From: Leptolyngbya sp. BL0902
GTDB taxonomy: Bacteria; Cyanobacteriota; Cyanobacteriia; Phormidesmidales; Phormidesmidaceae
Direction: 5' to 3'
Assembly: GCF_016403105.1 (NCBI RefSeq)
Contig: NZ_CP046155.1
Span: 2,571,906-2,635,905 of the forward strand
DNA length: 64,000 bases
Shown: positions 1-64,000 of the stretch, in pieces
Numbering within the stretch: the stretch's first letter is position 1
How the letters are laid out: the number at the start of each line of letters is the position of its first letter
The notes under the pieces: generated by a model
Told to the model about the DNA's origin: nothing
Databases searched by the model: none
Seen by the model: only the letters and a program-made list of their open reading frames with translations
Translations under genes and position numbers: made by a program

Positions 1-172
1 CGGCGGCGGGGCTGAGGGCGCGGGTGTTGGTCAGCACAAAGAAAATGGGGGACTCGTCCCGCAACCCCTGGCGCAGAGTCTCCACATCCCACCGCATCAA
101 CAATAGACAGCTATGTACTGTCTGGGATCCGGTGGGGTCGTCGTCTAGAACAATAATTTTGGGCTGAGCCAT
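1..172 (-). CDS. Four-carbon acid sugar kinase family protein (partial)
   Basis: Only the first 57 codons lie in the window; the rest runs off the left edge. The protein begins MAQPKIIVLDDDPTGSQTVH and continues into a segment rich in hydrophobic strands (PIFFVLTNTRALSP). The DDDPTGSQTVH block is the N-terminal signature of the four-carbon acid sugar kinase (DUF1537/OtnK-type) family, ATP-dependent kinases of sugar acids such as erythronate or threonate. The start is the ATG at 172, reading left. The substrate cannot be inferred from this fragment. The family call rests on this one motif, which is distinctive. Confidence 0.75.
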   Translation of the reverse strand, partial: MAQPKIIVLDDDPTGSQTVHSCLLLMRWDVETLRQGLRDESPIFFVLTNTRALSPAA

Positions 173-328
173 CACCGCTGGCCTCGATATGTGGGGAGCA
201 AAAATAGCGAAAATGCATTAAATACTACTATCCCGCATTGGGGTATCCACCGCCAAGCCCGAAACACCTGGTTCAATTTAGGAAGTCATAGGGGGATCGC
301 CCCCTGCCATTGGCGATCCCCATTCCCC

Positions 329-501
329 CTACTCGTCCTTGGTCAAAACCGTTGGCAGCTTACGCGATGGATTGGCCCGCACCGAACTAATGACCGATCC
401 CACCGCCCATAAGTCTGCTCCGTGCAGTAAGTGTAGGGCTTTATCCGAATGGCATCCCGAACTTGATCAAGCAGTGGCTTGGGTGAAGGATTCGATTGTG
501 A
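329..501 (-). pseudogene. Decayed integron-type tyrosine integrase remnant
   Basis: Read leftward, one frame gives PKPLLDQVRDAIRIKPYTY followed by CTEQTYGRW, which resembles the N-terminal SAM-like domain of integron integrases (typically LLDQVRDxIRxKHYSxRTExxYxxWI). A second frame, offset in the same stretch, gives VRANPSRKLPTVLTKDE and then a TAG stop at 329-331. That resembles the start of the catalytic domain (RLPxVLTxxEV). The middle of the protein is missing and the frames do not join, so this is a deleted and frameshifted relic with no catalytic Arg/His/Tyr region. Its N-terminal side points toward the rightward Uma2 gene, as intI points relative to its cassettes. Identification is by motif memory only. 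Confidence 0.5.
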
Positions 502-557
502 ATTTAGCAAAAATTCAATCTGGTAGACTGAAGGTGTTGATTAGGCTAAGTTGACCC

Positions 558-1208
558 ATGGCTCTTGCGATTCCCTCGGGGACGGCACAGCCGAACGCCC
601 AGCTAACACAACAAAAGCCGCTTAGCTTTGACGAATTCCTGACCCAGTCTGGTGGCGATAACCGTTATGAGTTGATTGATGGCGAGGTGTTTGACTTGGA
701 ACCAACAGGTCAGCATGAGGAAGTTGCCGCCTTCGTAACCACAAAAATTTGTGTCCAGATTGAGAGGACAGGTTTGCCTTGGTTTGTTCTTCAACGAGGA
801 CTATTGCGTCCCTCTAATGCAGGCATGACAGCGTTTCGACCTGATGTTGCCGTTGTTGATCGAGATGAATTGATTAAAGAACCATTTTGGTCTGAACAGT
901 CAATTCTGACGCTAGGCCGTTCGATTAAATTTGTGGCAGAGGTTGTGAGTAGCAACTGGCAAAATGATTATGCTCGCAAGGTTGAAGACTATGCAGCTTT
1001 AGGTATCTCAGAGTATTGGATTGCTGACTACGCGGGGCTGGGGGGAACCCGACACATTGGGAAACCCAAACAGCCGACCCTTTCTATTTGTACGCTAGTG
1101 GATGGAGAGTATGAAATTCATCAGCTTCGAGGCAGCGAGATGATCGTCTCTCCAACCTTCCCAGAGTTGAGACTAACGGCTGAACAAGTTTTAAGGGCTC
1201 ATAGGTAA
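558..1208 (+). CDS. Uma2 family endonuclease (DUF820)
   Basis: A 216-residue protein of the Uma2 family, predicted PD-(D/E)XK restriction-like nucleases that are greatly expanded in cyanobacteria; most have no known role. Visible family landmarks are the N-terminal FDEFLTQ...YELIDGEVF segment, the FRPDVAVVD strand carrying the metal-binding Asp, FVAEVVSSNWQNDY with the Glu, and RKVEDYAALGISEYWIAD with the Lys and the typical helix. Start is ATG 558. The gene is visibly richer in A+T than its neighbours. It sits between a decayed integron-type integrase and an attC-like palindrome, so it may be a captured gene cassette (inference). Confidence 0.85.
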   Translation: MALAIPSGTAQPNAQLTQQKPLSFDEFLTQSGGDNRYELIDGEVFDLEPTGQHEEVAAFVTTKICVQIERTGLPWFVLQRGLLRPSNAGMTAFRPDVAVVDRDELIKEPFWSEQSILTLGRSIKFVAEVVSSNWQNDYARKVEDYAALGISEYWIADYAGLGGTRHIGKPKQPTLSICTLVDGEYEIHQLRGSEMIVSPTFPELRLTAEQVLRAHR

Positions 1209-1213
1209 CGGCG

Positions 1214-1300
1214 GCATAACAACCCCAACGCAGCGGACGGTCAAAAACTGCTGGTGCTGAGTTCTAGATTATCTGCTACTGCTGATTTGAGCCGTTAGAT
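1214..1300 (+). other. attC-like recombination site behind Uma2 gene
   Basis: The 87-bp stretch just after the Uma2 stop starts GCATAAC and ends GTTAGAT; the end matches the attC core GTTRRRY and the start is one base off RYYYAAC. Inside, CAGC (1231-1234) can pair with GCTG (1281-1284) as L-box arms, flanked by TAAC/GTTA R-box arms. The spacers are 10 and 9 bases, giving the slight asymmetry expected of attC. Position (directly after a cassette ORF, opposite an integron-type integrase remnant) supports the reading. Chance resemblance is possible because attC sites share little sequence. Confidence 0.4.
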
Positions 1301-1378
1301 AGTTTTAGGCAAATGGGTTCGTATCGCTCCGATTTTCAAAGGAATGACCAGGGGGGAATTGCCCAGCCTACGGTGCTG

Positions 1379-2743
1379 TCATGCCTGCCGTTCTAGCCAG
1401 CCGCGCATTTTGCCGGGGTTGAGTAGGCCGTAGGGATCCACCTGGGCCTTAAAGTTGACCTGGGTGTGATCTACCTGCTTCATGCCGCCATCTTCCAGTA
1501 AGTAGGTGTGGGGATTGGCGATAAACGCCCCGTTATCCTCGTGGTAGCGGATGATCTCGTTGAGGCGATCCTCGGTGGTGTAGCGCACTAATTGCAGTGC
1601 TGCCGGACACACCCGCCCCCCCACGCGCAGAAATTCCAGGTGCATCAACACCTCATCGCCAAAGTACCGATAGAAATGTTCGACGGACTTCAGATCCGCA
1701 TCGTAGGGAAACAGCGTTTGTAAATAGGTGAGGCTGGGATCCACACTGCGGGCATGGAGGGTGGTGTGGTTCCAGGTAAATTCCACCAGCAGCGTTCCTT
1801 TACTGGCATCCTGGGCCGATTTTTGATAAGTCACCGTGCCGCCAAATTCCCGCACCAGTTCGCCAAACGCTTCCCAGGAAGACTCGGCCACCATGACAAA
1901 GGCCGCTGCCTTGCCCCCTGGAAGGTACGGCTGAAGTGCGCCAAAATAGCTCGGCACGGGCCATGCAAACACGGTGATCAGCTTTTTCATCAGTCCGTCC
2001 GATTCGCCCAACACCTGGCCAAATCGCGCCGCCGTCATAAAGTCGTCGAACACCACAATGGCCTCAGCCCAGGGGTAGGCTGGCCCTAGGGGAATTTCCA
2101 GCTCGGTGATGATGCCGTTGGTGCCGTAGGCGTGGTTCACCTGCTGCACCGCATCGCCCCGCAGTTCGATGACGCGAGGTTGATCCTCCATCGTCACCAC
2201 CCGCACCGCATTCAGGTTGCCGCGATCCCGCAGTTGGCCGTAGGTAATTGACCCCATGCCGCCGCTGCCCCCGGCAATGAATCCGCCCATGGTGGCCGTC
2301 CGGTAGGTAGAAGGGGCCATCCGCAGTTCCCAGCCTGTTTCCCGCGCTGCCCGGTCAATGGCTGCAAGTTTAGCCCCTGGTTCTACACAGGCCACCCCCG
2401 GCTTTACCCACTTCACCTGGTTCATGGCGCTGAGATCCAGCACTACCCCACCCGCCAACGGGATGCATTGGCCATAGTTACCCGTGCCCGCCCCCCGCAC
2501 CGTCAGCGGCACCCGCTCCACCACACAGCGCTGGGCCACCTGGATGACCTCGGCTTCATTCTTAGGGCGCACCACTAAATCGGCCCAATAGCCCGCCAAC
2601 TGCTGCTGAAGCACGGGACTAAAGTGGTAGTAGTCCTTCGATAATTTCTCGACCTGCCCCGGCTCCCGCACCACCTCAATCTCACCGAAGGAACTGGCAA
2701 AGGTATCCCAGTTGATGGACGATGGAGCGCTGACGGTGGTCAT
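1379..2743 (-). CDS. FAD-binding oxidoreductase (GlcD/VAO type)
   Basis: A 454-residue flavoprotein of the FAD_binding_4 (vanillyl-alcohol oxidase/GlcD) family. The PP-loop region that holds FAD is visible at about residues 75-165: PLTVRGAGTGNYGQCIPLAG, VEPGAKLAAID, then TATMGGFIAGGSGGMGSITY. The C-terminal half ends with DPYGLLNPGKMRGWL, the usual end of the glycolate oxidase-type cap domain. The substrate is not evident; cyanobacterial relatives are annotated only as FAD/FMN-containing dehydrogenases. It is a single gene on the minus strand, 72 bp upstream of the RNase III stop. Start is ATG 2743. Confidence 0.85.
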   Translation of the reverse strand: MTTVSAPSSINWDTFASSFGEIEVVREPGQVEKLSKDYYHFSPVLQQQLAGYWADLVVRPKNEAEVIQVAQRCVVERVPLTVRGAGTGNYGQCIPLAGGVVLDLSAMNQVKWVKPGVACVEPGAKLAAIDRAARETGWELRMAPSTYRTATMGGFIAGGSGGMGSITYGQLRDRGNLNAVRVVTMEDQPRVIELRGDAVQQVNHAYGTNGIITELEIPLGPAYPWAEAIVVFDDFMTAARFGQVLGESDGLMKKLITVFAWPVPSYFGALQPYLPGGKAAAFVMVAESSWEAFGELVREFGGTVTYQKSAQDASKGTLLVEFTWNHTTLHARSVDPSLTYLQTLFPYDADLKSVEHFYRYFGDEVLMHLEFLRVGGRVCPAALQLVRYTTEDRLNEIIRYHEDNGAFIANPHTYLLEDGGMKQVDHTQVNFKAQVDPYGLLNPGKMRGWLERQA

Positions 2744-2815
2744 AGGGCTGGCTTGATCAAAAACAACTCTTTTAGTGTAGGTAGCTTGATGATGAAACGC
2801 TAGAAAATACCGCTG

Positions 2816-3469
2816 CTATGGCCTATTTCCCTGAAGGTGCCGTAGCGCTTCCCAAGCCGCTTGTTTACGCGCATCTTTTTTGCTACGCCCTTGACCTATG
2901 CCACAGCATTGATCATTTACATACACTCCAATTTCAAAGGTTTTAGCATTGTCAGGACCAGTTGAGCTTAGTTCTCGATATTCGGGCAGTCCACCAAAAT
3001 TAGCCTGCACAAATTCCTGAAAAGCACTCACTGGATCGCCAGGAGGCAACGACGTCACCTGATCTACTAGCGGACTAAAAATGACCTTGGCATAATCGTA
3101 AGCCGCCTGGATTCCAGCATCTAACCGATAGGCTCCTATCAACGCTTCAAAGGCATCAGATTGCACACTAGGATTATTGCGCTCATGCTGGGCACCATAT
3201 CCCAATCGCAACAGGTCAGGTATTCCTAAATCCACCGCAATGGCCGCAAGCTGACGTTGATCAACGAGTTGATCACATCGCTTTGACATCTCGCCTTCAT
3301 CCATATTGGGGTATTTTTCAAATAGCAAGTCTCGCGCCACAAATTCAATGACGCTGTCGCCTAGAAATTCGAGTCTTTCGTTGTCAGGCACTCCATGTTC
3401 CCTGGCATAGGAACTATGGGTGAGAGCTTGCTGAAGGAGTTTTTGGTTCTTAAATTCAGGTAGTTTCAT
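2816..3469 (-). CDS. rnc: Ribonuclease III
   Basis: A 217-residue double-strand RNA endonuclease. The N-terminal RNase III domain has the signature NERLEFLGDSVIEFVARDLL with the metal-binding Glu and Asp, and DAFEALIGAYRLDAG supplies the second acidic pair. A C-terminal double-stranded RNA-binding domain follows (PVSAFQEFVQANFGGLPEYR ... GQGRSKKDARKQAAWEALR). Length is normal. It lies 47 bp downstream of the NYN-domain gene in the same direction, so the two may be co-transcribed. Both look more A+T-rich than the flanking genes. Cyanobacteria often carry more than one RNase III, so this may not be the only rRNA-processing copy. Confidence 0.92.
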   Translation of the reverse strand: MKLPEFKNQKLLQQALTHSSYAREHGVPDNERLEFLGDSVIEFVARDLLFEKYPNMDEGEMSKRCDQLVDQRQLAAIAVDLGIPDLLRLGYGAQHERNNPSVQSDAFEALIGAYRLDAGIQAAYDYAKVIFSPLVDQVTSLPPGDPVSAFQEFVQANFGGLPEYRELSSTGPDNAKTFEIGVYVNDQCCGIGQGRSKKDARKQAAWEALRHLQGNRP

Positions 3470-3516
3470 AGTTCTTTTTCAAACGGTGATAGAAAGTCGT
3501 ATCCTTGGTTAGTCTA

Positions 3517-4038
3517 TCAAGACCAAGCCAAGGACAGGATGGTTTTCCCTAAGGCTATTTCTAGCTTGCTAAGGGCATTTTTTTTAAGGTCTTCGATGTA
3601 GACAATGCCCTTGGGTAGCAGTTGCCTTAACTGCTTGCTCATGTCGTTTCGTCGTCCAATGACGATAACCTTGATTCTCTGAGCCAGTAATTCTTTCACC
3701 AAGGGGGCAAAGTCTCCGTCATTCGTGGCCAGCACTAAAATACTAGGCGGGTGAGAAGCGCAAAGCTGCCTACAGTCAGCCATCATGAAGCGATCTAATC
3801 CATTTTTAGATCGATCCGCTACATCAAGGCATTGCCAACCCTGATTTTGTATCGTTTTTTGACGGTTAAGCTTCCACTTCCGCCAGTCATGGTAAGCCCA
3901 CCGAATCGAGACGGTTCCAAAGGTTGAGGCAATCTTCAAGATAGCGTCGCCATTTTTCAGGAGATCAATATTTTGACCATCAACAGCTACAGCTACCGTA
4001 GAACAATTACGCTGAATTGAAATAACTTGAGCACTCAT
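3517..4038 (-). CDS. NYN domain (LabA/DUF88-like) protein
   Basis: A 173-residue protein with a NYN domain, a PIN-like fold predicted to be an RNase. Visible acidic landmarks are VAVAVDGQNIDLL near residue 20, NGLDRFMMADC near 80, and LATNDGDFAPLVKELLAQ near 105, the latter being the T-NDGDF signature of LabA-type proteins. LabA itself affects circadian output in Synechococcus, but this short family has many members and no circadian role is implied. Start is ATG 4038, preceded by a good GGAGG-type ribosome site (gaggctctat on the minus strand). It precedes the RNase III gene, suggesting an RNA-processing pair. Confidence 0.8.
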   Translation of the reverse strand: MSAQVISIQRNCSTVAVAVDGQNIDLLKNGDAILKIASTFGTVSIRWAYHDWRKWKLNRQKTIQNQGWQCLDVADRSKNGLDRFMMADCRQLCASHPPSILVLATNDGDFAPLVKELLAQRIKVIVIGRRNDMSKQLRQLLPKGIVYIEDLKKNALSKLEIALGKTILSLAWS

Positions 4039-4115
4039 GATAGAGCCTCCTTAAAAGATAGAAGGAACGGCTCTACGCCCTTTTATTGTCAGAGATGACT
4101 GATAAAATTACTACC

Positions 4116-4158
4116 CTGATAAAGAGCCTTATTGTATTACTTTAAGACTCTTTATCAG
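4116..4158. repeat. Inverted repeat hairpin 1 upstream of NYN gene
   Basis: Perfect 11-bp arms CTGATAAAGAG (4116-4126) and CTCTTTATCAG (4148-4158) enclose a 21-base loop. It lies in the 303-base spacer between the leftward NYN gene and the rightward ABC permease gene. Confidence 0.7.
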
Positions 4159-4167
4159 AGCAACTAT

Positions 4168-4237
4168 CTTTACATAGCCGCCTTATCCTTGCTAAATAGT
4201 TTTTGCTATGAGGCAAGGACAAGGCAGCTGTGTAAAA
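4168..4237. repeat. Long inverted repeat hairpin 2
   Basis: Arms of about 25 bp (4168-4192 and 4213-4237) pair around a 20-base loop with three mismatches, all of them pairs that G-U wobble could absorb in RNA. No oligo-T run follows, so it is not a simple terminator. It may be a structured RNA, a small palindromic repeat or a regulator site. The rest of the spacer 4039-4341 shows nothing I recognise. Confidence 0.65.
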
Positions 4238-4341
4238 CTAGCTGACCAGCAGCACTAAACGTTTTGGAACGCAGAACTTAAATCGAGATTAGCCCAGTTG
4301 ACCTTGGGGCGTCAAGACCTAAAGCGTCATTTGTCGGCAAG

Positions 4342-5229
4342 ATGGCATGGCCTTGCGAGAATTGCCGTACAATTATTAAGGAATATTTCAATCCTTGTGC
4401 CGTGACTGATACCCTCACCCGTCCTCGTCAGCAGACTGCTCCTTCATTGCCGCTCAAAACCCTGTGGGCCGATACGCTGACGGTGTTTTGGGGAGACTGG
4501 CTGGATTTACGGGTGCGGATTCCCCAGGTGGCGTCGTCGGGGTTGGTGTCGCCGCTGATTTATATTTTGGCCTTTGGCTTGGGGCTGGGCAGCGCCATCG
4601 ATCAGGTGTCTACGCCGCCAGCGGGGGACAACTACTTGGAGTTCATTCTGCCGGGGATGGTGGCCCTGTCGTCGATGGTGATTAGCTTTGGCGGCACCAC
4701 GTTTTCCATTTGTGGGGATCGGCTGTTCACCAAAACCTTTGAGGAAATGCTGCTGTACCCGGTGCATCCCCTGGCGCTGCACCTGGGCAAAATGTTGGCG
4801 GGGATTGTGCGCGGGATGATGACCGCGAGTTCTGTGATTTTGGTGGCGGTGCTGTTTACCGGGCGAATCTGGAGCTTTGTAAACCCCTTGTTTTTGCTGC
4901 TGGTAGTGCTGAATTGCGCGGTGTTTGCAGGGTTGGGGGTGATTGTGGGCCTGAATGTGAAGTCCTTAGAAAGTGTGGGGCTGTTCAATAACTTTTTGAT
5001 TGTGCCCATGTCCTTCCTGGGCGGCACCTTTTTTGACCCCACCATGCTGCCTCCCGCCCTCAAGGCCATTGTTTACTTACTGCCGCTGACCTATACCACC
5101 ATTGGTCTACGAGCCGCCGCCTACAAGCCCCTGACCGAGTTTCCGTGGTACGCCATCCCGGTTTTGATCGTCGTCGCGGTGGCCCTGGCTCTGGTGGGGG
5201 CTCAACAATTTTCTACCCAGCAGGACTAG
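4342..5229 (+). CDS. ABC-2 type transporter permease
   Basis: A membrane permease of the ABC-2 (NodJ/DrrB-like) family, up to 295 residues. It shows about six hydrophobic segments, including PLIYILAFGLGLGSAID, MVALSSMVISFGGTTFSIC and the terminal VLIVVAVALALVGAQQF. The conserved cytoplasmic element FEEMLLYPVHPLALHLGKML and the GTFFDPTMLPPALKAIVYLLP loop are typical. It would form the membrane part of an exporter; no ATPase gene is adjacent, so its partner is elsewhere. ATG 4342 has no good ribosome site, and GTG 4402 (VTDTLTRP) with AAGGA upstream is an alternative start. Confidence 0.85.
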   Translation: MAWPCENCRTIIKEYFNPCAVTDTLTRPRQQTAPSLPLKTLWADTLTVFWGDWLDLRVRIPQVASSGLVSPLIYILAFGLGLGSAIDQVSTPPAGDNYLEFILPGMVALSSMVISFGGTTFSICGDRLFTKTFEEMLLYPVHPLALHLGKMLAGIVRGMMTASSVILVAVLFTGRIWSFVNPLFLLLVVLNCAVFAGLGVIVGLNVKSLESVGLFNNFLIVPMSFLGGTFFDPTMLPPALKAIVYLLPLTYTTIGLRAAAYKPLTEFPWYAIPVLIVVAVALALVGAQQFSTQQD

Positions 5230-5254
5230 TTGTTGTCTTCGTTCAGCCCATGAG

Positions 5255-6448
5255 CTAGCCCTCTTTCAGGTTCGGCCCTTGACCAGGCAATGGGCCAGGA
5301 TTGGGGCCGTTAGCACTGGGCACAGGGGTATTTTCCACAGGCAAGAGGGCCGTGTCTTCCTGGGCGATGGCGATAGCCGTGGCCTCCGACGTTTCGGCAG
5401 GCACCAGTTGGGTGTCTCCAGGGGCAGAGATGGGGCTGGGCACCAAACCGCCAACGCCTCGGTACCAGGTTTGGTAGAGGTGGGCGATGGAGGCGCTAAA
5501 TCCGTTGGGCAGATGTTGCAGGGCGTCTAGGGCCGCTTGGGCATTGGCATAGCGATCTCGAAAGTCGCTACGCACCATCTGATCCAGCACCTCGGCTAGG
5601 CCGCTAGAAACCCCTGGGGCGTAAGGTCGCCAGTGGATTTCATGGGTGCCAGCGCTGGTGCCAAGGGTTTGGGGATGAAGCCCTGTCAGAGCGCGGATCC
5701 CCATAATGCCAACGGCATAGACATCGCTGCTGAAACAGGGCTGGCCAGAGCGCTGTTCGGGAGGCATATAGCCCTGGGTGCCAATGCTGAGGGGAGGGCT
5801 AACCGTCCCAGGGGCAGTGGCGTCTTCGGAAATAGTACGCACCTGTTGCACCGCCCCAAAGTCGATCAGCACAATCTTGCCGTCTCGATGGCGACGGATG
5901 AGGTTAGACGGCTTAATATCCCGGTGAATGACCTGCTGGCGATGGATGAAAGACAAAATTTCCAGCACCTCTTGCAACAGCAGCAGTACCCGCGTCTCCG
6001 ACCAGGGCTTACCCGCTTCAATTTGCCGACTGAGACGACTCCCCTCAATGTATTCTTGGGCCAAATACACCTGCTGATCTTCCTCAAAATGGGCCAGCAG
6101 CGTAGGGATTTGGGGATGGCTCCCCAGTTCGTAAAGCACCCGTGCTTCGTTATCAAACAACTGACGGGCCTGGAGCTGAGTTTCGGCAGTTTGGCCCTCC
6201 GGCATCCTAAACTGCTTTAGCACGCACCGAGGATGATTGGGCAGGTGCAAGTCCGCTGCTAAAAACGTGTGGCTAAAGCCCCCAGCGCTCAGCTGCCGCA
6301 GAAGTTGATAGCGCCCACCGAGGGGCTGATCACGCAGGGCATTCACCTCGTTGTCATCGCTAGGGCCGCCATAGGGATGACCGGGCTGGGCGGGCGGCGG
6401 CTCAGCGGCTGAAGAGGTAGGGCTGATACGGTTGGTAGTGCGACCCAT
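5255..6448 (-). CDS. Serine/threonine protein kinase
   Basis: A 397-residue Hanks-type kinase. The kinase domain spans about residues 40-310: glycine-rich loop LSAGGFSHTFLA, the ATP lysine in RCVLKQF, catalytic loop VIHRDIKPSNLI, and metal-binding VLIDFGAVQQV. An activation segment follows with SIGTQGYMPPEQ. The loop sequence and the FGAVQ block are the cyanobacterial style. The C-terminal ~90 residues are low-complexity, rich in Pro/Thr/Ala, with no transmembrane helix or sensory repeat, so it is probably cytoplasmic. It ends 25 bp from the convergent ABC permease gene. Targets are unknown. Confidence 0.9.
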   Translation of the reverse strand: MGRTTNRISPTSSAAEPPPAQPGHPYGGPSDDNEVNALRDQPLGGRYQLLRQLSAGGFSHTFLAADLHLPNHPRCVLKQFRMPEGQTAETQLQARQLFDNEARVLYELGSHPQIPTLLAHFEEDQQVYLAQEYIEGSRLSRQIEAGKPWSETRVLLLLQEVLEILSFIHRQQVIHRDIKPSNLIRRHRDGKIVLIDFGAVQQVRTISEDATAPGTVSPPLSIGTQGYMPPEQRSGQPCFSSDVYAVGIMGIRALTGLHPQTLGTSAGTHEIHWRPYAPGVSSGLAEVLDQMVRSDFRDRYANAQAALDALQHLPNGFSASIAHLYQTWYRGVGGLVPSPISAPGDTQLVPAETSEATAIAIAQEDTALLPVENTPVPSANGPNPGPLPGQGPNLKEG

Positions 6449-6786
6449 ATTGGCATATGCAGAATTTTCAGGAAATGGGTTGAGCTATCAACGGGGTTGC
6501 CCCAGCACTTAGGCTCACGCTCTGGACGCCGAGGGCAGCAGTGGTGGATAGCCTTGGACTTGACAGAACTTTACCTCAAAAAAGCCCGGTGTGTTGTGCT
6601 GAACCTACGGAAGCTGATCCAATCGATCAGGCCATTCTGCGCCTTTCTTTCGGTTCATCAGCCCTGCCCCAAAGGAGATCGTCTCGCCGCTCCACGGGAA
6701 TCTGTTGAAGAATTAGGAAGCACCCATCTTGATGAATGATTTTCGGTGGCAAACTGGGAACACTAAGCCATAGGATCTGCTTGAGG
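6449..6786. other. Intergenic spacer, no feature recognised
   Basis: This stretch separates the divergent kinase and GGDEF/EAL genes. Short open frames exist on both strands but show no recognisable motif or ribosome site. It presumably holds both promoters. Confidence 0.4.
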
Positions 6787-8264
6787 AGTGCTATCAGGGA
6801 ACGCGACACATTCTCTGGGATTAGGCGTGGAACTGTTCCCAGATCTGGATGGGCTATCCCCCCGCCGTTGGCATTATCTACCTAGGATGGTTGTTTCCAT
6901 GCTCGAACTTGCAAAGATCCAGGCCCCCCTAGACGTGACCATCCTAGACCACTTGCCCGACGCCATCCTAGTGGTAGGGGCCAATGGCCAACTGCTCTTT
7001 GGTAATCACCAAGCTCACCTACTGCTATCGGGCTATTTGCCCAGTCTGTGGGATCTAGACAGCAATCACCAGTACCGCGTCCTAGACCGCTACCGTTGCC
7101 CCCTGTCCCTAGAGCAACTCCCCCTGCGGCGGGTGGTGGCAGGAGAGACGCTGGAGAACGAAGAACTGGTGCTGGTGCGGCGAGGGGCGGATCATCTGCT
7201 GTGGGTAGCCGTGAGCGGTGGCCCCGTGCCCATGGAGGAAGCAGCGGTGGGAATCCTCTCGGTGCGAAATATCTCGGCCTCTAAACAGCGGGAACATCGC
7301 CTGCACCACCAGGCTTACCACGATGCCCTAACTCAGCTCCCCAACCGATCTGCTCTGATTGACCGAGCCAATCACCTGCTGGCCCAGGGTCGAGAGGCCG
7401 ACTCTATGGCGCTGCTGTTTATCGACCTAGATCGGTTCAAACAGGTTAACGACGCCCTAGGCCACCAGATCGGCAACCAACTCCTAGCCGAATTAGGCCA
7501 GCGGCTGCACCAGGCCATCCCCGTCAATGCCATGGCGGCTCGGCTGGGGGGGGATGAGTTTGCGGTTTTGGTAGAGCACCTAACCAACCTAACCGAAGCA
7601 ACGGCCCTAGCAGAAACCCTGCGACATGCCCTCACCCAGCCCGTCCATCTCACTAACCACGTACTCCATGTGGATGCCAGTATTGGCGTTGCCCCTGGCC
7701 CTGCCGCCTACCGCCACGCCGAAGACTGGCTACGGGATGCCGACACAGCGATGTATCAGGTGAAAGATCTGCCAGACTGTCACTGGTGTCTTTTTGATGG
7801 ATCCCTAGAGACCCAGTATAGCCTGCGCCTTCAGGCCGAAGCGTCCCTGCGCCAAGCCTTAGACCGGGGAGAACTCCGGCTTTACTACCAGCCTATTGTC
7901 ACCATTAGCACCCAGGCCATTATTGGGTTTGAGGCTTTGGTGCGCTGGCAACATCCAGAACGGGGCCTGCTGCTGCCGGGGGAATTTATCGCTACCGCCG
8001 AGTCTAGCGGGCTGATTATTCCGCTCAGTTGGTGGGTGCTGGAGGAAGCGTGCCGCCAAATGCAGGTTTGGACGGAGACCTATCCCGGCATGGCCCATTT
8101 CACGGTTAGCGTGAATATGTCGAGCAAGCAGTTTTTCCAGAAAAACCTGGTGGCTAAGGTTCAAGAAATCTTGACCAAAACCGGGTTTGATCCCCATCGT
8201 CTGAAGCTGGAAATTACCGAGGGTGTTCTGATTGATCACTCAGACTCCATCATCGCCACCCTAG

Positions 8265-9095
8265 GGCGTGTCATCAATTGAGGTAAATTGGAAAGGCTAT
8301 TGTTAACCTGATATACCCAACCATGACGACCCGCCGCCATGCCCTACGCGACGACCAATGGGAACGCATTCAGGATCTGCTGCCCGGTTCTAAAGGCTGG
8401 GTCGGCGTGACCGCCCAGGACAATCGCCGATTTGTGGAGGCGGTGCTGTATCGCTATCGGGCCGGCATCCCCTGGCGAGATTTGCCAGAGCGCTTTGGGC
8501 ATTATCGCAAAGTCCATACCCGCTTCCGTCGCTGGGCGAAAACCGGAGTCTGGGAACGGCTCTTTCGCGCCTTAGCCAACGATGCCGATAACGAATACCA
8601 GATGATTGACAGCACTATCGTCCGCGCCCACCAGCACAGTGCTGGGGCAAAGGGGGGGATGCCAACGCTCAGTGCATCGGTCGCAGCAAAGGCGGATTAA
8701 GCACCAAAATCCATGCCACCTGCGATGCTTTGGGAAACCCGACGGGGCTTCATCTGACGCCCGGACAAGCCTGTGACCTCGATGGGGCAGATGTTCTGTT
8801 GGCCGATATTCCCACCGACACCGTGCTTGCCGATAAGGGCTATGACGCCGACAAACGGGTGATTGAGCCGCTCGAAGCCCAGGGCAAAACGGCGGTGATT
8901 CCGCCCAAACGCAACCGCAAGACACCCCGGGAGTATGACCGAGACTTGTACAAGGCCCGTCACCTGATTGAGAATTTCTTTGCCAAACTCAAACAATACC
9001 GAGCCATTGCCACCCGCTATGACAAGCTGGCCGAGACCTTTCTCAGCGCCATTTACATGGCGGCTTGCGTCATCTGGCTTATTTGATGACACGCC
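8265..9095 (+). mobile_element. IS5-family (IS427-like) insertion sequence, copy 1
   Basis: An 831-bp element with perfect 13-bp terminal inverted repeats GGCGTGTCATCAA (right end TTGATGACACGCC), flanked by the 4-bp direct repeat CTAG (8261-8264 and 9096-9099). CTAG fits the YTAR target preference known for IS5 relatives. It carries one transposase in two frames. An apparently identical copy lies at 39807-40637 in the same orientation. Confidence 0.95.
8323..9086 (+). CDS. IS5-family transposase, two frames (-1 frameshift)
   Basis: The first frame (8323-8700) encodes a DUF4096-type N-terminal domain: LRDDQWERIQDLLPG, GIPWRDLPERFGHYRKVHTR, and MIDSTIVRAHQHSAGAKGG, which carries the first DDE aspartate. 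The second frame runs to 9086 and has VLADKGYDADKR and the C-terminal ARHLIENFFAKLKQYRAIAT glutamate region. The frames join by a -1 shift at A3G7 (8649-8658), after which reading continues DANAQCIGRSKGGLSTKIHA. The shifted product would be 254 residues, normal for IS427-group transposases that use frameshifting. The 28-bp leader from the left end to the start holds a short A+T-rich promoter-like stretch. Confidence 0.92.
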
Positions 9096-9588
9096 CTAGA
9101 ACAACTGCGGGATCTGGGCATTCGCCTTGCCGTAGATGACTTTGGCACGGGGTATTCCTCCCTCAGCTATCTGCACCAGTTTCCCTTTGACTGCCTAAAA
9201 ATTGATCGTTCGTTCATCGAAAACGCCGATCAAGACTTTGAGAAACTAGAAATTCTTCAGTCCGTCGTGCGCCTTGCCTGGAATTTGGGTTTGGACGTGG
9301 TAGCCGAAGGCGTAGAGACCCATCGCCACTATGCCCAACTGAAGGCGTTGCGCTGCGAATCGGGCCAGGGCTATCTATTCTCCAAACCCCTACCCCCCGA
9401 TGCCGTTGAACAGGTGCTTCAGGAAGAACACAACCGCAGCCAAAACGAAGGGCAAGAGCCCGCGTAGTGGTCGCCGTTGAAAAAGCCCACTAGGGAGGCG
9501 GCAGACCAACCTGAGACAGGATATCTAGGGACTCCAAGGACAAGGCAATGCCAGGGGTGCGGTGATCCCCAGGGTAAAGCAGCACCCC

Positions 9589-9864
9589 CTAGCCGTTGAC
9601 GGAGACCTTCACCCCAACCTCTTCCCGCTGCTTGGGAACCGGGGCCGAGAGGTGGGCCGGAATAGGCTGCATGGGGGCCATGGTGCGGACGGTTTCAGGG
9701 GCCTGGACGGCTGCCTGCTCAGCCACTTGGTCGTTCTGATCCACCGCCTGGGCTGCATCCGCCGCATCCATCTGATCACAAATGGCCTTTGCGAGGGTCA
9801 TGGCGGCGTAGATGCCTGCGAGGTAGAGCACGAAGTCAAAGGCTCCGAAGTAAATCTGAAACAT
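9589..9864 (-). CDS. Small membrane protein of unknown function
   Basis: A 91-residue protein with one N-terminal hydrophobic segment (FDFVLYLAGIYAAMTLAKAI), then an Ala/Gln/Asp-rich middle and a Pro-rich tail ending VGVKVSVNG. A clear GGGAGGAG ribosome site sits 8 bases before ATG 9864. I do not recognise the family. It is 93 bp from the stop of smtB on the same strand, so it could be a downstream member of that transcript, but nothing ties it to metal handling. Confidence 0.6.
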   Translation of the reverse strand: MFQIYFGAFDFVLYLAGIYAAMTLAKAICDQMDAADAAQAVDQNDQVAEQAAVQAPETVRTMAPMQPIPAHLSAPVPKQREEVGVKVSVNG

Positions 9865-9957
9865 GGGCGATCTCCTCCCACTGGTATAGACGACGGCACA
9901 GAGGACTGAACAAACTAATTGGGCCGATATTATCTCAATTTTTTGACTTGTGCAGAT

Positions 9958-10302
9958 TCAATCCAGGGGATGGGGCTCGTCTAAATGCTCGGAGGCGGCG
10001 TGGTAAAGGTCAAAAATGTGGTGGTCGGTGAGGCGATACACCACGGTGCGCCCCTGCTTTTGGCGGCTCACCAGGCGCAGACTGCGAAGGGTGCGTAACT
10101 GATGGGACACCGCCGATTCGCTCATGGCCACCACCGCCGCCAGTTCTCCCACGCGCCGTTCCCCTAGGGCCAGGGCAGACAAAATCCGCCAGCGGTTAGG
10201 ATCCCCCAGACCACCAAAAAACTCGGCCATTCGCTCCGCTTTCTCCAGGCTCAGAATTTCTGGCACAGACTCAACCGAGGGCTGGGGAGAAGGGGAAGAC
10301 AT
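9958..10302 (-). CDS. smtB: ArsR/SmtB family metal-sensing repressor
   Basis: A 114-residue winged-helix repressor. The HTH is VAMSESAVSHQLRTLRSLRL and the wing is RQKQGRTVVYRL. The C-terminal helix reads TDHHIFDLYHAASEHLDE, preserving the Asp, His, His, Glu ligands of the alpha-5 zinc site of Synechococcus SmtB. The Cys of the N-terminal alpha-3 site is absent (VGELAAVVA), so zinc is expected to be sensed only at alpha-5. It is divergent from the metallothionein gene with two operator-like palindromes between them, the classic smt arrangement. Metal binding should release the DNA and induce both genes. Confidence 0.88.
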   Translation of the reverse strand: MSSPSPQPSVESVPEILSLEKAERMAEFFGGLGDPNRWRILSALALGERRVGELAAVVAMSESAVSHQLRTLRSLRLVSRQKQGRTVVYRLTDHHIFDLYHAASEHLDEPHPLD

Positions 10303-10405
10303 CGAGATTTCAAGGCAGGTTCACAACAACCCAAATTGTCCTACCAGAGGCGGCAGGGTTAGGCATTATTTCTAGTCTTGTCCAGCTTAACAAATTCTCA
10401 ACCCC

Positions 10406-10451
10406 TGAACAGTTGTTCATGGGTTAACATGAAACCATGAACAACAATTCA
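10406..10451. promoter_or_regulatory. SmtB-type operator pair
   Basis: Two 6-2-6 palindromes lie between smtB and smtA: TGAACAGTTGTTCA (10406-10419) and TGAACAACAATTCA (10438-10451). Both match the TGAACA-N2-TGTTCA core bound by SmtB/ZiaR-type repressors. A linking palindrome TTCATG/CATGAA sits between them. Regulator assignment is inferred from position and family. Confidence 0.75.
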
Positions 10452-10475
10452 TCTTTATAGATGATAGGAGACCCC

Positions 10476-10646
10476 ATGACCGCCGTAACCCAAATGAAAT
10501 GCGCCTGCGACTCTTGTCTGTGCATCGTGGACACCAGCAAAGCCCTCGAAAAAGATGGCCACTACTATTGCAGCGAAGCCTGCGCCAGCGGACATGCCAG
10601 CGGCGAGGGCTGCGGCCATAAGGGCTGTGGCTGTCACGGCAGCTAG
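10476..10646 (+). CDS. smtA: Bacterial metallothionein SmtA
   Basis: A 56-residue cysteine-rich zinc/cadmium-binding protein. Cysteines appear as KCACDSCLC, YYCSEACASGH and GEGCGHKGCGCHGS, with the GATA-like zinc-finger order and the His ligands known from SmtA/BmtA. ATG 10476 (MTAVTQ) is chosen because TAGGAG precedes it by 7 bases; an in-frame ATG 15 bases upstream lacks a site. It is expected to be induced by zinc through the divergent smtB product and to buffer excess metal in the cytoplasm. Confidence 0.93.
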   Translation: MTAVTQMKCACDSCLCIVDTSKALEKDGHYYCSEACASGHASGEGCGHKGCGCHGS

Positions 10647-10679
10647 CCTCATCCCAGGGCAGCTTAGCTTATCCACCAG

Positions 10680-10714
10680 TCCTCTCCCTAGTGCCCCAGC
10701 AGCACGGGAGAGGG
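10680..10714 (+). terminator. Terminator-like hairpin after smtA
   Basis: CCTCTCCC (10681-10688) pairs with GGGAGAGG (10706-10713), followed by gcgcttt. It is a plausible but weak terminator for smtA; it also resembles the CTCTCCC palindromic repeats seen elsewhere in the window. Confidence 0.4.
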
Positions 10715-10782
10715 CGCTTTGGATCACCTCCGCATCCTGCGCCTAGGGATGGAGCAAGGGCCGGGGGCAGCGGTTATCCCAG

Positions 10783-11769
10783 CTAGCGGGATTGGAAGAT
10801 GTTTTGCACCATGGATTTTTCGCTACGGCGACTGGCTTGGTCAAGGGCATCAATTTCCCCGGCATCCAACATCCAGCCGAGGGCTCCCAGGTTTTGTTCA
10901 GCCTGAGCGAGGGATTTCGCGCCTGGGATAGGAATGGTGCCCTTAGCCATACACCAGTTGAGGGCCACCTGGGCCGATGTTTTTTGGCGCTGGGCCGCAA
11001 TGTCGCCTAGGGTTTGCTGGAGGGGTTGAATCTTGGGCAGCAGTTGGCGGAACAGCCCCCCCCTCAGCCCCGGAGGGAAGGGCCCCTCCGCCGAGTATTT
11101 TCCAGTCAGCAGGCCCAGGGCTAAGGGGCTGTAGGCCATCAGGCGAATCCCTAAATCATCACAGAGATCCTTCAGTCCCAGGTCTACGATGGGGTAGGTG
11201 GAGAGAAGGGAATACTGAACTTGCAGGGTGAGGATGGGTATGCCCCGCGCCTGGAACCGCTGATGGGCCAGCTTTAGGCGCTTAGGGCCAAAGTTGGAAA
11301 GGCCAATGCCCTTAATCTGCCCCTGCTCGTAGAGATCCATCAACCCCTCCAGAAACGGCCCCTCCTGCCAGGGGGCGTAGTTGGCGGTAGACCAGTGCAT
11401 CTGGGCCAGGTCAATGGGCCGTCCTAGCCGCTGGGCCGAGGCGGCTCCGGCTTGCCTCACCGACCGTCGAGTGATGCGCCAGGGATAGGCCGCTAGCTTG
11501 GTGGCCAGACAAATCTGATCTTGGTTTGGCCCAGCATAGGCGCTGGCAAACTGCCCTAGCAGGGTTTCACTGCGGCCCTTCAGCCGACCTGTGCCGTAGG
11601 AGTCACCGCTGTCAAAGAGGGTTACTCCCCGCGCCACGCAGGCATTAAAAACCCGCTGCAATTCGTCGTCCATGGCGGGGTTGTAGCCCCACAGCAGGCG
11701 GTTGCCCCAAGCCCAAGTGCCGCAGCCCATGGGTGGCAAGGACAAGGAAGTTAGGGAAGAAAGGGGCAT
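10783..11769 (-). CDS. Aldo/keto reductase
   Basis: A 328-residue NADPH-dependent oxidoreductase with a TIM-barrel. Catalytic tetrad regions are visible: LFDSGDSYGTGRLKGRSE (Asp and Tyr), LATKLAAYPW (Lys) and DLAQMHWSTANYAPW (His). IKGIGLSNFG and the nucleotide-binding C-terminal segment TIPIPGAKSLAQAEQNLGAL are typical. The start ATG 11769 is 3 bp past the stop of the response regulator gene upstream, so it is probably the last gene of that operon. The physiological substrate is unknown. Confidence 0.9.
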   Translation of the reverse strand: MPLSSLTSLSLPPMGCGTWAWGNRLLWGYNPAMDDELQRVFNACVARGVTLFDSGDSYGTGRLKGRSETLLGQFASAYAGPNQDQICLATKLAAYPWRITRRSVRQAGAASAQRLGRPIDLAQMHWSTANYAPWQEGPFLEGLMDLYEQGQIKGIGLSNFGPKRLKLAHQRFQARGIPILTLQVQYSLLSTYPIVDLGLKDLCDDLGIRLMAYSPLALGLLTGKYSAEGPFPPGLRGGLFRQLLPKIQPLQQTLGDIAAQRQKTSAQVALNWCMAKGTIPIPGAKSLAQAEQNLGALGWMLDAGEIDALDQASRRSEKSMVQNIFQSR

Positions 11770-11772
11770 AGA

Positions 11773-14001
11773 TCAAGACAGGCTAGACAACGGGGCCTCG
11801 GTGTTCAACCGCGCCGATTGCAGATATAGCACAGCCTGGTCTAGGGGCAAGGGTTTGGCGAACAGATAGCCCTGGGCCGCCTCGCAGCCGAGCTGGCGGA
11901 GCTGCTGCCGTTGCTCTTCGGTTTCCACCCCTTCGGCAATACAGTCCATCGCTAGGTTGTGGGCTAGGTCAATGATGGCCTGCACAATGCCCTGTCTTTC
12001 CGGCTGCATTTGGTTGACGAAGGATCGATCAATTTTGAGGGTTTCTACCGCAAACTGACTGAGGTAGCGCAGCGACGAATATCCCGTGCCAAAGTCGTCA
12101 ATGCTGAGGGTAATCCCACGCTGATGAATGGCGTCAAGGGTGTAGGCAATGCTATCCGATTGCTCTAGCAAAATACGTTCAGTAATTTCTAGCTTGAGGC
12201 GACAACCCTGCGCTCCGGTTTCGGCCAAAATGTGGTCGAGGGTTTGGATAAAGCGATTATCTCGAAACTGTTGGCCAGACACGTTGATGCTAACCTTAAA
12301 CCGATCACTCAGCTTTTCTTGGGCTTCCCATTCGGCGATGGTTTGGCAAACCTGATACAGAATTTGCTTGCCAATGGGCTTAATCAGCCCAGTATCTTCT
12401 GCCAGGTCGATAAATACCCCTGGCATCACTAAGCCCTGTTGAGGGTGTTGCCATCGAGCAAGGGCCTCAAAGCCCACTAAAATATCAGACTGCAAATCAA
12501 TAATAGGCTGATAGTGAACCGTAAAGGCTTCGGTGCTGATCGCTTCTCGCAGCTCATTTTCAAGGGTGAGCAGAGACAACGCCTTTTGATACATTTCCAT
12601 GCCAAAGATTTCGTAGCGATTACGACCACCTTCCTTGGCTCGATAGAGGGCAATATCTACATCCCTAAAAATTTCATTGCTGTTTGTATAGGTGGCACTG
12701 CCAATCAAAATTCCAATACTAGCGGAGGTAAAAATAATCTTTCCATCTACTTCCAATGGGTTTTCTAGGGCACGGTTAATAACTTCAGCAACCTGAACCA
12801 CCTCTTGGATATGATTGACATTATCTAGGAAAATAACAAATTCGTCGCCGCCCCAACGAGAAACCATATCCACCTTGCGGACCGTGGTTTTTAAAAGTTC
12901 AGCCACGGCAATCAGCAGTTTATCGCCGATCAAATGGCCAAGGCTATCATTAACCGCCTTGAACCGATCTAGGTCGATCATGAGCAGCCCGAACTGGCGA
13001 CCAGGTTGACGACGACACTGCAAAATTTCCATTTCCAGTCGTTTGGCTAGCCAGTCTCGATTAGGAAGATGGGTGAGGGCATCGTGGAGGGCATCATAGC
13101 GGAGTTGCCGCTCGATTTTGATCCGCCGGGTGACATCCCGCGAACTGGTGACAATTCCCGTAATGGGGCTGTCCTCATCCATAATGGATTTAGCCAGGGT
13201 CTCAATCCAAACGTAGCGCCCCGACTGACTTCGCAACCGATAGGCGCTGGTAATAGAATCAGCGCTCTGAAAAGACTCTTGAAAATGCAGTTGGAGGCAG
13301 GGAAGATCGTCGGGATGGCAGAGATCTTGGATATTTTTACCCTGTAATTCCTCCGGGCTGTAGCCCAATAGGGTTTGCACCGAGGGGCTGATGTACAAAA
13401 ACTCGCCCTGGTGGTTGTGGAGACAAACTAGATCGCCCATGTGATTGGCAATGAGGCGATAGCGAGCTTCGCTAAGCCGGAGGTCTTCCTCTACATTTTG
13501 GCGCACCTGAATTTCTGCGTGAAGGGCCTGATTGGCCTGGGCGAGTTCCTGGGTGCGCTGCTGAACTAATGCCTCTAGTTCCTGATTAAATTGCTGAAGT
13601 TGTTGCTGGGCATGGCGAAGGCTGAGCTGGGTATTGATACGCGCGATAACCTCCACCATTTTGACAGGTTTGGAGAGGTAGTCTACCCCGCCCACTTCAA
13701 AGGCTTTGACCTTATCAAAGGGATCGTCTAGGGCACTGACAAAAATGACCGGAATCGCTTGGGTGGCACTATGGGATTTGAGGGCTTGGCAGACCTCATA
13801 GCCATCCATATCTGGCAGCATAATATCGAGCAAAATGAGGTCGATCTTGGCCAACTGGGCTACCGTCAGGGCCATTGCGCCCGTTAACACACCGCGTGTT
13901 TCGTAGCCGTGGTTGGTCAGTTCTCGCGTTAGGAGGTGGAGATTATCAGGAATGTCGTCAACCACCAGGATGGTTGGCTTAGGCGAAGGGGCGAGACTCA
14001 T
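11773..14001 (-). CDS. Response regulator with PAS, GGDEF and EAL domains
   Basis: A 742-residue two-headed c-di-GMP protein. Domains in order: receiver (about 8-125; [10 protein letters not shown], phospho-Asp in [15 protein letters not shown], Lys in VDYLSKPVK), coiled coil (135-175), PAS (about 175-290; [20 protein letters not shown]), GGDEF (about 305-465; intact [12 protein letters not shown]), and EAL (about 480-735; [38 protein letters not shown]). Both catalytic motifs are intact. It overlaps the upstream hybrid kinase gene by 23 bp, so the kinase is its likely phosphodonor. It may compensate for the IS-broken GGDEF/EAL gene nearby. Confidence 0.95.
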
Positions 14002-17000
14002 CTTGGCTGCGGGTAAGGATCATAATCTTATCAAATTGAAAATTTTCAATGCATTCCATTAGGGCTTGTCGCAAATCAGCTTGGTCGTCTGGCAAGTCGT
14101 TGATTAGGGCTTGGAGGGCGGTTTGGTCGGCCTGGGTGGCATAGCGATAAAGCTGATCGCGCCACTCGCTAGGGAGATCGGCTAAACTTTCTGCCGATAA
14201 AGGTAGGGATGGTGGGGGGGCTGGTAATGGCGCTTGGCTCGGTTCGGCATAGACAAACTGGACTCCCAAATGTTGGATTAGTTTTTCGACAATGACAGCC
14301 TGGTGGAAGGGTTTTCGCACAAAGTCGTCACACCCGGCATCTAACACCAGTTGGCGCTCCGATTCAAAAATGCTGGCGGTGAGGGCAATGATGGCCGTGG
14401 CCTGTCCTTGGAGGTGGCCTTTGATATGGCGAGTGGCAGCATAGCCATCCATAATGGGCATCCGCATATCCATCCAGATTAAGTTAGGATGCCAATCCTC
14501 CCATTGTTCAATGGCCTCCTGGCCGTTGCTGGCCTCCCGCACGCTAAACCCTAAGTCGGAGAGGAAGCGGTTGAGTAGGGCGCGGTTGCTGGGCTGGTCG
14601 TCCACAATCAGCAGCCGCCACTCTGGGGAGAAGGGGTCGATCCCTACCGGGATACGCGCCTTGACCGGGACAGGCTGGAGTTCCTCCTTGGCAATTTCTA
14701 CCGGGAACGTCACTCGAAATTGGGTGCCTACCCCCACCTGGCTTTGGACGGCGATAGCTCCACCCATCAACTGCACAAACTGATCGCTAATCCGCAGCCC
14801 TAGCCCGGTGCCCTCGTGGCTGGCTTTGCCCAATTCAGTCTGGGAGAAGGCTTTGAACAGCAGGGGCAGTTCCTCTGGGGCTATGCCGGGGCCTGTGTCC
14901 TCAACGTCCATCTGAAGCCACAGAATTTTCTCATCAGGGAGCTGGTCGGAGAGGGGCTGTACCCGCAGCGTTACCCGCCCCCGATCGGTAAACTTGATGG
15001 CGTTGCCCATGAGGTTGATCAACACCTGGCGCAGCTTACGCTCGTCTGCGTTGATCACCAGGGGCAGATCGGGGGATCGCTCTACCACCAGGCTGAGATC
15101 CTTAGCCTCAGCCCTGGGGCGGAAGAGATCTTCGATGCTGTCGATCAGCCCATCTAAATGGAAGTTGTCAGGACGCAGGCTCATCTGGCCCGCCTCAATT
15201 TTGGCTAGGTCTAAAATGTCGTTGATCAGATCCAGCAGGTGGGTACCGCTGCTTTGAATGACGTTGAGATCGGCGCGGTGGGCCTGAAGTTCGGGCCGAC
15301 GGCTGAGCAACTCCGTGAAGCCTAGGATGGCGTTGAGGGGAGTGCGAAGTTCGTGGCTCATGTTGGCCAAAAACTCGCTCTTGGTCTGGTTGGCCACCTC
15401 AGCTTTTTGGCGGGCCTGCTGAAGCTCCTGAAATTTATCGGTGAGGGTAGCGGTCATCTGCTGAAAGTTTGTCACCAGGGATCGCAGTTCCACCACAGGG
15501 CTGCTGGGCCAGCGAATGGTGCGCTGCTCTAGCACCTGGGCAGGCAGGTTGGTGGTCACTTGAGCCAGATCAAACAACGGCTTCACAAACTCATGGCTGA
15601 GGGCCGCTGCAATGGCCAAGGCCACCCCTGTCACCAGCATCAAAATAAACAGCGATTGAATCAGTGCCTGTTGTACCTGCTTCGCCTGGGGATAGGCAAA
15701 GGATTCCACAATTAGCGTCCATCCGGTCAGGGCAGATAGGGGCGTTTCCCTAACAAACCGGGAATTGCGCCAGCGCATGATGTACAGCGGATGGTAGAGC
15801 GGATTGCCGGGGGTCGGCAGAAGCTGGTAGGTCAAGTCTCCCAGGGGAACTGCTTCCCCCGATTGGCGCAGGTCGAGATCGGTGCCCCACGGACGAGTTT
15901 GGTCGGTACTCACCAGCACCCGCTGGTTAGGGTCGAGCAGGGTGAGCTGAAACTGAATATCCTGGGTAGTATCCAGTAGAATGCTCTTGAGCGCCGTCAG
16001 ATCAATTTCACCCCACACCCGCCCCTGAATTTCGCCCTGGCTAATGATGGGCTGGCTCAGGAGGGCACTATCTTCCTGACTGCTATCTTCGCCCAGGCTC
16101 TCCAAAACCAGAGACGGGGATGTATTCCGAGATAGAGGCAACTGGGGCAGTCGTAGGGGATGGGTAGGCCCTTGATCTGTGGTGGTGTGGGCGATGATAT
16201 CGTTGGCCCCATTTGTGACTACCAAATGCCGAAAATCAGACACCAGGGCTTGAATGGTGGCGGCCTGGGCCTGGAGGATGGGCTGGGTATTCACCGAGAG
16301 GGGGGCTTGGGTCGCCGCTGCCGTGGCGACATTGGCCAGGGTGTCGGTGGCTTTTACGTGGCGCTGGTACCAACTGTCTAGCCGATTGACCAAGGGCTGA
16401 GACACGAGTTCCAGATGAATTTGCTCCTCCGCCACAATATCAGCGACCACTCGGTGGCTATTCACGGCCATCAGCAACAGCGTAGGGAAAAACGCCGACG
16501 CCACCAACAGGTTAAACAGCGTTTGCTGAAGGTACAACGCACTGGCTGACTGGGGCCGCCCCAGCCAACGATGGATGGGCGTATAGGTAATCAACAAGCT
16601 GGCAATCAGCGCATTAAAAATGCCATTAATCGCCTGCTTCAGCATGACAATCTGGGTTTGAGTAGAGTCTAGGCTTAGCACTTGGCCATAAAATAGCCAC
16701 ACCAGCGGAATGCCAAGGGCGACCCAGTAAATTGCCGTCAGCAGCACCAAATTGCGCTGGCGCTGACGGGTATATAACCAGGCCACAAACAAATATTCAG
16801 CGGCAAAAATAATGACGGCATAGGGGTGATTCCACAAAAAATAGGTGCACAGCCCCCCGGCGATGGCCGCCACGCCCCCCCAGCGCAATCCATAGAAATT
16901 GAGCACCAGCCAGACGGCAATGGTGCCAAAGAGGAAGTCAATGTGAAAGAAAAGTGACCAGCGAAAATAGTTGCCCAGCACCGCCAGGGTCAGCAACACC

Positions 17001-17071
17001 CCCAAGCCCAGCCAACTTCGGGGGCTACGGCGGCCAAGGACGAACAGAGACTCACCGACAATAGTGGCCAT
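13979..17071 (-). CDS. Membrane hybrid sensor histidine kinase
   Basis: A 1030-residue sensor kinase. An N-terminal block of about six to seven transmembrane helices (residues 15-210) precedes a large periplasmic cache-like sensor (about 225-475) and another helix ([20 protein letters not shown]). Then come a HAMP-like linker, coiled coil, HisKA with phospho-His in [16 protein letters not shown], HATPase ([31 protein letters not shown]), and a receiver domain with Asp in [14 protein letters not shown]. The last ~80 residues are helical but lack an obvious Hpt His motif. Its 3' end overlaps the response regulator gene by 23 bp, indicating a dedicated pair. The signal is unknown. Confidence 0.93.
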
Positions 17072-17330
17072 GGCAGATCACGAAGGACGATCAGGGAAAA
17101 TACGAGGAGGCCGTGGAAGGGATCCTATACCCCTATCACACGTCCTACCTCGCATCTTACTAGCCTTAAAATGCCCAACCGACGCCAAAACTTGCAGAGG
17201 CAAAAGAACTTAATTTACCTTAACCCGCCTATCCGACTTTCCCGACCTATGGGACGAAAAGACACCCCCATACCACAGCAATCGCCCACCCAAGACAGGC
17301 AACCCACCGATCAGGGCAGCGGAATAGAGA

Positions 17331-17445
17331 CTCAGTAGAGCACAAACACGCTCGTTGGCCACGATCTAGCCCTCACCCTCAACCCATCTCCCAGGGGGAA
17401 GAGGGATTTAGGGTAAGGGCTGCGGGGACTTTGCGATCTACTGAG
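17331..17445. repeat. Nested inverted repeat upstream of htpG
   Basis: Perfect 9-bp outer arms CTCAGTAGA (17331-17339) and TCTACTGAG (17437-17445) enclose an inner stem AGCCCTCACCCT (17368-17379) / AGGGTAAGGGCT (17410-17421). The inner core is of the cctcaccctcaacccatctccc type seen again near 31.7 kb. The rest of the 491-base spacer 17072-17562 presumably holds the divergent promoters; no other feature is seen. Confidence 0.6.
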
Positions 17446-17562
17446 ACTGGGGGGTAGGGGCAACCGTACCTGGCGAGGGAGGGAATTGCCGCTTGTGCTG
17501 GGAGGGGTGCAGCGTCAAAAATGCCCATAGCACTGCAGACCTAACCAAGTAACTGAACCGCC

Positions 17563-19539
17563 ATGACGACGATTCTGGAACAGGGCAACATTACGATCCA
17601 TACCGAGAATATTTTTCCGATTATTAAAAAAGCGCTCTACTCCGAGCACGAAATTTTTCTGCGCGAACTAATTTCCAACGCCGTAGACGCCATTAAAAAG
17701 CTCTCCATGGTCTCTCGATCTGGGGAATACAGCGGCGACATCAGTAGTCCCGAAATTGAAATTAAACTAGATAAAGACAAGAAGACCCTCAGCGTATCGG
17801 ATACCGGAATTGGCATGACCGCTGACGAGGTGAAGCAATATATCAATCAGGTCGCCTTTTCCAGCGCTGAAGAATTTATCACGAAGTATAAAGACAGCGC
17901 TGCGGAAGATCCAATTATTGGTCACTTCGGGCTTGGCTTTTACTCTTCCTTCATGGTGGCATCCACCGTCGAAATTGACACCCTTTCCTATCGAGAAGCC
18001 GCCGAAGCCGTTCACTGGAGTTGTGACGGCACCACCCAGTTTTCCCTTAGTCCTTCGGAGCGGAGCACCGTGGGCACCACTATCACCCTGCATCTGATGG
18101 ATGGCGAGGAAGAGTACCTAGAGCCCGCCCGCATTCGACAGTTGATTAAAACCTACTGCGACTTCATGCCCGTCCCGATCAAGCTCGATGGCGAAGTCGT
18201 CAACAAGCATGAGGCACCCTGGAAAAAATCCCCCAGCAGCCTGACCGACGAGGATTATCTAGAGTTTTACCGCTATCTGTATCCCTTCCAAGAAGATCCA
18301 CTGCTGTGGATTCATTTGAATACCGATTATCCCTTTGTCGTTAACGGTATTCTCTATTTCCCGAAACTCAAGCCCGACATTGATATTACCAAAAGCAGCA
18401 TTAAGCTTTACTGCAACCAGGTGTTTGTCACCGACAACTGCGAGGAAGTTGTGCCCCGCTTCCTGCTACCCTTGCGCGGGGTGATTGACAGCACCGATAT
18501 TCCCCTCAATGTCAGCCGCAGTTTTTTGCAAGGGGATCGTACCGTCCGTCGCATCGCTGACTATATTGCCAAAAAAGTGGGCGACAGCCTCAAGGCTTTG
18601 TATCGTGATGATTCTGCCAAGTACATTTCTAGCTGGCAAGATTTGGGTAACTTTGTCAAATTTGGCTCCCTCAATGACGACAAATTTAAAGAGCAAGTCA
18701 AGGATATTCTCATCTTCCGCACCACGGCCCAGTTCGGGAACGCGGACGAAGCTGCCAAGGTAGAAGTGCAAGCCGAAGAAGGCGATGCCTGGGCCGAAGT
18801 TTCTGAAAATCAACCTGCCACCGACGCCAACGGCAATTTCTACACCACCCTCAAAGAGTACCTAGATCGTAATCAGGGCAAGCACGAAAACCGCGTATTC
18901 TACGCCACCGATGAAGTCTCCCAGGCTACCTATATTGAGCTATTCAAAGGACAGGGCCTAGAAATCTTGTTCATGGATTCCTTCATCGACACCCACTTTG
19001 TGCCAACCCTAGAACGCGACTATTCTGACGTCAAATTCGTCCGAGTGGATGCGGATCTCGATGATATGTTGCTGGATAAGGACAAGCAAAGCGAAATTGT
19101 TGATCCCGCCACCAACAAAACCCGTGATGATGAAATTAAGGAAATGTTTGAAAAAGCTCTGAGCAAACCCAGAGTAAACATCAAACCCCAAGCCCTGAAA
19201 GGCGAAAATGCGCCCCCGGCCATGGTGCTGCTGCCCGAAGAAGCTCGCCGCATGCAGGAAATTAGCGCCCTAATTCAGCAAAAGGCCATGGAATTTCCCG
19301 AAGACCATGTGCTGATGGTGAATACCGCTCACCCGCTGATTCAAAACCTGCTGAGCCTCAGCCAAAGCACCATCCTCGGAGCAGATGGCAACACCTCTCC
19401 AACGGGTGCCCTAGCTGAGATGATTTGCAACCAGGTTTACGACACGGCCCTCATGGCCCAAAAGGGCTTTGATGCTGAAGGGATGAAAACCTTTGTAGAG
19501 CGGTCGAACGCTCTGCTGACCAAGCTCACGGAACGGTAA
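17563..19539 (+). CDS. htpG: Chaperone protein HtpG (Hsp90)
   Basis: A 658-residue cytosolic Hsp90 of normal cyanobacterial length. The GHKL ATPase domain shows FLRELISNAVDAIKKL (Glu and Asn for ATP/Mg), SVSDTGIGMTADEV and IIGHFGLGFYSSFMV. The middle domain carries the catalytic-loop Arg region (DIPLNVSRSFLQGDRTVRRI), and the C-terminal dimerisation domain ends near TFVERSNALLTKLTER. Start is ATG 17563. It is monocistronic, followed by a strong hairpin terminator. HtpG in cyanobacteria protects phycobilisome and tetrapyrrole enzymes under heat, light and oxidative stress. No heat-shock operator such as CIRCE was seen upstream. Confidence 0.96.
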   Translation: MTTILEQGNITIHTENIFPIIKKALYSEHEIFLRELISNAVDAIKKLSMVSRSGEYSGDISSPEIEIKLDKDKKTLSVSDTGIGMTADEVKQYINQVAFSSAEEFITKYKDSAAEDPIIGHFGLGFYSSFMVASTVEIDTLSYREAAEAVHWSCDGTTQFSLSPSERSTVGTTITLHLMDGEEEYLEPARIRQLIKTYCDFMPVPIKLDGEVVNKHEAPWKKSPSSLTDEDYLEFYRYLYPFQEDPLLWIHLNTDYPFVVNGILYFPKLKPDIDITKSSIKLYCNQVFVTDNCEEVVPRFLLPLRGVIDSTDIPLNVSRSFLQGDRTVRRIADYIAKKVGDSLKALYRDDSAKYISSWQDLGNFVKFGSLNDDKFKEQVKDILIFRTTAQFGNADEAAKVEVQAEEGDAWAEVSENQPATDANGNFYTTLKEYLDRNQGKHENRVFYATDEVSQATYIELFKGQGLEILFMDSFIDTHFVPTLERDYSDVKFVRVDADLDDMLLDKDKQSEIVDPATNKTRDDEIKEMFEKALSKPRVNIKPQALKGENAPPAMVLLPEEARRMQEISALIQQKAMEFPEDHVLMVNTAHPLIQNLLSLSQSTILGADGNTSPTGALAEMICNQVYDTALMAQKGFDAEGMKTFVERSNALLTKLTER

Positions 19540-19576
19540 TCTCCGTCCCTCTGCCCATTGTCATTTTCTGAAAGCT

Positions 19577-19607
19577 AAGCCCTGGTTTCTTGAGGAAGCC
19601 AGGGCTT
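19577..19607 (+). terminator. Terminator hairpin after htpG
   Basis: AAGCCCTGG and CCAGGGCTT form a perfect 9-bp stem about 38 bp past the htpG stop, followed by gtatcgtttt. Confidence 0.75.
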
Positions 19608-19774
19608 GTATCGTTTTCCCAAGAAAGGATCGGGCATGGTCATCGACGCAAAGGCGCGAACTTTTGTCGGGGGTTAATCCAACCCCATGGAAGCTTCTCG
19701 ACCGACGGAGGATGTCAAAATCCCAGGAGTCTTTTCCACCCCCTGGCTCTAGAACAGCCTTTAGTGAAATCGTT

Positions 19775-19824
19775 TAAAGGCGACACCCGGATTCGAACCG
19801 GGGGATGGAGGTTTTGCAGACCTC
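19775..19824. repeat. attL: 3' half of tRNA-Cys
   Basis: Contains the anticodon arm 3' side, T arm and acceptor 3' strand of tRNA-Cys on the minus strand, then diverges at 19825. It lacks the D arm and 5' acceptor strand, so it is an attachment-site remnant and not a second tRNA gene. Confidence 0.9.
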
Positions 19825-19966
19825 CGAGTAAAGCCCCTAATGCCTTGATTTGCAAGGTTTTTGAGAATCGAGCCTAAAAGCTTGCCTAGTTTATGCCCTA
19901 GTTTAGCTCGATCAACCATGCTGGAATGGGCCAAAATTAGGTAGATTTCAATGCTCAATCCTACCT

Positions 19967-20269
19967 ATGACCACACTAAACCCCGCCACTCAAATCCCCG
20001 TCGCTAACAATACGCTTGAAAAGGTTCTTGCTTGGGCTGGATTAGCTTTCTACAAACTGCACAATAAAACCGAGTACCAAGAGCAGCGGAACGGCCCCAA
20101 TATCCCCATCGTGACCGCTACGGATGGTCTGGCCGAAGACGGCTCGGAGCGGCTCATCCTTCACATCTCGCTTCCTCTGAATCCCAACTGGAGGGAAAGC
20201 ACTAATCCGTTATGGCTGGATGCTATTGAAGTTTCAAACGTTGCCATGCCCACCGCCTGGTTGCCATAA
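19967..20269 (+). CDS. Element protein of unknown function (100 aa)
   Basis: First gene of the left operon. A 100-residue soluble protein (MTTLNPATQIPVANNTLEKV ... SERLILHISLPLNPNW ... AMPTAWLP) with no motif I recognise. Its stop TAA is directly followed by the ATG of the 742-residue protein, which implies translational coupling and a related role. ATG 19967 follows the sequence caatcctacct, so the ribosome site is weak. The alternating strand pattern suggests a small beta-rich fold. Confidence 0.65.
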   Translation: MTTLNPATQIPVANNTLEKVLAWAGLAFYKLHNKTEYQEQRNGPNIPIVTATDGLAEDGSERLILHISLPLNPNWRESTNPLWLDAIEVSNVAMPTAWLP

Positions 20270-22498
20270 ATGCCCGTGTCTGCCGTTAATGCTGCCGCTA
20301 CGCCCCGCGCCCCCATGCCGACTGGTGGGGGGCGTGTTGTGCAGGGAAATTTTGGTGGCCCCCGGCCCGTAAACCCCCTGCCTCAAAATGTGGTGCCGGG
20401 GAATTTCGGCGGCCCTCGCCCCGTGAACCCCCTGCCTCAAAATGTGGTGCCTGCCAATTTCGGCGGCAACCCCCGCCCCGTCAATCCCGTGGCTCAGCCA
20501 GGAACCTACACTGGCCCCCGGCCCGTGAACACTACGCGCCCCGTGGCAGGCATTACCCCAGGCGGTGCGGCGGTGGGGCTGGGTGAAGCAGTAGCACAGG
20601 CAGGCGTTGATAGCTTTTTCCGGTGGGCCTATCCCCAGCCCGATCTGCCCCCTGGTGCTGTTGGCTCCCTGCCCAGTGGGGATATCCCAAACCCTGCCAG
20701 GGATGGCGTCAATCCCACGATTGCCGATGCGATGGGCATTCCGGCCACCATCCCCGGCCCACCGCTACCTGTTTTTCCGCAATATCCCAACCAGCTTGAT
20801 CCAGGGGCCATTCCTAGGGGCACAAATACAGATCTCGGAATGCCACCGCCTTTTAGGGGTGGGCAAATGGCTGTGCCCTATCGCGTTGAGGGCGTTTGGT
20901 TCGCTCCTAAACATTTTGTGGGGGCTACGCTAGACGATGGCATAGATGCTCAGTATGCTTTTTTTGCCAATGTGCAAGGGCCGATTTCTGGGATCGGCCT
21001 GTTCAATCATCCGTATTGGGGTCGGGTGTATTGTGTTTTTACCGAGACGGCTATTGTCCCGACCACGCCCATTCTAGGCGCGGGGCGGCTGAACAACGAA
21101 TCAATCCGCAACCTGTCGATTCGGAGATCAGACGGATTGCCTGATACAGGCGGTGATCCACCCGGAGAAATTCTGCCCCAATATGAGCCCAACCCCTCCC
21201 GCCGCCGCCGTTCCCCGGCGTTGCCCGTGCCCAACCTGCCCAGCCAGCCAGATGATCTGCCGTGGCCGCTACGCAATCCCACGCCCGCCCCGCCGCAATT
21301 TCCCTTTGCGCCCCCGGCCCCGGCCCCTAGGACAAACCCCGACCCCACCGCACCACCTGCCCCACAGCGGCCCCTAGACCCGCGCCCCACGCCCCAACCC
21401 ACGCCCCAGCCAAACCCCCAGCCCCAGCCACAGCCACAACCCCAGCCAAACCCCAGCCCCAACCCTGGCCCCCGGCCAAACTATGACCCCGGAGCACCTC
21501 GCCCCGCGCAGCGGCCCCTGATAAATCCAAATCCCACCCGGCGATTTCAGCCCCGCATCATTCCGGGCCGCATCAGCACGCCCACGCCGTTCATACCGGG
21601 CATTAATCCCAACCCCTCAAATTGGCCAGAGGTGCCCGTTCGCATTCGGCCTGGTGAGCGGCCCCGGGTAAACACGCCCACCAACCCCGATCTAAGCGGC
21701 AACCCGGCCACCAATCCCCTGATCCAGATCGTTACCCAAACGGTTAACCAAACCAACAACATTCAGCGGCCTGCGGTTTGTCGATATGATTCCCGCAACA
21801 TTGCCGGGAAGTGCGACAAGATCCAGAGGGTTGTGGACGACAACAAGAAAATCCTAACGGACAATCTCGATAAAGCCTACGAAGGAGAGATTGACCTTAG
21901 CCCTTGCCCCGTGGGAGAAGATCCGCCACAGGATATCCGCTCATCCGAAGCAGACGGCATCCCCGGCATTGATGCCAAGCTGAATTTGGCCCTAGATGGC
22001 ATTGCCGCCCTGTGGGAGCTGCTGAGATGCCCACCAGAGGAAAGTGACGGCATAGCCATTCCTGAAACCTGGAATCTGAAGAAGTCGATCAGCGTTGACC
22101 AGATGATCATCGTGACCAAGCCCAGCGGGAACGACGGTTCGCCGACCTATAGACGAAGCTTCACCATTCCGCACCCTCGATATACGACGCAGCGGGACAT
22201 CGAAACCCTCAAGAGAATCAAGCGATTTAAGTATCGCCGTGGCAGTTTTCAGGCGACTATTCAGCTTGCCGATAATTCCTGCTGCGTGTTGAACTGCTTT
22301 AATCGAGCTGAAGCAAAACGAACATCTGAATATGTGCTGTCGTTGATTAGCCGCAATTGGGCTAGGGGGGCAATCGTTAAAATCACCGAAAAAATCAACT
22401 TGGAGATAGCACCTGTTCCCGTTGAGTTTCACGTTGCGAAGTATTACAGCAGTAGCGACGACCGATTGTTACCCGTTTGGTCTCTACCGATTCCCTAG
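20270..22498 (+). CDS. Repeat- and proline-rich element protein (742 aa)
   Basis: The largest protein of the element, family not recognised. Residues 26-61 are two identical 18-residue units GNFGGPRPVNPLPQNVVP, followed by a degenerate third (ANFGGNPRPVNPVAQ). A middle region (about 200-300) looks folded (FAPKHFVGATLDDGIDAQYA, VYCVFTETAIV). Residues about 340-480 are a Pro/Gln/Asn linker (TPQPTPQPNPQPQPQPQPQP). A Cys-containing C-terminal part has basic, strand-rich sequence (YRRGSFQATIQLADNSCCVL). There is no signal peptide, transmembrane helix or P-loop. A long extensible protein next to small abundant-looking proteins suggests a virion or surface structural protein, but this is inference. 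Confidence 0.8.
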   Translation: MPVSAVNAAATPRAPMPTGGGRVVQGNFGGPRPVNPLPQNVVPGNFGGPRPVNPLPQNVVPANFGGNPRPVNPVAQPGTYTGPRPVNTTRPVAGITPGGAAVGLGEAVAQAGVDSFFRWAYPQPDLPPGAVGSLPSGDIPNPARDGVNPTIADAMGIPATIPGPPLPVFPQYPNQLDPGAIPRGTNTDLGMPPPFRGGQMAVPYRVEGVWFAPKHFVGATLDDGIDAQYAFFANVQGPISGIGLFNHPYWGRVYCVFTETAIVPTTPILGAGRLNNESIRNLSIRRSDGLPDTGGDPPGEILPQYEPNPSRRRRSPALPVPNLPSQPDDLPWPLRNPTPAPPQFPFAPPAPAPRTNPDPTAPPAPQRPLDPRPTPQPTPQPNPQPQPQPQPQPNPSPNPGPRPNYDPGAPRPAQRPLINPNPTRRFQPRIIPGRISTPTPFIPGINPNPSNWPEVPVRIRPGERPRVNTPTNPDLSGNPATNPLIQIVTQTVNQTNNIQRPAVCRYDSRNIAGKCDKIQRVVDDNKKILTDNLDKAYEGEIDLSPCPVGEDPPQDIRSSEADGIPGIDAKLNLALDGIAALWELLRCPPEESDGIAIPETWNLKKSISVDQMIIVTKPSGNDGSPTYRRSFTIPHPRYTTQRDIETLKRIKRFKYRRGSFQATIQLADNSCCVLNCFNRAEAKRTSEYVLSLISRNWARGAIVKITEKINLEIAPVPVEFHVAKYYSSSDDRLLPVWSLPIP

Positions 22499-22501
22499 CC
22501 T

Positions 22502-22525
22502 GTTTTGGGGTCTAGGGGCCAAAAC
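22502..22525 (+). terminator. Hairpin after the 742-aa gene
   Basis: GTTTTGG (22502-22508) pairs with CCAAAAC (22519-22525). There is no T tract; it may attenuate rather than stop transcription. Confidence 0.4.
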
Positions 22526-22602
22526 GAGAATGTAATCTCCTGCCCTAAAAACAGGGTTGAACTGGGCTATAACGGAATTGTCTTTCCGTTGAGAAACCCG
22601 TT

Positions 22603-22836
22603 ATGGCTGCTGCTATTAACTCCACTGCCACCTCTGCCGAAGCTCAAGCGATTGAAGTTGCCAGCGCGCTGAATGCCCTGGAACGTGCCCAATCCACCGA
22701 CCTGGAACCCCTCAACAATGTGCAGGTTGATTTGGATGCAGAGAACGGCCTGCTGTCCATCACCATGACTCTGCCTGTCACCGTCACGGCAACCGCTACG
22801 GGCTTTGCCGTTGCAGCGGTTCCTTACCTGACCTAA
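22603..22836 (+). CDS. Small element protein, coat-like composition (77 aa)
   Basis: A 77-residue protein: an N-terminal Ala/Ser/Thr/Glu-rich helix (TSAEAQAIEVASALNALERA) followed by a strand-rich, hydrophobic C-terminal half (LLSITMTLPVTVTATATGFA). No Cys, few charges. It stands between two hairpins in its own segment of the operon. Size and composition recall small structural or coat subunits of small viruses, but I know no homologue and this is only suggestive. Confidence 0.6.
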   Translation: MAAAINSTATSAEAQAIEVASALNALERAQSTDLEPLNNVQVDLDAENGLLSITMTLPVTVTATATGFAVAAVPYLT

Positions 22837-22863
22837 ATCAATACTGAACGCCTGTTTAACAAT

Positions 22864-22877
22864 GCCCCTAACGGGGC
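22864..22877 (+). terminator. Short GC hairpin before the 134-aa gene
   Basis: GCCCC-taac-GGGGC stem followed 18 bases later by a CTTTTTG run. Could attenuate transcription downstream of the 77-aa gene. Confidence 0.35.
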
Positions 22878-22914
22878 TTCGATCTCCTAACAATCTTTTT
22901 GACTGAGGGTCATT

Positions 22915-23319
22915 ATGGGAACCGAAAAATTGCGATTGATTGCCGACGACATCGGCGGTACTCGTCTCCGATTTAGTGGGGCAAAATACTTTTACGGAAA
23001 TAGATCCGTTAAGCGGATCATTGGCATTAAGCCTGCAACCGACCGCGACAACTCAACCAACAAACTGAAAATGAAAACCCAGGACTATAAGAAGTACCTG
23101 GTTCGGATGGTTGCGGTTGCTACTGGTCAAGTCGCTGGCGGGGTTGGCACGAATCAAGCCCAGCGAGACAAGAAATTCCGAATTACGTTTTACTGCCACC
23201 CGGACAAGGTGGATAATGCAATTTTGGAGTTGCCTGGTAAGAACGTTGATCGGGGTGCTGGGATTGGGAGCCTCAAAATTGATGAGGTCTACCGCCCCCG
23301 GAAGGTCAACTACATCTAA
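22915..23319 (+). CDS. Basic element protein of unknown function (134 aa)
   Basis: A 134-residue, Lys/Arg-rich soluble protein (GTEKLRLIADDIGGTRLRFS, RDKKFRITFYCHPDKVDN, ending EVYRPRKVNYI). A strong GAGGG ribosome site precedes ATG 22915. The alternating strands and net positive charge would suit nucleic acid binding or a capsid-lining protein, but no family is recognised. Its stop overlaps the start of the next gene in TAATG, so translation is coupled. Confidence 0.7.
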   Translation: MGTEKLRLIADDIGGTRLRFSGAKYFYGNRSVKRIIGIKPATDRDNSTNKLKMKTQDYKKYLVRMVAVATGQVAGGVGTNQAQRDKKFRITFYCHPDKVDNAILELPGKNVDRGAGIGSLKIDEVYRPRKVNYI

Positions 23320-23510
23320 TGGTGTGGCGGCCCTTGCTGACACGGCCTGTTTTGGGAACTAATCAGGCCGTGTCCCTCTCCCCAAAAGAGTGGGGCCGCC
23401 GCAATGGCTACAGTCCCAGCGGGGTGCTGTATTTGATTCGCACCAATAAGCTTTATGCGTTTCGCCACGCAGGCCGCTGGTATATCCCAGTTGAGATGAA
23501 GCGGCGATGA
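23319..23510 (+). CDS. Small HTH (excisionase-like) protein
   Basis: A 63-residue protein whose core SPKEWGRRNGYSPSGVLYLI plus KLYAFRHAGRWYIP follows the pattern of MerR/excisionase winged helices (helix, turn-helix, then the R-x-G-x-x-W-x-I-P wing). It may be the Xis of this element or a transcription factor. The ATG at 23319 overlaps the previous stop. A GTG at 23370 lies inside a strong hairpin and would give a 46-residue version that still holds the whole HTH, so the start is uncertain. Confidence 0.65.
   Translation: MVWRPLLTRPVLGTNQAVSLSPKEWGRRNGYSPSGVLYLIRTNKLYAFRHAGRWYIPVEMKRR
23339..23374 (+). terminator. Perfect 11-bp hairpin overlapping HTH gene start
   Basis: GACACGGCCTG (23339-23349) and CAGGCCGTGTC (23364-23374) form a perfect stem with a 14-base loop rich in T. 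It may end transcription of the structural-type genes or mask translation of the HTH gene. Confidence 0.5.
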
Positions 23511-23833
23511 GTGATCAGTGGCGATTTATCGGCAGTGTGCTGTACACCGAGAAGGGCTACCGTGATCCGCGAACCCTGCCCATGGTTTTGCAGGCGGAAT
23601 ATATCCGGGTGGAAGTATCGTTTCTGAAGCGCCCTGAACCGGACTGGTATCGGGCCGGATGGCTGAATCAGGTAGCCCAGTTTGGCACTAAGCGGCTATT
23701 GCTTCCTTCTCAGGTTGTGCCCCTAGAGGCTCCCTCTGGGCTTCGCATGGATACGGCCCGTCCCTATCGGATTCGGTTTGCCCCAGTGCCCTGGCTGCCA
23801 GGGGCGCGGGTGTCGTTTTGGCGGTTGCTCTAG
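23507..23833 (+). CDS. Element protein of unknown function (108 aa)
   Basis: A 108-residue protein starting MSDQWRFIGSVLYTEKGYRD and ending PGARVSFWRLL, rich in aromatic and Arg residues and predicted to be beta-rich. It overlaps the HTH gene by four bases (ATGA) and abuts the FHA gene with no gap, so it belongs to a translationally coupled string. No recognisable family. Confidence 0.7.
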   Translation: MSDQWRFIGSVLYTEKGYRDPRTLPMVLQAEYIRVEVSFLKRPEPDWYRAGWLNQVAQFGTKRLLLPSQVVPLEAPSGLRMDTARPYRIRFAPVPWLPGARVSFWRLL

Positions 23834-24427
23834 ATGCCCAAATTGACGCTCTATTTTGACCCAACCTTTGGGGATAAGTCCTGGGCCGGGTCTTACTTTT
23901 CGATTGACGCGCCAGAGCCGGAGGAGTCCCACCATACCCGCCTGGGGGAGTGGATCGTTGGCAGACATCCCCAGTGCGACTTAACTATAGGCATTCCCTC
24001 GGTGAGCCGCAAGCACGCCGCCATTGCCTACTCGTTTGCCTCAGACCGTTGGACGATCACCGACTTGGGCAGCACGAGTGGCACCCGCCTAGATGGGCAG
24101 TTGCTCCAGGCCCACGACCCCAAGCCGATCTGCATTGGCTCTAGGCTCAATTTGGGAAATGCGCTGATCCGCATTGTTGAAGACGAGCTGGACACGATCA
24201 ACACGGACGATGGCCCCACCACGGTAGCAGGGCTAAATCCTCTTGATCATCACACTGGAGAACCCCTACCCCCGCCACCGTCGCCACCGCCCAAAACCAT
24301 GGCCGACACCCTATACCTGGGGGCATCGTGGATTATCACCCCTACCACCATGGTGGGGATGGTGTATCGGCTGATCATCATTGCGGTGTCTGCCCTGGTA
24401 GCCGTGCTGATTTTGGGGGCACTCTAA
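23834..24427 (+). CDS. FHA domain protein with C-terminal membrane anchor
   Basis: A 197-residue protein. The FHA domain (about 30-115) keeps the phosphothreonine-binding landmarks: IVGRHPQCDLTI (Gly-Arg), SVSRKHAAIAY (Ser-x-x-His) and WTITDLGSTSGTRLDG, with Thr where many FHA domains have Asn. A Pro-rich linker (PLPPPPSPPPKTM) leads to a terminal hydrophobic helix (LIIIAVSALVAVLILGAL) that anchors the domain to the membrane facing the cytoplasm. It should bind Thr-phosphorylated partners, possibly substrates of host Hanks-type kinases. ATG 23834 directly follows the previous stop. Confidence 0.88.
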   Translation: MPKLTLYFDPTFGDKSWAGSYFSIDAPEPEESHHTRLGEWIVGRHPQCDLTIGIPSVSRKHAAIAYSFASDRWTITDLGSTSGTRLDGQLLQAHDPKPICIGSRLNLGNALIRIVEDELDTINTDDGPTTVAGLNPLDHHTGEPLPPPPSPPPKTMADTLYLGASWIITPTTMVGMVYRLIIIAVSALVAVLILGAL

Positions 24428-24449
24428 GCGGGATGAGCTTGGCAGGGCG

Positions 24450-24767
24450 ATGGATTTTTTGCTGTTTGCGGCTGCGGTGTTTGGGCTGGTGTGGTTGCTG
24501 GTGCTGGTGCTGGCGGTGCCTGTGCTCCTAGTGTGGGCCGTTCGCCGCCAGCGGCCACCCATATCGCCCCGTAGGCAACGCCGCCCCCGCCTACTGACGG
24601 CCACCCCTCACCAGATACGGGCTGCTGTGAAGGAAATCTCTATCTACACCCACAATGAAGAAATATCGGCCCGGTTGTTGCACCACACGCGCCTGGAGAA
24701 CCGGGGCAAGCCGCTGAGCTGGTGCGTGGAAAAAACCATCCACGACCTGGTGCGAGACCGTCGATAA
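24450..24767 (+). CDS. Membrane-anchored protein with host-paralogous C-terminal domain
   Basis: A 105-residue protein: N-terminal transmembrane helix (LVWLLVLVLAVPVLLVWAV), a basic Arg/Pro linker, and a small C-terminal domain ending LSWCVEKTIHDLVRDRR. The chromosomal gene at 35500-35793 has the same layout and ends EQWCWEKAIYDIQRDRR, sharing W-C-x-E-K-x-I-x-D-x-x-R-D-R-R. This suggests the element copied a host membrane protein or the reverse. Function unknown. It is 22 bp after the FHA gene, which is also membrane-anchored. Confidence 0.75.
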   Translation: MDFLLFAAAVFGLVWLLVLVLAVPVLLVWAVRRQRPPISPRRQRRPRLLTATPHQIRAAVKEISIYTHNEEISARLLHHTRLENRGKPLSWCVEKTIHDLVRDRR

Positions 24768-24794
24768 TGGAGGGGTAGCCATCCCCCGATTGCC

Positions 24795-25022
24795 ATGACT
24801 GCCAGTAGCGAGAGCAACGACCGCCTAGACCGGATAGAAGCCACCCTAGAGAAGCTGGCCACTGATCTGGGCCAGATGAGGGAGGAGCAAGACCGGGGCC
24901 GCAAGTGGGAAGACCGGACTTGGGATGTGATCAAGTGGGTGGGTGGCATTTCGGCGGCACTGTCGATTAGTGCGGCCATTGCCCTGGTCGGGCTGGTGAT
25001 TCGGTTGTCGCTGGGCAATTAG
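24795..25022 (+). CDS. Coiled-coil plus membrane helix protein (75 aa)
   Basis: A 75-residue protein with an N-terminal heptad-like helix (DRLDRIEATLEKLATDLGQM) and a C-terminal hydrophobic segment (AALSISAAIALVGLVIRLSL). This layout resembles small membrane coiled-coil proteins common in phages and cyanobacteria, some annotated as hemolysin XhlA-like; a holin-type role is possible but unproven. Last gene of the left operon, followed by a GC-rich hairpin. Confidence 0.7.
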   Translation: MTASSESNDRLDRIEATLEKLATDLGQMREEQDRGRKWEDRTWDVIKWVGGISAALSISAAIALVGLVIRLSLGN

Positions 25023-25042
25023 CCGAAACCAAGCCCAAAGCA

Positions 25043-25070
25043 AAACCCCCGACCCATGGGCCGGGGGTTT
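25043..25070. terminator. Bidirectional terminator between left operon and repressor block
   Basis: A 28-bp near-palindrome with AAACCCCCG and CGGGGGTTT arms and one internal mismatch, preceded by CAAA and followed by GTGG. It lies between the convergent 75-aa gene and the 37-aa gene. Confidence 0.7.
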
Positions 25071-25074
25071 GTGG

Positions 25075-25188
25075 TTACTTGGCAGCGTTGATCATCCTAA
25101 TGGCCATGTTCCAGGCCGTGAGCCACCCGATAGCCGGGGCATTGGCGCGAATCTTCCGCGCCAGGTCTTCAATGTGCTGTTGGGTCAT
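25075..25188 (-). CDS. Very small element protein (37 aa)
   Basis: A 37-residue protein, MTQQHIEDLARKIRANAPAI then GWLTAWNMAIRMINAAK, predicted as two amphipathic helices. Its ATG lies inside the preceding 56-aa gene, overlapping it by 20 bases in another frame, a sign of translational coupling. Last gene of the leftward repressor block before the terminator. Family unknown; the reading frame is short, so confidence rests on its protein-like composition and position. Confidence 0.5.
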   Translation of the reverse strand: MTQQHIEDLARKIRANAPAIGWLTAWNMAIRMINAAK

Positions 25189-25339
25189 GGGGTTGCTGCT
25201 CCCAAACGAGCTGTAGGGTGTGGTTCCTCATGTAGCTTTTGAGCCGAGCAAAATGGTATTCGGCGGTTGCCCGGTTGTGGTTTTGGCCAATCAGATGCCA
25301 TTTAACTTTGCATGGCCCTAGCAGGTAGATTTTCCACAT
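25169..25339 (-). CDS. Small basic element protein (56 aa)
   Basis: A 56-residue protein starting MWKIYLLGPCKVKWHLIGQN, then HNRATAEYHFARLKSYM. A strong GGAGG ribosome site stands 10 bases before the ATG at 25339, inside the end of the upstream 100-aa gene. The single Cys, aromatic strands and basic helix look protein-like. No family is recognised. It is co-directional with the repressor, so it is likely expressed in the quiescent state. Confidence 0.6.
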   Translation of the reverse strand: MWKIYLLGPCKVKWHLIGQNHNRATAEYHFARLKSYMRNHTLQLVWEQQPHDPTAH

Positions 25340-25341
25340 AG

Positions 25342-25644
25342 CTAAATTTCCTCCAGCTTAGAAAGTCGTTCCTCTAGTTGCTCCAGCCGCCGTGAAAACT
25401 CCTGATCCTCCTCCAGTTGGATCAGCCGATCTTGCTGAATCCGCCATGCACCATCAAGCCGCTGGATCTGCTGATAGAGCTGAATTATCGCTGTGGCGAT
25501 AACCTGCTCGCTCTCGGAAAGCCGACTGTAGTTGTCTTTCAGCCAATTCAACCTAGGCTCTAGGTGGTAATCCCGCAGCGGGTTGATGATGTCTGGGCGC
25601 AAAACATCGGCCCCCGGTTGGGGGCTGTTGTCGTTGGGTACCAT
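25342..25644 (-). CDS. Coiled-coil element protein (100 aa)
   Basis: A 100-residue, highly charged, helical protein. After a disordered start (MVPNDNSPQPGADVLRPDII) it has long heptad-type helices (EQVIATAIIQLYQQIQRLDG, FSRRLEQLEERLSKLEEI). ATG 25644 is chosen because AAGGA lies 7 bases upstream; an ATG at 25686 is in frame but has no site. Sits directly downstream of the repressor gene. Function unknown; oligomerisation is likely. Confidence 0.7.
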   Translation of the reverse strand: MVPNDNSPQPGADVLRPDIINPLRDYHLEPRLNWLKDNYSRLSESEQVIATAIIQLYQQIQRLDGAWRIQQDRLIQLEEDQEFSRRLEQLEERLSKLEEI

Positions 25645-25704
25645 AGGGGTGTCCTTAAATTTGAGAGTTTGGCGGGGGTGCTGCATTGCGGCCCCCCGTT
25701 TTTG

Positions 25705-25929
25705 TTACTGCTCGAAAAAGTCGTCTGGCAGGTCTCGAAGCTCACATCTCAACACATTGCACAGGGCTTTAACCTGGCGAATGGTGAGCTGTGCCCTAGC
25801 CCTACCTTTGACCCAATTTCGATACGTGTGATCCGTGACCCCAAGGGCTTTCGCCACATCTTCTTGGGTCACATCTGCTTGCATCCGAAGGACTTCCAAG
25901 GGTGACTCCTTCTTAGAATTCTGTTTCAT
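25705..25929 (-). CDS. XRE/cI-type repressor of the element
   Basis: A 74-residue protein made almost only of an HTH_3 (XRE) domain: LRMQADVTQEDVAKALGVTD, then HTYRNWVKGRARAQLTIRQV. It ends LRCELRDLPDDFFEQ. ATG 25929 (MKQNSKK) fits the usual repressor start; the frame stays open upstream through the operator region, which is unlikely to be coding. It is read away from a region with repeated 14-bp palindromes and is divergent from the replication operon, the geometry of a lysogeny-type switch. Confidence 0.85.
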   Translation of the reverse strand: MKQNSKKESPLEVLRMQADVTQEDVAKALGVTDHTYRNWVKGRARAQLTIRQVKALCNVLRCELRDLPDDFFEQ

Positions 25930-25935
25930 AGTAGC

Positions 25936-25997
25936 GTAAACCAGTTTACGGGTAAAGCCGTTTACGCTATCCTTCAGAGGAAGCATAAATTGCTTTA
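25936..25997. promoter_or_regulatory. Divergent control region with repeated operators
   Basis: Two 14-bp palindromes, GTAAACCAGTTTAC (25936-25949) and GTAAAGCCGTTTAC (25952-25965), are spaced 16 bp centre to centre. A third, weaker half-site (GCTTTAC) ends at about 25997. They cover the presumed repressor promoter and face the replication operon, so they are the likely repressor binding sites. Confidence 0.75.
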
Positions 25998-26075
25998 CGG
26001 AACAAACCCCTCTGATGCGCCCTGCCAAGTTTGCTTCAGGGGGGAACCCCAATTATCCCAACCTGTTGTGACGCT

Positions 26076-26318
26076 ATGTATTCCGGTAAAAACTGGTTAC
26101 GAATTGAGCGAATAGACGAAACGGCCATCCATCTGCGATGCGGCAACCTAGGGGCACCGAACATTCAACCCCGCGCCGCCCTGCTGCACGGGGCCGCCGC
26201 CGATGAACAGCGCCGCCTGCGGCCCGAACACCAACAGGCCCAAGCCCACGCCCCTTTTTATGACTGGGTGGGCAAGCTGCTGTGTGAAGACGACGCCAGC
26301 CGGGGCACGGGCCGATGA
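26076..26318 (+). CDS. Element protein of unknown function (80 aa)
   Basis: First gene of the right operon. An 80-residue protein, MYSGKNWLRIERIDETAIHL then RCGNLGAPNIQPRAALLHGA and a Gln/Arg/His-rich helix. ATG 26076 is chosen since the open frame upstream runs into the operator region. It overlaps the next gene (ATGA). In phage-like elements this slot often encodes a Cro-like or antirepressor protein, but no HTH is seen. Confidence 0.6.
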   Translation: MYSGKNWLRIERIDETAIHLRCGNLGAPNIQPRAALLHGAAADEQRRLRPEHQQAQAHAPFYDWVGKLLCEDDASRGTGR

Positions 26319-26551
26319 ATGACGCTGAATCAACCTATCAAGAGTTGCTTTGCCCTAGCTGCCTGGGGTCGTGGGTTGAGCCAGATGAGGAGGAATCCCC
26401 CTGGTGGAACTGCGAAGAATGCGGCTGGACAGGCAAGCCTGATGATTTGCTGGCACTGGACGAAGATGGCCAGATTCAGCCGAACGAAGAAATGAAAACG
26501 GCGACCACCGCCCTAGGTGATCGCCTTTTTGGTGTTGTGATTCAGAGGTAA
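26315..26551 (+). CDS. Zinc-ribbon protein (78 aa)
   Basis: A 78-residue acidic protein with two CxxC knuckles, LLCPSCLGSW and WNCEECGWTG, spaced as in a zinc ribbon. It overlaps the preceding gene by four bases and ends 6 bp before the primase-like gene. Zinc ribbons often accompany primases and replication proteins, so a helper role in DNA replication or transcription is plausible. Confidence 0.75.
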   Translation: MNDAESTYQELLCPSCLGSWVEPDEEESPWWNCEECGWTGKPDDLLALDEDGQIQPNEEMKTATTALGDRLFGVVIQR

Positions 26552-26557
26552 AAAATT

Positions 26558-28081
26558 GTGAAGACAGCCTTATTGCCGAGCCATCCGCATGGAGCCAGGA
26601 TAGCAGAAATCTTTAGCTACAGTTGGCGCTGGATAGAGACCCCCAACGACGGGCTAAAGACCGACTGGAAGACCAACACAAAGCACCCCATCCGGCCCCG
26701 CATTTTGTGGCAGAAATACCAAGACGCCAGCACCATTGTGGGGGTTCGGTTTGGCAGCACCACCCGCTACGGCCTGGTGGATGTTGACCACGACAGCCCC
26801 CACAACACCCCCGAAGGGATTCAGAAATTGTGCTGGGCACTGGAGACCATCGGCATTGCGCGGCCCATCGTGATCCGTAGTTCATGGAGTGGTGGGCACC
26901 ACATCTATTGCCCCCTGCCCCAGGCCGTCAACACCTTTGGCCTAGCCGTCGCCCTAGAGCAAACCTTCCTAGCCCATGGCTACCCCCTCGCCCCTGGCCA
27001 GCTAGAGTGCTTCCCCAACGTGAAAGCCTATGCCAAATGGTGGGAAGGCGAGTTTACCGAGTACAACGGGCACCGCCTGCCGCTGCAACCCGCCACCGGG
27101 AGCTGTGTAGTCGATCCCTTCGACCTAGACCCCATGCCCCAGGGCGAAAACCTGGCCATCTTCCTGGGAATGTGGGACAACCGCCAACAGCACACCGACA
27201 TGGAGATGCTGCTAGAGGCCATTTCCACTGCCAAGGCCCACCGCCGCAAACGGCAGCGCATGGCCAAAGGCAAGGTAGCCCAGTGGCAAGCCGACCTGGA
27301 GGCCACTATTGCAGAGGGGTGGACAGGCCCACACCAGACCAACCACCTGCTGAAGGAAATCGCCTGCTACGGGAGAGTGTTTCGCGGCCTCGGTGGACAG
27401 GAGCTGGTGGACTACATCGAGCGCACCGCCACCAATGCCCCCGGCTTCTTCCAGTTCAGCGATCACCAGGCCGACCTCAACCGCCGTGCCCATCATTGGG
27501 CCATCTCCGCCAGCCATTACTACTGGCCCCTGGGCAGCTTGCCCTTGATCAACCACACCAACCTATCGGTAAACGAATACCGTGCCGCCGAGGCCCGCGA
27601 GCGCATCAAAGAGGCGATCACCAAGCTGGGCGATGCCGTGGGCCTTTCCATCCGCCAACTGGCCACTAAGCTGGCAGAGCTGGCCCAATGCTCCATCGCC
27701 ACCCTGTACCGAAACCGGGAACTGTGGCACCCCGCAGGCACCGCAGAGGCCACCCCAGAGGCCACCCCAGAGGCCACCCCCACCGAACAGCCTGTAACAG
27801 CCCAGACAGAGCGGGTTCCAGCCACCATAGAGGAGATGAGAGCCCTCGTGAGGGAGAGCCTCGGAATCCTTGAAAACTCGACTGTTACAGGCCAAGGGGG
27901 GGAAAATGAAGTGTGTAGCTTGAAATCCCTCCTTCAAAAAAATTTAAAATCCGGGCAGAGAGAGGGGGGGCCGGGGGGGAGAGAGGGTTTTCCACAGGGG
28001 AAGGCTGTGGAAAACTCCCCCGGTGTGGGCTGGCTACCCCGGTTGGACTGGAAAGAGGGGGCCGTGGCTGATGTCCGGTAG
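26558..28081 (+). CDS. AEP-type primase/replication protein
   Basis: A 507-residue protein whose first ~220 residues look like an archaeo-eukaryotic primase (AEP) catalytic core: YGLVDVDHDSPHNTPEG (paired acidic metal ligands), IRSSWSGGHHIYCPLPQ (S-x-G-x-H motif) and QLECFPNVKAYAKWW (the acidic E-x-FPK-type motif). The C-terminal part is helical, with a possible HTH (LSIRQLATKLAELAQCSIAT), then three EATP repeats and a low-complexity tail. No helicase (P-loop) domain is present, so it would rely on a host helicase. GTG 26558 is the start. It is the probable initiator of element replication. Confidence 0.7.
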   Translation: MKTALLPSHPHGARIAEIFSYSWRWIETPNDGLKTDWKTNTKHPIRPRILWQKYQDASTIVGVRFGSTTRYGLVDVDHDSPHNTPEGIQKLCWALETIGIARPIVIRSSWSGGHHIYCPLPQAVNTFGLAVALEQTFLAHGYPLAPGQLECFPNVKAYAKWWEGEFTEYNGHRLPLQPATGSCVVDPFDLDPMPQGENLAIFLGMWDNRQQHTDMEMLLEAISTAKAHRRKRQRMAKGKVAQWQADLEATIAEGWTGPHQTNHLLKEIACYGRVFRGLGGQELVDYIERTATNAPGFFQFSDHQADLNRRAHHWAISASHYYWPLGSLPLINHTNLSVNEYRAAEARERIKEAITKLGDAVGLSIRQLATKLAELAQCSIATLYRNRELWHPAGTAEATPEATPEATPTEQPVTAQTERVPATIEEMRALVRESLGILENSTVTGQGGENEVCSLKSLLQKNLKSGQREGGPGGREGFPQGKAVENSPGVGWLPRLDWKEGAVADVR

Positions 28082-28280
28082 ACTCCCCGCCCCCACCGAC
28101 CTCTCCCCACTGATCGCCCAGGCCGACGCCCTGCGAATCGAGCTGGGCTACAGCCGATTCAGCCACCTAAGCGCCTGGTGCGATGATGGCTCACCCCTCA
28201 CCTGTGATGCCGGGGCACTAGAGCGGCTGATTGAGCGGTTATGCGTCCTGTGGGTAGAGAGGCAGCACTATCATGGCTAA
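28071..28280 (+). CDS. Element protein of unknown function (69 aa)
   Basis: A 69-residue protein, MSGRLPAPTDLSPLIAQADA then LRIELGYSRFSHLSAWCDDG and GALERLIERLCVLWVERQHY. ATG 28071 overlaps the end of the primase-like gene by 11 bases, and its own end overlaps the next gene by 8. Mostly helical. No known family; coupling suggests a replication or excision accessory. Confidence 0.65.
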   Translation: MSGRLPAPTDLSPLIAQADALRIELGYSRFSHLSAWCDDGSPLTCDAGALERLIERLCVLWVERQHYHG

Positions 28281-28473
28281 CTCCCCCTGGCTATCCACCG
28301 CCGCCGCCTGCAATCGCCTGGGCGTATCCCGCTGGGTGCTGGCCACCGCCAGAGCCAACGGCGAACTGAAGAAGGGCCACCACTGGAAAGTGAAGAACCC
28401 AACCGCCGCTCGCCTAACGTACCTGTGGCACGTCGAGCGGCTGGAGAAGTGGCAAAGTCAAGTTCATACTTAG
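28273..28473 (+). CDS. Excisionase-like HTH protein
   Basis: A 66-residue protein with a MerR/Xis-like helix-turn-helix: LSTAAACNRLGVSRWVLATA followed by ANGELKKGHHWKVKNP. Located beside the convergent integrase gene, the usual place for a recombination directionality factor, so it is the better excisionase candidate of the two small HTH proteins in the element. Assignment as Xis is inference. Confidence 0.7.
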   Translation: MANSPWLSTAAACNRLGVSRWVLATARANGELKKGHHWKVKNPTAARLTYLWHVERLEKWQSQVHT

Positions 28474-28607
28474 TAGTAGAAAGGCGATTTTCCTAGTTAT
28501 TAGTTGAAAATGGCCATAAAAAACAGGCTAAAACGGCTCAAAGCATAGCCAGTCAATGGATACGGCTGTTTTGAGTTTCTGTTAGCAACCTCAGAAAAAA
28601 CACCATG

Positions 28608-28642
28608 CGTTAGTAAGAAATAAATTTCATTTCCTACTAACG
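28608..28642. terminator. Hairpin between excisionase-like gene and integrase
   Basis: Arms CGTTAGTAAGAAAT (28608-28621) and ATTTCCTACTAACG (28629-28642) pair with one mismatch. It overlaps the integrase stop and probably ends both convergent transcripts. Confidence 0.65.
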
Positions 28643-29710
28643 AGGTGCCGACGGACGATCACCCCTAGCCAGCCCCGCCTGGTAGATGGCCCAATACGTC
28701 CCTTCGTCGATCCAGCGGCGGTACACCCGGCAATGGGTTTCTGGGCTGTGGCCCATCAACTTGGCCCCAAACTCAGGCGCAAAGCCAAATTCTAGGCACC
28801 GCCGCGCAAAGCAGTGGCGTAGGTCGTAGGCTTGGCACTTCCCAAACCGCTCGAAGAAACGGGCCGTCTTCGTGCCGAGCTGGGCATTAGTGTAATTGGT
28901 GATGTTCTCCAGCGGTGGCAAGACCTGGTGCTGCAATTCCCAGGCCGTCGCCCACTCTGGATAGAGCGGCCACACAAACCGCGCCCCGGTTTTGGTGTCC
29001 TCACTCACCCGCACCGTGGGGAAGTCCGCCAGGTCGCAACTATACACCTCATGGGGGCGCAACCCATACGCCGCCAGCATTCCAAACAACCATCGCCACC
29101 CTGGATCGGCAATTTGGCCGCGCCACTCTGCAATTTGGTCATCGGTGGGCAACGACCTGGGGTCAACCGCCGTCGCCGAATAGCCCCCCTTGAGCTGCGC
29201 CAGCCCCGCCGACGGCAACCCCGCAAACTCTGCGAGCTGTCGATAGGCATTGCAGGCCCGCAACCGTGATCGCGAATCCTCAGTCGTCTTTTCGGCGGTC
29301 TGCTCCAACAGGGCCACCGTCAGCGGTGCCTCGGTGGGGAGTTTGTTGAACGGTTGCTGGTAGTCCGTCCGCCAGGTGATCGCCGCCCCCCGCCACTGCC
29401 GCCGAAACCGCTCGATCCACTCCCCCACCGATTCTGCCCTGGTGCCCCGCCAATCGGCCCAATCGAAGCGGCCACCCTCCAGAGCCACCCCAATGGCCTT
29501 GGCCTGTTCCTCCGCCAGGGCCAAGCCCCTAGGGTTCGCTGGCAACCCCAGGGCGATCCGCTGCTGGTGTGGGCCATCCTTCGCACTGCCAGGGGCCGGG
29601 GGAAACGTGCCCCGGACGTAAAGTTTTTGGTTCAGCACTTGCAACCGCACCCGGATGCGCCCCGCTTTCAGTCGCCCATTGGCTCGGTTCAGCCGCTCCT
29701 GAAAATCCAT
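28637..29710 (-). CDS. int: Tyrosine recombinase (integrase) of the element
   Basis: A 357-residue phage-type integrase. The N-terminal region has a beta-rich arm-binding part and a SAM-like core-binding segment (ESVGEWIERFRRQWRGAAIT). The catalytic domain shows AAYGLRPHEVYSCDL (Arg I), EDTKTGARFVWPL (Lys), AYDLRHCFARRCLEFG (Arg II; Tyr replaces the usual His two residues before Leu-Arg), MGHSPETHCRVYRRW (His and nucleophile Tyr). It begins 130 bp from the att core inside the intact tRNA-Cys, as expected for the enzyme that inserted this element. ATG 29710. Confidence 0.93.
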   Translation of the reverse strand: MDFQERLNRANGRLKAGRIRVRLQVLNQKLYVRGTFPPAPGSAKDGPHQQRIALGLPANPRGLALAEEQAKAIGVALEGGRFDWADWRGTRAESVGEWIERFRRQWRGAAITWRTDYQQPFNKLPTEAPLTVALLEQTAEKTTEDSRSRLRACNAYRQLAEFAGLPSAGLAQLKGGYSATAVDPRSLPTDDQIAEWRGQIADPGWRWLFGMLAAYGLRPHEVYSCDLADFPTVRVSEDTKTGARFVWPLYPEWATAWELQHQVLPPLENITNYTNAQLGTKTARFFERFGKCQAYDLRHCFARRCLEFGFAPEFGAKLMGHSPETHCRVYRRWIDEGTYWAIYQAGLARGDRPSAPR

Positions 29711-29839
29711 GCCTAAAAATTGCCTAGAATCTTGGCCTCAATTATCTACAACTAGCCACAACTGGCAACAATACACAAAACAATACAATCCCAAAACGCT
29801 TGATTTACAAGGGCTTTGGGCTAAAACTTGGCATAAAAA

Positions 29840-29914
<75 letters not shown>

Positions 29915-29983
29915 GCCTTCGGTTTACTAGTATAGCAAAGGAAGGCTCGCAGTTTTGTATCCGGCGATAAATCTGAGGATGGG

Positions 29984-31528
29984 CTAGCCTCCTAGGATAA
30001 ACAGCCCCAGCATGGTGGCGCTATTCCATAGGCTGTGCAGCACCATGGGAGAGAGCAGGTTGCGAGTGCGGCTATAGACGATACCTAAAATGCAGCCTAG
30101 CAGGGTGAGGGGCAGCACCTCCGACAGGCTAAGGTGGGCAGCGGCGAAGATGAGGCCACTTAGCCCTACGGCCCAACCGACGCCCATGTATTTGGTGAGC
30201 GAGGGCAGCAGAAAGCCGCGAAATAGGGTTTCTTCAAACAGGGGGGCGGCGATGGCGGCAGTAGTAAAGAAGACAATCAGGGCGACGGGATCCTGTTCTT
30301 CGAGCACCGTTTGCAGGAGGGGGTTGCTGCCGCCCTGGCCTTGCCAAATTTGTTGGTTAACCAGGGCAACCATCAACATCAGCGGTAGGGCAACGAGATA
30401 GCCGCCTGCGCCCCAAAGCAGTCCTGGCAGCGAGAGTCTAATCCGAAATAGCCCCTCAGGCAGAGGGCGATAGGGCCGTACCGACAGCCACAAAACGCCC
30501 AAGCCTCCGGCGGACATGAGGAGGTAGTAGGTGAGGGAAAAGATGGCTCGTCCGCGACTGCTGAGGGCGGCACCGCTGAGGCCCAAACCACCCAGCAGCA
30601 GGGGCAGCAGGATTTGCCCGACAAAGAAGAAGCCCACAATCAGCACTTGCCAGATGGTTTCGCCATCCCAGGGAATGACCCACTCTGGGCTAGCGGGGCG
30701 GCGCAGGAGGGAGCGGTTGCCTTTGAGGAACCACTGGATGCCGAGGCCGAGGAGGATTCCAATGCCCAGGACGGCCCCCAGGACGGGTAATGTGCCGACG
30801 ATAGCCAGTTTCACCAGTTGATCTTGGGCAGCGATTTGCTCTTGGTCGAGCAGTTGCTGGCGGTCGCCTTCCCGATTTTCGACACGATAGAGTTGTTCTA
30901 GAGCGCGGGTTTCAAACCAGCCCTTGAGGGATTGCCGCAGCCAAGCCTCGTCTTCGGGGAGGGCGGTTTTCTCGTCCCACAGGCGGATGAGGGTGGTGGC
31001 GGTGCGGATCAGCGCATCGGGGGCGGTGTCGCTGGTTTGGACTTGGCTCCAGCGGTCTAGGGCGGCGGGCAATTGATCCTGAGCCGCGTCCATCAACCCT
31101 AGGCGCACATCCAGTTCGGCAATTAGGGTTTGCTGTTGGGCCAGGGCGGTTTGTTGACGGCGGGGCAGGGGTTTGCCGTCATTAGCTGATTCCCCCAGGT
31201 TGGCCGGAAGGGGGGACGCCTCCTGGGCTAGGGCGGTGGCTTCTTCACGGACGGATTTGTACTGCTTTTGGGCGGTGGCGATGGGATCTTCTCCCAGCAA
31301 ACCCTGACGCAGCAGGGGCCACTGGTCGGGGGGCAGTCCGGCCCCATCCCAGGCGCTACTTTCGAGCAGCAGGTCGGTTTGGTAAAGCTGAAGCTGACTG
31401 GCCACCTGGGGCTCGGTCAGGCTATTGAAGAGCGACTGCGCCAGCACCAGAGACACCAGGGCCGTAACAACAATCAGGGCCAAACGTTTGAGGGAAAGGC
31501 CCGAAGCCGTGGGGTCAGAGGGAGCCAT
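29984..31528 (-). CDS. CPBP family intramembrane metalloprotease
   Basis: A 514-residue membrane protein. A helix near the N-terminus (LALIVVTALVSLVLAQSLF) is followed by a soluble ~200-residue region, then about eight transmembrane helices. The CPBP/CAAX-protease (ABI) domain at about 400-510 has the glutamate motif FEETLFRGFLLPSL, AAHLSLSEVLPL with the catalytic His, and MVLHSLWNSA with the second His. Cyanobacterial members of this long type are common; their substrates are unknown. It starts 265 bp from the hemL stop, on the same strand. Confidence 0.92.
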   Translation of the reverse strand: MAPSDPTASGLSLKRLALIVVTALVSLVLAQSLFNSLTEPQVASQLQLYQTDLLLESSAWDGAGLPPDQWPLLRQGLLGEDPIATAQKQYKSVREEATALAQEASPLPANLGESANDGKPLPRRQQTALAQQQTLIAELDVRLGLMDAAQDQLPAALDRWSQVQTSDTAPDALIRTATTLIRLWDEKTALPEDEAWLRQSLKGWFETRALEQLYRVENREGDRQQLLDQEQIAAQDQLVKLAIVGTLPVLGAVLGIGILLGLGIQWFLKGNRSLLRRPASPEWVIPWDGETIWQVLIVGFFFVGQILLPLLLGGLGLSGAALSSRGRAIFSLTYYLLMSAGGLGVLWLSVRPYRPLPEGLFRIRLSLPGLLWGAGGYLVALPLMLMVALVNQQIWQGQGGSNPLLQTVLEEQDPVALIVFFTTAAIAAPLFEETLFRGFLLPSLTKYMGVGWAVGLSGLIFAAAHLSLSEVLPLTLLGCILGIVYSRTRNLLSPMVLHSLWNSATMLGLFILGG

Positions 31529-31664
31529 GGTATCCGTGGTAGGTATGAATTGTGATCGATTGTGTCACGTCGGTTGAACGGCGCGATGAAAGGGATCAGC
31601 CAGGTTGTTGGGTGTTGAGCGTGGCTGAGCCGATGTGGTGGGTGAAATCTTCCTGAACCTAGTC

Positions 31665-31770
31665 TCTCCCTCACCCTAAATCCCTCTCCCAAGTTGGGAG
31701 AGGGACTTTGACAGCAGTTTCCGGCTCCCCTCTCCTCCCTGGGAGAGGGGCTGGGGGTGAGGGCAAGCTC
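31665..31770. repeat. Palindromic CTCTCCC-type repeat pair
   Basis: Two adjacent palindromes, CCCTCTCCC-aagtt-GGGAGAGGG and CCCCTCTCC-tccct-GGGAGAGGGG, are flanked by CCCTCACCC and GGGTGAGGG arms that pair over ~80 bp. Related cores occur near 10.7 kb, 17.4 kb and 33.4 kb, so this looks like a dispersed intergenic repeat. Confidence 0.6.
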
Positions 31771-31793
31771 AGCCTAAGCCGGGAGGGTATGCC

Positions 31794-33095
31794 CTACAGA
31801 ATCGCGAACACCTCGCGGGCGGCGGCGAGGGTGGTGTCGATGTCGGCGTCGGTGTGGGCGAGGGAGGTGAACCCGGCCTCGAACTGGGAGGGGGCGAGGT
31901 ACACGCCGCGCTCTAGCATGGCCCGATGGAAGCGACTGAACTTATCCAGGTCAGCCTGCTTGGCTTCTTCATAGCGGGTGATGGGGCCGGGGTGGAAGAA
32001 CATCCCAAACATGGCGCTGATGTGGCCGCCGCAGACTTCGTGTCCGGCCTCACGGGCGGCTTGGAGCAGCCCTTCGCTGAGCTTAGCCGTCAGCCGTTCC
32101 AGTTCTTCGTAGGTGCCGGGGCGCTGGAGCAGTTCCAGGGTTTTGATGCCTGCGGTCATGGCTAGGGGGTTGCCGGAGAGGGTGCCTGCTTGATACACCG
32201 GGCCAGCGGGGGCGACCATTTCCATGATCTCCCGCCGACCGCCGTAGGCCCCTACAGGCAGACCGCCGCCGATCACCTTACCCATGGTGGTGAGGTCGGG
32301 GGTGACGTTGAACTTAGCTTGGGCACCGCCGTAGGAAATACGGAACCCGGTCATCACTTCGTCGAACACTAGCAGGGCGTCGTTTTCGCGGGTGAGGTCG
32401 CGCAGCCCCTCTAGGAAGCCCGCATCGGGGGTGATAAAGCCCGCATTGCCGACCACGGGTTCTAGAATCACGCCCGCAATTTCCCCCGGATTTTGGGCAA
32501 ACAGGGCCTTCACCGCTTCCAGGTCGTTGTAGGGGGCGGTGAGGGTGTCGCTGGTGGCCGCCTTGGGCACTCCGGGAGAATCGGGCAGACCCAGGGTAGC
32601 CACGCCAGAACCTGCCTGCACCAGGAACATATCCGCATGGCCGTGGTAGCAGCCGGAGAACTTAATAATCTTGTCGCGCTTGGTGTAGGCCCGCATCAGG
32701 CGCAGCACTGCCATACAGGCTTCGGTGCCGGAGTTCACAAAGCGCACCATTTCCACGCTGGGCACGGCCTGGATCACCATCTCCGCCAGCACGTTTTCCA
32801 GATAGCAGGGTGCGCCAAAGCTCGTGCCCTTCTCCAACGCCGCTGCCAGGGCCGAGAGCACTTCGGGGTGGGCATGGCCGCAAATGGCAGGCCCCCAGGT
32901 GCCCACGTAGTCAATATATTGGTTGCCGTCTACGTCCCAAATGTACGCCCCTTTGACGTGGTCGAAGACGATGGGTTGCCCCCCCACCGACTTAAAGGCC
33001 CGCACCGGAGAGCTAACCCCCCCCGGCATCAGATTTTGGGCAGCGGTAAAGATTTCTTGGGATTTCGATGTTTTTAATGGGGCTGTACTGACCAA
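31794..33095 (-). CDS. hemL: Glutamate-1-semialdehyde 2,1-aminomutase
   Basis: A 433-residue PLP enzyme that converts glutamate-1-semialdehyde into 5-aminolevulinate, the last step of the C5 route feeding heme, chlorophyll and bilins. Landmarks: [20 protein letters not shown], the PLP-binding [20 protein letters not shown] and [11 protein letters not shown], the Asp in [12 protein letters not shown], and the Schiff-base Lys in [18 protein letters not shown]. Normal length. It belongs to fold-type I class III aminotransferases but the motif set is specific to HemL. Monocistronic, ATG 33095. Confidence 0.97.
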
Positions 33096-33527
33096 AGCAC
33101 TTTCCTCGCAGATACCTAAAACGTAAGCATCCAGGCGGTATTGGCGACCTGGATTTGGCTCTGATCATTATCCTATTGATTGACCGAAGCACGCCCGCAG
33201 ATGTTACGGAATGTTGCGTTAACGGAACATCCTATGGCCAAGCACCCAGAGGTTCTCTGGGGCCCAAGCCCTCACTCCAATGGGGTAGCCCCGGCTCACA
33301 GTACCCTGCCCAGCCTGAAAGGGGCGGCGTTTGGTACACTAAAAGTCTTGTCTTCTAGGTTTTAGCTAGCCCTCATCCCTAGCCTCCCTCCCCGGCAAGA
33401 GAGGAGCGCAAAAAGAGATTTTCACCGTCCCTCGCCTAGGTTGGGAGCGGGATGGAGAAAGCGGGCCATAGCCTTTCGCACCCCACGACAAACGCCATCC
33501 CTGTGTTTCTGTCCTTGAGCTAGCCCC
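33096..33527. other. Intergenic spacer between hemL and ureA
   Basis: A 432-base divergent spacer. It contains a CTCATCCCTAGCCTCCCTCCCC repeat-like stretch around 33370-33430 and a short imperfect palindrome around GGAATGTT/GGAACATCC near 33210-33232. Promoters for both genes should lie here. No coding signal seen. Confidence 0.4.
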
Positions 33528-33830
33528 ATGCAACTGACCCCCCAAGAGAAAGATAAGCTGCTGATTTTCACCGCTGCTCTGGTGGCAGAACGGCGCAAAA
33601 ATCGCGGACTAAAGCTGAATCACCCAGAGGCCGTCGCCTACATTTCGGCGGCTATTTTGGAGGGGGCGCGGGATGGCCGCACTGTGGCAGAACTGATGAG
33701 CTACGGCACCACCCTGCTCAGCCGGGAGGACGTCATGGATGGCGTAGCCGATATGATCCACGAGGTGCAGGTGGAGGCCACCTTCCCCGACGGCACCAAA
33801 CTCGTCACCGTTCACGATCCCATTCGCTAG
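33528..33830 (+). CDS. ureA: Urease subunit gamma
   Basis: The 100-residue gamma subunit of urease, the nickel enzyme hydrolysing urea to ammonia and carbamate. The full-length sequence [40 protein letters not shown] and [20 protein letters not shown] is typical. It is separated from ureB by an S41 peptidase gene, and ureC (the catalytic subunit) is not next to either, so the urease genes are split in this genome. Confidence 0.97.
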
Positions 33831-33931
33831 GGTTGCTGGGTTTGCGGCTAGCGATGGGGCGATGGCCAGCGCAGGCGACTGGTTTTGAGACATTCAGATC
33901 GTGGGCTGATTTAGCCCTAGGTTTGCCTGGT

Positions 33932-35065
33932 ATGACAGATTCGACCCCAACGTTGGCGCACGGTCTAGCTCAATTGCTCACTGCCCCCTTTCTCACTGCC
34001 ATGGATTCCTCTGTCTCTACTGCTTCCGCCACCGACTTTCCCCTCCAGCCCGACGATGTGGAGGCGGTGATTGGGGCGTTGGTGGCCCAGTTAGATCGCT
34101 ACGTGTTTCCAGAGGTAGCGGAAAAAATCCAGGCTGATTTAGATCAGCGTCTCGATAGCGGCGGCTATAGCACCATCACGGGGGGGCAACAATTGGCCGA
34201 TACCCTCACGGCCCAGCTCCAAGCCCTCAGCCAAGATCGTCACCTGAAGCTGCACTTTAGCCCGGTGCCCCTGCCCCACCTCGAACCCCAAGGTGAACCG
34301 ACCGCCGCCGAACTAGAGCGTCAAGCCCAGGCCAGCCGTCGCCGCAATTTTGACCTCAATAAGGTGGAGCGCCTGTCGGGCAATGTGGGCTACATTCAGC
34401 TTTTTAGCTTTGAACCGCCGGAGTTGGCCGGGGATGCCCTAGCCGCAGCGATGACCCTCGTGGCCCACACCGATGCCCTAATTTTCGACCTGCGCCACAA
34501 CCAGGGCGGATCTCCGGCAGCGGTGGCGTTTTTGTGTAGCTACCTGTTTCCGGCCCACCCCGCCGTTCACCTCAACGACCTCTACTGGAGCGAAACCGAC
34601 GAAACCCACCAGTGGTGGACGCTGCCCCACCTGCCGGGGCCACGGTATCTGGGTAAGCCTGTGTTTGTGCTCACCAGCCCCGAAACCTTTTCCGCTGCCG
34701 AAGAATTTGCCTACAATCTGCAAACCCGTCAGCGGGCCACCATCATCGGCGAAACCACGCGGGGCGGGGCCAACCCAGGCCGGGGCTTCCGGCTCCACGA
34801 TCACTTTTGGGTATTCATGCCCACAGGGCAGGCTATCAACCCGGTGACGGGCAAAAACTGGGACGGTACGGGGGTGATTCCCGACGTTAAAGTACCCACG
34901 GAAATCGCCCTCGAAACCGCCCATGTCATTGCCCTCACCCAACGGCTGGAAGCAGGGGTTGAAGGCGCGGCGCGGCGGGAAATCGAGGAAGCCCTGCCCT
35001 TGGTAGAACGCGCCATGCAGCAAAAGCGCCAAGATTTGATTGCCAACCTAGGAGGTAAAGGATGA
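33932..35065 (+). CDS. S41 family peptidase
   Basis: A protein of about 377 residues with an IRBP-like N-terminal helical domain ([20 protein letters not shown]) and a tail-specific-protease-type S41 catalytic domain: [39 protein letters not shown], and [20 protein letters not shown], where the Ser after SPETF is the likely nucleophile. There is no PDZ domain and no clear signal peptide. The frame extends upstream to a TTG at 33833; ATG 33932 or 34001 is more likely. It lies between ureA and ureB and overlaps ureB by four bases, so it is co-expressed with urease. Confidence 0.85.
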
Positions 35066-35367
35066 TTCCTGGAGAACTATTCCCCGCCGAGGGCGAAATT
35101 GAACTCAATGCTGGAAAAGCCACCGCCACCCTGACGGTCGCGAACACAGGAGATCGCCCCATCCAGGTCGGTTCCCACTTCCATTTCTATGAAGTCAACG
35201 CCGCTCTCAGCTTTGACCGAGACCAAGCGCGAGGAATGCGCCTAGATATCCCGGCTGGCACCGCCGTCCGCTTTGAGCCGGGGGATGAGCGCACCGTTAC
35301 CCTGGTGGCTCTCGCCGGAGAACGGAAGGTCTATGGCTTCAATGCCAGAGTAGAAGGGAGCCTCTAA
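35062..35367 (+). CDS. ureB: Urease subunit beta
   Basis: The 101-residue beta subunit of urease, beta-rich, with [38 protein letters not shown] and the terminal [11 protein letters not shown]. It starts in an ATGA overlap with the S41 peptidase gene. Downstream is a convergent unrelated gene rather than ureC, so assembly requires UreC and accessory proteins encoded elsewhere. Confidence 0.97.
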
Positions 35368-35499
35368 CCCTCAATCCCAGTCGCTCACTCCCGGTGGAAA
35401 AGCCAATCCCACTTAGTCCGAGCCTGTTGAAGCCTCAATCCATAGCCGATAGCTAATTCTGCTCAGGCCGAGCCTGAAGCTCAGGGCCGATGGTGTGGC

Positions 35500-35793
35500 T
35501 CAGGAACTTCTGCGGTCGCGCTGGATATCGTAAATCGCCTTTTCCCAGCACCATTGCTCACTGTGGCTGGGGTTGCGAAGCTGCACTTGATCTACCAGCC
35601 GCTGAGCCACATCCTGATTGCCACCCACTAGCCGCAGCAGTTCCCGCCGCGTAGCGCCCCGCACCGAACGCGCTTTGGTCGGGGCGGCGGTGGATCGCGT
35701 GCGACGATAGCTTCTCCCCCGTCCTCGAAAACGCTTGAGCCAAAAGAACAGCCCCACCAGCAGCGCAATCGCTAACAGAAAAGAAAGATCCAT
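35500..35793 (-). CDS. Small membrane protein with WCxEK-RDRR domain
   Basis: A 97-residue protein: N-terminal transmembrane helix (LSFLLAIALLVGLFFWLKRF), a strongly basic Arg-rich linker, and a compact domain (RELLRLVGGNQDVAQRLVDQ ... EQWCWEKAIYDIQRDRR). The C-terminal motif is shared with the mobile-element protein at 24450-24767. I know such small proteins as conserved cyanobacterial hypotheticals without assigned function. ATG 35793. Confidence 0.8.
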   Translation of the reverse strand: MDLSFLLAIALLVGLFFWLKRFRGRGRSYRRTRSTAAPTKARSVRGATRRELLRLVGGNQDVAQRLVDQVQLRNPSHSEQWCWEKAIYDIQRDRRSS

Positions 35794-36035
35794 GTACCCA
35801 CGCTGTCCTTACCTGTAGGCTCTCATCCTAGCTTAGGCTTCGGGTGAGCTTCATCTACCCAAGGCTAAGCCCATTGGCGTAGAACACGGCCACACACCTC
35901 AGGCTGGGCCATGCCGCTGGGAAGCCTCTAACTAGGGCCATTGGTGCGGCTGGATCGGTAGATTTTGGGATGACCGCACGATACTCAAACGCGCAACTTG
36001 GGCACCCTAAGACCGTAGCGTCCTGTGTTTTATCC

Positions 36036-36467
36036 ATGCCCGCCCAACCATCCCGTACCGCGACAGCCCTCTCCCTCAACCTGATCATGCTCCTCGCTGC
36101 GCCCCTAGCTAAGGCCCAAACCTTGCCCCCCTACGCGGGCACCCAGTGCTTTCACTTTGCCACCCAGCCCGAAGCCCAATGGCACTACTATATGGGCACC
36201 GCACCCGCCACCGTGGATGCGGATCGCGACGGTATAGCCTGCCCCGCCCTCACCCAAGGGATTCGCCAAGAGGGCAGTCGCATCTTCAGTAATCAAGCCA
36301 ATCGGAGAACGGAACGATTTACCCTAGAGGTGTGGCGAGTGAGCACGACCGATGTCTATCTGCGGATTAAGTCAAGCTCTGGCCTAGATTTCACAACCCG
36401 CAGTTTTCCCTCGGATCGGGAAGCCAGGGAACACATGAGAACCTACTACCAAAACCTCCTGAACTAG
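36036..36467 (+). CDS. Secreted excalibur-like calcium-binding protein
   Basis: A 143-residue protein with a signal peptide (LSLNLIMLLAAPLAKAQ; cleavage likely after AKA) and an excalibur-type motif, VDADRDGIACPAL, whose Asp ladder binds Ca2+. Two Cys (TQCFHF and IACP) may form a disulfide. The C-terminal half is beta-rich. ATG 36036 (MPAQPSR) is chosen since it gives a clean signal peptide; an ATG at 35970 is in frame. Function outside the membrane is unknown. Confidence 0.75.
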   Translation: MPAQPSRTATALSLNLIMLLAAPLAKAQTLPPYAGTQCFHFATQPEAQWHYYMGTAPATVDADRDGIACPALTQGIRQEGSRIFSNQANRRTERFTLEVWRVSTTDVYLRIKSSSGLDFTTRSFPSDREAREHMRTYYQNLLN

Positions 36468-36660
36468 GGCAATCGGCACAAGGGGGAACGCCAACCGGAA
36501 GCATCAACTGGGGGCGGCTGGCTGGTCTTCCTCCACAGCCTTGCGGGGCTATCCCCGGATTAGCAGGGCGAAAGACCAAGCCCCTTTGGGTAATCCCTAG
36601 GGGTAATTCCTGGGGCCATTGACAGGAAGATCTTAGGCGGAAACGCGGATCGGGCGCTCC

Positions 36661-36921
36661 CTACATCTCCGCCGAAAACCGCTCTAGGGGCTGGTTGGTA
36701 GACCACTGGTATTCCACAGCCACGTTGGAGAGCTTGCAGGTTTCCTCAATCTGCCGCTGCTGGGACAATGCCTTTCTCAGGGTGATGATCAACTCCTGGG
36801 TTTGTCGGCGCAGTTGGGGAGATTGATAGACGGTTGCCATAGTCTGCTGTTCTAGCAGTTGCAGCAGTAGCTCGTAGTGAATGTGAGACGGCAGCGGAAC
36901 AGATTGGCCCGAAGTCACCAT
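36661..36921 (-). CDS. Conserved cyanobacterial small protein (DUF5340-like)
   Basis: An 86-residue helical protein, VPLPSHIHYELLLQLLEQQT then ELIITLRKALSQQRQIEETC. The PLPSHIHYELLLQLLE block is one I associate with DUF5340, a family restricted to cyanobacteria, with unknown role. Start ATG 36921. Single gene upstream of trpC by orientation but with the trpC stop beyond a 107-bp gap. Confidence 0.7.
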   Translation of the reverse strand: MVTSGQSVPLPSHIHYELLLQLLEQQTMATVYQSPQLRRQTQELIITLRKALSQQRQIEETCKLSNVAVEYQWSTNQPLERFSAEM

Positions 36922-37028
36922 AGGTGTTGTGTCCCCAAAAATAACCCGCGTGGATAAACTGCTGACCGCTGTAGGGCGTATCGTTGATGACCGCTTTAAG
37001 GGCTATCGATGTCATCATGACCTGGCGA

Positions 37029-37922
37029 CTAATCCCCCAGGGCCGGAAACAGTTGATGAATCGCGGCCCCTGGATCGGGCTGTCGCATCAGCGATTCTCC
37101 TACCAGTATGGCACTGGCTCCAGCGGTAGCCAAGGTTTGCACGTTTTCGGCGGTAAAAATACCGGATTCTGCCACAACTAAAGCGTTTCTGGCCTGTAGC
37201 TGATCTCGGCGGGCCGAGATCAGGGTGTCGGTAGTGGCGAGATCCGTGGTGAAGGTTTCTAGATCGCGGTTGTTGATGCCAATTAGCGTCACCGCCGGAA
37301 TCGCCAGCACCCGATCCAGTTCCTCCAGGGTGTGAACCTCCACCAGGGCCGCCATGCCCAGGGCTTTGGCAATTTGCACAAAGTAGCGCAGGTCTTTATC
37401 CGACAAAATGGCCGCAATCAGCAGCACTGCATCGGCCCCTTTGCAGCGGGCCAAATACATTTGGTAGGGGTAGATGATGAACTCTTTGCAGAGCAGAGGA
37501 ACATCCACCGCTTGGCGCACCTGGGCCAGGTATTCAAAATCCCCCTGGAAGAAGGCTTTGTCCGTCAGCACCGAGAGGCAAGCGGCCCCGTGGTTGGCAT
37601 AGGTTTGGGCGATGGCGACGGGGTCGAAATCTTCCCGAATCACGCCCTTGCTGGGGGAGGCTTTCTTCACCTCAGCAATTAGCGTTGGGGAGGTTGGCCC
37701 CTGGCGCAGGGCGGCAATGAAATCCCTGGCGGGAGGTGCGCTCAACACATCCCGTTGCAGGTCAGTCAAAGGTAGGCGTTCCCGCATTTGGGCAACTTCC
37801 GTTTCCTTGTGCCAGACAATTTTTTCCAGGATGTTGCGCGGTTCAGAATCCGGAGCTGGAATTTGGTACTGCAAATGCTTCACCGCAACGGGGGGATTGG
37901 GGGGACGACGGCGGATGGTCAT
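37029..37922 (-). CDS. trpC: Indole-3-glycerol phosphate synthase
   Basis: A 297-residue TIM-barrel enzyme that closes the indole ring in tryptophan synthesis. Landmarks: [20 protein letters not shown] with the catalytic Lys, [47 protein letters not shown] and [13 protein letters not shown]. The ~35-residue N-terminal extension before [13 protein letters not shown] is usual in cyanobacteria. It overlaps lpdA by four bases (ATGA), an arrangement common in cyanobacteria. Confidence 0.97.
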
Positions 37923-39355
37923 GCGGGCACCACCACCGCACGCTTGAAGGCTTCGTCCATCACCTCAGACAGGGTGGGGTGGGTGTGGACACAGAAGGAC
38001 AGATCCGTCACGGTTTGGCCTTGGTGAATGGCGTTGGCGGCTTCTTGGATCAGGTCGGCAGCGTGGAGACCGATGATGTGTGCTCCCAGGATTTCCCCGG
38101 TGTCCTTGCGGTAGATCACCTTGGCCAAGCCTTCGGTTTCCCCTTCCGCTAGGGCTTTGGAGTTGCCCTTAAAGTAGCTACGGACGGTGTCGATGGCGAA
38201 CCCTTCGGCCTCGGCCTTTTCCTTGGCGGCGGGTTCCGTCAGCCCCACAAAGCTGACTTCGGGGTGGGTGAAGGCGGCGGCGGGGATGCTCATGTAGTTC
38301 ACCGTGCGATCCTGGCCGCAGATGTTCTCCACGGTGATCACCCCCTGGGCGGAGGCGGCGTGGGCTAGCATCATCTTGCCCGTGGCATCGCCAATGGCCC
38401 ACAGGTGAGGTACAGGTTCGCCATTGCGGGTCACTTGCAGACGGTCGTTAACGGGGATAAAGCCGCGCCGATCCAGTTCCACGCCCACCCGCTCTAAGCC
38501 CATATTCTTGGCGGCGGGAATGCGTCCGGTGGCTACCAGGCAGGCGTCTACTTCTAAGACTTCCACCACTTCCTTGGTTTCGCGGTCGGCCAGTTCAATC
38601 ACCACGGGGTTGCCGGGGGTGATGGTCTTGGCAATCAGTCCGGCGCGGGTGTCAATGTCGCGGGGGGCAATCAGCACCCGCTGGGCCACCTTGGCAATGT
38701 CGGGGTCGAAGGTGGGCATGAGCTGATCCAGGGCTTCGATGATGGTGACTTCGCAGCCCAGGGCGGTGTAGATGTCGGAAAATTCGAGGCCAATGTAGCC
38801 GCTGCCGATGATAGCGATCCAGTCCGGTAGCCAGTCTAGTTTCAGGGCTTCGTCGCTGGTAAAGACGGTTTTGCCGTCGGTGGTGATGCCGGGGGGCACA
38901 AAGGGCACGGAACCCGGAGCCAGAATGATGTCCTTGGCGGTGACGGTCTTTTCGCCCTCGGCGGTGTCGATGGCCACCTTTTGCTCACCGACGACTCGAC
39001 CCCAGCCCTTAATAATGTCTACCCCCAGGCGGGTGAGGCTGTTGGTGAGGTCGCCCTGGATTTTGCTGACCAGATTTTTGGCGTGATCGGCGATGGCGCT
39101 ACGGTCGTAGCCCACCTGACCCACTTGGATGCCCATGGATTTAAGGTGGTGCTCGTCGCGCAGTTCCCGCACCCGACCGGAAGCCGCTAGCAATGCCTTG
39201 GAGGGAATGCAGCCCCGGTTGACGCAGGTGCCGCCCATCACATCCGCTTCCACAATGGCGGTTTTGAGACCCGATTTTACGGCGTGGAGCGCCGCCCCGT
39301 GGCCCCCTACTCCGGCCCCGATAATGATTAGGTCGTAGTCAAATGCGTCGCTCAC
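37919..39355 (-). CDS. lpdA: Dihydrolipoyl dehydrogenase
   Basis: A 478-residue flavoprotein, the E3 component of pyruvate dehydrogenase and possibly of the glycine cleavage system. It has the FAD-binding [20 protein letters not shown], the redox disulfide in [17 protein letters not shown], the NAD-binding [38 protein letters not shown], and the C-terminal [16 protein letters not shown] with the catalytic His-Glu pair. First gene of an lpdA-trpC operon. ATG 39355. Confidence 0.97.
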
Positions 39356-39806
39356 AGCAGGCTCCTAAGGCAAACCCAAAACATATAATAGCCATCGTCC
39401 CAACAGATCGGCCCACCCGTCTCAGGTGGCGATCCCCAGGCAACGAAACATCCTCCATTCTTGACCACATCGGGCCAATTAGACAACACCCTAAAAGGGC
39501 TAGATAGGGACAAGAGCAGGGTCAAGGGTGAACTCAGCCTCGCCGAGATCGGGTGGAAACCACGAATGGGGGTCTACTCCCCCAAGACAACATCCTCGTA
39601 AATCTCAGCCATGGCCAGGGTAATGTCTAGGCTGGTTAGGATGATGGGATCCTGTTTTTCGTAGGGAATAAATTGCCAGGTGTCCTGCCCACGGCGAAAG
39701 ACCTCCACCGTTTTGCGCTCAGATCCGACTAGAACATACTCCTGCAAGCTCTCTAGGCGACGATATAGCGCAAATTTGCCCCCCCGGTCATAGGCTTCGG
39801 TGCTAG

Positions 39807-40637
39807 GGCGTGTCATCAATTGAGGTAAATTGGAAAGGCTATTGTTAACCTGATATACCCAACCATGACGACCCGCCGCCATGCCCTACGCGACGACCAA
39901 TGGGAACGCATTCAGGATCTGCTGCCCGGTTCTAAAGGCTGGGTCGGCGTGACCGCCCAGGACAATCGCCGATTTGTGGAGGCGGTGCTGTATCGCTATC
40001 GGGCCGGCATCCCCTGGCGAGATTTGCCAGAGCGCTTTGGGCATTATCGCAAAGTCCATACCCGCTTCCGTCGCTGGGCGAAAACCGGAGTCTGGGAACG
40101 GCTCTTTCGCGCCTTAGCCAACGATGCCGATAACGAATACCAGATGATTGACAGCACTATCGTCCGCGCCCACCAGCACAGTGCTGGGGCAAAGGGGGGG
40201 ATGCCAACGCTCAGTGCATCGGTCGCAGCAAAGGCGGATTAAGCACCAAAATCCATGCCACCTGCGATGCTTTGGGAAACCCGACGGGGCTTCATCTGAC
40301 GCCCGGACAAGCCTGTGACCTCGATGGGGCAGATGTTCTGTTGGCCGATATTCCCACCGACACCGTGCTTGCCGATAAGGGCTATGACGCCGACAAACGG
40401 GTGATTGAGCCGCTCGAAGCCCAGGGCAAAACGGCGGTGATTCCGCCCAAACGCAACCGCAAGACACCCCGGGAGTATGACCGAGACTTGTACAAGGCCC
40501 GTCACCTGATTGAGAATTTCTTTGCCAAACTCAAACAATACCGAGCCATTGCCACCCGCTATGACAAGCTGGCCGAGACCTTTCTCAGCGCCATTTACAT
40601 GGCGGCTTGCGTCATCTGGCTTATTTGATGACACGCC
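39807..40637 (+). mobile_element. IS5-family (IS427-like) insertion sequence, copy 2
   Basis: 831 bp, same ends (GGCGTGTCATCAA and TTGATGACACGCC) and apparently the same sequence as copy 1, in the same orientation. It is flanked by CTAG at 39803-39806 and 40638-40641. The two copies begin 31,542 bp apart. Confidence 0.95.
39865..40628 (+). CDS. IS5-family transposase, copy 2 (-1 frameshift)
   Basis: Same two-frame transposase as in copy 1, with the A3G7 slip site at 40191-40200 joining the N-terminal frame (ending in GGMPTLSASVAAKAD if unshifted) to the catalytic frame (DANAQCIGRSKGG onward). No difference from copy 1 was noticed. Since both copies are intact and have intact ends, either could supply transposase. 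Confidence 0.92.
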
Positions 40638-41036
40638 CTAGGAGACATCACCTCGACAATCAGGCAGGGGTAGCGAGAAAACCGTTGCGCCGCTCGGTCT
40701 CGCCCGTCGCAGGTCACGCTAACATCGGGGTAGATAAAGGGGCCATCGTCTGTAACGCCCACCTTGGCATCGGAGTTTCTGACCTTACAACGGCCTTGCA
40801 GACGGCTACGCAGCAGACTGGCCATGTTGAAGGCAATGTCCGCGTGGGGAATCGAGCCTCCCGTCATGGCGAACACAGCCCCATCAAAATACTCGTAGCG
40901 CAAGTCCTGCTGGGCTTCCCACTCAAAATAGGCTTGCGGGGTAAGAAAGGATGGCTGAGGGGTGGCAATCATGGCACAGCTCCAGACCCTAGTGGCTTCA
41001 GTATAGGCGCTTCAGGATGGGCCATCGACCCACGGG

Positions 41037-41816
41037 CTACCCTCGGCGCTGGCGTTGGGCTTCGTAGAGCAGCAGGGCGGCGGAAATGGCCACATTCAGC
41101 GACTCCACTGCCGGATGCATGGGAATCTTCACCGCCGTTGTGGCGTACTGTTGCAGGGTTGCAGACAGCCCCGCCCCTTCGTTGCCCAGCAAAATCACCG
41201 TGGGCCGGGTAAAATCCACCGACCAGTAATCCAGCGAGGCATTGGGCAACGTGGACACCAGTTGTATCCCTTGGGAACGCCAGGTTTGCAGGGTGTTTTC
41301 TAGCTGGGTATCCACCACCATCGGCAACCGAAACCACTGCCCCGCTGAAGCCCGCAGCACCTTGGGATGATCGGGCGCAACGCTGTCGGCGCTGAGCCAG
41401 AGGCCATCGACTTGGGCCGCAGTGGCGGTACGAATAATCGTGCCCAGGTTGCCCGGATCTTGCAGGGTTTCGAGGACGAGACCAACCCCGTAGATAGCGG
41501 GAATTTCGGAAGGCGGACGCTGGGGGGCCACCGCCACCACACCATCGGGATGCACCGTTGTCACCAGGGACTGAAGCACCTCTTCCGAAACGATCTCCAA
41601 TCGCTGGGCAGATTGAATCAAAGCAGCGGCTAAGGCGGGATAGCGGTCTTGCCAAGCCGGAGTGTGGCAGGCCACCGAGAGGTGATAACCCACGGCCAGG
41701 GCTTCCTGTACCAGATGGGTGCCTTCCAACAAAAAACACCCCTGCTGTCGCCGAAACTTACCCTGGTGGAGCTTACGAATCTCCTTTACCAATGGGTTTT
41801 GCAGGCTGGTCAGCAT
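41037..41816 (-). CDS. RNA 2'-O-methyltransferase (TrmH/SpoU family)
   Basis: A 259-residue SPOUT enzyme using S-adenosylmethionine. The N-terminal substrate-binding domain is seen in LTSLQNPLVKEIRKLHQGKF, RRQQGCFLLEGTHLVQEAL. The knotted catalytic domain has the three SpoU motifs: LQDPGNLGTIIRTATAAQ, VILLGNEGAGLSATL and MHPAVESLNVAISAALLLYE. The target nucleotide (23S rRNA or tRNA) cannot be told. It lies 60 bp downstream of tRNA-Leu on the same strand. Confidence 0.93.
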   Translation of the reverse strand: MLTSLQNPLVKEIRKLHQGKFRRQQGCFLLEGTHLVQEALAVGYHLSVACHTPAWQDRYPALAAALIQSAQRLEIVSEEVLQSLVTTVHPDGVVAVAPQRPPSEIPAIYGVGLVLETLQDPGNLGTIIRTATAAQVDGLWLSADSVAPDHPKVLRASAGQWFRLPMVVDTQLENTLQTWRSQGIQLVSTLPNASLDYWSVDFTRPTVILLGNEGAGLSATLQQYATTAVKIPMHPAVESLNVAISAALLLYEAQRQRRG

Positions 41817-41875
41817 GGGTGTTGAAAGGTGCCTTCAGGTTTAGAAAGGCTTGGGTTTTGACCTGGCTTTTAGAT

Positions 41876-41958
41876 GCGGAACCCGGGACTTGAACCCGGA
41901 TGTTATTGCTAACACTAGGACCTGAACCTAGCGCGTCTACCAATTCCGCCAGTTCCGC
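41876..41958 (-). tRNA. tRNA-Leu (CAG)
   Basis: An 83-nt class II tRNA on the minus strand: acceptor GCGGAAC/GTTCCGC, D arm with AATTGGTAGA, anticodon stem CTAGG/CCTAG around TTCAGGT (anticodon CAG), variable arm TGTTAGCAATAACA, and T arm GGGTTCAAGTCCC. No encoded CCA. Confidence 0.94.
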
Positions 41959-42148
41959 GCGGCTGCGTCGCAGTTGCGTCGCGATTACCCAATATGCACT
42001 AGGTTTGGCCCAGAGTCAACCCTTTCAAAAAAGATTTCGTTATTTGAAGAGATCGGCTATTCTGATGTGGCTTTGTGCATCGAAATTTTATTCTAGCGAC
42101 CCTAGCCAAAATTAAGATTTCGGGTAGAATCTAGACGAAATTCCGGAA

Positions 42149-43525
42149 ATGGTAGAGTTAAGCGCCGTGGAGGATACCGCTATCGTTACTTCTCTTGGAT
42201 TGTCCAACCCCCTAACCACCGCAGAGGCCGATAACGCCGTGCTGGAGATTGCGGGCGGTACCCCTCTTTCAGGTCATGTCACCATCAGCGGGGCTAAAAA
42301 CTCAGCCCTGGTGGTGATGGCGGGCACCCTGCTCTGTTCCCAGCCCTGCCGCCTGCGGAATATCCCGAACCTGATGGATATTGAACGCATGGGCGAGGTG
42401 CTGACGGCCCTCGGGGTCTCCATCCGCCGCAATGGCGATGCCCTCGACATTGACCCTAGCTCAATTTCCTCCACCAAAGCACCCTACGACCTGGTCAGCC
42501 GTTTGCGGGCCAGCTTTTTTGTTATTGGGCCTTTGCTGGCACGGATGGGGGTGGCGCGGGTGCCCCTGCCCGGCGGTTGTGCCATTGGGGCGCGTCCGGT
42601 AGAACTCCATGTGCGCGGGCTTCAGGCCATGGGGGCCGATGTCCACATCGACCATGGCACCGTCAATGCCTATATTCCCGGCAGCGGCAAGCGGCTGAAG
42701 GGAGCCAAGATTTACCTGGATTACCCCAGCGTGGGAGCCACGGAAACCCTGATGATGGCGGCCACCCTGGCCGAAGGGGAAACCGTAATCGAAAACGCCG
42801 CCCAAGAGCCGGAAGTGACTGACCTGGCCAACTTCTGTCGGGCCATGGGGGCCAAAATTCGCGGGGCAGGCACCAACACCATCACCATTGTGGGTGTGCC
42901 CAGTCTCCACACCACAGATTACGGCATCATCCCCGACCGCATCGAAGCCGGGACATTCCTGGTCGCCGCCGCCATCACCCGTTCAGAAATCAGCCTCTCT
43001 CCCGTTATTCCTGAGCATCTCACAGCGGTGATCGCCAAGCTCCACGAAGTGGGTGGACAGGTGATTGAAGATGGCCCTAGCCGAGTGCGCTATGTTCCAG
43101 GAGATGTCATCCACCCCGTCGATATTCAAACCGGGCCATTTCCAGGCTTTCCTACGGATATGCAGGCCCAGTTTATGGCCCTGATGGCCCTGTGTGACGG
43201 CAACAGCCTGATCACCGAAACGGTGTTTGAAAACCGCTTGCGCCACGTTGCAGAACTGAACCGTATGGGGGCCGATATTCGCCTCAACGGCAACTGCGCC
43301 ATCATCAAGGGTGTCCACGGGCTATCGGGGGCTCCGGTATTGGCCACCGACCTCCGAGCATCGGCGGCACTGGTGCTGGCGGGTCTGGCGGCCAACGGCA
43401 CCACGGTGATTCAGGGGCTTCAGCACCTGGATCGGGGCTATGACAACATCGAGAGCAAGCTACGCGGCCTAGGTGCCCGGATTACCCGCAAGCCGTTGGA
43501 TCCATCCCTCGCGCTACCGCAGTAG
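42149..43525 (+). CDS. murA: UDP-N-acetylglucosamine 1-carboxyvinyltransferase
   Basis: A 458-residue enzyme for the first committed step of peptidoglycan synthesis, transferring enolpyruvate from PEP to UDP-GlcNAc. Seen are [20 protein letters not shown], the loop [18 protein letters not shown] with the active-site Cys (so fosfomycin-sensitive type), [19 protein letters not shown], and [13 protein letters not shown]-like segment [17 protein letters not shown]. An N-terminal extension of about 30 residues precedes the fold, as in many cyanobacteria. ATG 42149. Confidence 0.97.
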
Positions 43526-43673
43526 AGCGTTCCGTTTCGAGCGATATCCATCCTCAACCCTCAGCCGTTGGAGATAGACACCAATGCTCCGACGGCACGA
43601 CTTTTGGGCAGAGCTTCATTCAGGGTCGTGGCCGCGATGGTAGCATAGCAACGGCCCTCGCCCCAAACGACCT

Positions 43674-44186
43674 ATGGATCTCAAAGCTCACATTCGCGAC
43701 ATTCCCGACTTCCCCAAGCCGGGAATTTTATTTCGCGACATTACCCCGATGCTATCGAACCCCGATGCGCTCCAGTACAGCATCGATAGCTTTGCGGAGC
43801 AGGTGGCCGACTACCAGGCCGACTACATCGTCGGTATCGAGTCACGGGGGTTTATGTTTGGGATGCCCCTGGCCTATAAGATGGGCATTGGCTTTGCCCC
43901 GGTACGTAAACCCGGAAAACTCCCTGCCGCTGTCCACTCCGCCTCCTACGATCTGGAGTACGGCAGCGACACCCTAGAACTTCACCAAGACGCCTTCCCC
44001 CAGGGCAGTCGGGTGCTCATTATTGACGACCTAATCGCCACGGGGGGCACCGCCGCTGCGACCTACGACCTCGTTGAGAAAACGGGCAGCACGGTGGTGG
44101 GCTTCGGCTTTGTGATTGAACTGCTAGGGCTCGAAGGCCGCGCCAAACTTCCCGCTGTGCCCATTACGGCGCTGATGCAGTACTAA
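43674..44186 (+). CDS. apt: Adenine phosphoribosyltransferase
   Basis: A 170-residue purine salvage enzyme converting adenine and PRPP to AMP. Features: [40 protein letters not shown], the [19 protein letters not shown] flap, and the PRPP-binding loop [20 protein letters not shown]. Full length. It follows murA by 148 bp on the same strand with its own probable promoter. Confidence 0.96.
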
Positions 44187-44252
44187 GGCATTCGGACTAA
44201 GGCATTCGGGATGGGCGGGCCAATCGCGGGTTGAATTTAGCACAACCCTGAT

Positions 44253-44765
44253 CTAATAAAACCCTTCCCAGTCAGGACAGTGGCGGTCTTCATCGGGGCC
44301 GAAGGGATGCATGGCGCAAACGAGGGTGTTGCCGCCGTGGGTTTCGCCAAAGAAATTGCGACAGCCCACGCAAGCCGGGTGATCCTGAAGCATAGGCTCT
44401 ACCACACTGTTGATGGGAGCCGCCGCCCGGTCTAGCCAGGGGTCCAGCTCCATCAGCCGCGCCACCATGGGTTCGATCAGGGTATCTAGTTGTTCTGCCA
44501 CCTCATCTACTTGATGGGAAATGGCAATTTCAAGGGGCTGGATCACCTCATTGAGGTCGTCGATCAGGCGTTCAATTTCCGGTTCTAGGGCATCTTGTAC
44601 TTGATAGGCCCATTCATCGGCGGCCTGCACAAAAGGGTCTGAGGCCTGGGCAATCTGGTCGATGATGTCCTCCATCCAGCGTTCGGTATCCTGGGAGAGT
44701 TGCTGAGCAAACTCCTGCACCGCATCGCCAAAGGCATTCAAAATGTGTTTAGACCAATCATCCAT
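44253..44765 (-). CDS. Conserved cyanobacterial protein with Cys-rich C-terminus
   Basis: A 170-residue acidic protein. The first 120 residues are amphipathic helices rich in Asp/Glu/Leu (AQQLSQDTERWMEDIIDQIA). The C-terminal end CVGCRNFFGETHGGN, VCAMHPFGPDEDRHCPDWEG has four Cys and His residues in a pattern I associate with a widespread unnamed cyanobacterial family; metal binding is plausible. 43 bp downstream of the phasin-like gene, probably co-transcribed. Confidence 0.8.
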   Translation of the reverse strand: MDDWSKHILNAFGDAVQEFAQQLSQDTERWMEDIIDQIAQASDPFVQAADEWAYQVQDALEPEIERLIDDLNEVIQPLEIAISHQVDEVAEQLDTLIEPMVARLMELDPWLDRAAAPINSVVEPMLQDHPACVGCRNFFGETHGGNTLVCAMHPFGPDEDRHCPDWEGFY

Positions 44766-44808
44766 TCGGGCTGTCTCGCTTGGGAATTACATGGTAGAAA
44801 ATGACGTG

Positions 44809-45177
44809 CTAATGACTGGCTTTGCGCTTGAGGGCATCCAGTTCTTGGCGCAGGGCCGCCACCTGTTGCCGCAGGGCTTCGGCGGGATCCTCTGAAACGG
44901 CTGGGGGGCTCGGCTCGTCGTCTAGGATTTCAATGCGGCGGGGTTCGGATGGCGACTGGTTTTCGGGAATAGTGTCTTGGGCACGGCTGACCATGTCGTT
45001 CACTAGGCGCTGGGCCTCTTCGGCGGTCATTTCCCCACGGGCCACCAGTTCGTTCACCACCACCTGGGTCTGCTCTTGTAAGTCCTTGAGGGTGTGTCCG
45101 GCCTTTTCTCCAGCATAGGAGGCGACCCCCACCCCTAGGTAAAATGCTTTTTTAACGACATCTCCAAAACCAGCCAT
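44809..45177 (-). CDS. Phasin-like coiled-coil protein
   Basis: A 122-residue helical protein: MAGFGDVVKKAFYLGVGVAS, YAGEKAGHTLKDLQEQTQVV, then EMTAEEAQRLVNDMVSRAQD, a Pro/Ser/Glu linker and a terminal coiled coil (EALRQQVAALRQELDALKRK). The pattern matches phasin-family/PhaF-like proteins common in cyanobacteria. Whether it coats polyhydroxyalkanoate granules is not known. ATG 45177 with a good GGGAGGA ribosome site. Confidence 0.8.
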   Translation of the reverse strand: MAGFGDVVKKAFYLGVGVASYAGEKAGHTLKDLQEQTQVVVNELVARGEMTAEEAQRLVNDMVSRAQDTIPENQSPSEPRRIEILDDEPSPPAVSEDPAEALRQQVAALRQELDALKRKASH

Positions 45178-45334
45178 ACGTTCCTCCCTTACGGATTAAC
45201 CGATACTATCGGCGACATCCCTAGCTTAGGGGGCTATCGAGACAAACGCCTAGGGGGGATATCAGAACCGTTGCCCATTATTTCTAGGCTTACCAAGGGC
45301 AGATCGACCCTGTAAAGGCTCTGAAAACGCAAAA

Positions 45335-45432
45335 GACCCGGAGTCCACGCCTGTCACAAGCATCCCGTAATGCTGCTACCTTCCGGTCCTGACATGATTT
45401 GGGCGTTGCGACCGCATGGGTCCGAGTCCTCT
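45335..45432 (-). ncRNA. ffs: Signal recognition particle RNA (4.5S, bacterial small type)
   Basis: Minus strand. The apical domain is conserved: GTCAGGACCGGAAGGTAGCA followed by GCATTACGGGATGCTTGTGA, including the GGAAG tetraloop region and the Ffh-binding internal loops. Outer strands GAGGACTCGGACCC and GGACTCCGGGTCTTTT close the hairpin. Ends are approximate. The rest of the spacer 45178-45639 shows no further gene. Confidence 0.92.
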
Positions 45433-45639
45433 TTAGGATAGCACTTTAAACGAGCTTTTCGGTAATTTGCCTGGATCAATGCAGCGATCCACGCTGGCCC
45501 CGGCCTCCTAGCGGAAGTTTTGAGGCACCCTGTGGCCCCAAATGGTGAGTCTTCCTAAAGAATTCCGGTCACTTTGGCGAATCCCCGATAGGCTAGGGAA
45601 AATTTGACTCAACCAACCCTGAAATGTGGAGGATATCCC

Positions 45640-46500
45640 TTGAAATCGGCTTCAGTAACCTGGCAGCCTGTGATTCTAAGCGTGCTGGCCATTATCGGTC
45701 TGGCCCTCATCACTAGCAGTTTTGTGATCATCAACCCTGGGCAGGCAGGGGTTTTAAGCATTTTGGGTAAGGCTCAGGATGGGGCCTTGCTGGAGGGATT
45801 ACACTTCAAGCCACCCCTGGTATCTACGGTGGATGTCTACGACGTGACCGTACAGAAATTTGAAGTACCTGCCCAAAGCTCTACCAAGGATTTGCAGGAT
45901 CTCTCAGGGCGGTTTGCCATTAACTTTCGCCTAGACCCTACGGAGGTCGTTAACATTCGCCGCACCCAGGGCACCCTAGAAAACTTGGTGTCCAAAATTG
46001 TGGCTCCCCAAACCCAGGAATCCTTCAAGATTGCGGCAGCCCGACGCACCGTAGAAGAGGCCATTACCCAACGGGCCGAACTCAAGCAAGACTTTGACGA
46101 TGCCCTGACCTCGCGACTAGCTAAGTACGGCATCCTCGTCCTGGATACCAGCGTTGTAGACCTCACCTTCTCGACAGAGTTTGCCAAGGCGGTGGAGGAC
46201 AAGCAAATTGCGGAACAGCGAGCCCGCCGCGCCGTTTACATTGCCCAGGAAGCCGAACAGGAGGCCCAGGCCGAAGTGAACCGAGCTAAGGGCCGCGCCG
46301 AAGCCCAGCGCCTGATTGCCGAGACCTTGAAGGCCCAGGGGGGCCAATTGGTGCTGCAAAAGGAGGCCATTGAAGCCTGGAAGGCCGGGGGCTCTCAGGT
46401 GCCCCAGGTGTTAGTCATCGGCGATGGCCAGGGGAGCGGTGTTCCCTTTATCTACAACCTAGACGGTGCTGCAACCAAACCTCTCCCCAAGGCGGGCTAA
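45640..46500 (+). CDS. Prohibitin/SPFH family membrane protein
   Basis: A protein of about 286 residues with one N-terminal membrane helix (ILSVLAIIGLALITSSFVII) and an SPFH/Band 7 domain (VQKFEVPAQSSTKDLQDLSG, RFAINFRLDPTEVVNIRRTQ). A long Ala/Glu/Arg-rich coiled coil follows (RAVYIAQEAEQEAQAEVNRA). These proteins form large membrane-bound rings and act as scaffolds or protease regulators; Synechocystis Phb proteins are relatives. TTG 45640 is chosen as start because GGAGG stands 7 bases upstream; another TTG at 45604 lacks a site. Confidence 0.9.
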   Translation: MKSASVTWQPVILSVLAIIGLALITSSFVIINPGQAGVLSILGKAQDGALLEGLHFKPPLVSTVDVYDVTVQKFEVPAQSSTKDLQDLSGRFAINFRLDPTEVVNIRRTQGTLENLVSKIVAPQTQESFKIAAARRTVEEAITQRAELKQDFDDALTSRLAKYGILVLDTSVVDLTFSTEFAKAVEDKQIAEQRARRAVYIAQEAEQEAQAEVNRAKGRAEAQRLIAETLKAQGGQLVLQKEAIEAWKAGGSQVPQVLVIGDGQGSGVPFIYNLDGAATKPLPKAG

Positions 46501-46518
46501 GATCCTGAGCCTTACTCC

Positions 46519-47310
46519 CTAGGGGGCGAGGCTCACCATATTGGCCGGGGAGTAGGTCACTTCCTTCACCATACCGGGCTGGCCCAGGGTTTCAGCCTGC
46601 TGGTTATTAAAGCTCACCACCACGGCTCCCGCATTACCAGCTCGGATGGTGAGCGCCTGATCGGCTTTCCATAGGCGACTGTCTCCGGGCTGCAAAATGC
46701 CCTCAAACTGGGTGCTGCCATCAGCGGTTACGCGCATCCAGGACTGAGCGGTTAGGGTTGTTGTAACCTCAATGGGAGCGTTGGGTGCAGCTACCTCTGG
46801 GGCGGCCTCCGGCGCAGCAGGGGCCACCGGATTTGAGAGCGCCTCTACCGGATTGAGGGGGTCGAGGGGCGGCAGCGTGGTGGTTTCTGGGGCAGTTTGC
46901 CTGAGCACGTAGGACAAGCCGCTCACCGCCGCCATCAGCACCACAAAATAAGCAGCATACAGATGAAGGGGGCGCAACTGGGCCGCAGGGGAATCTTTCC
47001 AGGAACGGGGCTGAACCCGAGGGGGCGCAAAAAACTGGCTCGCCAAATTTTCGCCATCTAGCCCAAGCACATCGCCGTAGCGGCGCAGGAGACCCCGAAT
47101 GTAAACGGGCTCCGGTAAGCCGTTCAGGTCGCCCTGCTCGATGGCATTGAGCAAACTAGCCCGGATCAAAGTCTTGCTGGCCATGGTCTCTAGGGAATAG
47201 CCCTGATCCTGCCGGGCGGTCTGTAACAGTTTTCCCAATTCGATGAGTTGGGTACGGTACAGACTGTTAGAATCAACCAACTGTTTTGTCTTCATACAGG
47301 GAGCATTCAC
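46519..47310 (-). CDS. RodZ-like HTH and DUF4115 membrane protein
   Basis: A 263-residue protein with an N-terminal HTH_25 domain (LGKLLQTARQDQGYSLETMA, PEPVYIRGLLRRYGDVLGL), a transmembrane helix (LYAAYFVVLMAAVSGLSYVL), a Pro-rich periplasmic linker and a C-terminal DUF4115 domain (SWMRVTADGSTQFEGILQPG). This is the RodZ layout; RodZ links MreB to the wall machinery, but the role in cyanobacteria is not established. GTG 47310 overlaps the preceding stop by one base; ATG 47295 is an alternative. Confidence 0.88.
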   Translation of the reverse strand: MNAPCMKTKQLVDSNSLYRTQLIELGKLLQTARQDQGYSLETMASKTLIRASLLNAIEQGDLNGLPEPVYIRGLLRRYGDVLGLDGENLASQFFAPPRVQPRSWKDSPAAQLRPLHLYAAYFVVLMAAVSGLSYVLRQTAPETTTLPPLDPLNPVEALSNPVAPAAPEAAPEVAAPNAPIEVTTTLTAQSWMRVTADGSTQFEGILQPGDSRLWKADQALTIRAGNAGAVVVSFNNQQAETLGQPGMVKEVTYSPANMVSLAP

Positions 47311-48107
47311 TAAAACGGCGATGTACCAGCTAAGACCTGGGGAGATGGCCGTGGGAGCGTCGGCGAAACGTCCGACTCAGCTAATAATGCCTTAATTTCG
47401 CCCGTTGATAAAGATCGGTAAGCCCCCCCTTGCAGGTTGCCTAGGCGTACCGACCCAATCGCTAGGCGGTGAAGACGCAGCACCCGATGCCCCAAAACCT
47501 CGGCGACACGGCGAATTTGGCGGTTTCGTCCCTCCCAGAGGGTGATGGCAAGATCGGTGTGGCGAGAGCCAGGGACACCGACGATTTTCACCTGGGCCGG
47601 ACAGGTCAGGCGGCCATCCAGCTCAATGCCCTGCTGCCAGGTCGCCAGGGTATCTGGCGAAACCCGCCCCGCAACCCGCACGCGATAGTGCTTAGCTAGG
47701 CCGTGCTTGGGGTGGGTAAGGCGGTAGGTGAAATCGCCGTCGTTGGTCAAAATCAGGGCTCCACTGGAGTAGGTATCTAGCCGACCCACGGGATGTAAAC
47801 CCAAGCACCATAGTTCTGGGGGCAGGGCATCTAGGACGGTAGGGCGGCCCTGCGGGTCAGCACAGGTGGAGACCATGCCCAGAGGTTTGTGGAGCAATAA
47901 GTAGTAGGGTTGGGGACGCTGCTGGAGCGTGAGAAGGCGCTGATCTACAGCCACTTGGTCATGGTCAGGATCGACTTTTTGGCCCAGATGAGCGGGCACA
48001 CCATTGACCGTTACCCGTCCGGCAATAATCCATTCCTCTGCCTTGCGCCGAGAGGCCAGACCATGCTGGGCCAGTAACTTTTGCAGGCGTTCTGCCATGG
48101 AGTTCAT
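47310..48107 (-). CDS. Pseudouridine synthase (RsuA/RluB family)
   Basis: A 265-residue enzyme. The N-terminal S4 RNA-binding domain reads RLQKLLAQHGLASRRKAEEW, and the catalytic domain holds VGRLDTYSSGALILTNDGDF with the nucleophilic Asp, plus ITLWEGRNRQIRRVAEVLGH. It modifies one uridine in rRNA (16S for RsuA, 23S for RluB); the sequence does not decide which. The stop overlaps the start of the RodZ-like gene, so they are coupled. Confidence 0.94.
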   Translation of the reverse strand: MNSMAERLQKLLAQHGLASRRKAEEWIIAGRVTVNGVPAHLGQKVDPDHDQVAVDQRLLTLQQRPQPYYLLLHKPLGMVSTCADPQGRPTVLDALPPELWCLGLHPVGRLDTYSSGALILTNDGDFTYRLTHPKHGLAKHYRVRVAGRVSPDTLATWQQGIELDGRLTCPAQVKIVGVPGSRHTDLAITLWEGRNRQIRRVAEVLGHRVLRLHRLAIGSVRLGNLQGGAYRSLSTGEIKALLAESDVSPTLPRPSPQVLAGTSPF

Positions 48108-48262
48108 CTAAGGTAGGGCCATCAGTAGGCCATTATAGCAATTGTCCCATAGGTATAAGTTCTTATCAATTTGATGGCCGTTTCAGCTCGTGGCCCAGGG
48201 CTCGCGACAGGCTGTTTCCGGCCTTGGTCGATAGGGCGTCCGAGCTGTTTTTGGTCGAGGTC

Positions 48263-49579
48263 TCAGGGGGTTAGCCCGTGATCTAGGGCCGTTGGGGGCA
48301 GGGTGAGACAGAGCCAAGCCCCACCCAAATCGGGATGGTTGGCAGCGGTGATGGTGCCACCATGGGCTTCCACAATTTGATGCACAATGGCAAGGCCCAA
48401 CCCCGTGCCCTGGCCTTGGTCGGTGGCGGATAGGGCCGTAGTGGACAGGTCGCTGCGGCTGCGGGAGGGGTCAGCACGGTAGAAGCGATCAAAAATATGG
48501 GGCAAATCCTTGGGGCTAAAGCCGTTACCTCCGTCCACCACGTCTAGGGTTAAGGGAGTAGACGCAGCGGTGGCAGGATCAAGGTGTACGTGGATGGCGG
48601 TAGCAGCAGGGCTGTGCTTGATGGCATTATCTAGCAGGTTGAGCAGCACCCGATGAAAGAGGGTTTCGTCGAGGGGCACGAGGTAATAATCGGGGCCTTG
48701 GTAGGTGAGGCTAAGCTGTTTGACCTGGGCAAGGGGTTCTAAACTGCGCCAAGCGGACTGAATCAGCTGGGGCAGATCGACGGGCTGAAGATTCAGCCCT
48801 TGAAACTGGCGACCCTGTAGGCGGCTGAGGTTGAGCAGGTCTTCTACCAAATTGCTGAGGCGGATGGTTTCGTTAATCAGCCGATCTAGCCAAATTTTGA
48901 GAGATGGTTCCACCCTAGTTTGCAGGGTTTCGGCCACCAAGCGGATGGAGGTCAGGGGGGTCTTTAGCTCGTGGGCCACGTCAGAGGTCCAGCGATCTCG
49001 CTGCTGCACCAACAGTTCGGCCTCTTGGCGATTTTCCAAAAAAACGCCCACCTCTTGACCACTCAGAGGTAAGGCATAGCCCCGCAGAGGATAGGTGGGC
49101 TTCTCTTTGGGATGGAGTGGGTCGGGGGAGATTTGGTAGAGCATCCACTCTCGCTGGCAGGGCCGCTGCTGCTCCCGTGCCTCGTCAATCAGGGCATCAA
49201 GTTCGTAGGAACGAGCGACCTCCAGCAAAAGCCGTCGCTGCTGGAGCGGCCCCGCCAGGGGTTGACTGATGTGGAGGAGCCGAGTAGCTTCCTCATTGCA
49301 CCAGATGAGCTGGTTTTCTTCATCAACCTGAAGGTAGCCCACCGGAGCCGACTGGAGTACTTTTTCGAGGGTGTCGCGGCTGGTGCCCAGTTGGTCGATT
49401 TGCTCCTGTTGTTCTGGGTGGGCGGCCACTAATTGCTCTAGCCGACCCAGGGCCACGGGCCAGGAAGGCGTTCGCAGCAGGGCCAAAATTTGCTGCTGGC
49501 GCTGTCGTTGCCGCAGGCTCAGCCCTCCCAGCACTAAACCGCCCGTTACCAGGCCCAAAAAATACCAAAAAACCGCCAC
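48263..49579 (-). CDS. PhoR/SphS-type sensor histidine kinase
   Basis: A 438-residue kinase with one N-terminal membrane helix (FWYFLGLVTGGLVLGGLSL), a PAS domain (VLQSAPVGYLQVDEENQLIW), HisKA with phospho-His in TSDVAHELKTPLTSIRLV, and HATPase motifs LLNLLDNAIKHSPAA, DGGNGFSPKDL and GTGLGLAIVHQIVEAHG. The short single-helix N-terminus, PAS and HK order match SphS, the cyanobacterial phosphate-starvation kinase. No response regulator gene is adjacent, so the assignment to phosphate sensing is only likely. Confidence 0.87.
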   Translation of the reverse strand: MAVFWYFLGLVTGGLVLGGLSLRQRQRQQQILALLRTPSWPVALGRLEQLVAAHPEQQEQIDQLGTSRDTLEKVLQSAPVGYLQVDEENQLIWCNEEATRLLHISQPLAGPLQQRRLLLEVARSYELDALIDEAREQQRPCQREWMLYQISPDPLHPKEKPTYPLRGYALPLSGQEVGVFLENRQEAELLVQQRDRWTSDVAHELKTPLTSIRLVAETLQTRVEPSLKIWLDRLINETIRLSNLVEDLLNLSRLQGRQFQGLNLQPVDLPQLIQSAWRSLEPLAQVKQLSLTYQGPDYYLVPLDETLFHRVLLNLLDNAIKHSPAATAIHVHLDPATAASTPLTLDVVDGGNGFSPKDLPHIFDRFYRADPSRSRSDLSTTALSATDQGQGTGLGLAIVHQIVEAHGGTITAANHPDLGGAWLCLTLPPTALDHGLTP

Positions 49580-49702
49580 AGACCAAAGGAGAATGAGGGC
49601 CAGGTCGCCCCGATCCGTCGTTGGATAACGACGCCAACAAGGACAACGCCTTCCAGCTTATCGCAAAACTAGAAATCCCCAAAAATACCTAAAGTATGGG
49701 TA

Positions 49703-49739
49703 TCTACGATACATGGAAAGGCTGTCCATGTATCGTAGA
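49703..49739. repeat. Perfect 15-bp inverted repeat
   Basis: TCTACGATACATGGA (49703-49717) and TCCATGTATCGTAGA (49725-49739) around a 7-base loop. It stands in the spacer 49580-49873 between two leftward genes; no T tract follows on the plus strand. It may be a rho-independent-like terminator for the glycosyltransferase transcript or a regulator site upstream of the kinase. Confidence 0.7.
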
Positions 49740-49873
49740 CAGCTCCCGCAGGCCACGATTAGGCGATCTGGCTGAGACCTTGGGTTGTCGTCATCGCGAA
49801 AGCTGGCGGCAGTGCTGAGCGTCTATCCGATGTTGGCAGGGCTGGCTTTGCTGGATTCTACCTGGATCAAATC

Positions 49874-50803
49874 CTAGCTTTTCCAGATCGTTGTGAGAAC
49901 GGAGGCGGGCGTCAGATCCGCGAGTTTTCCTGTCGAGGCTGCCACATTCACCAGCCGCTCTCCAGCCCCAGCCGGAGCAGGCATCGGGGCTGCACTGAGG
50001 GCCACGGTATATACCTCCAGGGCAGCGGCGAGGGCCACCGGATAGCCCTGAACCGCCACCAGCAGGTTGGCCCCAGCAATCAACGCTGCCATTTGGCCTA
50101 GGGTTTCGGGCTCTAGCACCGTTAGGGTGGGGAGAGCCGAGCGCAGGGCCGCGATATTCGCCGCAGTGTCGGGGGTTTGGAGCGCTACTAGGGGCAAATC
50201 GGGCTGACGCTGCTGAAAATCCTTCAAAATTGCCACCCACTGGTCGGTGGGATAGGCTTCGCCCCCAGGGGCATGGCCGGGATAGACCGCCACGTAGCCA
50301 CCCTGAAGCTTGGCTCCTCGGCGGAGGTCGTCTATGGCCTTGAGGTCGGCCTGGGGAACATTCAGGCTGGGGGGCGCAAGGGGAGCATCCACCTTCAGCG
50401 CCTTGAGGAGGGCAGTGTAGTTGGCGGGGTCGGTGGGCTGGGGCAATAGGGTTGTGAGGAACCAGCCATTGCTGCCGCCCTGATAGCCAATGCGGGTCGG
50501 AATTCCGCTCAGCCACAGCAGCAGCCCCAGCGACCAGGAATCGGTCAGGGTGATCACCGCTTCAAATTCTCGATCCCGCACAATGCCCAGCAGGTTGGCC
50601 CAGTCTGCTGGGCTGTTGCTAGCCTGAAAGCTGTAGGGCACCACCTCGCTGACTACCTTCGAGAGTTGGTAGATGTCCTTGGCCTCCGGGTCGGCGACCA
50701 CGGCAATGTCAGCCGTATTGAAAGCCTCTTTAATTTCCCGCAGCACAGGAAAGAACTCCAGTTGGCGTTCAATCCCCCCCGGAACCAGAGCCAGTACCCG
50801 CAT
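49874..50803 (-). CDS. Glycosyltransferase family 9 (heptosyltransferase-like) protein
   Basis: A 309-residue protein of the GT-B fold. It starts MRVLALVPGGIERQLEFFPV and has VVADPEAKDIYQLSKVVSEV, the Rossmann-like LLLWLSGIPTRIGYQG, and a C-terminal donor half with VAVYPGHAPGGEAYPTDQWV and LIAGANLLVAVQGYPVALA. It resembles ADP-heptose:LPS heptosyltransferases, but cyanobacterial LPS lacks typical heptose cores, so the sugar is open. ATG 50803 is chosen; an upstream in-frame start at 50905 adds 34 residues of non-family sequence. Confidence 0.82.
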   Translation of the reverse strand: MRVLALVPGGIERQLEFFPVLREIKEAFNTADIAVVADPEAKDIYQLSKVVSEVVPYSFQASNSPADWANLLGIVRDREFEAVITLTDSWSLGLLLWLSGIPTRIGYQGGSNGWFLTTLLPQPTDPANYTALLKALKVDAPLAPPSLNVPQADLKAIDDLRRGAKLQGGYVAVYPGHAPGGEAYPTDQWVAILKDFQQRQPDLPLVALQTPDTAANIAALRSALPTLTVLEPETLGQMAALIAGANLLVAVQGYPVALAAALEVYTVALSAAPMPAPAGAGERLVNVAASTGKLADLTPASVLTTIWKS

Positions 50804-50952
50804 AATTTCCGTCCATGCCTGTTCGCAAGCTATTGTAGTGGAACCTGACCCAGATTTAAGTGTGATCTGGAGGACAAGGGGGATTAAATTTCTCCCCAGC
50901 GGCAAAATTTCCCCCCGCGTTACCCCTTCGCTGTAGATTCTACGACCACTCT

Positions 50953-51660
50953 ATGACCGCCGTTCACCTGTTAATTCCTGCCGCTGGCCTGGGCCGCCGC
51001 ATGGGGGCCGACCGCAACAAAGTTCTCCTACACCTGATCGGCCAACCGCTCATCGCCTGGACGCTCCGCGCTGCCGAAGCGGCTGAGTCGGTCGTCTGGA
51101 TTGGCCTGATCTGTCAACCCACCGACCAACCCCTGCTCCAGGCGGTCATCGATGACCTGAACCTCCAAAAACCCGTGGTGTTCTTGCCGGGGGGAGACAC
51201 CCGCCAAGATTCGGTCTACAACGGTCTGCACGGCCTACCCGAGGACGCCACCCAGGTCTTAATTCACGACGGTGCCCGCTGTCTCGCCACCGCCGACCTA
51301 TTCAACCGCTGCGCCGCTGCCCTAGCCCACCACAAGGGGTTAATCGCCGCCATCCCAGTGAAAGACACGATCAAAGTGGTCAATGCCGACCAGCAGATCA
51401 CCGCCACCCCCGACCGTCAGCACCTCTGGGCCGCCCAAACCCCCCAGGGCTTCGATGTCGCCCTGCTGAAGCAGTGCCACGAGGAAGGTCGTCGCCAGGG
51501 TTGGGCCGTTACCGATGATGCCGCCCTGTTTGAACAATGCGGATTGCCCGTACACATTGTGCCGGGGGAAGAAACCAACCTCAAGGTGACAACTCCGGTT
51601 GATTTGGCTCTCGCGGAGTTTATTTTGCAACAGCGCGAGGGGAAAAACGGAGTTTCTTAA
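50953..51660 (+). CDS. ispD: 2-C-methyl-D-erythritol 4-phosphate cytidylyltransferase
   Basis: A 235-residue enzyme of the MEP pathway, which supplies isoprenoids for carotenoids, phytol and quinones. The CTP-binding PAAGLGRRMGADRNKVLLHL, VFLPGGDTRQDSVYNGLHGL, VLIHDGARCLATADLF and AAIPVKDTIKVV segments are clear, as is the C-terminal IVPGEETNLKVTTPVDLALA. Full length, ATG 50953, divergent from the glycosyltransferase gene. Confidence 0.97.
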   Translation: MTAVHLLIPAAGLGRRMGADRNKVLLHLIGQPLIAWTLRAAEAAESVVWIGLICQPTDQPLLQAVIDDLNLQKPVVFLPGGDTRQDSVYNGLHGLPEDATQVLIHDGARCLATADLFNRCAAALAHHKGLIAAIPVKDTIKVVNADQQITATPDRQHLWAAQTPQGFDVALLKQCHEEGRRQGWAVTDDAALFEQCGLPVHIVPGEETNLKVTTPVDLALAEFILQQREGKNGVS

Positions 51661-51898
51661 GCCGCCAACATTTAAGACATTACGGCTCCTCCGTGGAACA
51701 GACCCTAATGAATCAGAGGCGTCTGAATCTCTATGAATAAATGTCTCAAGACCCTGATTCATGTCGCCTCTGCCTGAAATTCGCTATAAGCTCTAGAGTA
51801 TTAGTCGAAAGAGCTAAGTATCATTACGTAAACTGCTAGGTATAGTTTGCTCTAAAGTCTTAGTTCTGACTACATAGAGTTTCGGAAAATACCGAATT

Positions 51899-52513
51899 AT
51901 GAAATTTATTGTCATCACTCAGTCTGATGGGAAACGGCGTGCTACTGAACACGACTGTCCATCCCTCCATGATCTACACCAGAAACTTGCGGAATCGGGC
52001 ATTGAAGACTATCAGGTTTATTGTGAGATTAGTGATCTTGTTGAGTCTTTGTCCAATCGGATGTTAGCCCTCGAACGCCGACTAGATGAACCTAGTGAAG
52101 TGCCTACTCCAATCACGGATAACCCAAATGTTATTCAAACTTCAACTAATCAAAGGCCGAATCCAAAAAGTGAGTCTAAGCTATTAGGTATTGAATTGAT
52201 CGACAAGCATGTGATCCCGCAAGATCTTGATCCCGATATTTATGGCGGCAAGGTACATGTTACACTTCGCTTCCAAAATCTTACAAGTGAAAGGATTCGT
52301 GCGCTAAAGGTGAGCCTGGACTTTCTTGATCTTTTCGACGAAAAAATATTCGATGTTGACATAACCACCAATGATCCTGTTGAGCCTGGGGAATTTTATA
52401 TTTGGTCTAAGAATATGACATACTTAAGCACTAACGATAAACATTCTCGATTTGTTAATCTCGACAAAGAAGATCTAACACTATTGGTGAAAAGCGAAAA
52501 AGTATTAACTTAA
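51899..52513 (+). CDS. Hypothetical protein, A+T-rich gene
   Basis: A 204-residue soluble protein. Residues 1-60 look like a small helical/beta module (FIVITQSDGKRRATEHDCPS, YQVYCEISDLVESLSNRMLA), a polar linker follows, then a beta-sandwich-like second half (VHVTLRFQNLTSERIRALKV, PVEPGEFYIWSKNMTYLS). No family recognised. It is clearly richer in A+T than its neighbours, as is its 240-bp upstream spacer, which contains inverted TGAATCAG/CTGATTCA and GAGGCG/CGCCTC pairs. This suggests acquisition from another source. Confidence 0.7.
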   Translation: MKFIVITQSDGKRRATEHDCPSLHDLHQKLAESGIEDYQVYCEISDLVESLSNRMLALERRLDEPSEVPTPITDNPNVIQTSTNQRPNPKSESKLLGIELIDKHVIPQDLDPDIYGGKVHVTLRFQNLTSERIRALKVSLDFLDLFDEKIFDVDITTNDPVEPGEFYIWSKNMTYLSTNDKHSRFVNLDKEDLTLLVKSEKVLT

Positions 52514-52561
52514 CGCCAAGAGAGCGACATCTCTCAGTCAATATTCAGCATTGCCGTTTAC

Positions 52562-55324
52562 CTAAACTTCTCGTTCTACAAGGATGACGTTTTCGGTAAT
52601 ACTTTCAAAGGTATCATCGTGGCTGATGACGAACAGTTGCTTGAAGGATTTAATCCGGCTGATGGCCTCTGCAAGGCCCTGGCGACGGGGTTTGTCCATG
52701 TTGGTGGTGGGTTCGTCAAAAAAGGCAATGTCGATGTCGGCCAAAACCTTCAGCAGGGCGAGGCGAACAGCGAGGGCGGCACACATTTGTTCGCCACCGG
52801 AGAGGTTTACAAATCGTCGCTGATGGGGGCCGTCTTGCACCAGAATGTCGTAGTCGCGAGTCCATTCTAGGGCCACATCAGGACGGTTTAGCAGTTCTCG
52901 AAACAGCCGATCTGCCTGTACCGAAATGCTGCGGACATACTGCTCGGTAATGCGGGGGCCAGCTTCGTTGTAGGCTTTGCGGGCAAAGTTAACGAAGCGC
53001 TTGATTTTTTCCTTAGCTTTGAGGTCTGCTTGGGCGGCATCTCGTTTTTCGGCCAGGGTCGCCAGGTTGGCTAGTTGTTGGTCCAAGTCCCCCAGGCGTT
53101 GACGCTGTTGGGGCAGGCTCCCCGCCAGTTGATCGGCCTCAGTTTTAAGGGCGGCGTAGCGAGTTTCCAGGGCTTCGGCCTGGGCAGGATCGTAGGTGGC
53201 GGTGGCTTCGGTGTAGCGGGTTTCTAGGTCAAGGCGCTGGGCTTCAAGCTGTTCTAAATCGGTTTCGGTGGTGCCCAGTTCTCGCTTCAGGGGGTTGCAC
53301 TGGTTAGCCTGGTCGCGGTTGCGGAGGTATTGCTCGTAGGGGGCTTGGTAGGTGCTGCGCTGGGCCTGCTGGGCAGCGATGTCCGCTTCGAGGGACTGAA
53401 ACTCCTCCAGTTGGGCAGTGAGGTCGGCCATTTGCTGGGTCATGTCCTGCTGCTGGGCGGCGATTTGGGCACAGGTTTGCTCCACCTTGGCCCGGTCAAT
53501 GAGGGTGCGTTGCAGAATCGCCTGCCTCTGACGGGGATGGCCAAGGTCTTCTAGGGCGCTAGCGAGGTCTTGCAGGGCAGTCTCCACGGTGGCCCGGTGT
53601 TCCAACTGCTGGGAGAGGGCGGCGATCTGATCGGTCAGAGACGCCTGTTCCCGCTGCAATTGGTCGGCCTGGGTTTTGAGGGAGTCTTCCTGATCCAGTT
53701 CCGCCCGCCAGCCGTAGCGTTTTTTGAGGTCATGGGTCAGGGCTTTGAGGCTGGTCTGAAGGGTGGCTTCGTCGGTTTGGTCGGCCAAATCCCGCAGAAT
53801 GCTGTCCAGGGCAGCGAGTAGTTCCCCATGGAGGTCTGAAGCATTGTGCAGAGCCTGTTGCAGCCTTTGGACGGTTTCGCCAGAAATCAGCGGTACACTG
53901 CGAACCAAGGTATCAAATTCCATCAAAATATCTTGGATATCGACGGCTTGGGCCTGCTGCTGCTGGCGGCTGTGGGTAACGAGGGCTTGAATATCGGCCT
54001 CAAACTGGCGGGCGGCGGCGAGGCGGCTAAGCTGTTGTTGCAGGCGATCCCGCTGTTCCTCCAGTCCAACAATCTCATCCACGGCGGGACGAAGCTGGGC
54101 CAAGCGGGTTTGGGCCTGGGCTACCTGGCGCTGCTGCTGTTCCAAGCGCGTTTGCTGCTGCTGAAGTCCCTGAATCTGCGCTGCCACCGCCTGAAGCTGC
54201 TCCCGCTGGGCCTGAAATTCCCGCCGCTGGGCTTCGATCTGGTCCTGCTGAGCAACTAACGGTTGCAGGGCATCCACCTCACGGGCCGTTTGCTCCAGGG
54301 CTTCGATCTGGGCTTGCCAACGGGCTAGTTCCGCCTGCTTTTGGCCGTAGGTGGTTTGCAGGGTTTGGTAGCGGCGTTGCAGGGTTTGGCGCTGGCCTTG
54401 GCGCTGGTTGAGATCCGCCAGGGCTTTTTCTGCCGCCTGATAGCCCTCGTAGGCCGGACGGTTGGCGGTACAGATTTCCACCGCCTGCTGGGCCTGGGCC
54501 ACCGCCTGCCGAAGTCGCGCCAAATCCCGTTCCTTGGCCTGTCGCTGCTGGGCCAGGGTTTGGATCTGCTGGGACAAACCCTGCACCTGTTGGGCCTGGG
54601 CCTTCGCCGCCGCCCGTTCTGCCTGAAGCCCATGGAGATCCCGTTGTAGCCCGGTGAGCCGTTGCTCGGCAGATTGAATCTCCTGGGTCAAGGCCTGCTG
54701 GCGCTGGGTCAACTCCTCCCACTGGGTGAGGGATTCTTCATACTGGGCAATCTGGCGCTTTACCTGATCTACCTGGTCTTCGGCGTAGCGACGCAGGGTG
54801 TTCATCTGCTTAAAGGCTTGCTTATAGTCGTCTACCTTGAGGATGGCGTCAAAGACTGCCTTGCGCTGCTCGGCGGTTTGCAAAAAGTCGGCGGTGAAGG
54901 TGCCCTGGGGAACACCCACGGTGCGGGCAAAGAGCTGGGGCAGGTTGGTGGTCGGGCTCACCCCCAAATGCTGCCGCAGCCAGGGCAATACTTCATCCTT
55001 GAGCCGCGTATAGGGCAGGCGTTCGTTGCGCTGGGGGTCGAACAGGAGGTAGCCCTTTTGGGTGCAGCGCTGCACGGTGTAGGTGCGGCTGTCAAAATTG
55101 GAGACAAACGCCACTGTCACCTGGGCGCTGCTGCTGCCGTTGCGGATCAGATCTTCCTTGGCATAGTCGCCCTGGTGGTTGAACAAAACCCAGGCGATGG
55201 CCTCCAAAATGCTGGTCTTTCCAGCCCCGTTTTCGCCGCAAATGGCGTTCGTTCCTGGCTGAAACTCAAAGAAACGGTCTTGGTGAGCTTTGAAATTTTG
55301 AAGGGTGACGGACAAAATCTGCAT
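52562..55324 (-). CDS. SbcC-like AAA/SMC-family ATPase
   Basis: A 920-residue protein of the SbcC/Rad50 type. The N-terminal P-loop half is MQILSVTLQNFKAHQDRFFE, NAICGENGAGKTSILEAIAW. About 500 residues of Gln/Ala/Glu-rich coiled coil follow with a break near the middle but no clear CxxC zinc hook. The C-terminal half has the signature FVNLSGGEQMCAALAVRLAL and Walker B DIDIAFFDEPTTNMD. It should act with an SbcD-type nuclease in DNA end processing; sbcD is not adjacent. ATG 55324 is chosen as the frame upstream has no family sequence. Confidence 0.88.
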   Translation of the reverse strand: MQILSVTLQNFKAHQDRFFEFQPGTNAICGENGAGKTSILEAIAWVLFNHQGDYAKEDLIRNGSSSAQVTVAFVSNFDSRTYTVQRCTQKGYLLFDPQRNERLPYTRLKDEVLPWLRQHLGVSPTTNLPQLFARTVGVPQGTFTADFLQTAEQRKAVFDAILKVDDYKQAFKQMNTLRRYAEDQVDQVKRQIAQYEESLTQWEELTQRQQALTQEIQSAEQRLTGLQRDLHGLQAERAAAKAQAQQVQGLSQQIQTLAQQRQAKERDLARLRQAVAQAQQAVEICTANRPAYEGYQAAEKALADLNQRQGQRQTLQRRYQTLQTTYGQKQAELARWQAQIEALEQTAREVDALQPLVAQQDQIEAQRREFQAQREQLQAVAAQIQGLQQQQTRLEQQQRQVAQAQTRLAQLRPAVDEIVGLEEQRDRLQQQLSRLAAARQFEADIQALVTHSRQQQQAQAVDIQDILMEFDTLVRSVPLISGETVQRLQQALHNASDLHGELLAALDSILRDLADQTDEATLQTSLKALTHDLKKRYGWRAELDQEDSLKTQADQLQREQASLTDQIAALSQQLEHRATVETALQDLASALEDLGHPRQRQAILQRTLIDRAKVEQTCAQIAAQQQDMTQQMADLTAQLEEFQSLEADIAAQQAQRSTYQAPYEQYLRNRDQANQCNPLKRELGTTETDLEQLEAQRLDLETRYTEATATYDPAQAEALETRYAALKTEADQLAGSLPQQRQRLGDLDQQLANLATLAEKRDAAQADLKAKEKIKRFVNFARKAYNEAGPRITEQYVRSISVQADRLFRELLNRPDVALEWTRDYDILVQDGPHQRRFVNLSGGEQMCAALAVRLALLKVLADIDIAFFDEPTTNMDKPRRQGLAEAISRIKSFKQLFVISHDDTFESITENVILVEREV

Positions 55325-55623
55325 GGCGCTATCCAGGGCTAAGCCGCATTCCCTAGGATAGGGGCATGGGGGCGGGATTGGGGCCAGAGCAGCGCCCTTG
55401 ACGGAGGAAATCACTTAGAATAGCGGTATAGAATCTCTGTATCGGTAGCCGCCAGGTTAACGGTGGCCCCAGGTGCCACCGTCAGCCAAGCTTTTTAGAC
55501 CTTTCCTTTTACTTAGACCTTCCCTTTTAACACCGTCTCCTCAATCCTCGACCCCAGCGTCCAGGTTATTTGCGATCACCATCTGCTGCCCAGATCGCCC
55601 TGTTATCGGCCCCGCATCGCTCT

Positions 55624-57405
55624 ATGACAACCCCCAACCCCCTTTCCTCTCCACCGCTGTCGGCGACGGATGCGGGTGCCCCTAAGGCTTTGGCTCCGGA
55701 TCGCTGCCGTGACTGCCAGGGTCGGCTGTTGCAGAATGGCTTTGACCAGCTCTTCAATGCCGTGGCGGCTCCGGTGGCCATCAAAGATCACCGCCACCGA
55801 TGGCGCTTCCTAAACCAAGCCTATGGGGAACTGCTAGGCCACACCCCGGAGGATTTGGTGGGGCAGTCGGAGTCGGATATTTTGCCGACGGCGGTGGCAG
55901 AGGTTTTTGCAATCACCGAACAGCAGGCCCTCACGACCGGGCAGAAGCAATCGGCCCAGGTGATCATGCCTAGCCAAGGATCAACCCCGCGCACCGTGAT
56001 TATTGAGGTGTCTCCGGTGGTATCTTCGGGGAGTGATCCCCTGCTGATGGTGACGCTGCAAGACATTAGCGCCCAGCAGCAGGTGCAGCAGCTCAACAGC
56101 GATTTAGAGCAGCAGGTGGCCCAGCGCACCGCCCAACTGCAAACCGCCCTAGACTTTGAAGCCACCCTCAAGCGGATTACCGACCGGGTGCGCGACAGCC
56201 TCGATGTCAACCAAATTATGCTGACGGCGGTGGAGGAACTGACCGAAGCCCTGGGGGCCAAGGGGTCGAATACCGCCCTGTACGATCTGGAGCAGGGCAC
56301 CTCTACGATCTACTACGAATACAACAGCTACAACAGCTCTATCCCCGCCTACCAGGGGCGCGTAGCCCAGATGGAAGCCTTCCCAGAGGTCTACGACCAA
56401 CTACTGGGCGGCCAGTACTTCCAGTTTTGCTCCATGGAACCCAACCCCGACCGGGGCTACGTGGCGATGCTGGCCTGCCCCATCTTGGATGACCGGGGGG
56501 TCTTGGGCGATCTCTGGCTGATCAATGGCCGCGACTACGGTTTTCGGGACATTGAAATTCGCCTGGTGCAGCAGGTGGCTAACCAGTGCGCCATCGCCAT
56601 TCGCCAAGCGCGGCTGTACGAAGCGGCCCAATCCCAGGTGGCCGAACTAGAGCGGCTGAATACCCTCAAGGACGACTTTCTTAGCACCGTCTCCCACGAA
56701 TTGCGGACGCCTGTCACCAGTATGCGGGTGGCGCTGCAACTGCTGGGGGCGAGTTTGGCCCAGGAATGCAACCTAGCCGAGGAACTGCACAAACCCAAGG
56801 CCGAACAAATTCGCATCGCCCGCTACTACCACATTCTGCAAGAGGAGTGTGAGCGAGAGATCAGCCTGATCAATGACCTGCTCGACCTCCAGCGCCTCGA
56901 CGTGGGCAACCATCCCATCCAAACCGAGCCGATTGTGCTGAAAACTTGGCTGCCCAGCCTCACGGATAGCTTCATTACCCGCGCCAAAAGCCGGGATCAG
57001 CAGCTTACCCTCAACACCGCCCCCAACCTGCCTGTCTTACACACCGACCTCGCCAGCCTAGAGCGCATCCTGGCCGAACTGCTGAACAACGCCTGTAAAT
57101 ACACCCCTCCGGGCGAGCGAATTGGCCTGCGTGTGGAGCCCGTGCCCGATAGCCACCAAAGTCAAGTTCAGTTTGTGCTGACCAATACGGGCGTCGCCAT
57201 TCCCGAATCGGAACTGGCCCGTATTTTCGATAAGTTCTACCGCGTCCCCAGCGCCGACCCCTGGAAGCAGGGGGGCACCGGGCTGGGGTTGGCCCTAGTG
57301 CGGAAGCTGTGCCGTTATCTCGGCGGTGAGGTGGCCGTCTCCAGTGAGGCCCAAAGCACCTGCTTCACCGTCACCCTGCCCACCCAATTTGCCCTCAGCC
57401 GCTAG
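55624..57405 (+). CDS. PAS-GAF sensor histidine kinase
   Basis: A soluble kinase of about 593 residues. Domains: PAS (LFNAVAAPVAIKDHRHRWRF, LGHTPEDLVGQSESDI), a coiled coil, GAF (about 180-340; ILDDRGVLGDLWLINGRDYG, VANQCAIAIRQARLY), HisKA with FLSTVSHELRTPVTSMRVAL, and HATPase with LAELLNNACKYTPPGERI and GTGLGLALVRKLCRYLGGE. The GAF lacks an obvious chromophore Cys. The gene is followed 3 bp later by the DUF2301 gene. The frame opens at TTG 55570; ATG 55624 is the more likely start. Confidence 0.92.
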   Translation: MTTPNPLSSPPLSATDAGAPKALAPDRCRDCQGRLLQNGFDQLFNAVAAPVAIKDHRHRWRFLNQAYGELLGHTPEDLVGQSESDILPTAVAEVFAITEQQALTTGQKQSAQVIMPSQGSTPRTVIIEVSPVVSSGSDPLLMVTLQDISAQQQVQQLNSDLEQQVAQRTAQLQTALDFEATLKRITDRVRDSLDVNQIMLTAVEELTEALGAKGSNTALYDLEQGTSTIYYEYNSYNSSIPAYQGRVAQMEAFPEVYDQLLGGQYFQFCSMEPNPDRGYVAMLACPILDDRGVLGDLWLINGRDYGFRDIEIRLVQQVANQCAIAIRQARLYEAAQSQVAELERLNTLKDDFLSTVSHELRTPVTSMRVALQLLGASLAQECNLAEELHKPKAEQIRIARYYHILQEECEREISLINDLLDLQRLDVGNHPIQTEPIVLKTWLPSLTDSFITRAKSRDQQLTLNTAPNLPVLHTDLASLERILAELLNNACKYTPPGERIGLRVEPVPDSHQSQVQFVLTNTGVAIPESELARIFDKFYRVPSADPWKQGGTGLGLALVRKLCRYLGGEVAVSSEAQSTCFTVTLPTQFALSR

Positions 57406-57407
57406 CC

Positions 57408-58109
57408 ATGTCTCTCCCCTCCAACCCTCCCCCCACCGACCGGAGCCCAGATGCCGTCGTCTACCAGGGCCAGTTTGGCCCCTACACCATCACCGACCAA
57501 GACCGATTGGGGGTGCAGATCTATCGTGGCGGCCTAGGGATAGCCGCACTGGCCCTAGGTGCGGGGGTGCTGCTGGGGCTTGGATTTCCCCAACATCCGG
57601 CCCTGGTTCAGGCGATTAGCCTGTGCTACACCGGGCTGTGGCTAGGGCTGGGCCTCAGTTTGACCACCATCCACATTTATCTGGTGCCCCTCCACCGCCT
57701 GCTTCAGGTTTTTTGGCTGGTGGGCGGTGTGGCCACCCTCGCCATTGCCCACGGCATTGATGGCCCCCTGGCGGAAACCGTAGTCGCCTACCCCCAAACC
57801 CTCTGGGGCATTGGCTTTACCTTTGCGGCGCTGACCGGAATTTATATTAAGGAAGCCTTTTGCTTCAATCGCCTAGAAACTAAGCTGCTGACGCCCCTGG
57901 TGCCCTTGCTACTGTTGGGGCACCTCTTCGGCCTGCTGTCCACTCCGGCAGAACAGGCGCTGCTGCTCCTCTGGGCACTGCTGTTTGGGGTGTTTGTCCT
58001 GCGTAAGTTGGCCCAGCCCCTTGTCCCCGACATCGGCGACAAATCCGTCTTTGCCTACCTCAAAACGGGAACAACGCCGGGGTCGCCCACCTCAACGGCG
58101 GATGGCTGA
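57408..58109 (+). CDS. DUF2301 integral membrane protein
   Basis: A 233-residue membrane protein of the DUF2301 family found in cyanobacteria and plant plastid lineages. About six to seven hydrophobic segments are visible, with family landmarks VYQGQFGPYTITDQDRLGVQ, GIGFTFAALTGIYIKEAFCF and LVPLLLLGHLFGLL. Function unknown. It begins 3 bp after the histidine kinase gene, so they form an operon. Confidence 0.92.
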   Translation: MSLPSNPPPTDRSPDAVVYQGQFGPYTITDQDRLGVQIYRGGLGIAALALGAGVLLGLGFPQHPALVQAISLCYTGLWLGLGLSLTTIHIYLVPLHRLLQVFWLVGGVATLAIAHGIDGPLAETVVAYPQTLWGIGFTFAALTGIYIKEAFCFNRLETKLLTPLVPLLLLGHLFGLLSTPAEQALLLLWALLFGVFVLRKLAQPLVPDIGDKSVFAYLKTGTTPGSPTSTADG

Positions 58110-58134
58110 CCACGGGATCTACCCCAGAACACCA

Positions 58135-59067
58135 TTAGAGGGGGTGAGGTTGGGGCACCTGGGCTAGGAGGGCCTCGGCCTGGGCACGGGTAGGCATGGA
58201 GGCTTGGGCTCCTCGCTGGGTAACGGCATAGGCCGCGACGGCGGTGGCCCACTGCACCGCTTGCTCTGGAGATTGGCCCCCCACCCAGGCTGTGGCTAGA
58301 CCACCATTAAACGCATCACCAGCGGCCACGGTATCCACCACGGGGACGGTGATGGCAGGCTGGTGAAAGCCACCGTTGGGCGTAGCCACCACGGATCCCC
58401 CCTGGCCCAGCTTCACCACCACCTGGCGGGGGCCTTGTTGGCGCAGGGCTTGGGCCGCTACCCAGGCCGAAGCCACATCGGTGACGGCAAAACCGACCAG
58501 TTGACTAGCCTCCGTTTGGTTAGGGGTAAGCCAGTCCACCGCCTCCAGGAGGGGTGCGGGGAGGGGGCCAAGGGCCGGAGCCGGATCAAGGATGACGGTG
58601 GCTCCCTGGGCCTGGGCGAACTGCGCCACCGCCTCAACAGCAACCCAGGGCACCTCCAGTTGCAGCAGCACCCCATCCCCTGCCCGCAGCCGCACCGCCA
58701 GACTTTGCACCTCCCGCTGGCCGACCTTGCCATTGGCACCGGGCACCACCACAATCTGGTTTTGGCCAGCGTCATCCACCACAATGAGGGCGACGCCTGT
58801 GGGGGTTTGGGCATCTAAACTAATGGCTTCAGCAGCCACCCCCGCTGCATTTAGGCTCTGGATCAAACTGCGGCCAAAGCTGTCGTTGCCCACCCGGCCA
58901 ATCAGGGCCGCAGCCATCCCCAACCGCGCCACCGCTACCGCTTGATTGGCCCCCTTTCCCCCCGGCACCGTGGTGAAGGTCGTACCCAAAAGCGTCTCGC
59001 CCGGAGTGGGTAGATGGGGCACTTGGCTGACCAAATCCATATTGAGACTGCCGAAGCTGTAGATCAT
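58135..59067 (-). CDS. rbsK: Ribokinase
   Basis: A 310-residue PfkB-family sugar kinase phosphorylating ribose at O5. Seen are the N-terminal MIYSFGSLNMDLVSQVPHLP, the substrate loop TTVPGGKGANQAVAVARLGM, ADGNVLLQLE-like segment GDGVLLQLEVPW, and the C-terminal anion hole VDTVAAGDAFNGGLATAWVG with the catalytic Asp. ATG 59067 is preferred over a start 36 bases upstream because the family begins at MIYSFGS. No ribose transporter is nearby. Confidence 0.93.
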   Translation of the reverse strand: MIYSFGSLNMDLVSQVPHLPTPGETLLGTTFTTVPGGKGANQAVAVARLGMAAALIGRVGNDSFGRSLIQSLNAAGVAAEAISLDAQTPTGVALIVVDDAGQNQIVVVPGANGKVGQREVQSLAVRLRAGDGVLLQLEVPWVAVEAVAQFAQAQGATVILDPAPALGPLPAPLLEAVDWLTPNQTEASQLVGFAVTDVASAWVAAQALRQQGPRQVVVKLGQGGSVVATPNGGFHQPAITVPVVDTVAAGDAFNGGLATAWVGGQSPEQAVQWATAVAAYAVTQRGAQASMPTRAQAEALLAQVPQPHPL

Positions 59068-59134
59068 AGCGACCTCCCACCGTATCCATCCTTGTTCTGG
59101 CACCGGGGGGAGGGCACTCCCCTACGGCCCTAGT

Positions 59135-60634
59135 TTATGTCCCTGGCTGAGGCGGTACAGCCAACCCTAGCGCCTGGGGTGGGCGTTCCACCTCCGAGGG
59201 CGATGCCGCACAGGCCGGAACGCGCACAGGGTCAGATTTGACCAAGGGCAACCAGTGGTCTTCCTGGCTGACATAGCCCAGTTCCACCTGGTAGTCGTGG
59301 TTGTCGGTGGGGATGGGCAGATGCAAATCCTGCTGATCCTCACCGACGGGGAAGGAGTCGATGCGGGCAGGGGGATGGCGTTCCACATCGCGGTCGGTTA
59401 CATCTAACAGTCGAAGTCTTAGAGTCCGTCCGCCCCGCTCCCGCTGTTGAGCCCGGAGTTCATCCGGCACTTCCCAGTAGGCGTAGGCACGGCGGCAGTG
59501 GCGAGGGGTGAGAATAATTCGCCCCCTGATCTCCGTTGGCTTGCCCGCCGCCGTGAGCACCGCTTGCCGACCCTGGTGCTTGAGCAACCACCACAGCAGC
59601 CCGCCGAGGAGAGGAATGGCCAGTAACCATCCCCAGGCTTGCCCGTCGCGCCCCCAAGGACGGACGGAGGTGTCGTTATCCGCCGCCTGGGCTGGGTCAG
59701 CGAGGGCGAGATCACCGCTGGGCGGGGGAACGGAGGCCGGGATTAGGTTATCGGGGGCCGTTACAATGCCCAGAAAAGCCAGGGCAACCGGGCTGGGGTT
59801 ACGGCCATCATAGACATAGGTGCGAGGTTGGGAGTAGGGATAGCGGCCATCGGTGGGCAGCACATCATCCACCGTCAGCAGCCGTACATCCTCCCGGCCC
59901 TGCACCTGGGATACTACGGCATAGCCTATACCGTCATTCCCCAGGGCAGCAATCACCGCCTCGGTGCTGTCCTCAGCCACCGTGACCACCGTGGGGCCAG
60001 GGTTGAGCCCCCGGTCGGCCAAGGCAGGGTAGTCACCTAGGGCCAGGCGGGTGTCGCTGGCAGCAGGCCGATCCACAAACCGCAGGGGGAGGTCAGGGCC
60101 ACCCAACGCCGCCCAATTATCAATCTCGCCATAGAACATCTGGGCCAGTTGGTCGAGGGTGATGCCGCCATTCAGGGGGTTTTCTGGCCCCACCATGAGG
60201 GCGATTTTCTCCCGGCGAATGGGTACCTCCACCAAGCCCTGGGCCTGTTCTGCTGGGGTGAGCCGACGGCCCATAGCCACCACATCCACCTCCCCCCGCC
60301 GCAGGCGATCTAGGGCCACATCGGTGCCGCTGGTGGCGATCTGCACCATCAGGCCGGGGTACCGTTCTAGGAGCCGCCGCTGGAACACCTCATTGCTCAC
60401 GGCCATGCTAGAGGAGCCGTCTAGGGTGAGTCGAGCATCGGCGGGAATTTGGGCAGGGATAGGAAAAACCGGAGACTCTAGCGTACCGGACAGGGATTCT
60501 AGCGTACCGGAGGCCTCGGCTAGGGCTACGGCCCCACCCACCACAGGCGCTAGATCCCGGCTAAGGACCGTCGTGCCAAGGGCAAGGGTCGTGAGGGCAG
60601 CTAGGGTAGATCGCAAAGGAGCCATGGATCGCAA
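59135..60634 (-). CDS. PstS-like substrate-binding protein fused to DUF4912
   Basis: A 499-residue envelope protein. A signal peptide or anchor (LAALTTLALGTTVLS) precedes a PstS-type phosphate-binding-like domain (about 65-290; LTLDGSSSMAVSNEVFQRRL, VDVVAMGRRLTPAEQAQGL, GNDGIGYAVVSQVQGREDVR). A transmembrane helix follows (GWLLAIPLLGGLLWWLL) and then a cytoplasmic DUF4912 domain (ILTPRHCRRAYAYWEVPDEL, YQVELGYVSQEDHWLPL). This fusion is known in cyanobacteria; a periplasmic sensor tied to a cytoplasmic domain suggests signalling rather than transport. Confidence 0.88.
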   Translation of the reverse strand: MRSMAPLRSTLAALTTLALGTTVLSRDLAPVVGGAVALAEASGTLESLSGTLESPVFPIPAQIPADARLTLDGSSSMAVSNEVFQRRLLERYPGLMVQIATSGTDVALDRLRRGEVDVVAMGRRLTPAEQAQGLVEVPIRREKIALMVGPENPLNGGITLDQLAQMFYGEIDNWAALGGPDLPLRFVDRPAASDTRLALGDYPALADRGLNPGPTVVTVAEDSTEAVIAALGNDGIGYAVVSQVQGREDVRLLTVDDVLPTDGRYPYSQPRTYVYDGRNPSPVALAFLGIVTAPDNLIPASVPPPSGDLALADPAQAADNDTSVRPWGRDGQAWGWLLAIPLLGGLLWWLLKHQGRQAVLTAAGKPTEIRGRIILTPRHCRRAYAYWEVPDELRAQQRERGGRTLRLRLLDVTDRDVERHPPARIDSFPVGEDQQDLHLPIPTDNHDYQVELGYVSQEDHWLPLVKSDPVRVPACAASPSEVERPPQALGLAVPPQPGT

Positions 60635-61005
60635 CGGGTAGCCATCAAAACGGTGAACATAAGTGCCTAGGCCACGTTAAAGGCCAGACTCAGAGCCCCC
60701 TAGGAGACTGCGGATACCTGGTTTAGGACAGGCCAGCGGCGGGAGGCGCTTGAAGAGGGTGGGGTTGTAAGGGGGATTGTTTGCCGCAGGTTTTCTCCAC
60801 AGTACCGGAAAGCCCCTCCCTGCCCGTACAGTCGCCCCTAGGCAGCAGAATTTCTTAACCTTTTTGGCCCCACAGAGCCCCTCAACAGAGCCCTTCAGAC
60901 GCCCTAGGCAACCCCAGGGCCAGCATCCCCAGAAAGTTCGATGTCAATTCGCGATGGGTGCTGTACCATGGGCGAACTGTAGGCGATGTTCCCACCCCAA
61001 AGACC
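60635..61005. other. Intergenic spacer, no feature recognised
   Basis: 371 bases between the divergent PstS-like and SH3-domain genes. I see no RNA gene, hairpin of note or coding signal. Confidence 0.4.
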
Positions 61006-61506
61006 ATGAAAGGATTTTTGATCGGCCTGTCAAAACTGATTTTAGGGGTTGTTATTGCCCTGGCCCTGCTGTCTATGGCCGGGGTGGCCACAGCGCGATA
61101 CTTTATGGCCCGGTTGGCCGTCTTGCCCCCCAAACCCCTCTACGGAGCTGAGTTGCCCGCACCGCCCCCGCCGGAACCCGTAGATTTGGCCCCCGCCGCC
61201 GCCCCAGAGGCCACCGCCCCAGAGTCCGCCGCCCCCGCTGAAGCTCCGCCAGCGGTAGCCGATGAGCCTGCCCCCCCCGCCGAAGCCCTGCCCCCCGGCA
61301 GCTACCAGGCGGTTGTTTCCCAGCCCATTGGGTTAATCATTCGCTCTGGCCCCGGCACCGAGCATGGCCAAGTGGGCGGGGTAGACTACAACGCATCGGT
61401 GGTGGTGCTAGAGGAACCCGCTAACCAGGGCTGGATTAAGGTGCGCGTGGTATCGTCGGGGGCTGAGGGCTGGGTGAAGGCGGGCAATACCCGCCGTCAA
61501 GAGTAG
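61006..61506 (+). CDS. Membrane-anchored SH3-domain protein
   Basis: A 166-residue protein with one N-terminal membrane helix (ILGVVIALALLSMAGVATAR), an Ala/Pro/Glu-rich spacer of about 60 residues, and a C-terminal bacterial SH3 domain (GLIIRSGPGTEHGQVGGVDY, WIKVRVVSSGAEGWVKAG). The SH3 fold would face the periplasm and may bind peptidoglycan. ATG 61006 is chosen because it directly precedes the helix. Confidence 0.85.
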   Translation: MKGFLIGLSKLILGVVIALALLSMAGVATARYFMARLAVLPPKPLYGAELPAPPPPEPVDLAPAAAPEATAPESAAPAEAPPAVADEPAPPAEALPPGSYQAVVSQPIGLIIRSGPGTEHGQVGGVDYNASVVVLEEPANQGWIKVRVVSSGAEGWVKAGNTRRQE

Positions 61507-61512
61507 GCCAGC

Positions 61513-61800
61513 CTAGGGTTCGATGGTGACTTTGTTGCGGTAGAAGGCAACGTGGCCTTTGATGTTGTTGGCCGCAGGTTTGGGGTCAGCGTAGTACCAA
61601 GCTGCACCCGCGTTGACTTGGCCGTCTACCACGATGTCATAGTATTGAGCAGTGCCCTTCCATCCGCAGATCGTTGTTTTAGAAATGGGCTGAAAATAGT
61701 CCATCTTGAGAGCGCTGGGGGGAAAATAGAGGTTTCCTTCCACGGTTTCGCACTGGTTGCTTTCGGCGAGAAGGACGCCATTCCACATAACCTTGGCCAT
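61513..61800 (-). CDS. DUF427 domain protein
   Basis: A 95-residue single-domain DUF427 protein (beta-tent fold): MAKVMWNGVLLAESNQCETV, EGNLYFPPSALKMDYF, TICGWKGTAQYYDIVV and AAWYYADPKPAANNIKGHVA. The W-x-G-x-A-x-Y pattern is diagnostic. Such proteins are widespread in cyanobacteria; their biochemical role is not settled. Converges with the SH3 gene 6 bp away. Confidence 0.94.
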   Translation of the reverse strand: MAKVMWNGVLLAESNQCETVEGNLYFPPSALKMDYFQPISKTTICGWKGTAQYYDIVVDGQVNAGAAWYYADPKPAANNIKGHVAFYRNKVTIEP

Positions 61801-61963
61801 GGTTGAGATGCCTTATAAAGGACTACGGTGTTCATTCTAAGGGGTTGTGAGGGCGGCATCACGCCAGCAGCGACGGGGGCGCAGCCCAACATCCCCAGCC
61901 GGGTGATGGGAGGCCCGTGACCCCGCAGGCGTGGCAGAGGGCAAGCAAGAGGATGAGAGCAAC

Positions 61964-62779
61964 ATGGGACTAGATCAACTGGCACACCTGCGCATTGTGC
62001 TCGTGGAGCCAGCGGGGCCTAGGAATGTGGGGTCGGTGGCGCGGGTGATGGCGAATATGGGGCTGCGTCATTTGGTGTTAGTCAATCCCCAGTGCGACCC
62101 CACCAGTGCAGAAGCGGTACACATGGCGGTGCATGGTCAGGCGGTGTTGGCAGCGGCCCAAGTGGTCAATACCCTGCCAGACGCCTTGGTGGGCTGTCAT
62201 CGGGCAGCGGCGACCACGGGACGCATCCACCCCCAGCACCACGGGCTCGAAACGCCGGAGGCGGTGCTGCCCTGGCTATTGCCCCAGGAAGCCCATCTCC
62301 ACCACCCCACGGCCCTCATCTTTGGCCCAGAGGATCGCGGCTTGAGCAACGAGGAGCTGATCTATGCCCAACGATGGATCCGAATTCCCGCTAGCGCCAC
62401 CTATCCCTCCCTCAACCTAGCCCAAGCGGTAGCCGTTTGTAGCTACCTGCTGCATCGTCAAGCGGAGGCCCAACCAGGATTTTTGCTAGAGGGTTCCCCC
62501 CCGTCCTCCCCCGTACCAAAGCGTCCTGTCCCTTCTCCCCGTTCCTCAGCCGAGGCCGAGGCCGTCGCCACGCTGGATCAAATTGAAGGATTTCACCAAG
62601 ATCTAGAGACGATTTTGCTCAAGATCGGTTATCTTTACCCCCATACTGCTGCCAGTCGCATGGCTAAGCTAAGGCAACTGCTGCACCGGGCTGAACCGAA
62701 TTCCCAAGAATTGGCTATGCTTAGGGGCGTTTTGCGGCAGGTAAATTGGGCCATCACCCACGGCCCTCGCTCCTCCTAG
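61964..62779 (+). CDS. TrmJ-family tRNA/rRNA methyltransferase
   Basis: A 271-residue SPOUT methyltransferase: LRIVLVEPAGPRNVGSVARV, HLVLVNPQCDPTSAEAVHMA, IFGPEDRGLSNEELIYAQRW and YPSLNLAQAVAVCSYLL are the TrmJ/LasT motifs. The C-terminal helical extension holds LDQIEGFHQDLETILLKIGY, also typical. It probably 2'-O-methylates position 32 of tRNAs. ATG 61964 is preferred; the frame opens at GTG 61931. Confidence 0.93.
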   Translation: MGLDQLAHLRIVLVEPAGPRNVGSVARVMANMGLRHLVLVNPQCDPTSAEAVHMAVHGQAVLAAAQVVNTLPDALVGCHRAAATTGRIHPQHHGLETPEAVLPWLLPQEAHLHHPTALIFGPEDRGLSNEELIYAQRWIRIPASATYPSLNLAQAVAVCSYLLHRQAEAQPGFLLEGSPPSSPVPKRPVPSPRSSAEAEAVATLDQIEGFHQDLETILLKIGYLYPHTAASRMAKLRQLLHRAEPNSQELAMLRGVLRQVNWAITHGPRSS

Positions 62780-62824
62780 CATTTGGCTGGGGTTACGGGT
62801 CTAGATCGCAGGTCTTAATAATCA

Positions 62825-62873
62825 GGTTTGGGTGACGGGTTTGATTGAGTGGGTTTGGGTGACGGGTTTGATT
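62825..62873. repeat. Tandem repeat, 27-bp period
   Basis: A 22-bp unit (GGTTTGGGTGACGGGTTTGA plus TT) at 62825-62846 recurs exactly at 62852-62873 with a 5-bp spacer. A related TTGATTGACG run follows to about 62908. Located between the methyltransferase and the last gene. Confidence 0.75.
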
Positions 62874-62967
62874 AGCGGATCCCAGGCTTGATTGACGAAA
62901 ATTGACGGATAGCCTGCTTGCGGGTCATTCCTTTTGCGGCTCATCTCGACGGTACAGCAACATCGCC

Positions 62968-64000
62968 ATGGCACAGCACGACGACTTTTCTACCTCTCCC
63001 TCTCGGCCTAGTTCCCCCAGCGAGACCGGAGCATCTACCGCCCCAGGCTGGAGCGGGGCCAGGGGCGTTGGTCGCAGCCCCGATGCGCCCGCTGGCGAAG
63101 ATTGGCGGTATCGCCCTTCACCAACAGCCCGCCGCCGCAACCAGTGGCGACAGTATAAGCATATGACCCCTGACTTTGGCCCCTCTACCCCAGATCTCGA
63201 TACCCCAGATCCCCTGGCCTCACCGCTTGTATCCTCCCCAGCGCCGTCTTCGGCCAAGGCTGCGGCCCTCCCCAGCTTCAACCTGAAGGGCAGTGCGGCC
63301 CAGGGAGCCAGCGCCCCGGCTCCGGCCCAGTCTTCCCTGCGTCCGGCGGGGTTGCAGGGCTCCGTAACGCCACCCCCCCAGCGTCCTCTGGCTCAGCATT
63401 CCGTTGCCCCCACGTCCAGAGCCGCTACCCCCAACCCCGTGGCTCCTAGTCGGCACCCCCACAGCACCCCCCAGGGCCAGCCCGGAACGACCCCGTTCCC
63501 CCCTCGCCCTGGGTCAGTTCCAACCGCTGGGTCGGCCCCGACCAACGTAACGCCGCTGCGGTCGGCCAAGAATGCCCGTCGCCGGACGACCGGGATCGCC
63601 ACCGGAGTGGCAGCGGCGGCGGCGGCCACCACGGCTGGTCTAGCGGCCTTGGCTGCCCCACCTCGGCCTGAAGGCGGAGCCCGGCAGCAGCGGTTTTCTC
63701 CCCAGCGGCGGTTGGCCAAGCTGCCCCAGCCCGCCCTCTATGCCATTCGGCTGGCCATTTTGGGGATTGGGGTAGCCGCTATTGCGGGCACCCTGCTGTC
63801 GGTGTTCAGCCCTAGTAATGTGGCCTCCAACCGGAGCGATCTGACCACTACCGCCACCGCCAATCGCCGCAGTGGGGGGGCCGCTCTTCCAGGCCAGGGG
63901 GCTGTGAGCATTGCTGCCATCCAGCCCAGCACAGAACTCACGAGGCTGAAGGCCCAACTCGACCAGCTTGCCACCCTCACCCCCGGCCTGACGCCTGGAG
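62968..64000 (+). CDS. Probable serine hydrolase (beta-lactamase-like), 3' truncated
   Basis: An open frame of at least 344 codons from ATG 62968 to the window edge. It has a long low-complexity Pro/Ala/Ser cytoplasmic region (about 1-250), a membrane helix (AIRLAILGIGVAAIAGTLLS) and the start of a periplasmic part (STELTRLKAQLDQLATLTPG). That last segment is what I associate with cyanobacterial class A beta-lactamase-related serine hydrolases (PBP-like fold), but no SxxK motif is in view, so the identity is tentative. Confidence 0.65.
   Translation, partial: MAQHDDFSTSPSRPSSPSETGASTAPGWSGARGVGRSPDAPAGEDWRYRPSPTARRRNQWRQYKHMTPDFGPSTPDLDTPDPLASPLVSSPAPSSAKAAALPSFNLKGSAAQGASAPAPAQSSLRPAGLQGSVTPPPQRPLAQHSVAPTSRAATPNPVAPSRHPHSTPQGQPGTTPFPPRPGSVPTAGSAPTNVTPLRSAKNARRRTTGIATGVAAAAAATTAGLAALAAPPRPEGGARQQRFSPQRRLAKLPQPALYAIRLAILGIGVAAIAGTLLSVFSPSNVASNRSDLTTTATANRRSGGAALPGQGAVSIAAIQPSTELTRLKAQLDQLATLTPGLTPG

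Follow-up and report, generated by a model that had tools for sequence, protein, structure and literature searches.

The window, that is, the whole stretch of 64,000 nucleotides that was analysed, carries on its forward strand a gene of the S41 peptidase family between the genes for two small urease subunits. The locus comprises the following features.

33528–33830, + strand: ureA, urease gamma subunit, 100 aa (Pfam PF00547, Urease_gamma, 3.5e-48; NCBIfam PRK13241 above cut-off)
33831–34000, + strand: spacer between ureA and the S41 gene, 170 nt in the window
34001–35065, + strand: IRBP-type S41 gene, 354 aa, likely start ATG 34001 (PF03572 and PF11918 above cut-offs; phmmer and Foldseek matches)
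34241–34243, + strand: CAC codon of His81, the putative catalytic base, in the motif D-R-H-L
34691–34693, + strand: codon of Ser231, the putative nucleophile, in the motif T-F-S-A-A-E-E
35062–35065, + strand: ATGA, the 4-base overlap of the S41 stop and the ureB start
35062–35367, + strand: ureB, urease beta subunit, 101 aa (Pfam PF00699, Urease_beta, 2.3e-47; NCBIfam PRK13203 above cut-off)

An earlier note on this DNA had described an S41 peptidase gene between ureA and ureB, a four-base overlap with ureB, and a catalytic subunit encoded elsewhere. All three observations are borne out: each gene of the trio has its Pfam match, the overlap is the ATGA listed above, and ureC is absent from the neighbourhood, the single copy found in the genome lying on the minus strand at 3375226–3375579, about 768 kb from the ureB of the window. 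The S41 reading frame is open from 33833 and, if taken from its first start codon, spans 33833–35065; ATG 34001 is the likely start because the alignment of relatives begins there. Counted up to the earliest ATG or GTG, the spacer after ureA is mostly 4–14 nt in the window's genus. In the window it measures 170 nt when the likely start is used, and in its two closest relatives, G325 and G330, it is 70 and 95 nt, measured to the aligned start. Between 33100 and 35900, no sigma-70-like promoter was seen, and the three terminator-like sites are no excess over the 2.7 found in shuffled sequences. An Rfam search over the window returned two tRNAs and a small SRP RNA (45332–45428, minus strand), none of them inside the urease/S41 operon. 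The interval 28637–29914 holds a 357-aa minus-strand reading frame that appears tyrosine-recombinase-like by eye, has no Pfam match, and adjoins a tRNA-Cys gene (29843–29914), as at an integration site.

The arrangement extends well beyond this genome. We surveyed 63 genomes of the window's family, the Phormidesmidaceae; an order-wide search returned the same 63. The S41 gene is present in 58 of them (57 by profile, plus G326, in which it is split over two contigs) and was not found in G299, G339, G342, G347 and G349, G339 having one weak match of 27 percent identity. An intact ureA-S41-ureB triad occurs in 36 of the 63 genomes, which span six genera: 22 of the 26 genomes of the window's genus, G298, G301, G302, all 8 of g121, G350, G215 and G351. 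This excludes confinement to a single strain, which the earlier note had set as grounds for abandoning its idea. Two further triads are split over contigs (G316, G326), three genomes have a contig that breaks off within the S41 gene or directly behind it (G292, G318, G328), and G340 has ureA and the S41 gene with no ureB following. In 16 of the 63, the S41 gene lies away from ureA and ureB, and in two of these genomes (G296, G297) neither ureA nor ureB was matched. Below, g121 (8 genomes) is termed Leptothoe-type, g124 Phormidesmis-type, and the remaining 11 genomes whose S41 gene is not embedded Halomicronema-type. In G342 and G347 (92 and 97 percent complete) urease is present and the S41 gene was not found, so the gene appears to be dispensable there.

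What kind of protein is encoded? Pfam recognises both Peptidase_S41 (5.7e-24; 85 bits against a gathering score of 24) and Peptidase_S41_N (PF11918; 9.8e-11; 42.3 against 26.6 bits), the latter being, in Pfam's description, the N-terminal domain of IRBP in eukaryotes. The score with NCBIfam prc (TIGR00225) is 43.2 bits, below the cut-off of 218.6, and no PDZ domain was matched by Pfam at E 0.001. Among solved structures, the nearest by sequence are those of vertebrate IRBP/RBP3 (1.2e-143 summed over four modules, 1.1e-43 for the best single-module chain), with a tail-specific protease structure reaching 2.2e-3 in the same search. A structure model made from 12 aligned relatives (mean pLDDT 77.8, pTM 0.64) places helices at 17–31, 37–52 and 62–77, which form a three-helix N-terminal bundle followed by the S41 core. 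The six best Foldseek matches of this model are again IRBP/RBP3 (E 3.4e-21 to 3.4e-17), at TM-scores by query length of merely 0.41–0.54. Because the Pfam, solved-structure and Foldseek matches all favour IRBP/RBP3, we class the product as a single-module S41 protein of IRBP (RBP3) type, not of Tsp type. The label 'tail-specific-protease-type' in the earlier note is thus wrong at the subfamily level, and 'carboxyl-terminal protease' is the wrong name for this gene. In tail-specific/CTP proteases the catalytic Lys sits in a T-x-G-K motif. At that position (256) the window copy has Gly, and Lys occurs in 8 of 53 family members, all of them Leptothoe-type. Prc and CtpA share the S41 core fold with the window copy and differ from it in prc score, in the PDZ domain and in the CTP-motif Lys.

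Vertebrate IRBP/RBP3, a retinoid carrier of the eye that also binds fatty acids and resembles the window protein in its N-terminal three-helix bundle and S41 core, is secreted and built of four tandem modules, whereas the window protein is bacterial, consists of one module, and has no signal peptide that we could see. Also related are the IRBP-type S41 proteins of other bacteria (Acidobacteria, Planctomycetota, flavobacteria, Paenibacillus, Scytonema and others), which, among the best 80 of at least 522 confirmed relatives, share the same conserved core at 43–53 percent identity over the matched region. Removing 28 members of the window's family from these 80 left 52 outside homologues. A hydrophobic stretch (12-residue mean hydropathy of at least 2) lies just upstream of the matched region in 38 of the 49 rows that could be judged among these 52 from the best 80. 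When the first 45 residues of 53 family proteins were scanned, only G319 reached this threshold (2.09), in what we read as the first helix. Since the stretch is common outside and occurs in 1 of 53 inside, the family form is probably cytosolic. The window protein has no PADLOC match at E 0.001 that would suggest a defence role.

The outside homologues differ from the family in a second respect. His81 is present in 52 of 52 outside proteins (from the best 80 of at least 522) and in only 6 of 53 family proteins: those of G000 (the window's genome), G330, G341, G344, G345 and G346. It is the most extreme of four positions, out of 47 held by at least 95 percent of these 52 homologues from the best 80, that fewer than half of the 53 family proteins keep. 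At position 231, 45 of 53 family proteins retain Ser and all 8 Leptothoe-type proteins have Thr; Glu251 is found in 53 of 53, and in 50 of the 52 outside proteins from the best 80. The conservation of Ser outside the family is biased, because one of the two search patterns contains Ser; His is in neither. A guide to these residues is the nisin resistance protein SaNSR (PDB 4y68; Foldseek 5e-10), which likewise has an S41 fold and an N-terminal helical bundle, although it is membrane-associated, takes nisin as substrate, and is only 14 percent identical in the Foldseek alignment. Its His98/Ser236 dyad serves as a model for His81/Ser231, and because His81 follows the third N-terminal helix, we infer that it is equivalent to His98. 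According to one report on SaNSR, His98Ala leaves 14 percent activity, the same as Ser236Ala (PMC4698656). On the S41 tree, His81 requires three changes, and the CAC codon of the window is nested in an AAC clade; most simply, His81 of the window would be a regain. The window copy, in which putative nucleophile and base are both present, may therefore be an active peptidase. For the family as a whole, the loss of the putative catalytic His from most members is best read as erosion of peptidase chemistry. A precedent exists in chordates: RBP3 has lost catalytic residues, according to two reports (PMC10450429, PMC11750400), and the residue lost in chordate IRBP is the active-site Ser (PMC10450429), whereas the Phormidesmidaceae proteins mostly keep Ser and have mostly lost His.

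An alternative is that the S41 protein is an ordinary active cytosolic peptidase, employed for instance in peptide recycling together with an M20 amidohydrolase, which shares the operon by chance and in which the His changes merely shift the mechanism. The retention of Ser231 and Glu251 speaks for this possibility, as does the Ser/His pair of the window copy. So does genomic context: in all 5 Phormidesmis-type loci the gene immediately before the S41 gene encodes an M20 amidohydrolase (PF01546, 3.5e-50 in G170), and in 7 of 11 Halomicronema-type loci such a gene is found three genes upstream of the S41 gene. Set against this are the absence from 47 of 53 family members of a His that all 52 outside homologues from the best 80 possess, the loss of Ser as well in the Leptothoe-type (8 of 8), and the activity of SaNSR His98Ala, as low as that of Ser236Ala. 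We think this alternative has a rather modest chance of being correct; eroded or altered peptidase chemistry is the reading we prefer.

The junction with ureB is strikingly constant. Every one of the 36 intact triads has the S41 stop overlapping the ureB start. The overlap is 4 nt long in 27 of them and 1 nt long in the other 9, namely G215 and the 8 Leptothoe-type genomes, where the Leptothoe-type sequence is TAATG; both split triads that reach ureB have the 4-nt overlap too. This geometry, with its stop-start overlap, leads us to infer co-transcription of ureA with the S41 gene and translational coupling of the S41 gene to ureB, and makes likely the co-expression that the earlier note had supposed. 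Because its start overlaps the S41 stop, the Leptothoe-type UreB begins 4–12 residues earlier than usual in 8 of 8 loci (e.g., L174:4471–4788). These extra N-terminal residues could in principle be trimmed. Apart from this sole exception, and with rows cut by contig ends left aside, UreA and UreB are 100–101 and 101–102 aa where the S41 gene is embedded, and 100–101 and 101–105 aa where it is not. We also considered shared nitrogen control of the triad by NtcA, which found no support: of 60 rows, 3 have an exact GTAN8TAC site in the 400 nt before ureA, where shuffled sequences would give 0.082 per row, and these are G342, G343 and G344, all Phormidesmis-type and none with an embedded S41 gene. 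One of the 60 rows had only 38 nt of upstream sequence, and one was the second urease of G338.

The history of the locus can be read from the S41 tree and from neighbouring genes. In a quick tree with SH-aLRT support only, the family S41 proteins form one clade (support 100), within which the embedded copies of G301 and G302 branch first, the remainder grouping together at support 90. Neither the embedded copies (37 rows, including G340; p-AU 4.7e-7) nor the non-embedded copies (16 rows; p-AU 2.2e-5) form a single clade, and the neighbour genes explain why. In Leptothoe-type loci the order is bioD-M20-ureD-ureA-S41-ureB-S-ureC; in Phormidesmis-type loci it is bioD-M20-S41-S, with ureD, ureA and ureB missing from the same place, on both sides of the S41 gene. 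The gene designated S, which lies between ureB and ureC in the former and after the S41 gene in the latter, encodes a secreted-looking protein of 263–266 aa (L176:5091–5882; L174:5065–5865) with an SH3-like match below cut-off. Its products from two Leptothoe-type and three Phormidesmis-type loci are 43–49 percent identical (E at most 2e-65), and S is homologous across these five and the one Vasconcelosia locus compared. Among the 8 Leptothoe-type loci, several of which end early, bioD is seen in 5, M20 in 7, and ureD before ureA in 7; ureD also precedes ureA in G298, G299, G301, G340 and G351. The order in G298 is mem200-DUF3318-ureD-ureA-S41-ureB, and 7 of 11 Halomicronema-type loci have M20-mem200-DUF3318-S41, one has DUF3318 only, and three have no probe gene. 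In the window's genus, the only probe neighbours in the stretches examined are ureA and ureB, and no probe gene was found beside the S41 gene in six outside cyanobacterial loci. Because flanking genes are shared without ureD, ureA and ureB, the S41 gene appears to have stayed in place, with the urease genes missing around it. Repeated insertion of urease genes around the S41 gene seems less likely, since embedded copies branch first. In a tree of UreA and UreB (67 rows), the Halomicronema- and Phormidesmis-type sequences group with other cyanobacteria (support 91). AU tests on 46 rows rejected neither a move nor foreign replacement of ureA and ureB in these genomes: the p values were 0.344 for a single family clade, 0.606 for embedded plus Halomicronema-type, 0.392 for embedded plus Phormidesmis-type, and 0.519 for embedded alone.

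These data bear on the processing role for urease that the earlier note had considered. A broader form of the idea is that the S41 protein is a maturation or quality-control factor, whether peptidase or chaperone, whose targets would be UreA, UreB or the apo-urease during assembly and whose dosage would be set by the location of its gene in the operon. Its position inside the structural-gene pair, with the invariable overlap across six genera, is what such a factor might be expected to have, and the maturation gene ureD precedes ureA in most Leptothoe-type loci and the five other genomes named above. On the other hand, the gene is not restricted to urease neighbourhoods, as a urease accessory gene should be: 16 family genomes retain it away from ureA and ureB, two of them with no match to either. 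In a phylum-wide sample of 292 genomes, the PF11918 profile was found in 4, three of them from the window's family, and was absent from the other 288, as compared with 122 genomes that have both ureA and ureB. UreA and UreB have no extension or tail to process other than the early UreB start of the Leptothoe-type, and the putative catalytic His is missing from 47 of 53 proteins. A processing role therefore goes unsupported, and we consider the broader idea improbable as well.

The phylum sample also places the arrangement in context. Counting genes as adjacent when less than 300 bases apart on the same strand, ureA and ureB are adjacent in 83 of the 122 genomes, 300–3000 bases apart in 19, and otherwise placed in 20; for ureB and ureC the figures are 62, 21 and 38, with one genome lacking ureC. 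The view in the earlier note that urease subunit genes are usually contiguous thus holds for the majority and fails for the 19 interrupted and 20 otherwise arranged pairs. That cyanobacterial urease genes are often scattered has been noted before (PMC6737895), in a paper whose main text contains no occurrence of 'peptidase'. The order ureD-ureA-...-ureB is common to cyanobacterial ureDABC clusters and the triad loci. In the 19 interrupted pairs, the S41 gene accounts for 2, a HEC-01-like ATPase for 11 (7 with DUF4276), and Uma2-type genes for 2, one of these just under the Pfam cut-off; the others comprise two reading frames with no Pfam match, one opposite-strand frame that is cupin-like by eye, and one interval with no frame of at least 90 aa. 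It might be argued from these 17 other interruptions, all outside the window's family, and from the similar fate of ureB-ureC, that the junction is a permissive insertion point, the S41 gene one of several unrelated passengers and the overlap a product of compaction, but a neutral passenger would decay, and we regard this as very improbable for a gene that has stayed in place over six genera under the selection described below.

The candidate defence pair (AAA_21 ATPase plus DUF4276) is a separate matter. In family f7, which we read as Nostocaceae, 7 of the sampled genomes carry it between ureA and ureB, at L068:2337–4180 and at like positions in L066, L067, L070, L071, L074 and L084. PADLOC matched the L068 pair, the only one scanned, to HEC-01A (9.4e-58) and HEC-01B (1.6e-10); the others were judged by their like N-termini. 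In four more genomes (L069, L072, L075, L079) the ATPase alone is clear. We found nothing in the literature on HEC-01 together with urease, and a defence cassette inside a urease operon deserves separate study.

The S41 gene is under strong purifying selection. Nei-Gojobori omega ranges from 0.026 to 0.108 over 18 pairs, some of which share genomes; among the 17 pairs with urease values, omega was lower than that of the S41 gene in 16 for ureA and in 16 for ureB. Together with the intact arrangement in six genera, this leaves the other suggestion of the earlier note, a simply neutral insertion, without support.

Taken together, we think the S41 gene is probably an old resident of the urease operon that is coupled to ureB, while its product works in the cytosol independently of urease, its peptidase chemistry reduced or altered. 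The gene would have resided in the operon of the group comprising Nodosilinea, Leptothoe, Vasconcelosia, Halomicronema and Phormidesmis. Transcribed together with ureA and translationally coupled to ureB, the gene would yield its protein whenever UreA and UreB are made. Its own work would be independent of urease, as suggested by its persistence without adjacent urease genes, by the lack of a tail on UreA or UreB, and by its absence from nearly all urease-bearing cyanobacteria sampled; persistence without these neighbours likewise implies that it probably does not serve urease directly. The most likely activity of the protein would be cytosolic binding or handling of peptides or hydrophobic ligands. 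Several observations run counter to this explanation, among them the possible peptidase activity of the window copy and the extra N-terminal residues of the Leptothoe-type UreB. A fully dead enzyme need not retain Ser231 in 45 and Glu251 in 53 of 53 proteins, and the tight coupling to ureB exceeds what a casual neighbour needs.

To judge from titles, the opening lines of abstracts and selected passages, none of the papers listed by our literature searches describes the ureA-S41-ureB arrangement, a weak negative since 'ureA' also matches 'urea'. The arrangement is an example, recurring across a family, of two small urease subunit genes kept apart by a foreign gene that is conserved and overlaps one of them. 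The Leptothoe-type and Phormidesmis-type loci offer a natural comparison, with urease genes present or absent around the same S41 gene. More speculatively, and with considerable doubt, we suggest that this is a cytosolic bacterial IRBP which descends from a secreted peptidase and, independently of vertebrates, became a binding protein without proteolytic activity; the operon would hard-wire its synthesis to urease, linking urea nitrogen to the handling of peptides or of retinoid-like or lipid ligands. The Phormidesmidaceae may represent a second lineage, besides the chordates, in which catalytic residues are lost from IRBP-type S41 proteins, and since this lineage is bacterial and its protein probably cytosolic, such a loss would be testable in culture.
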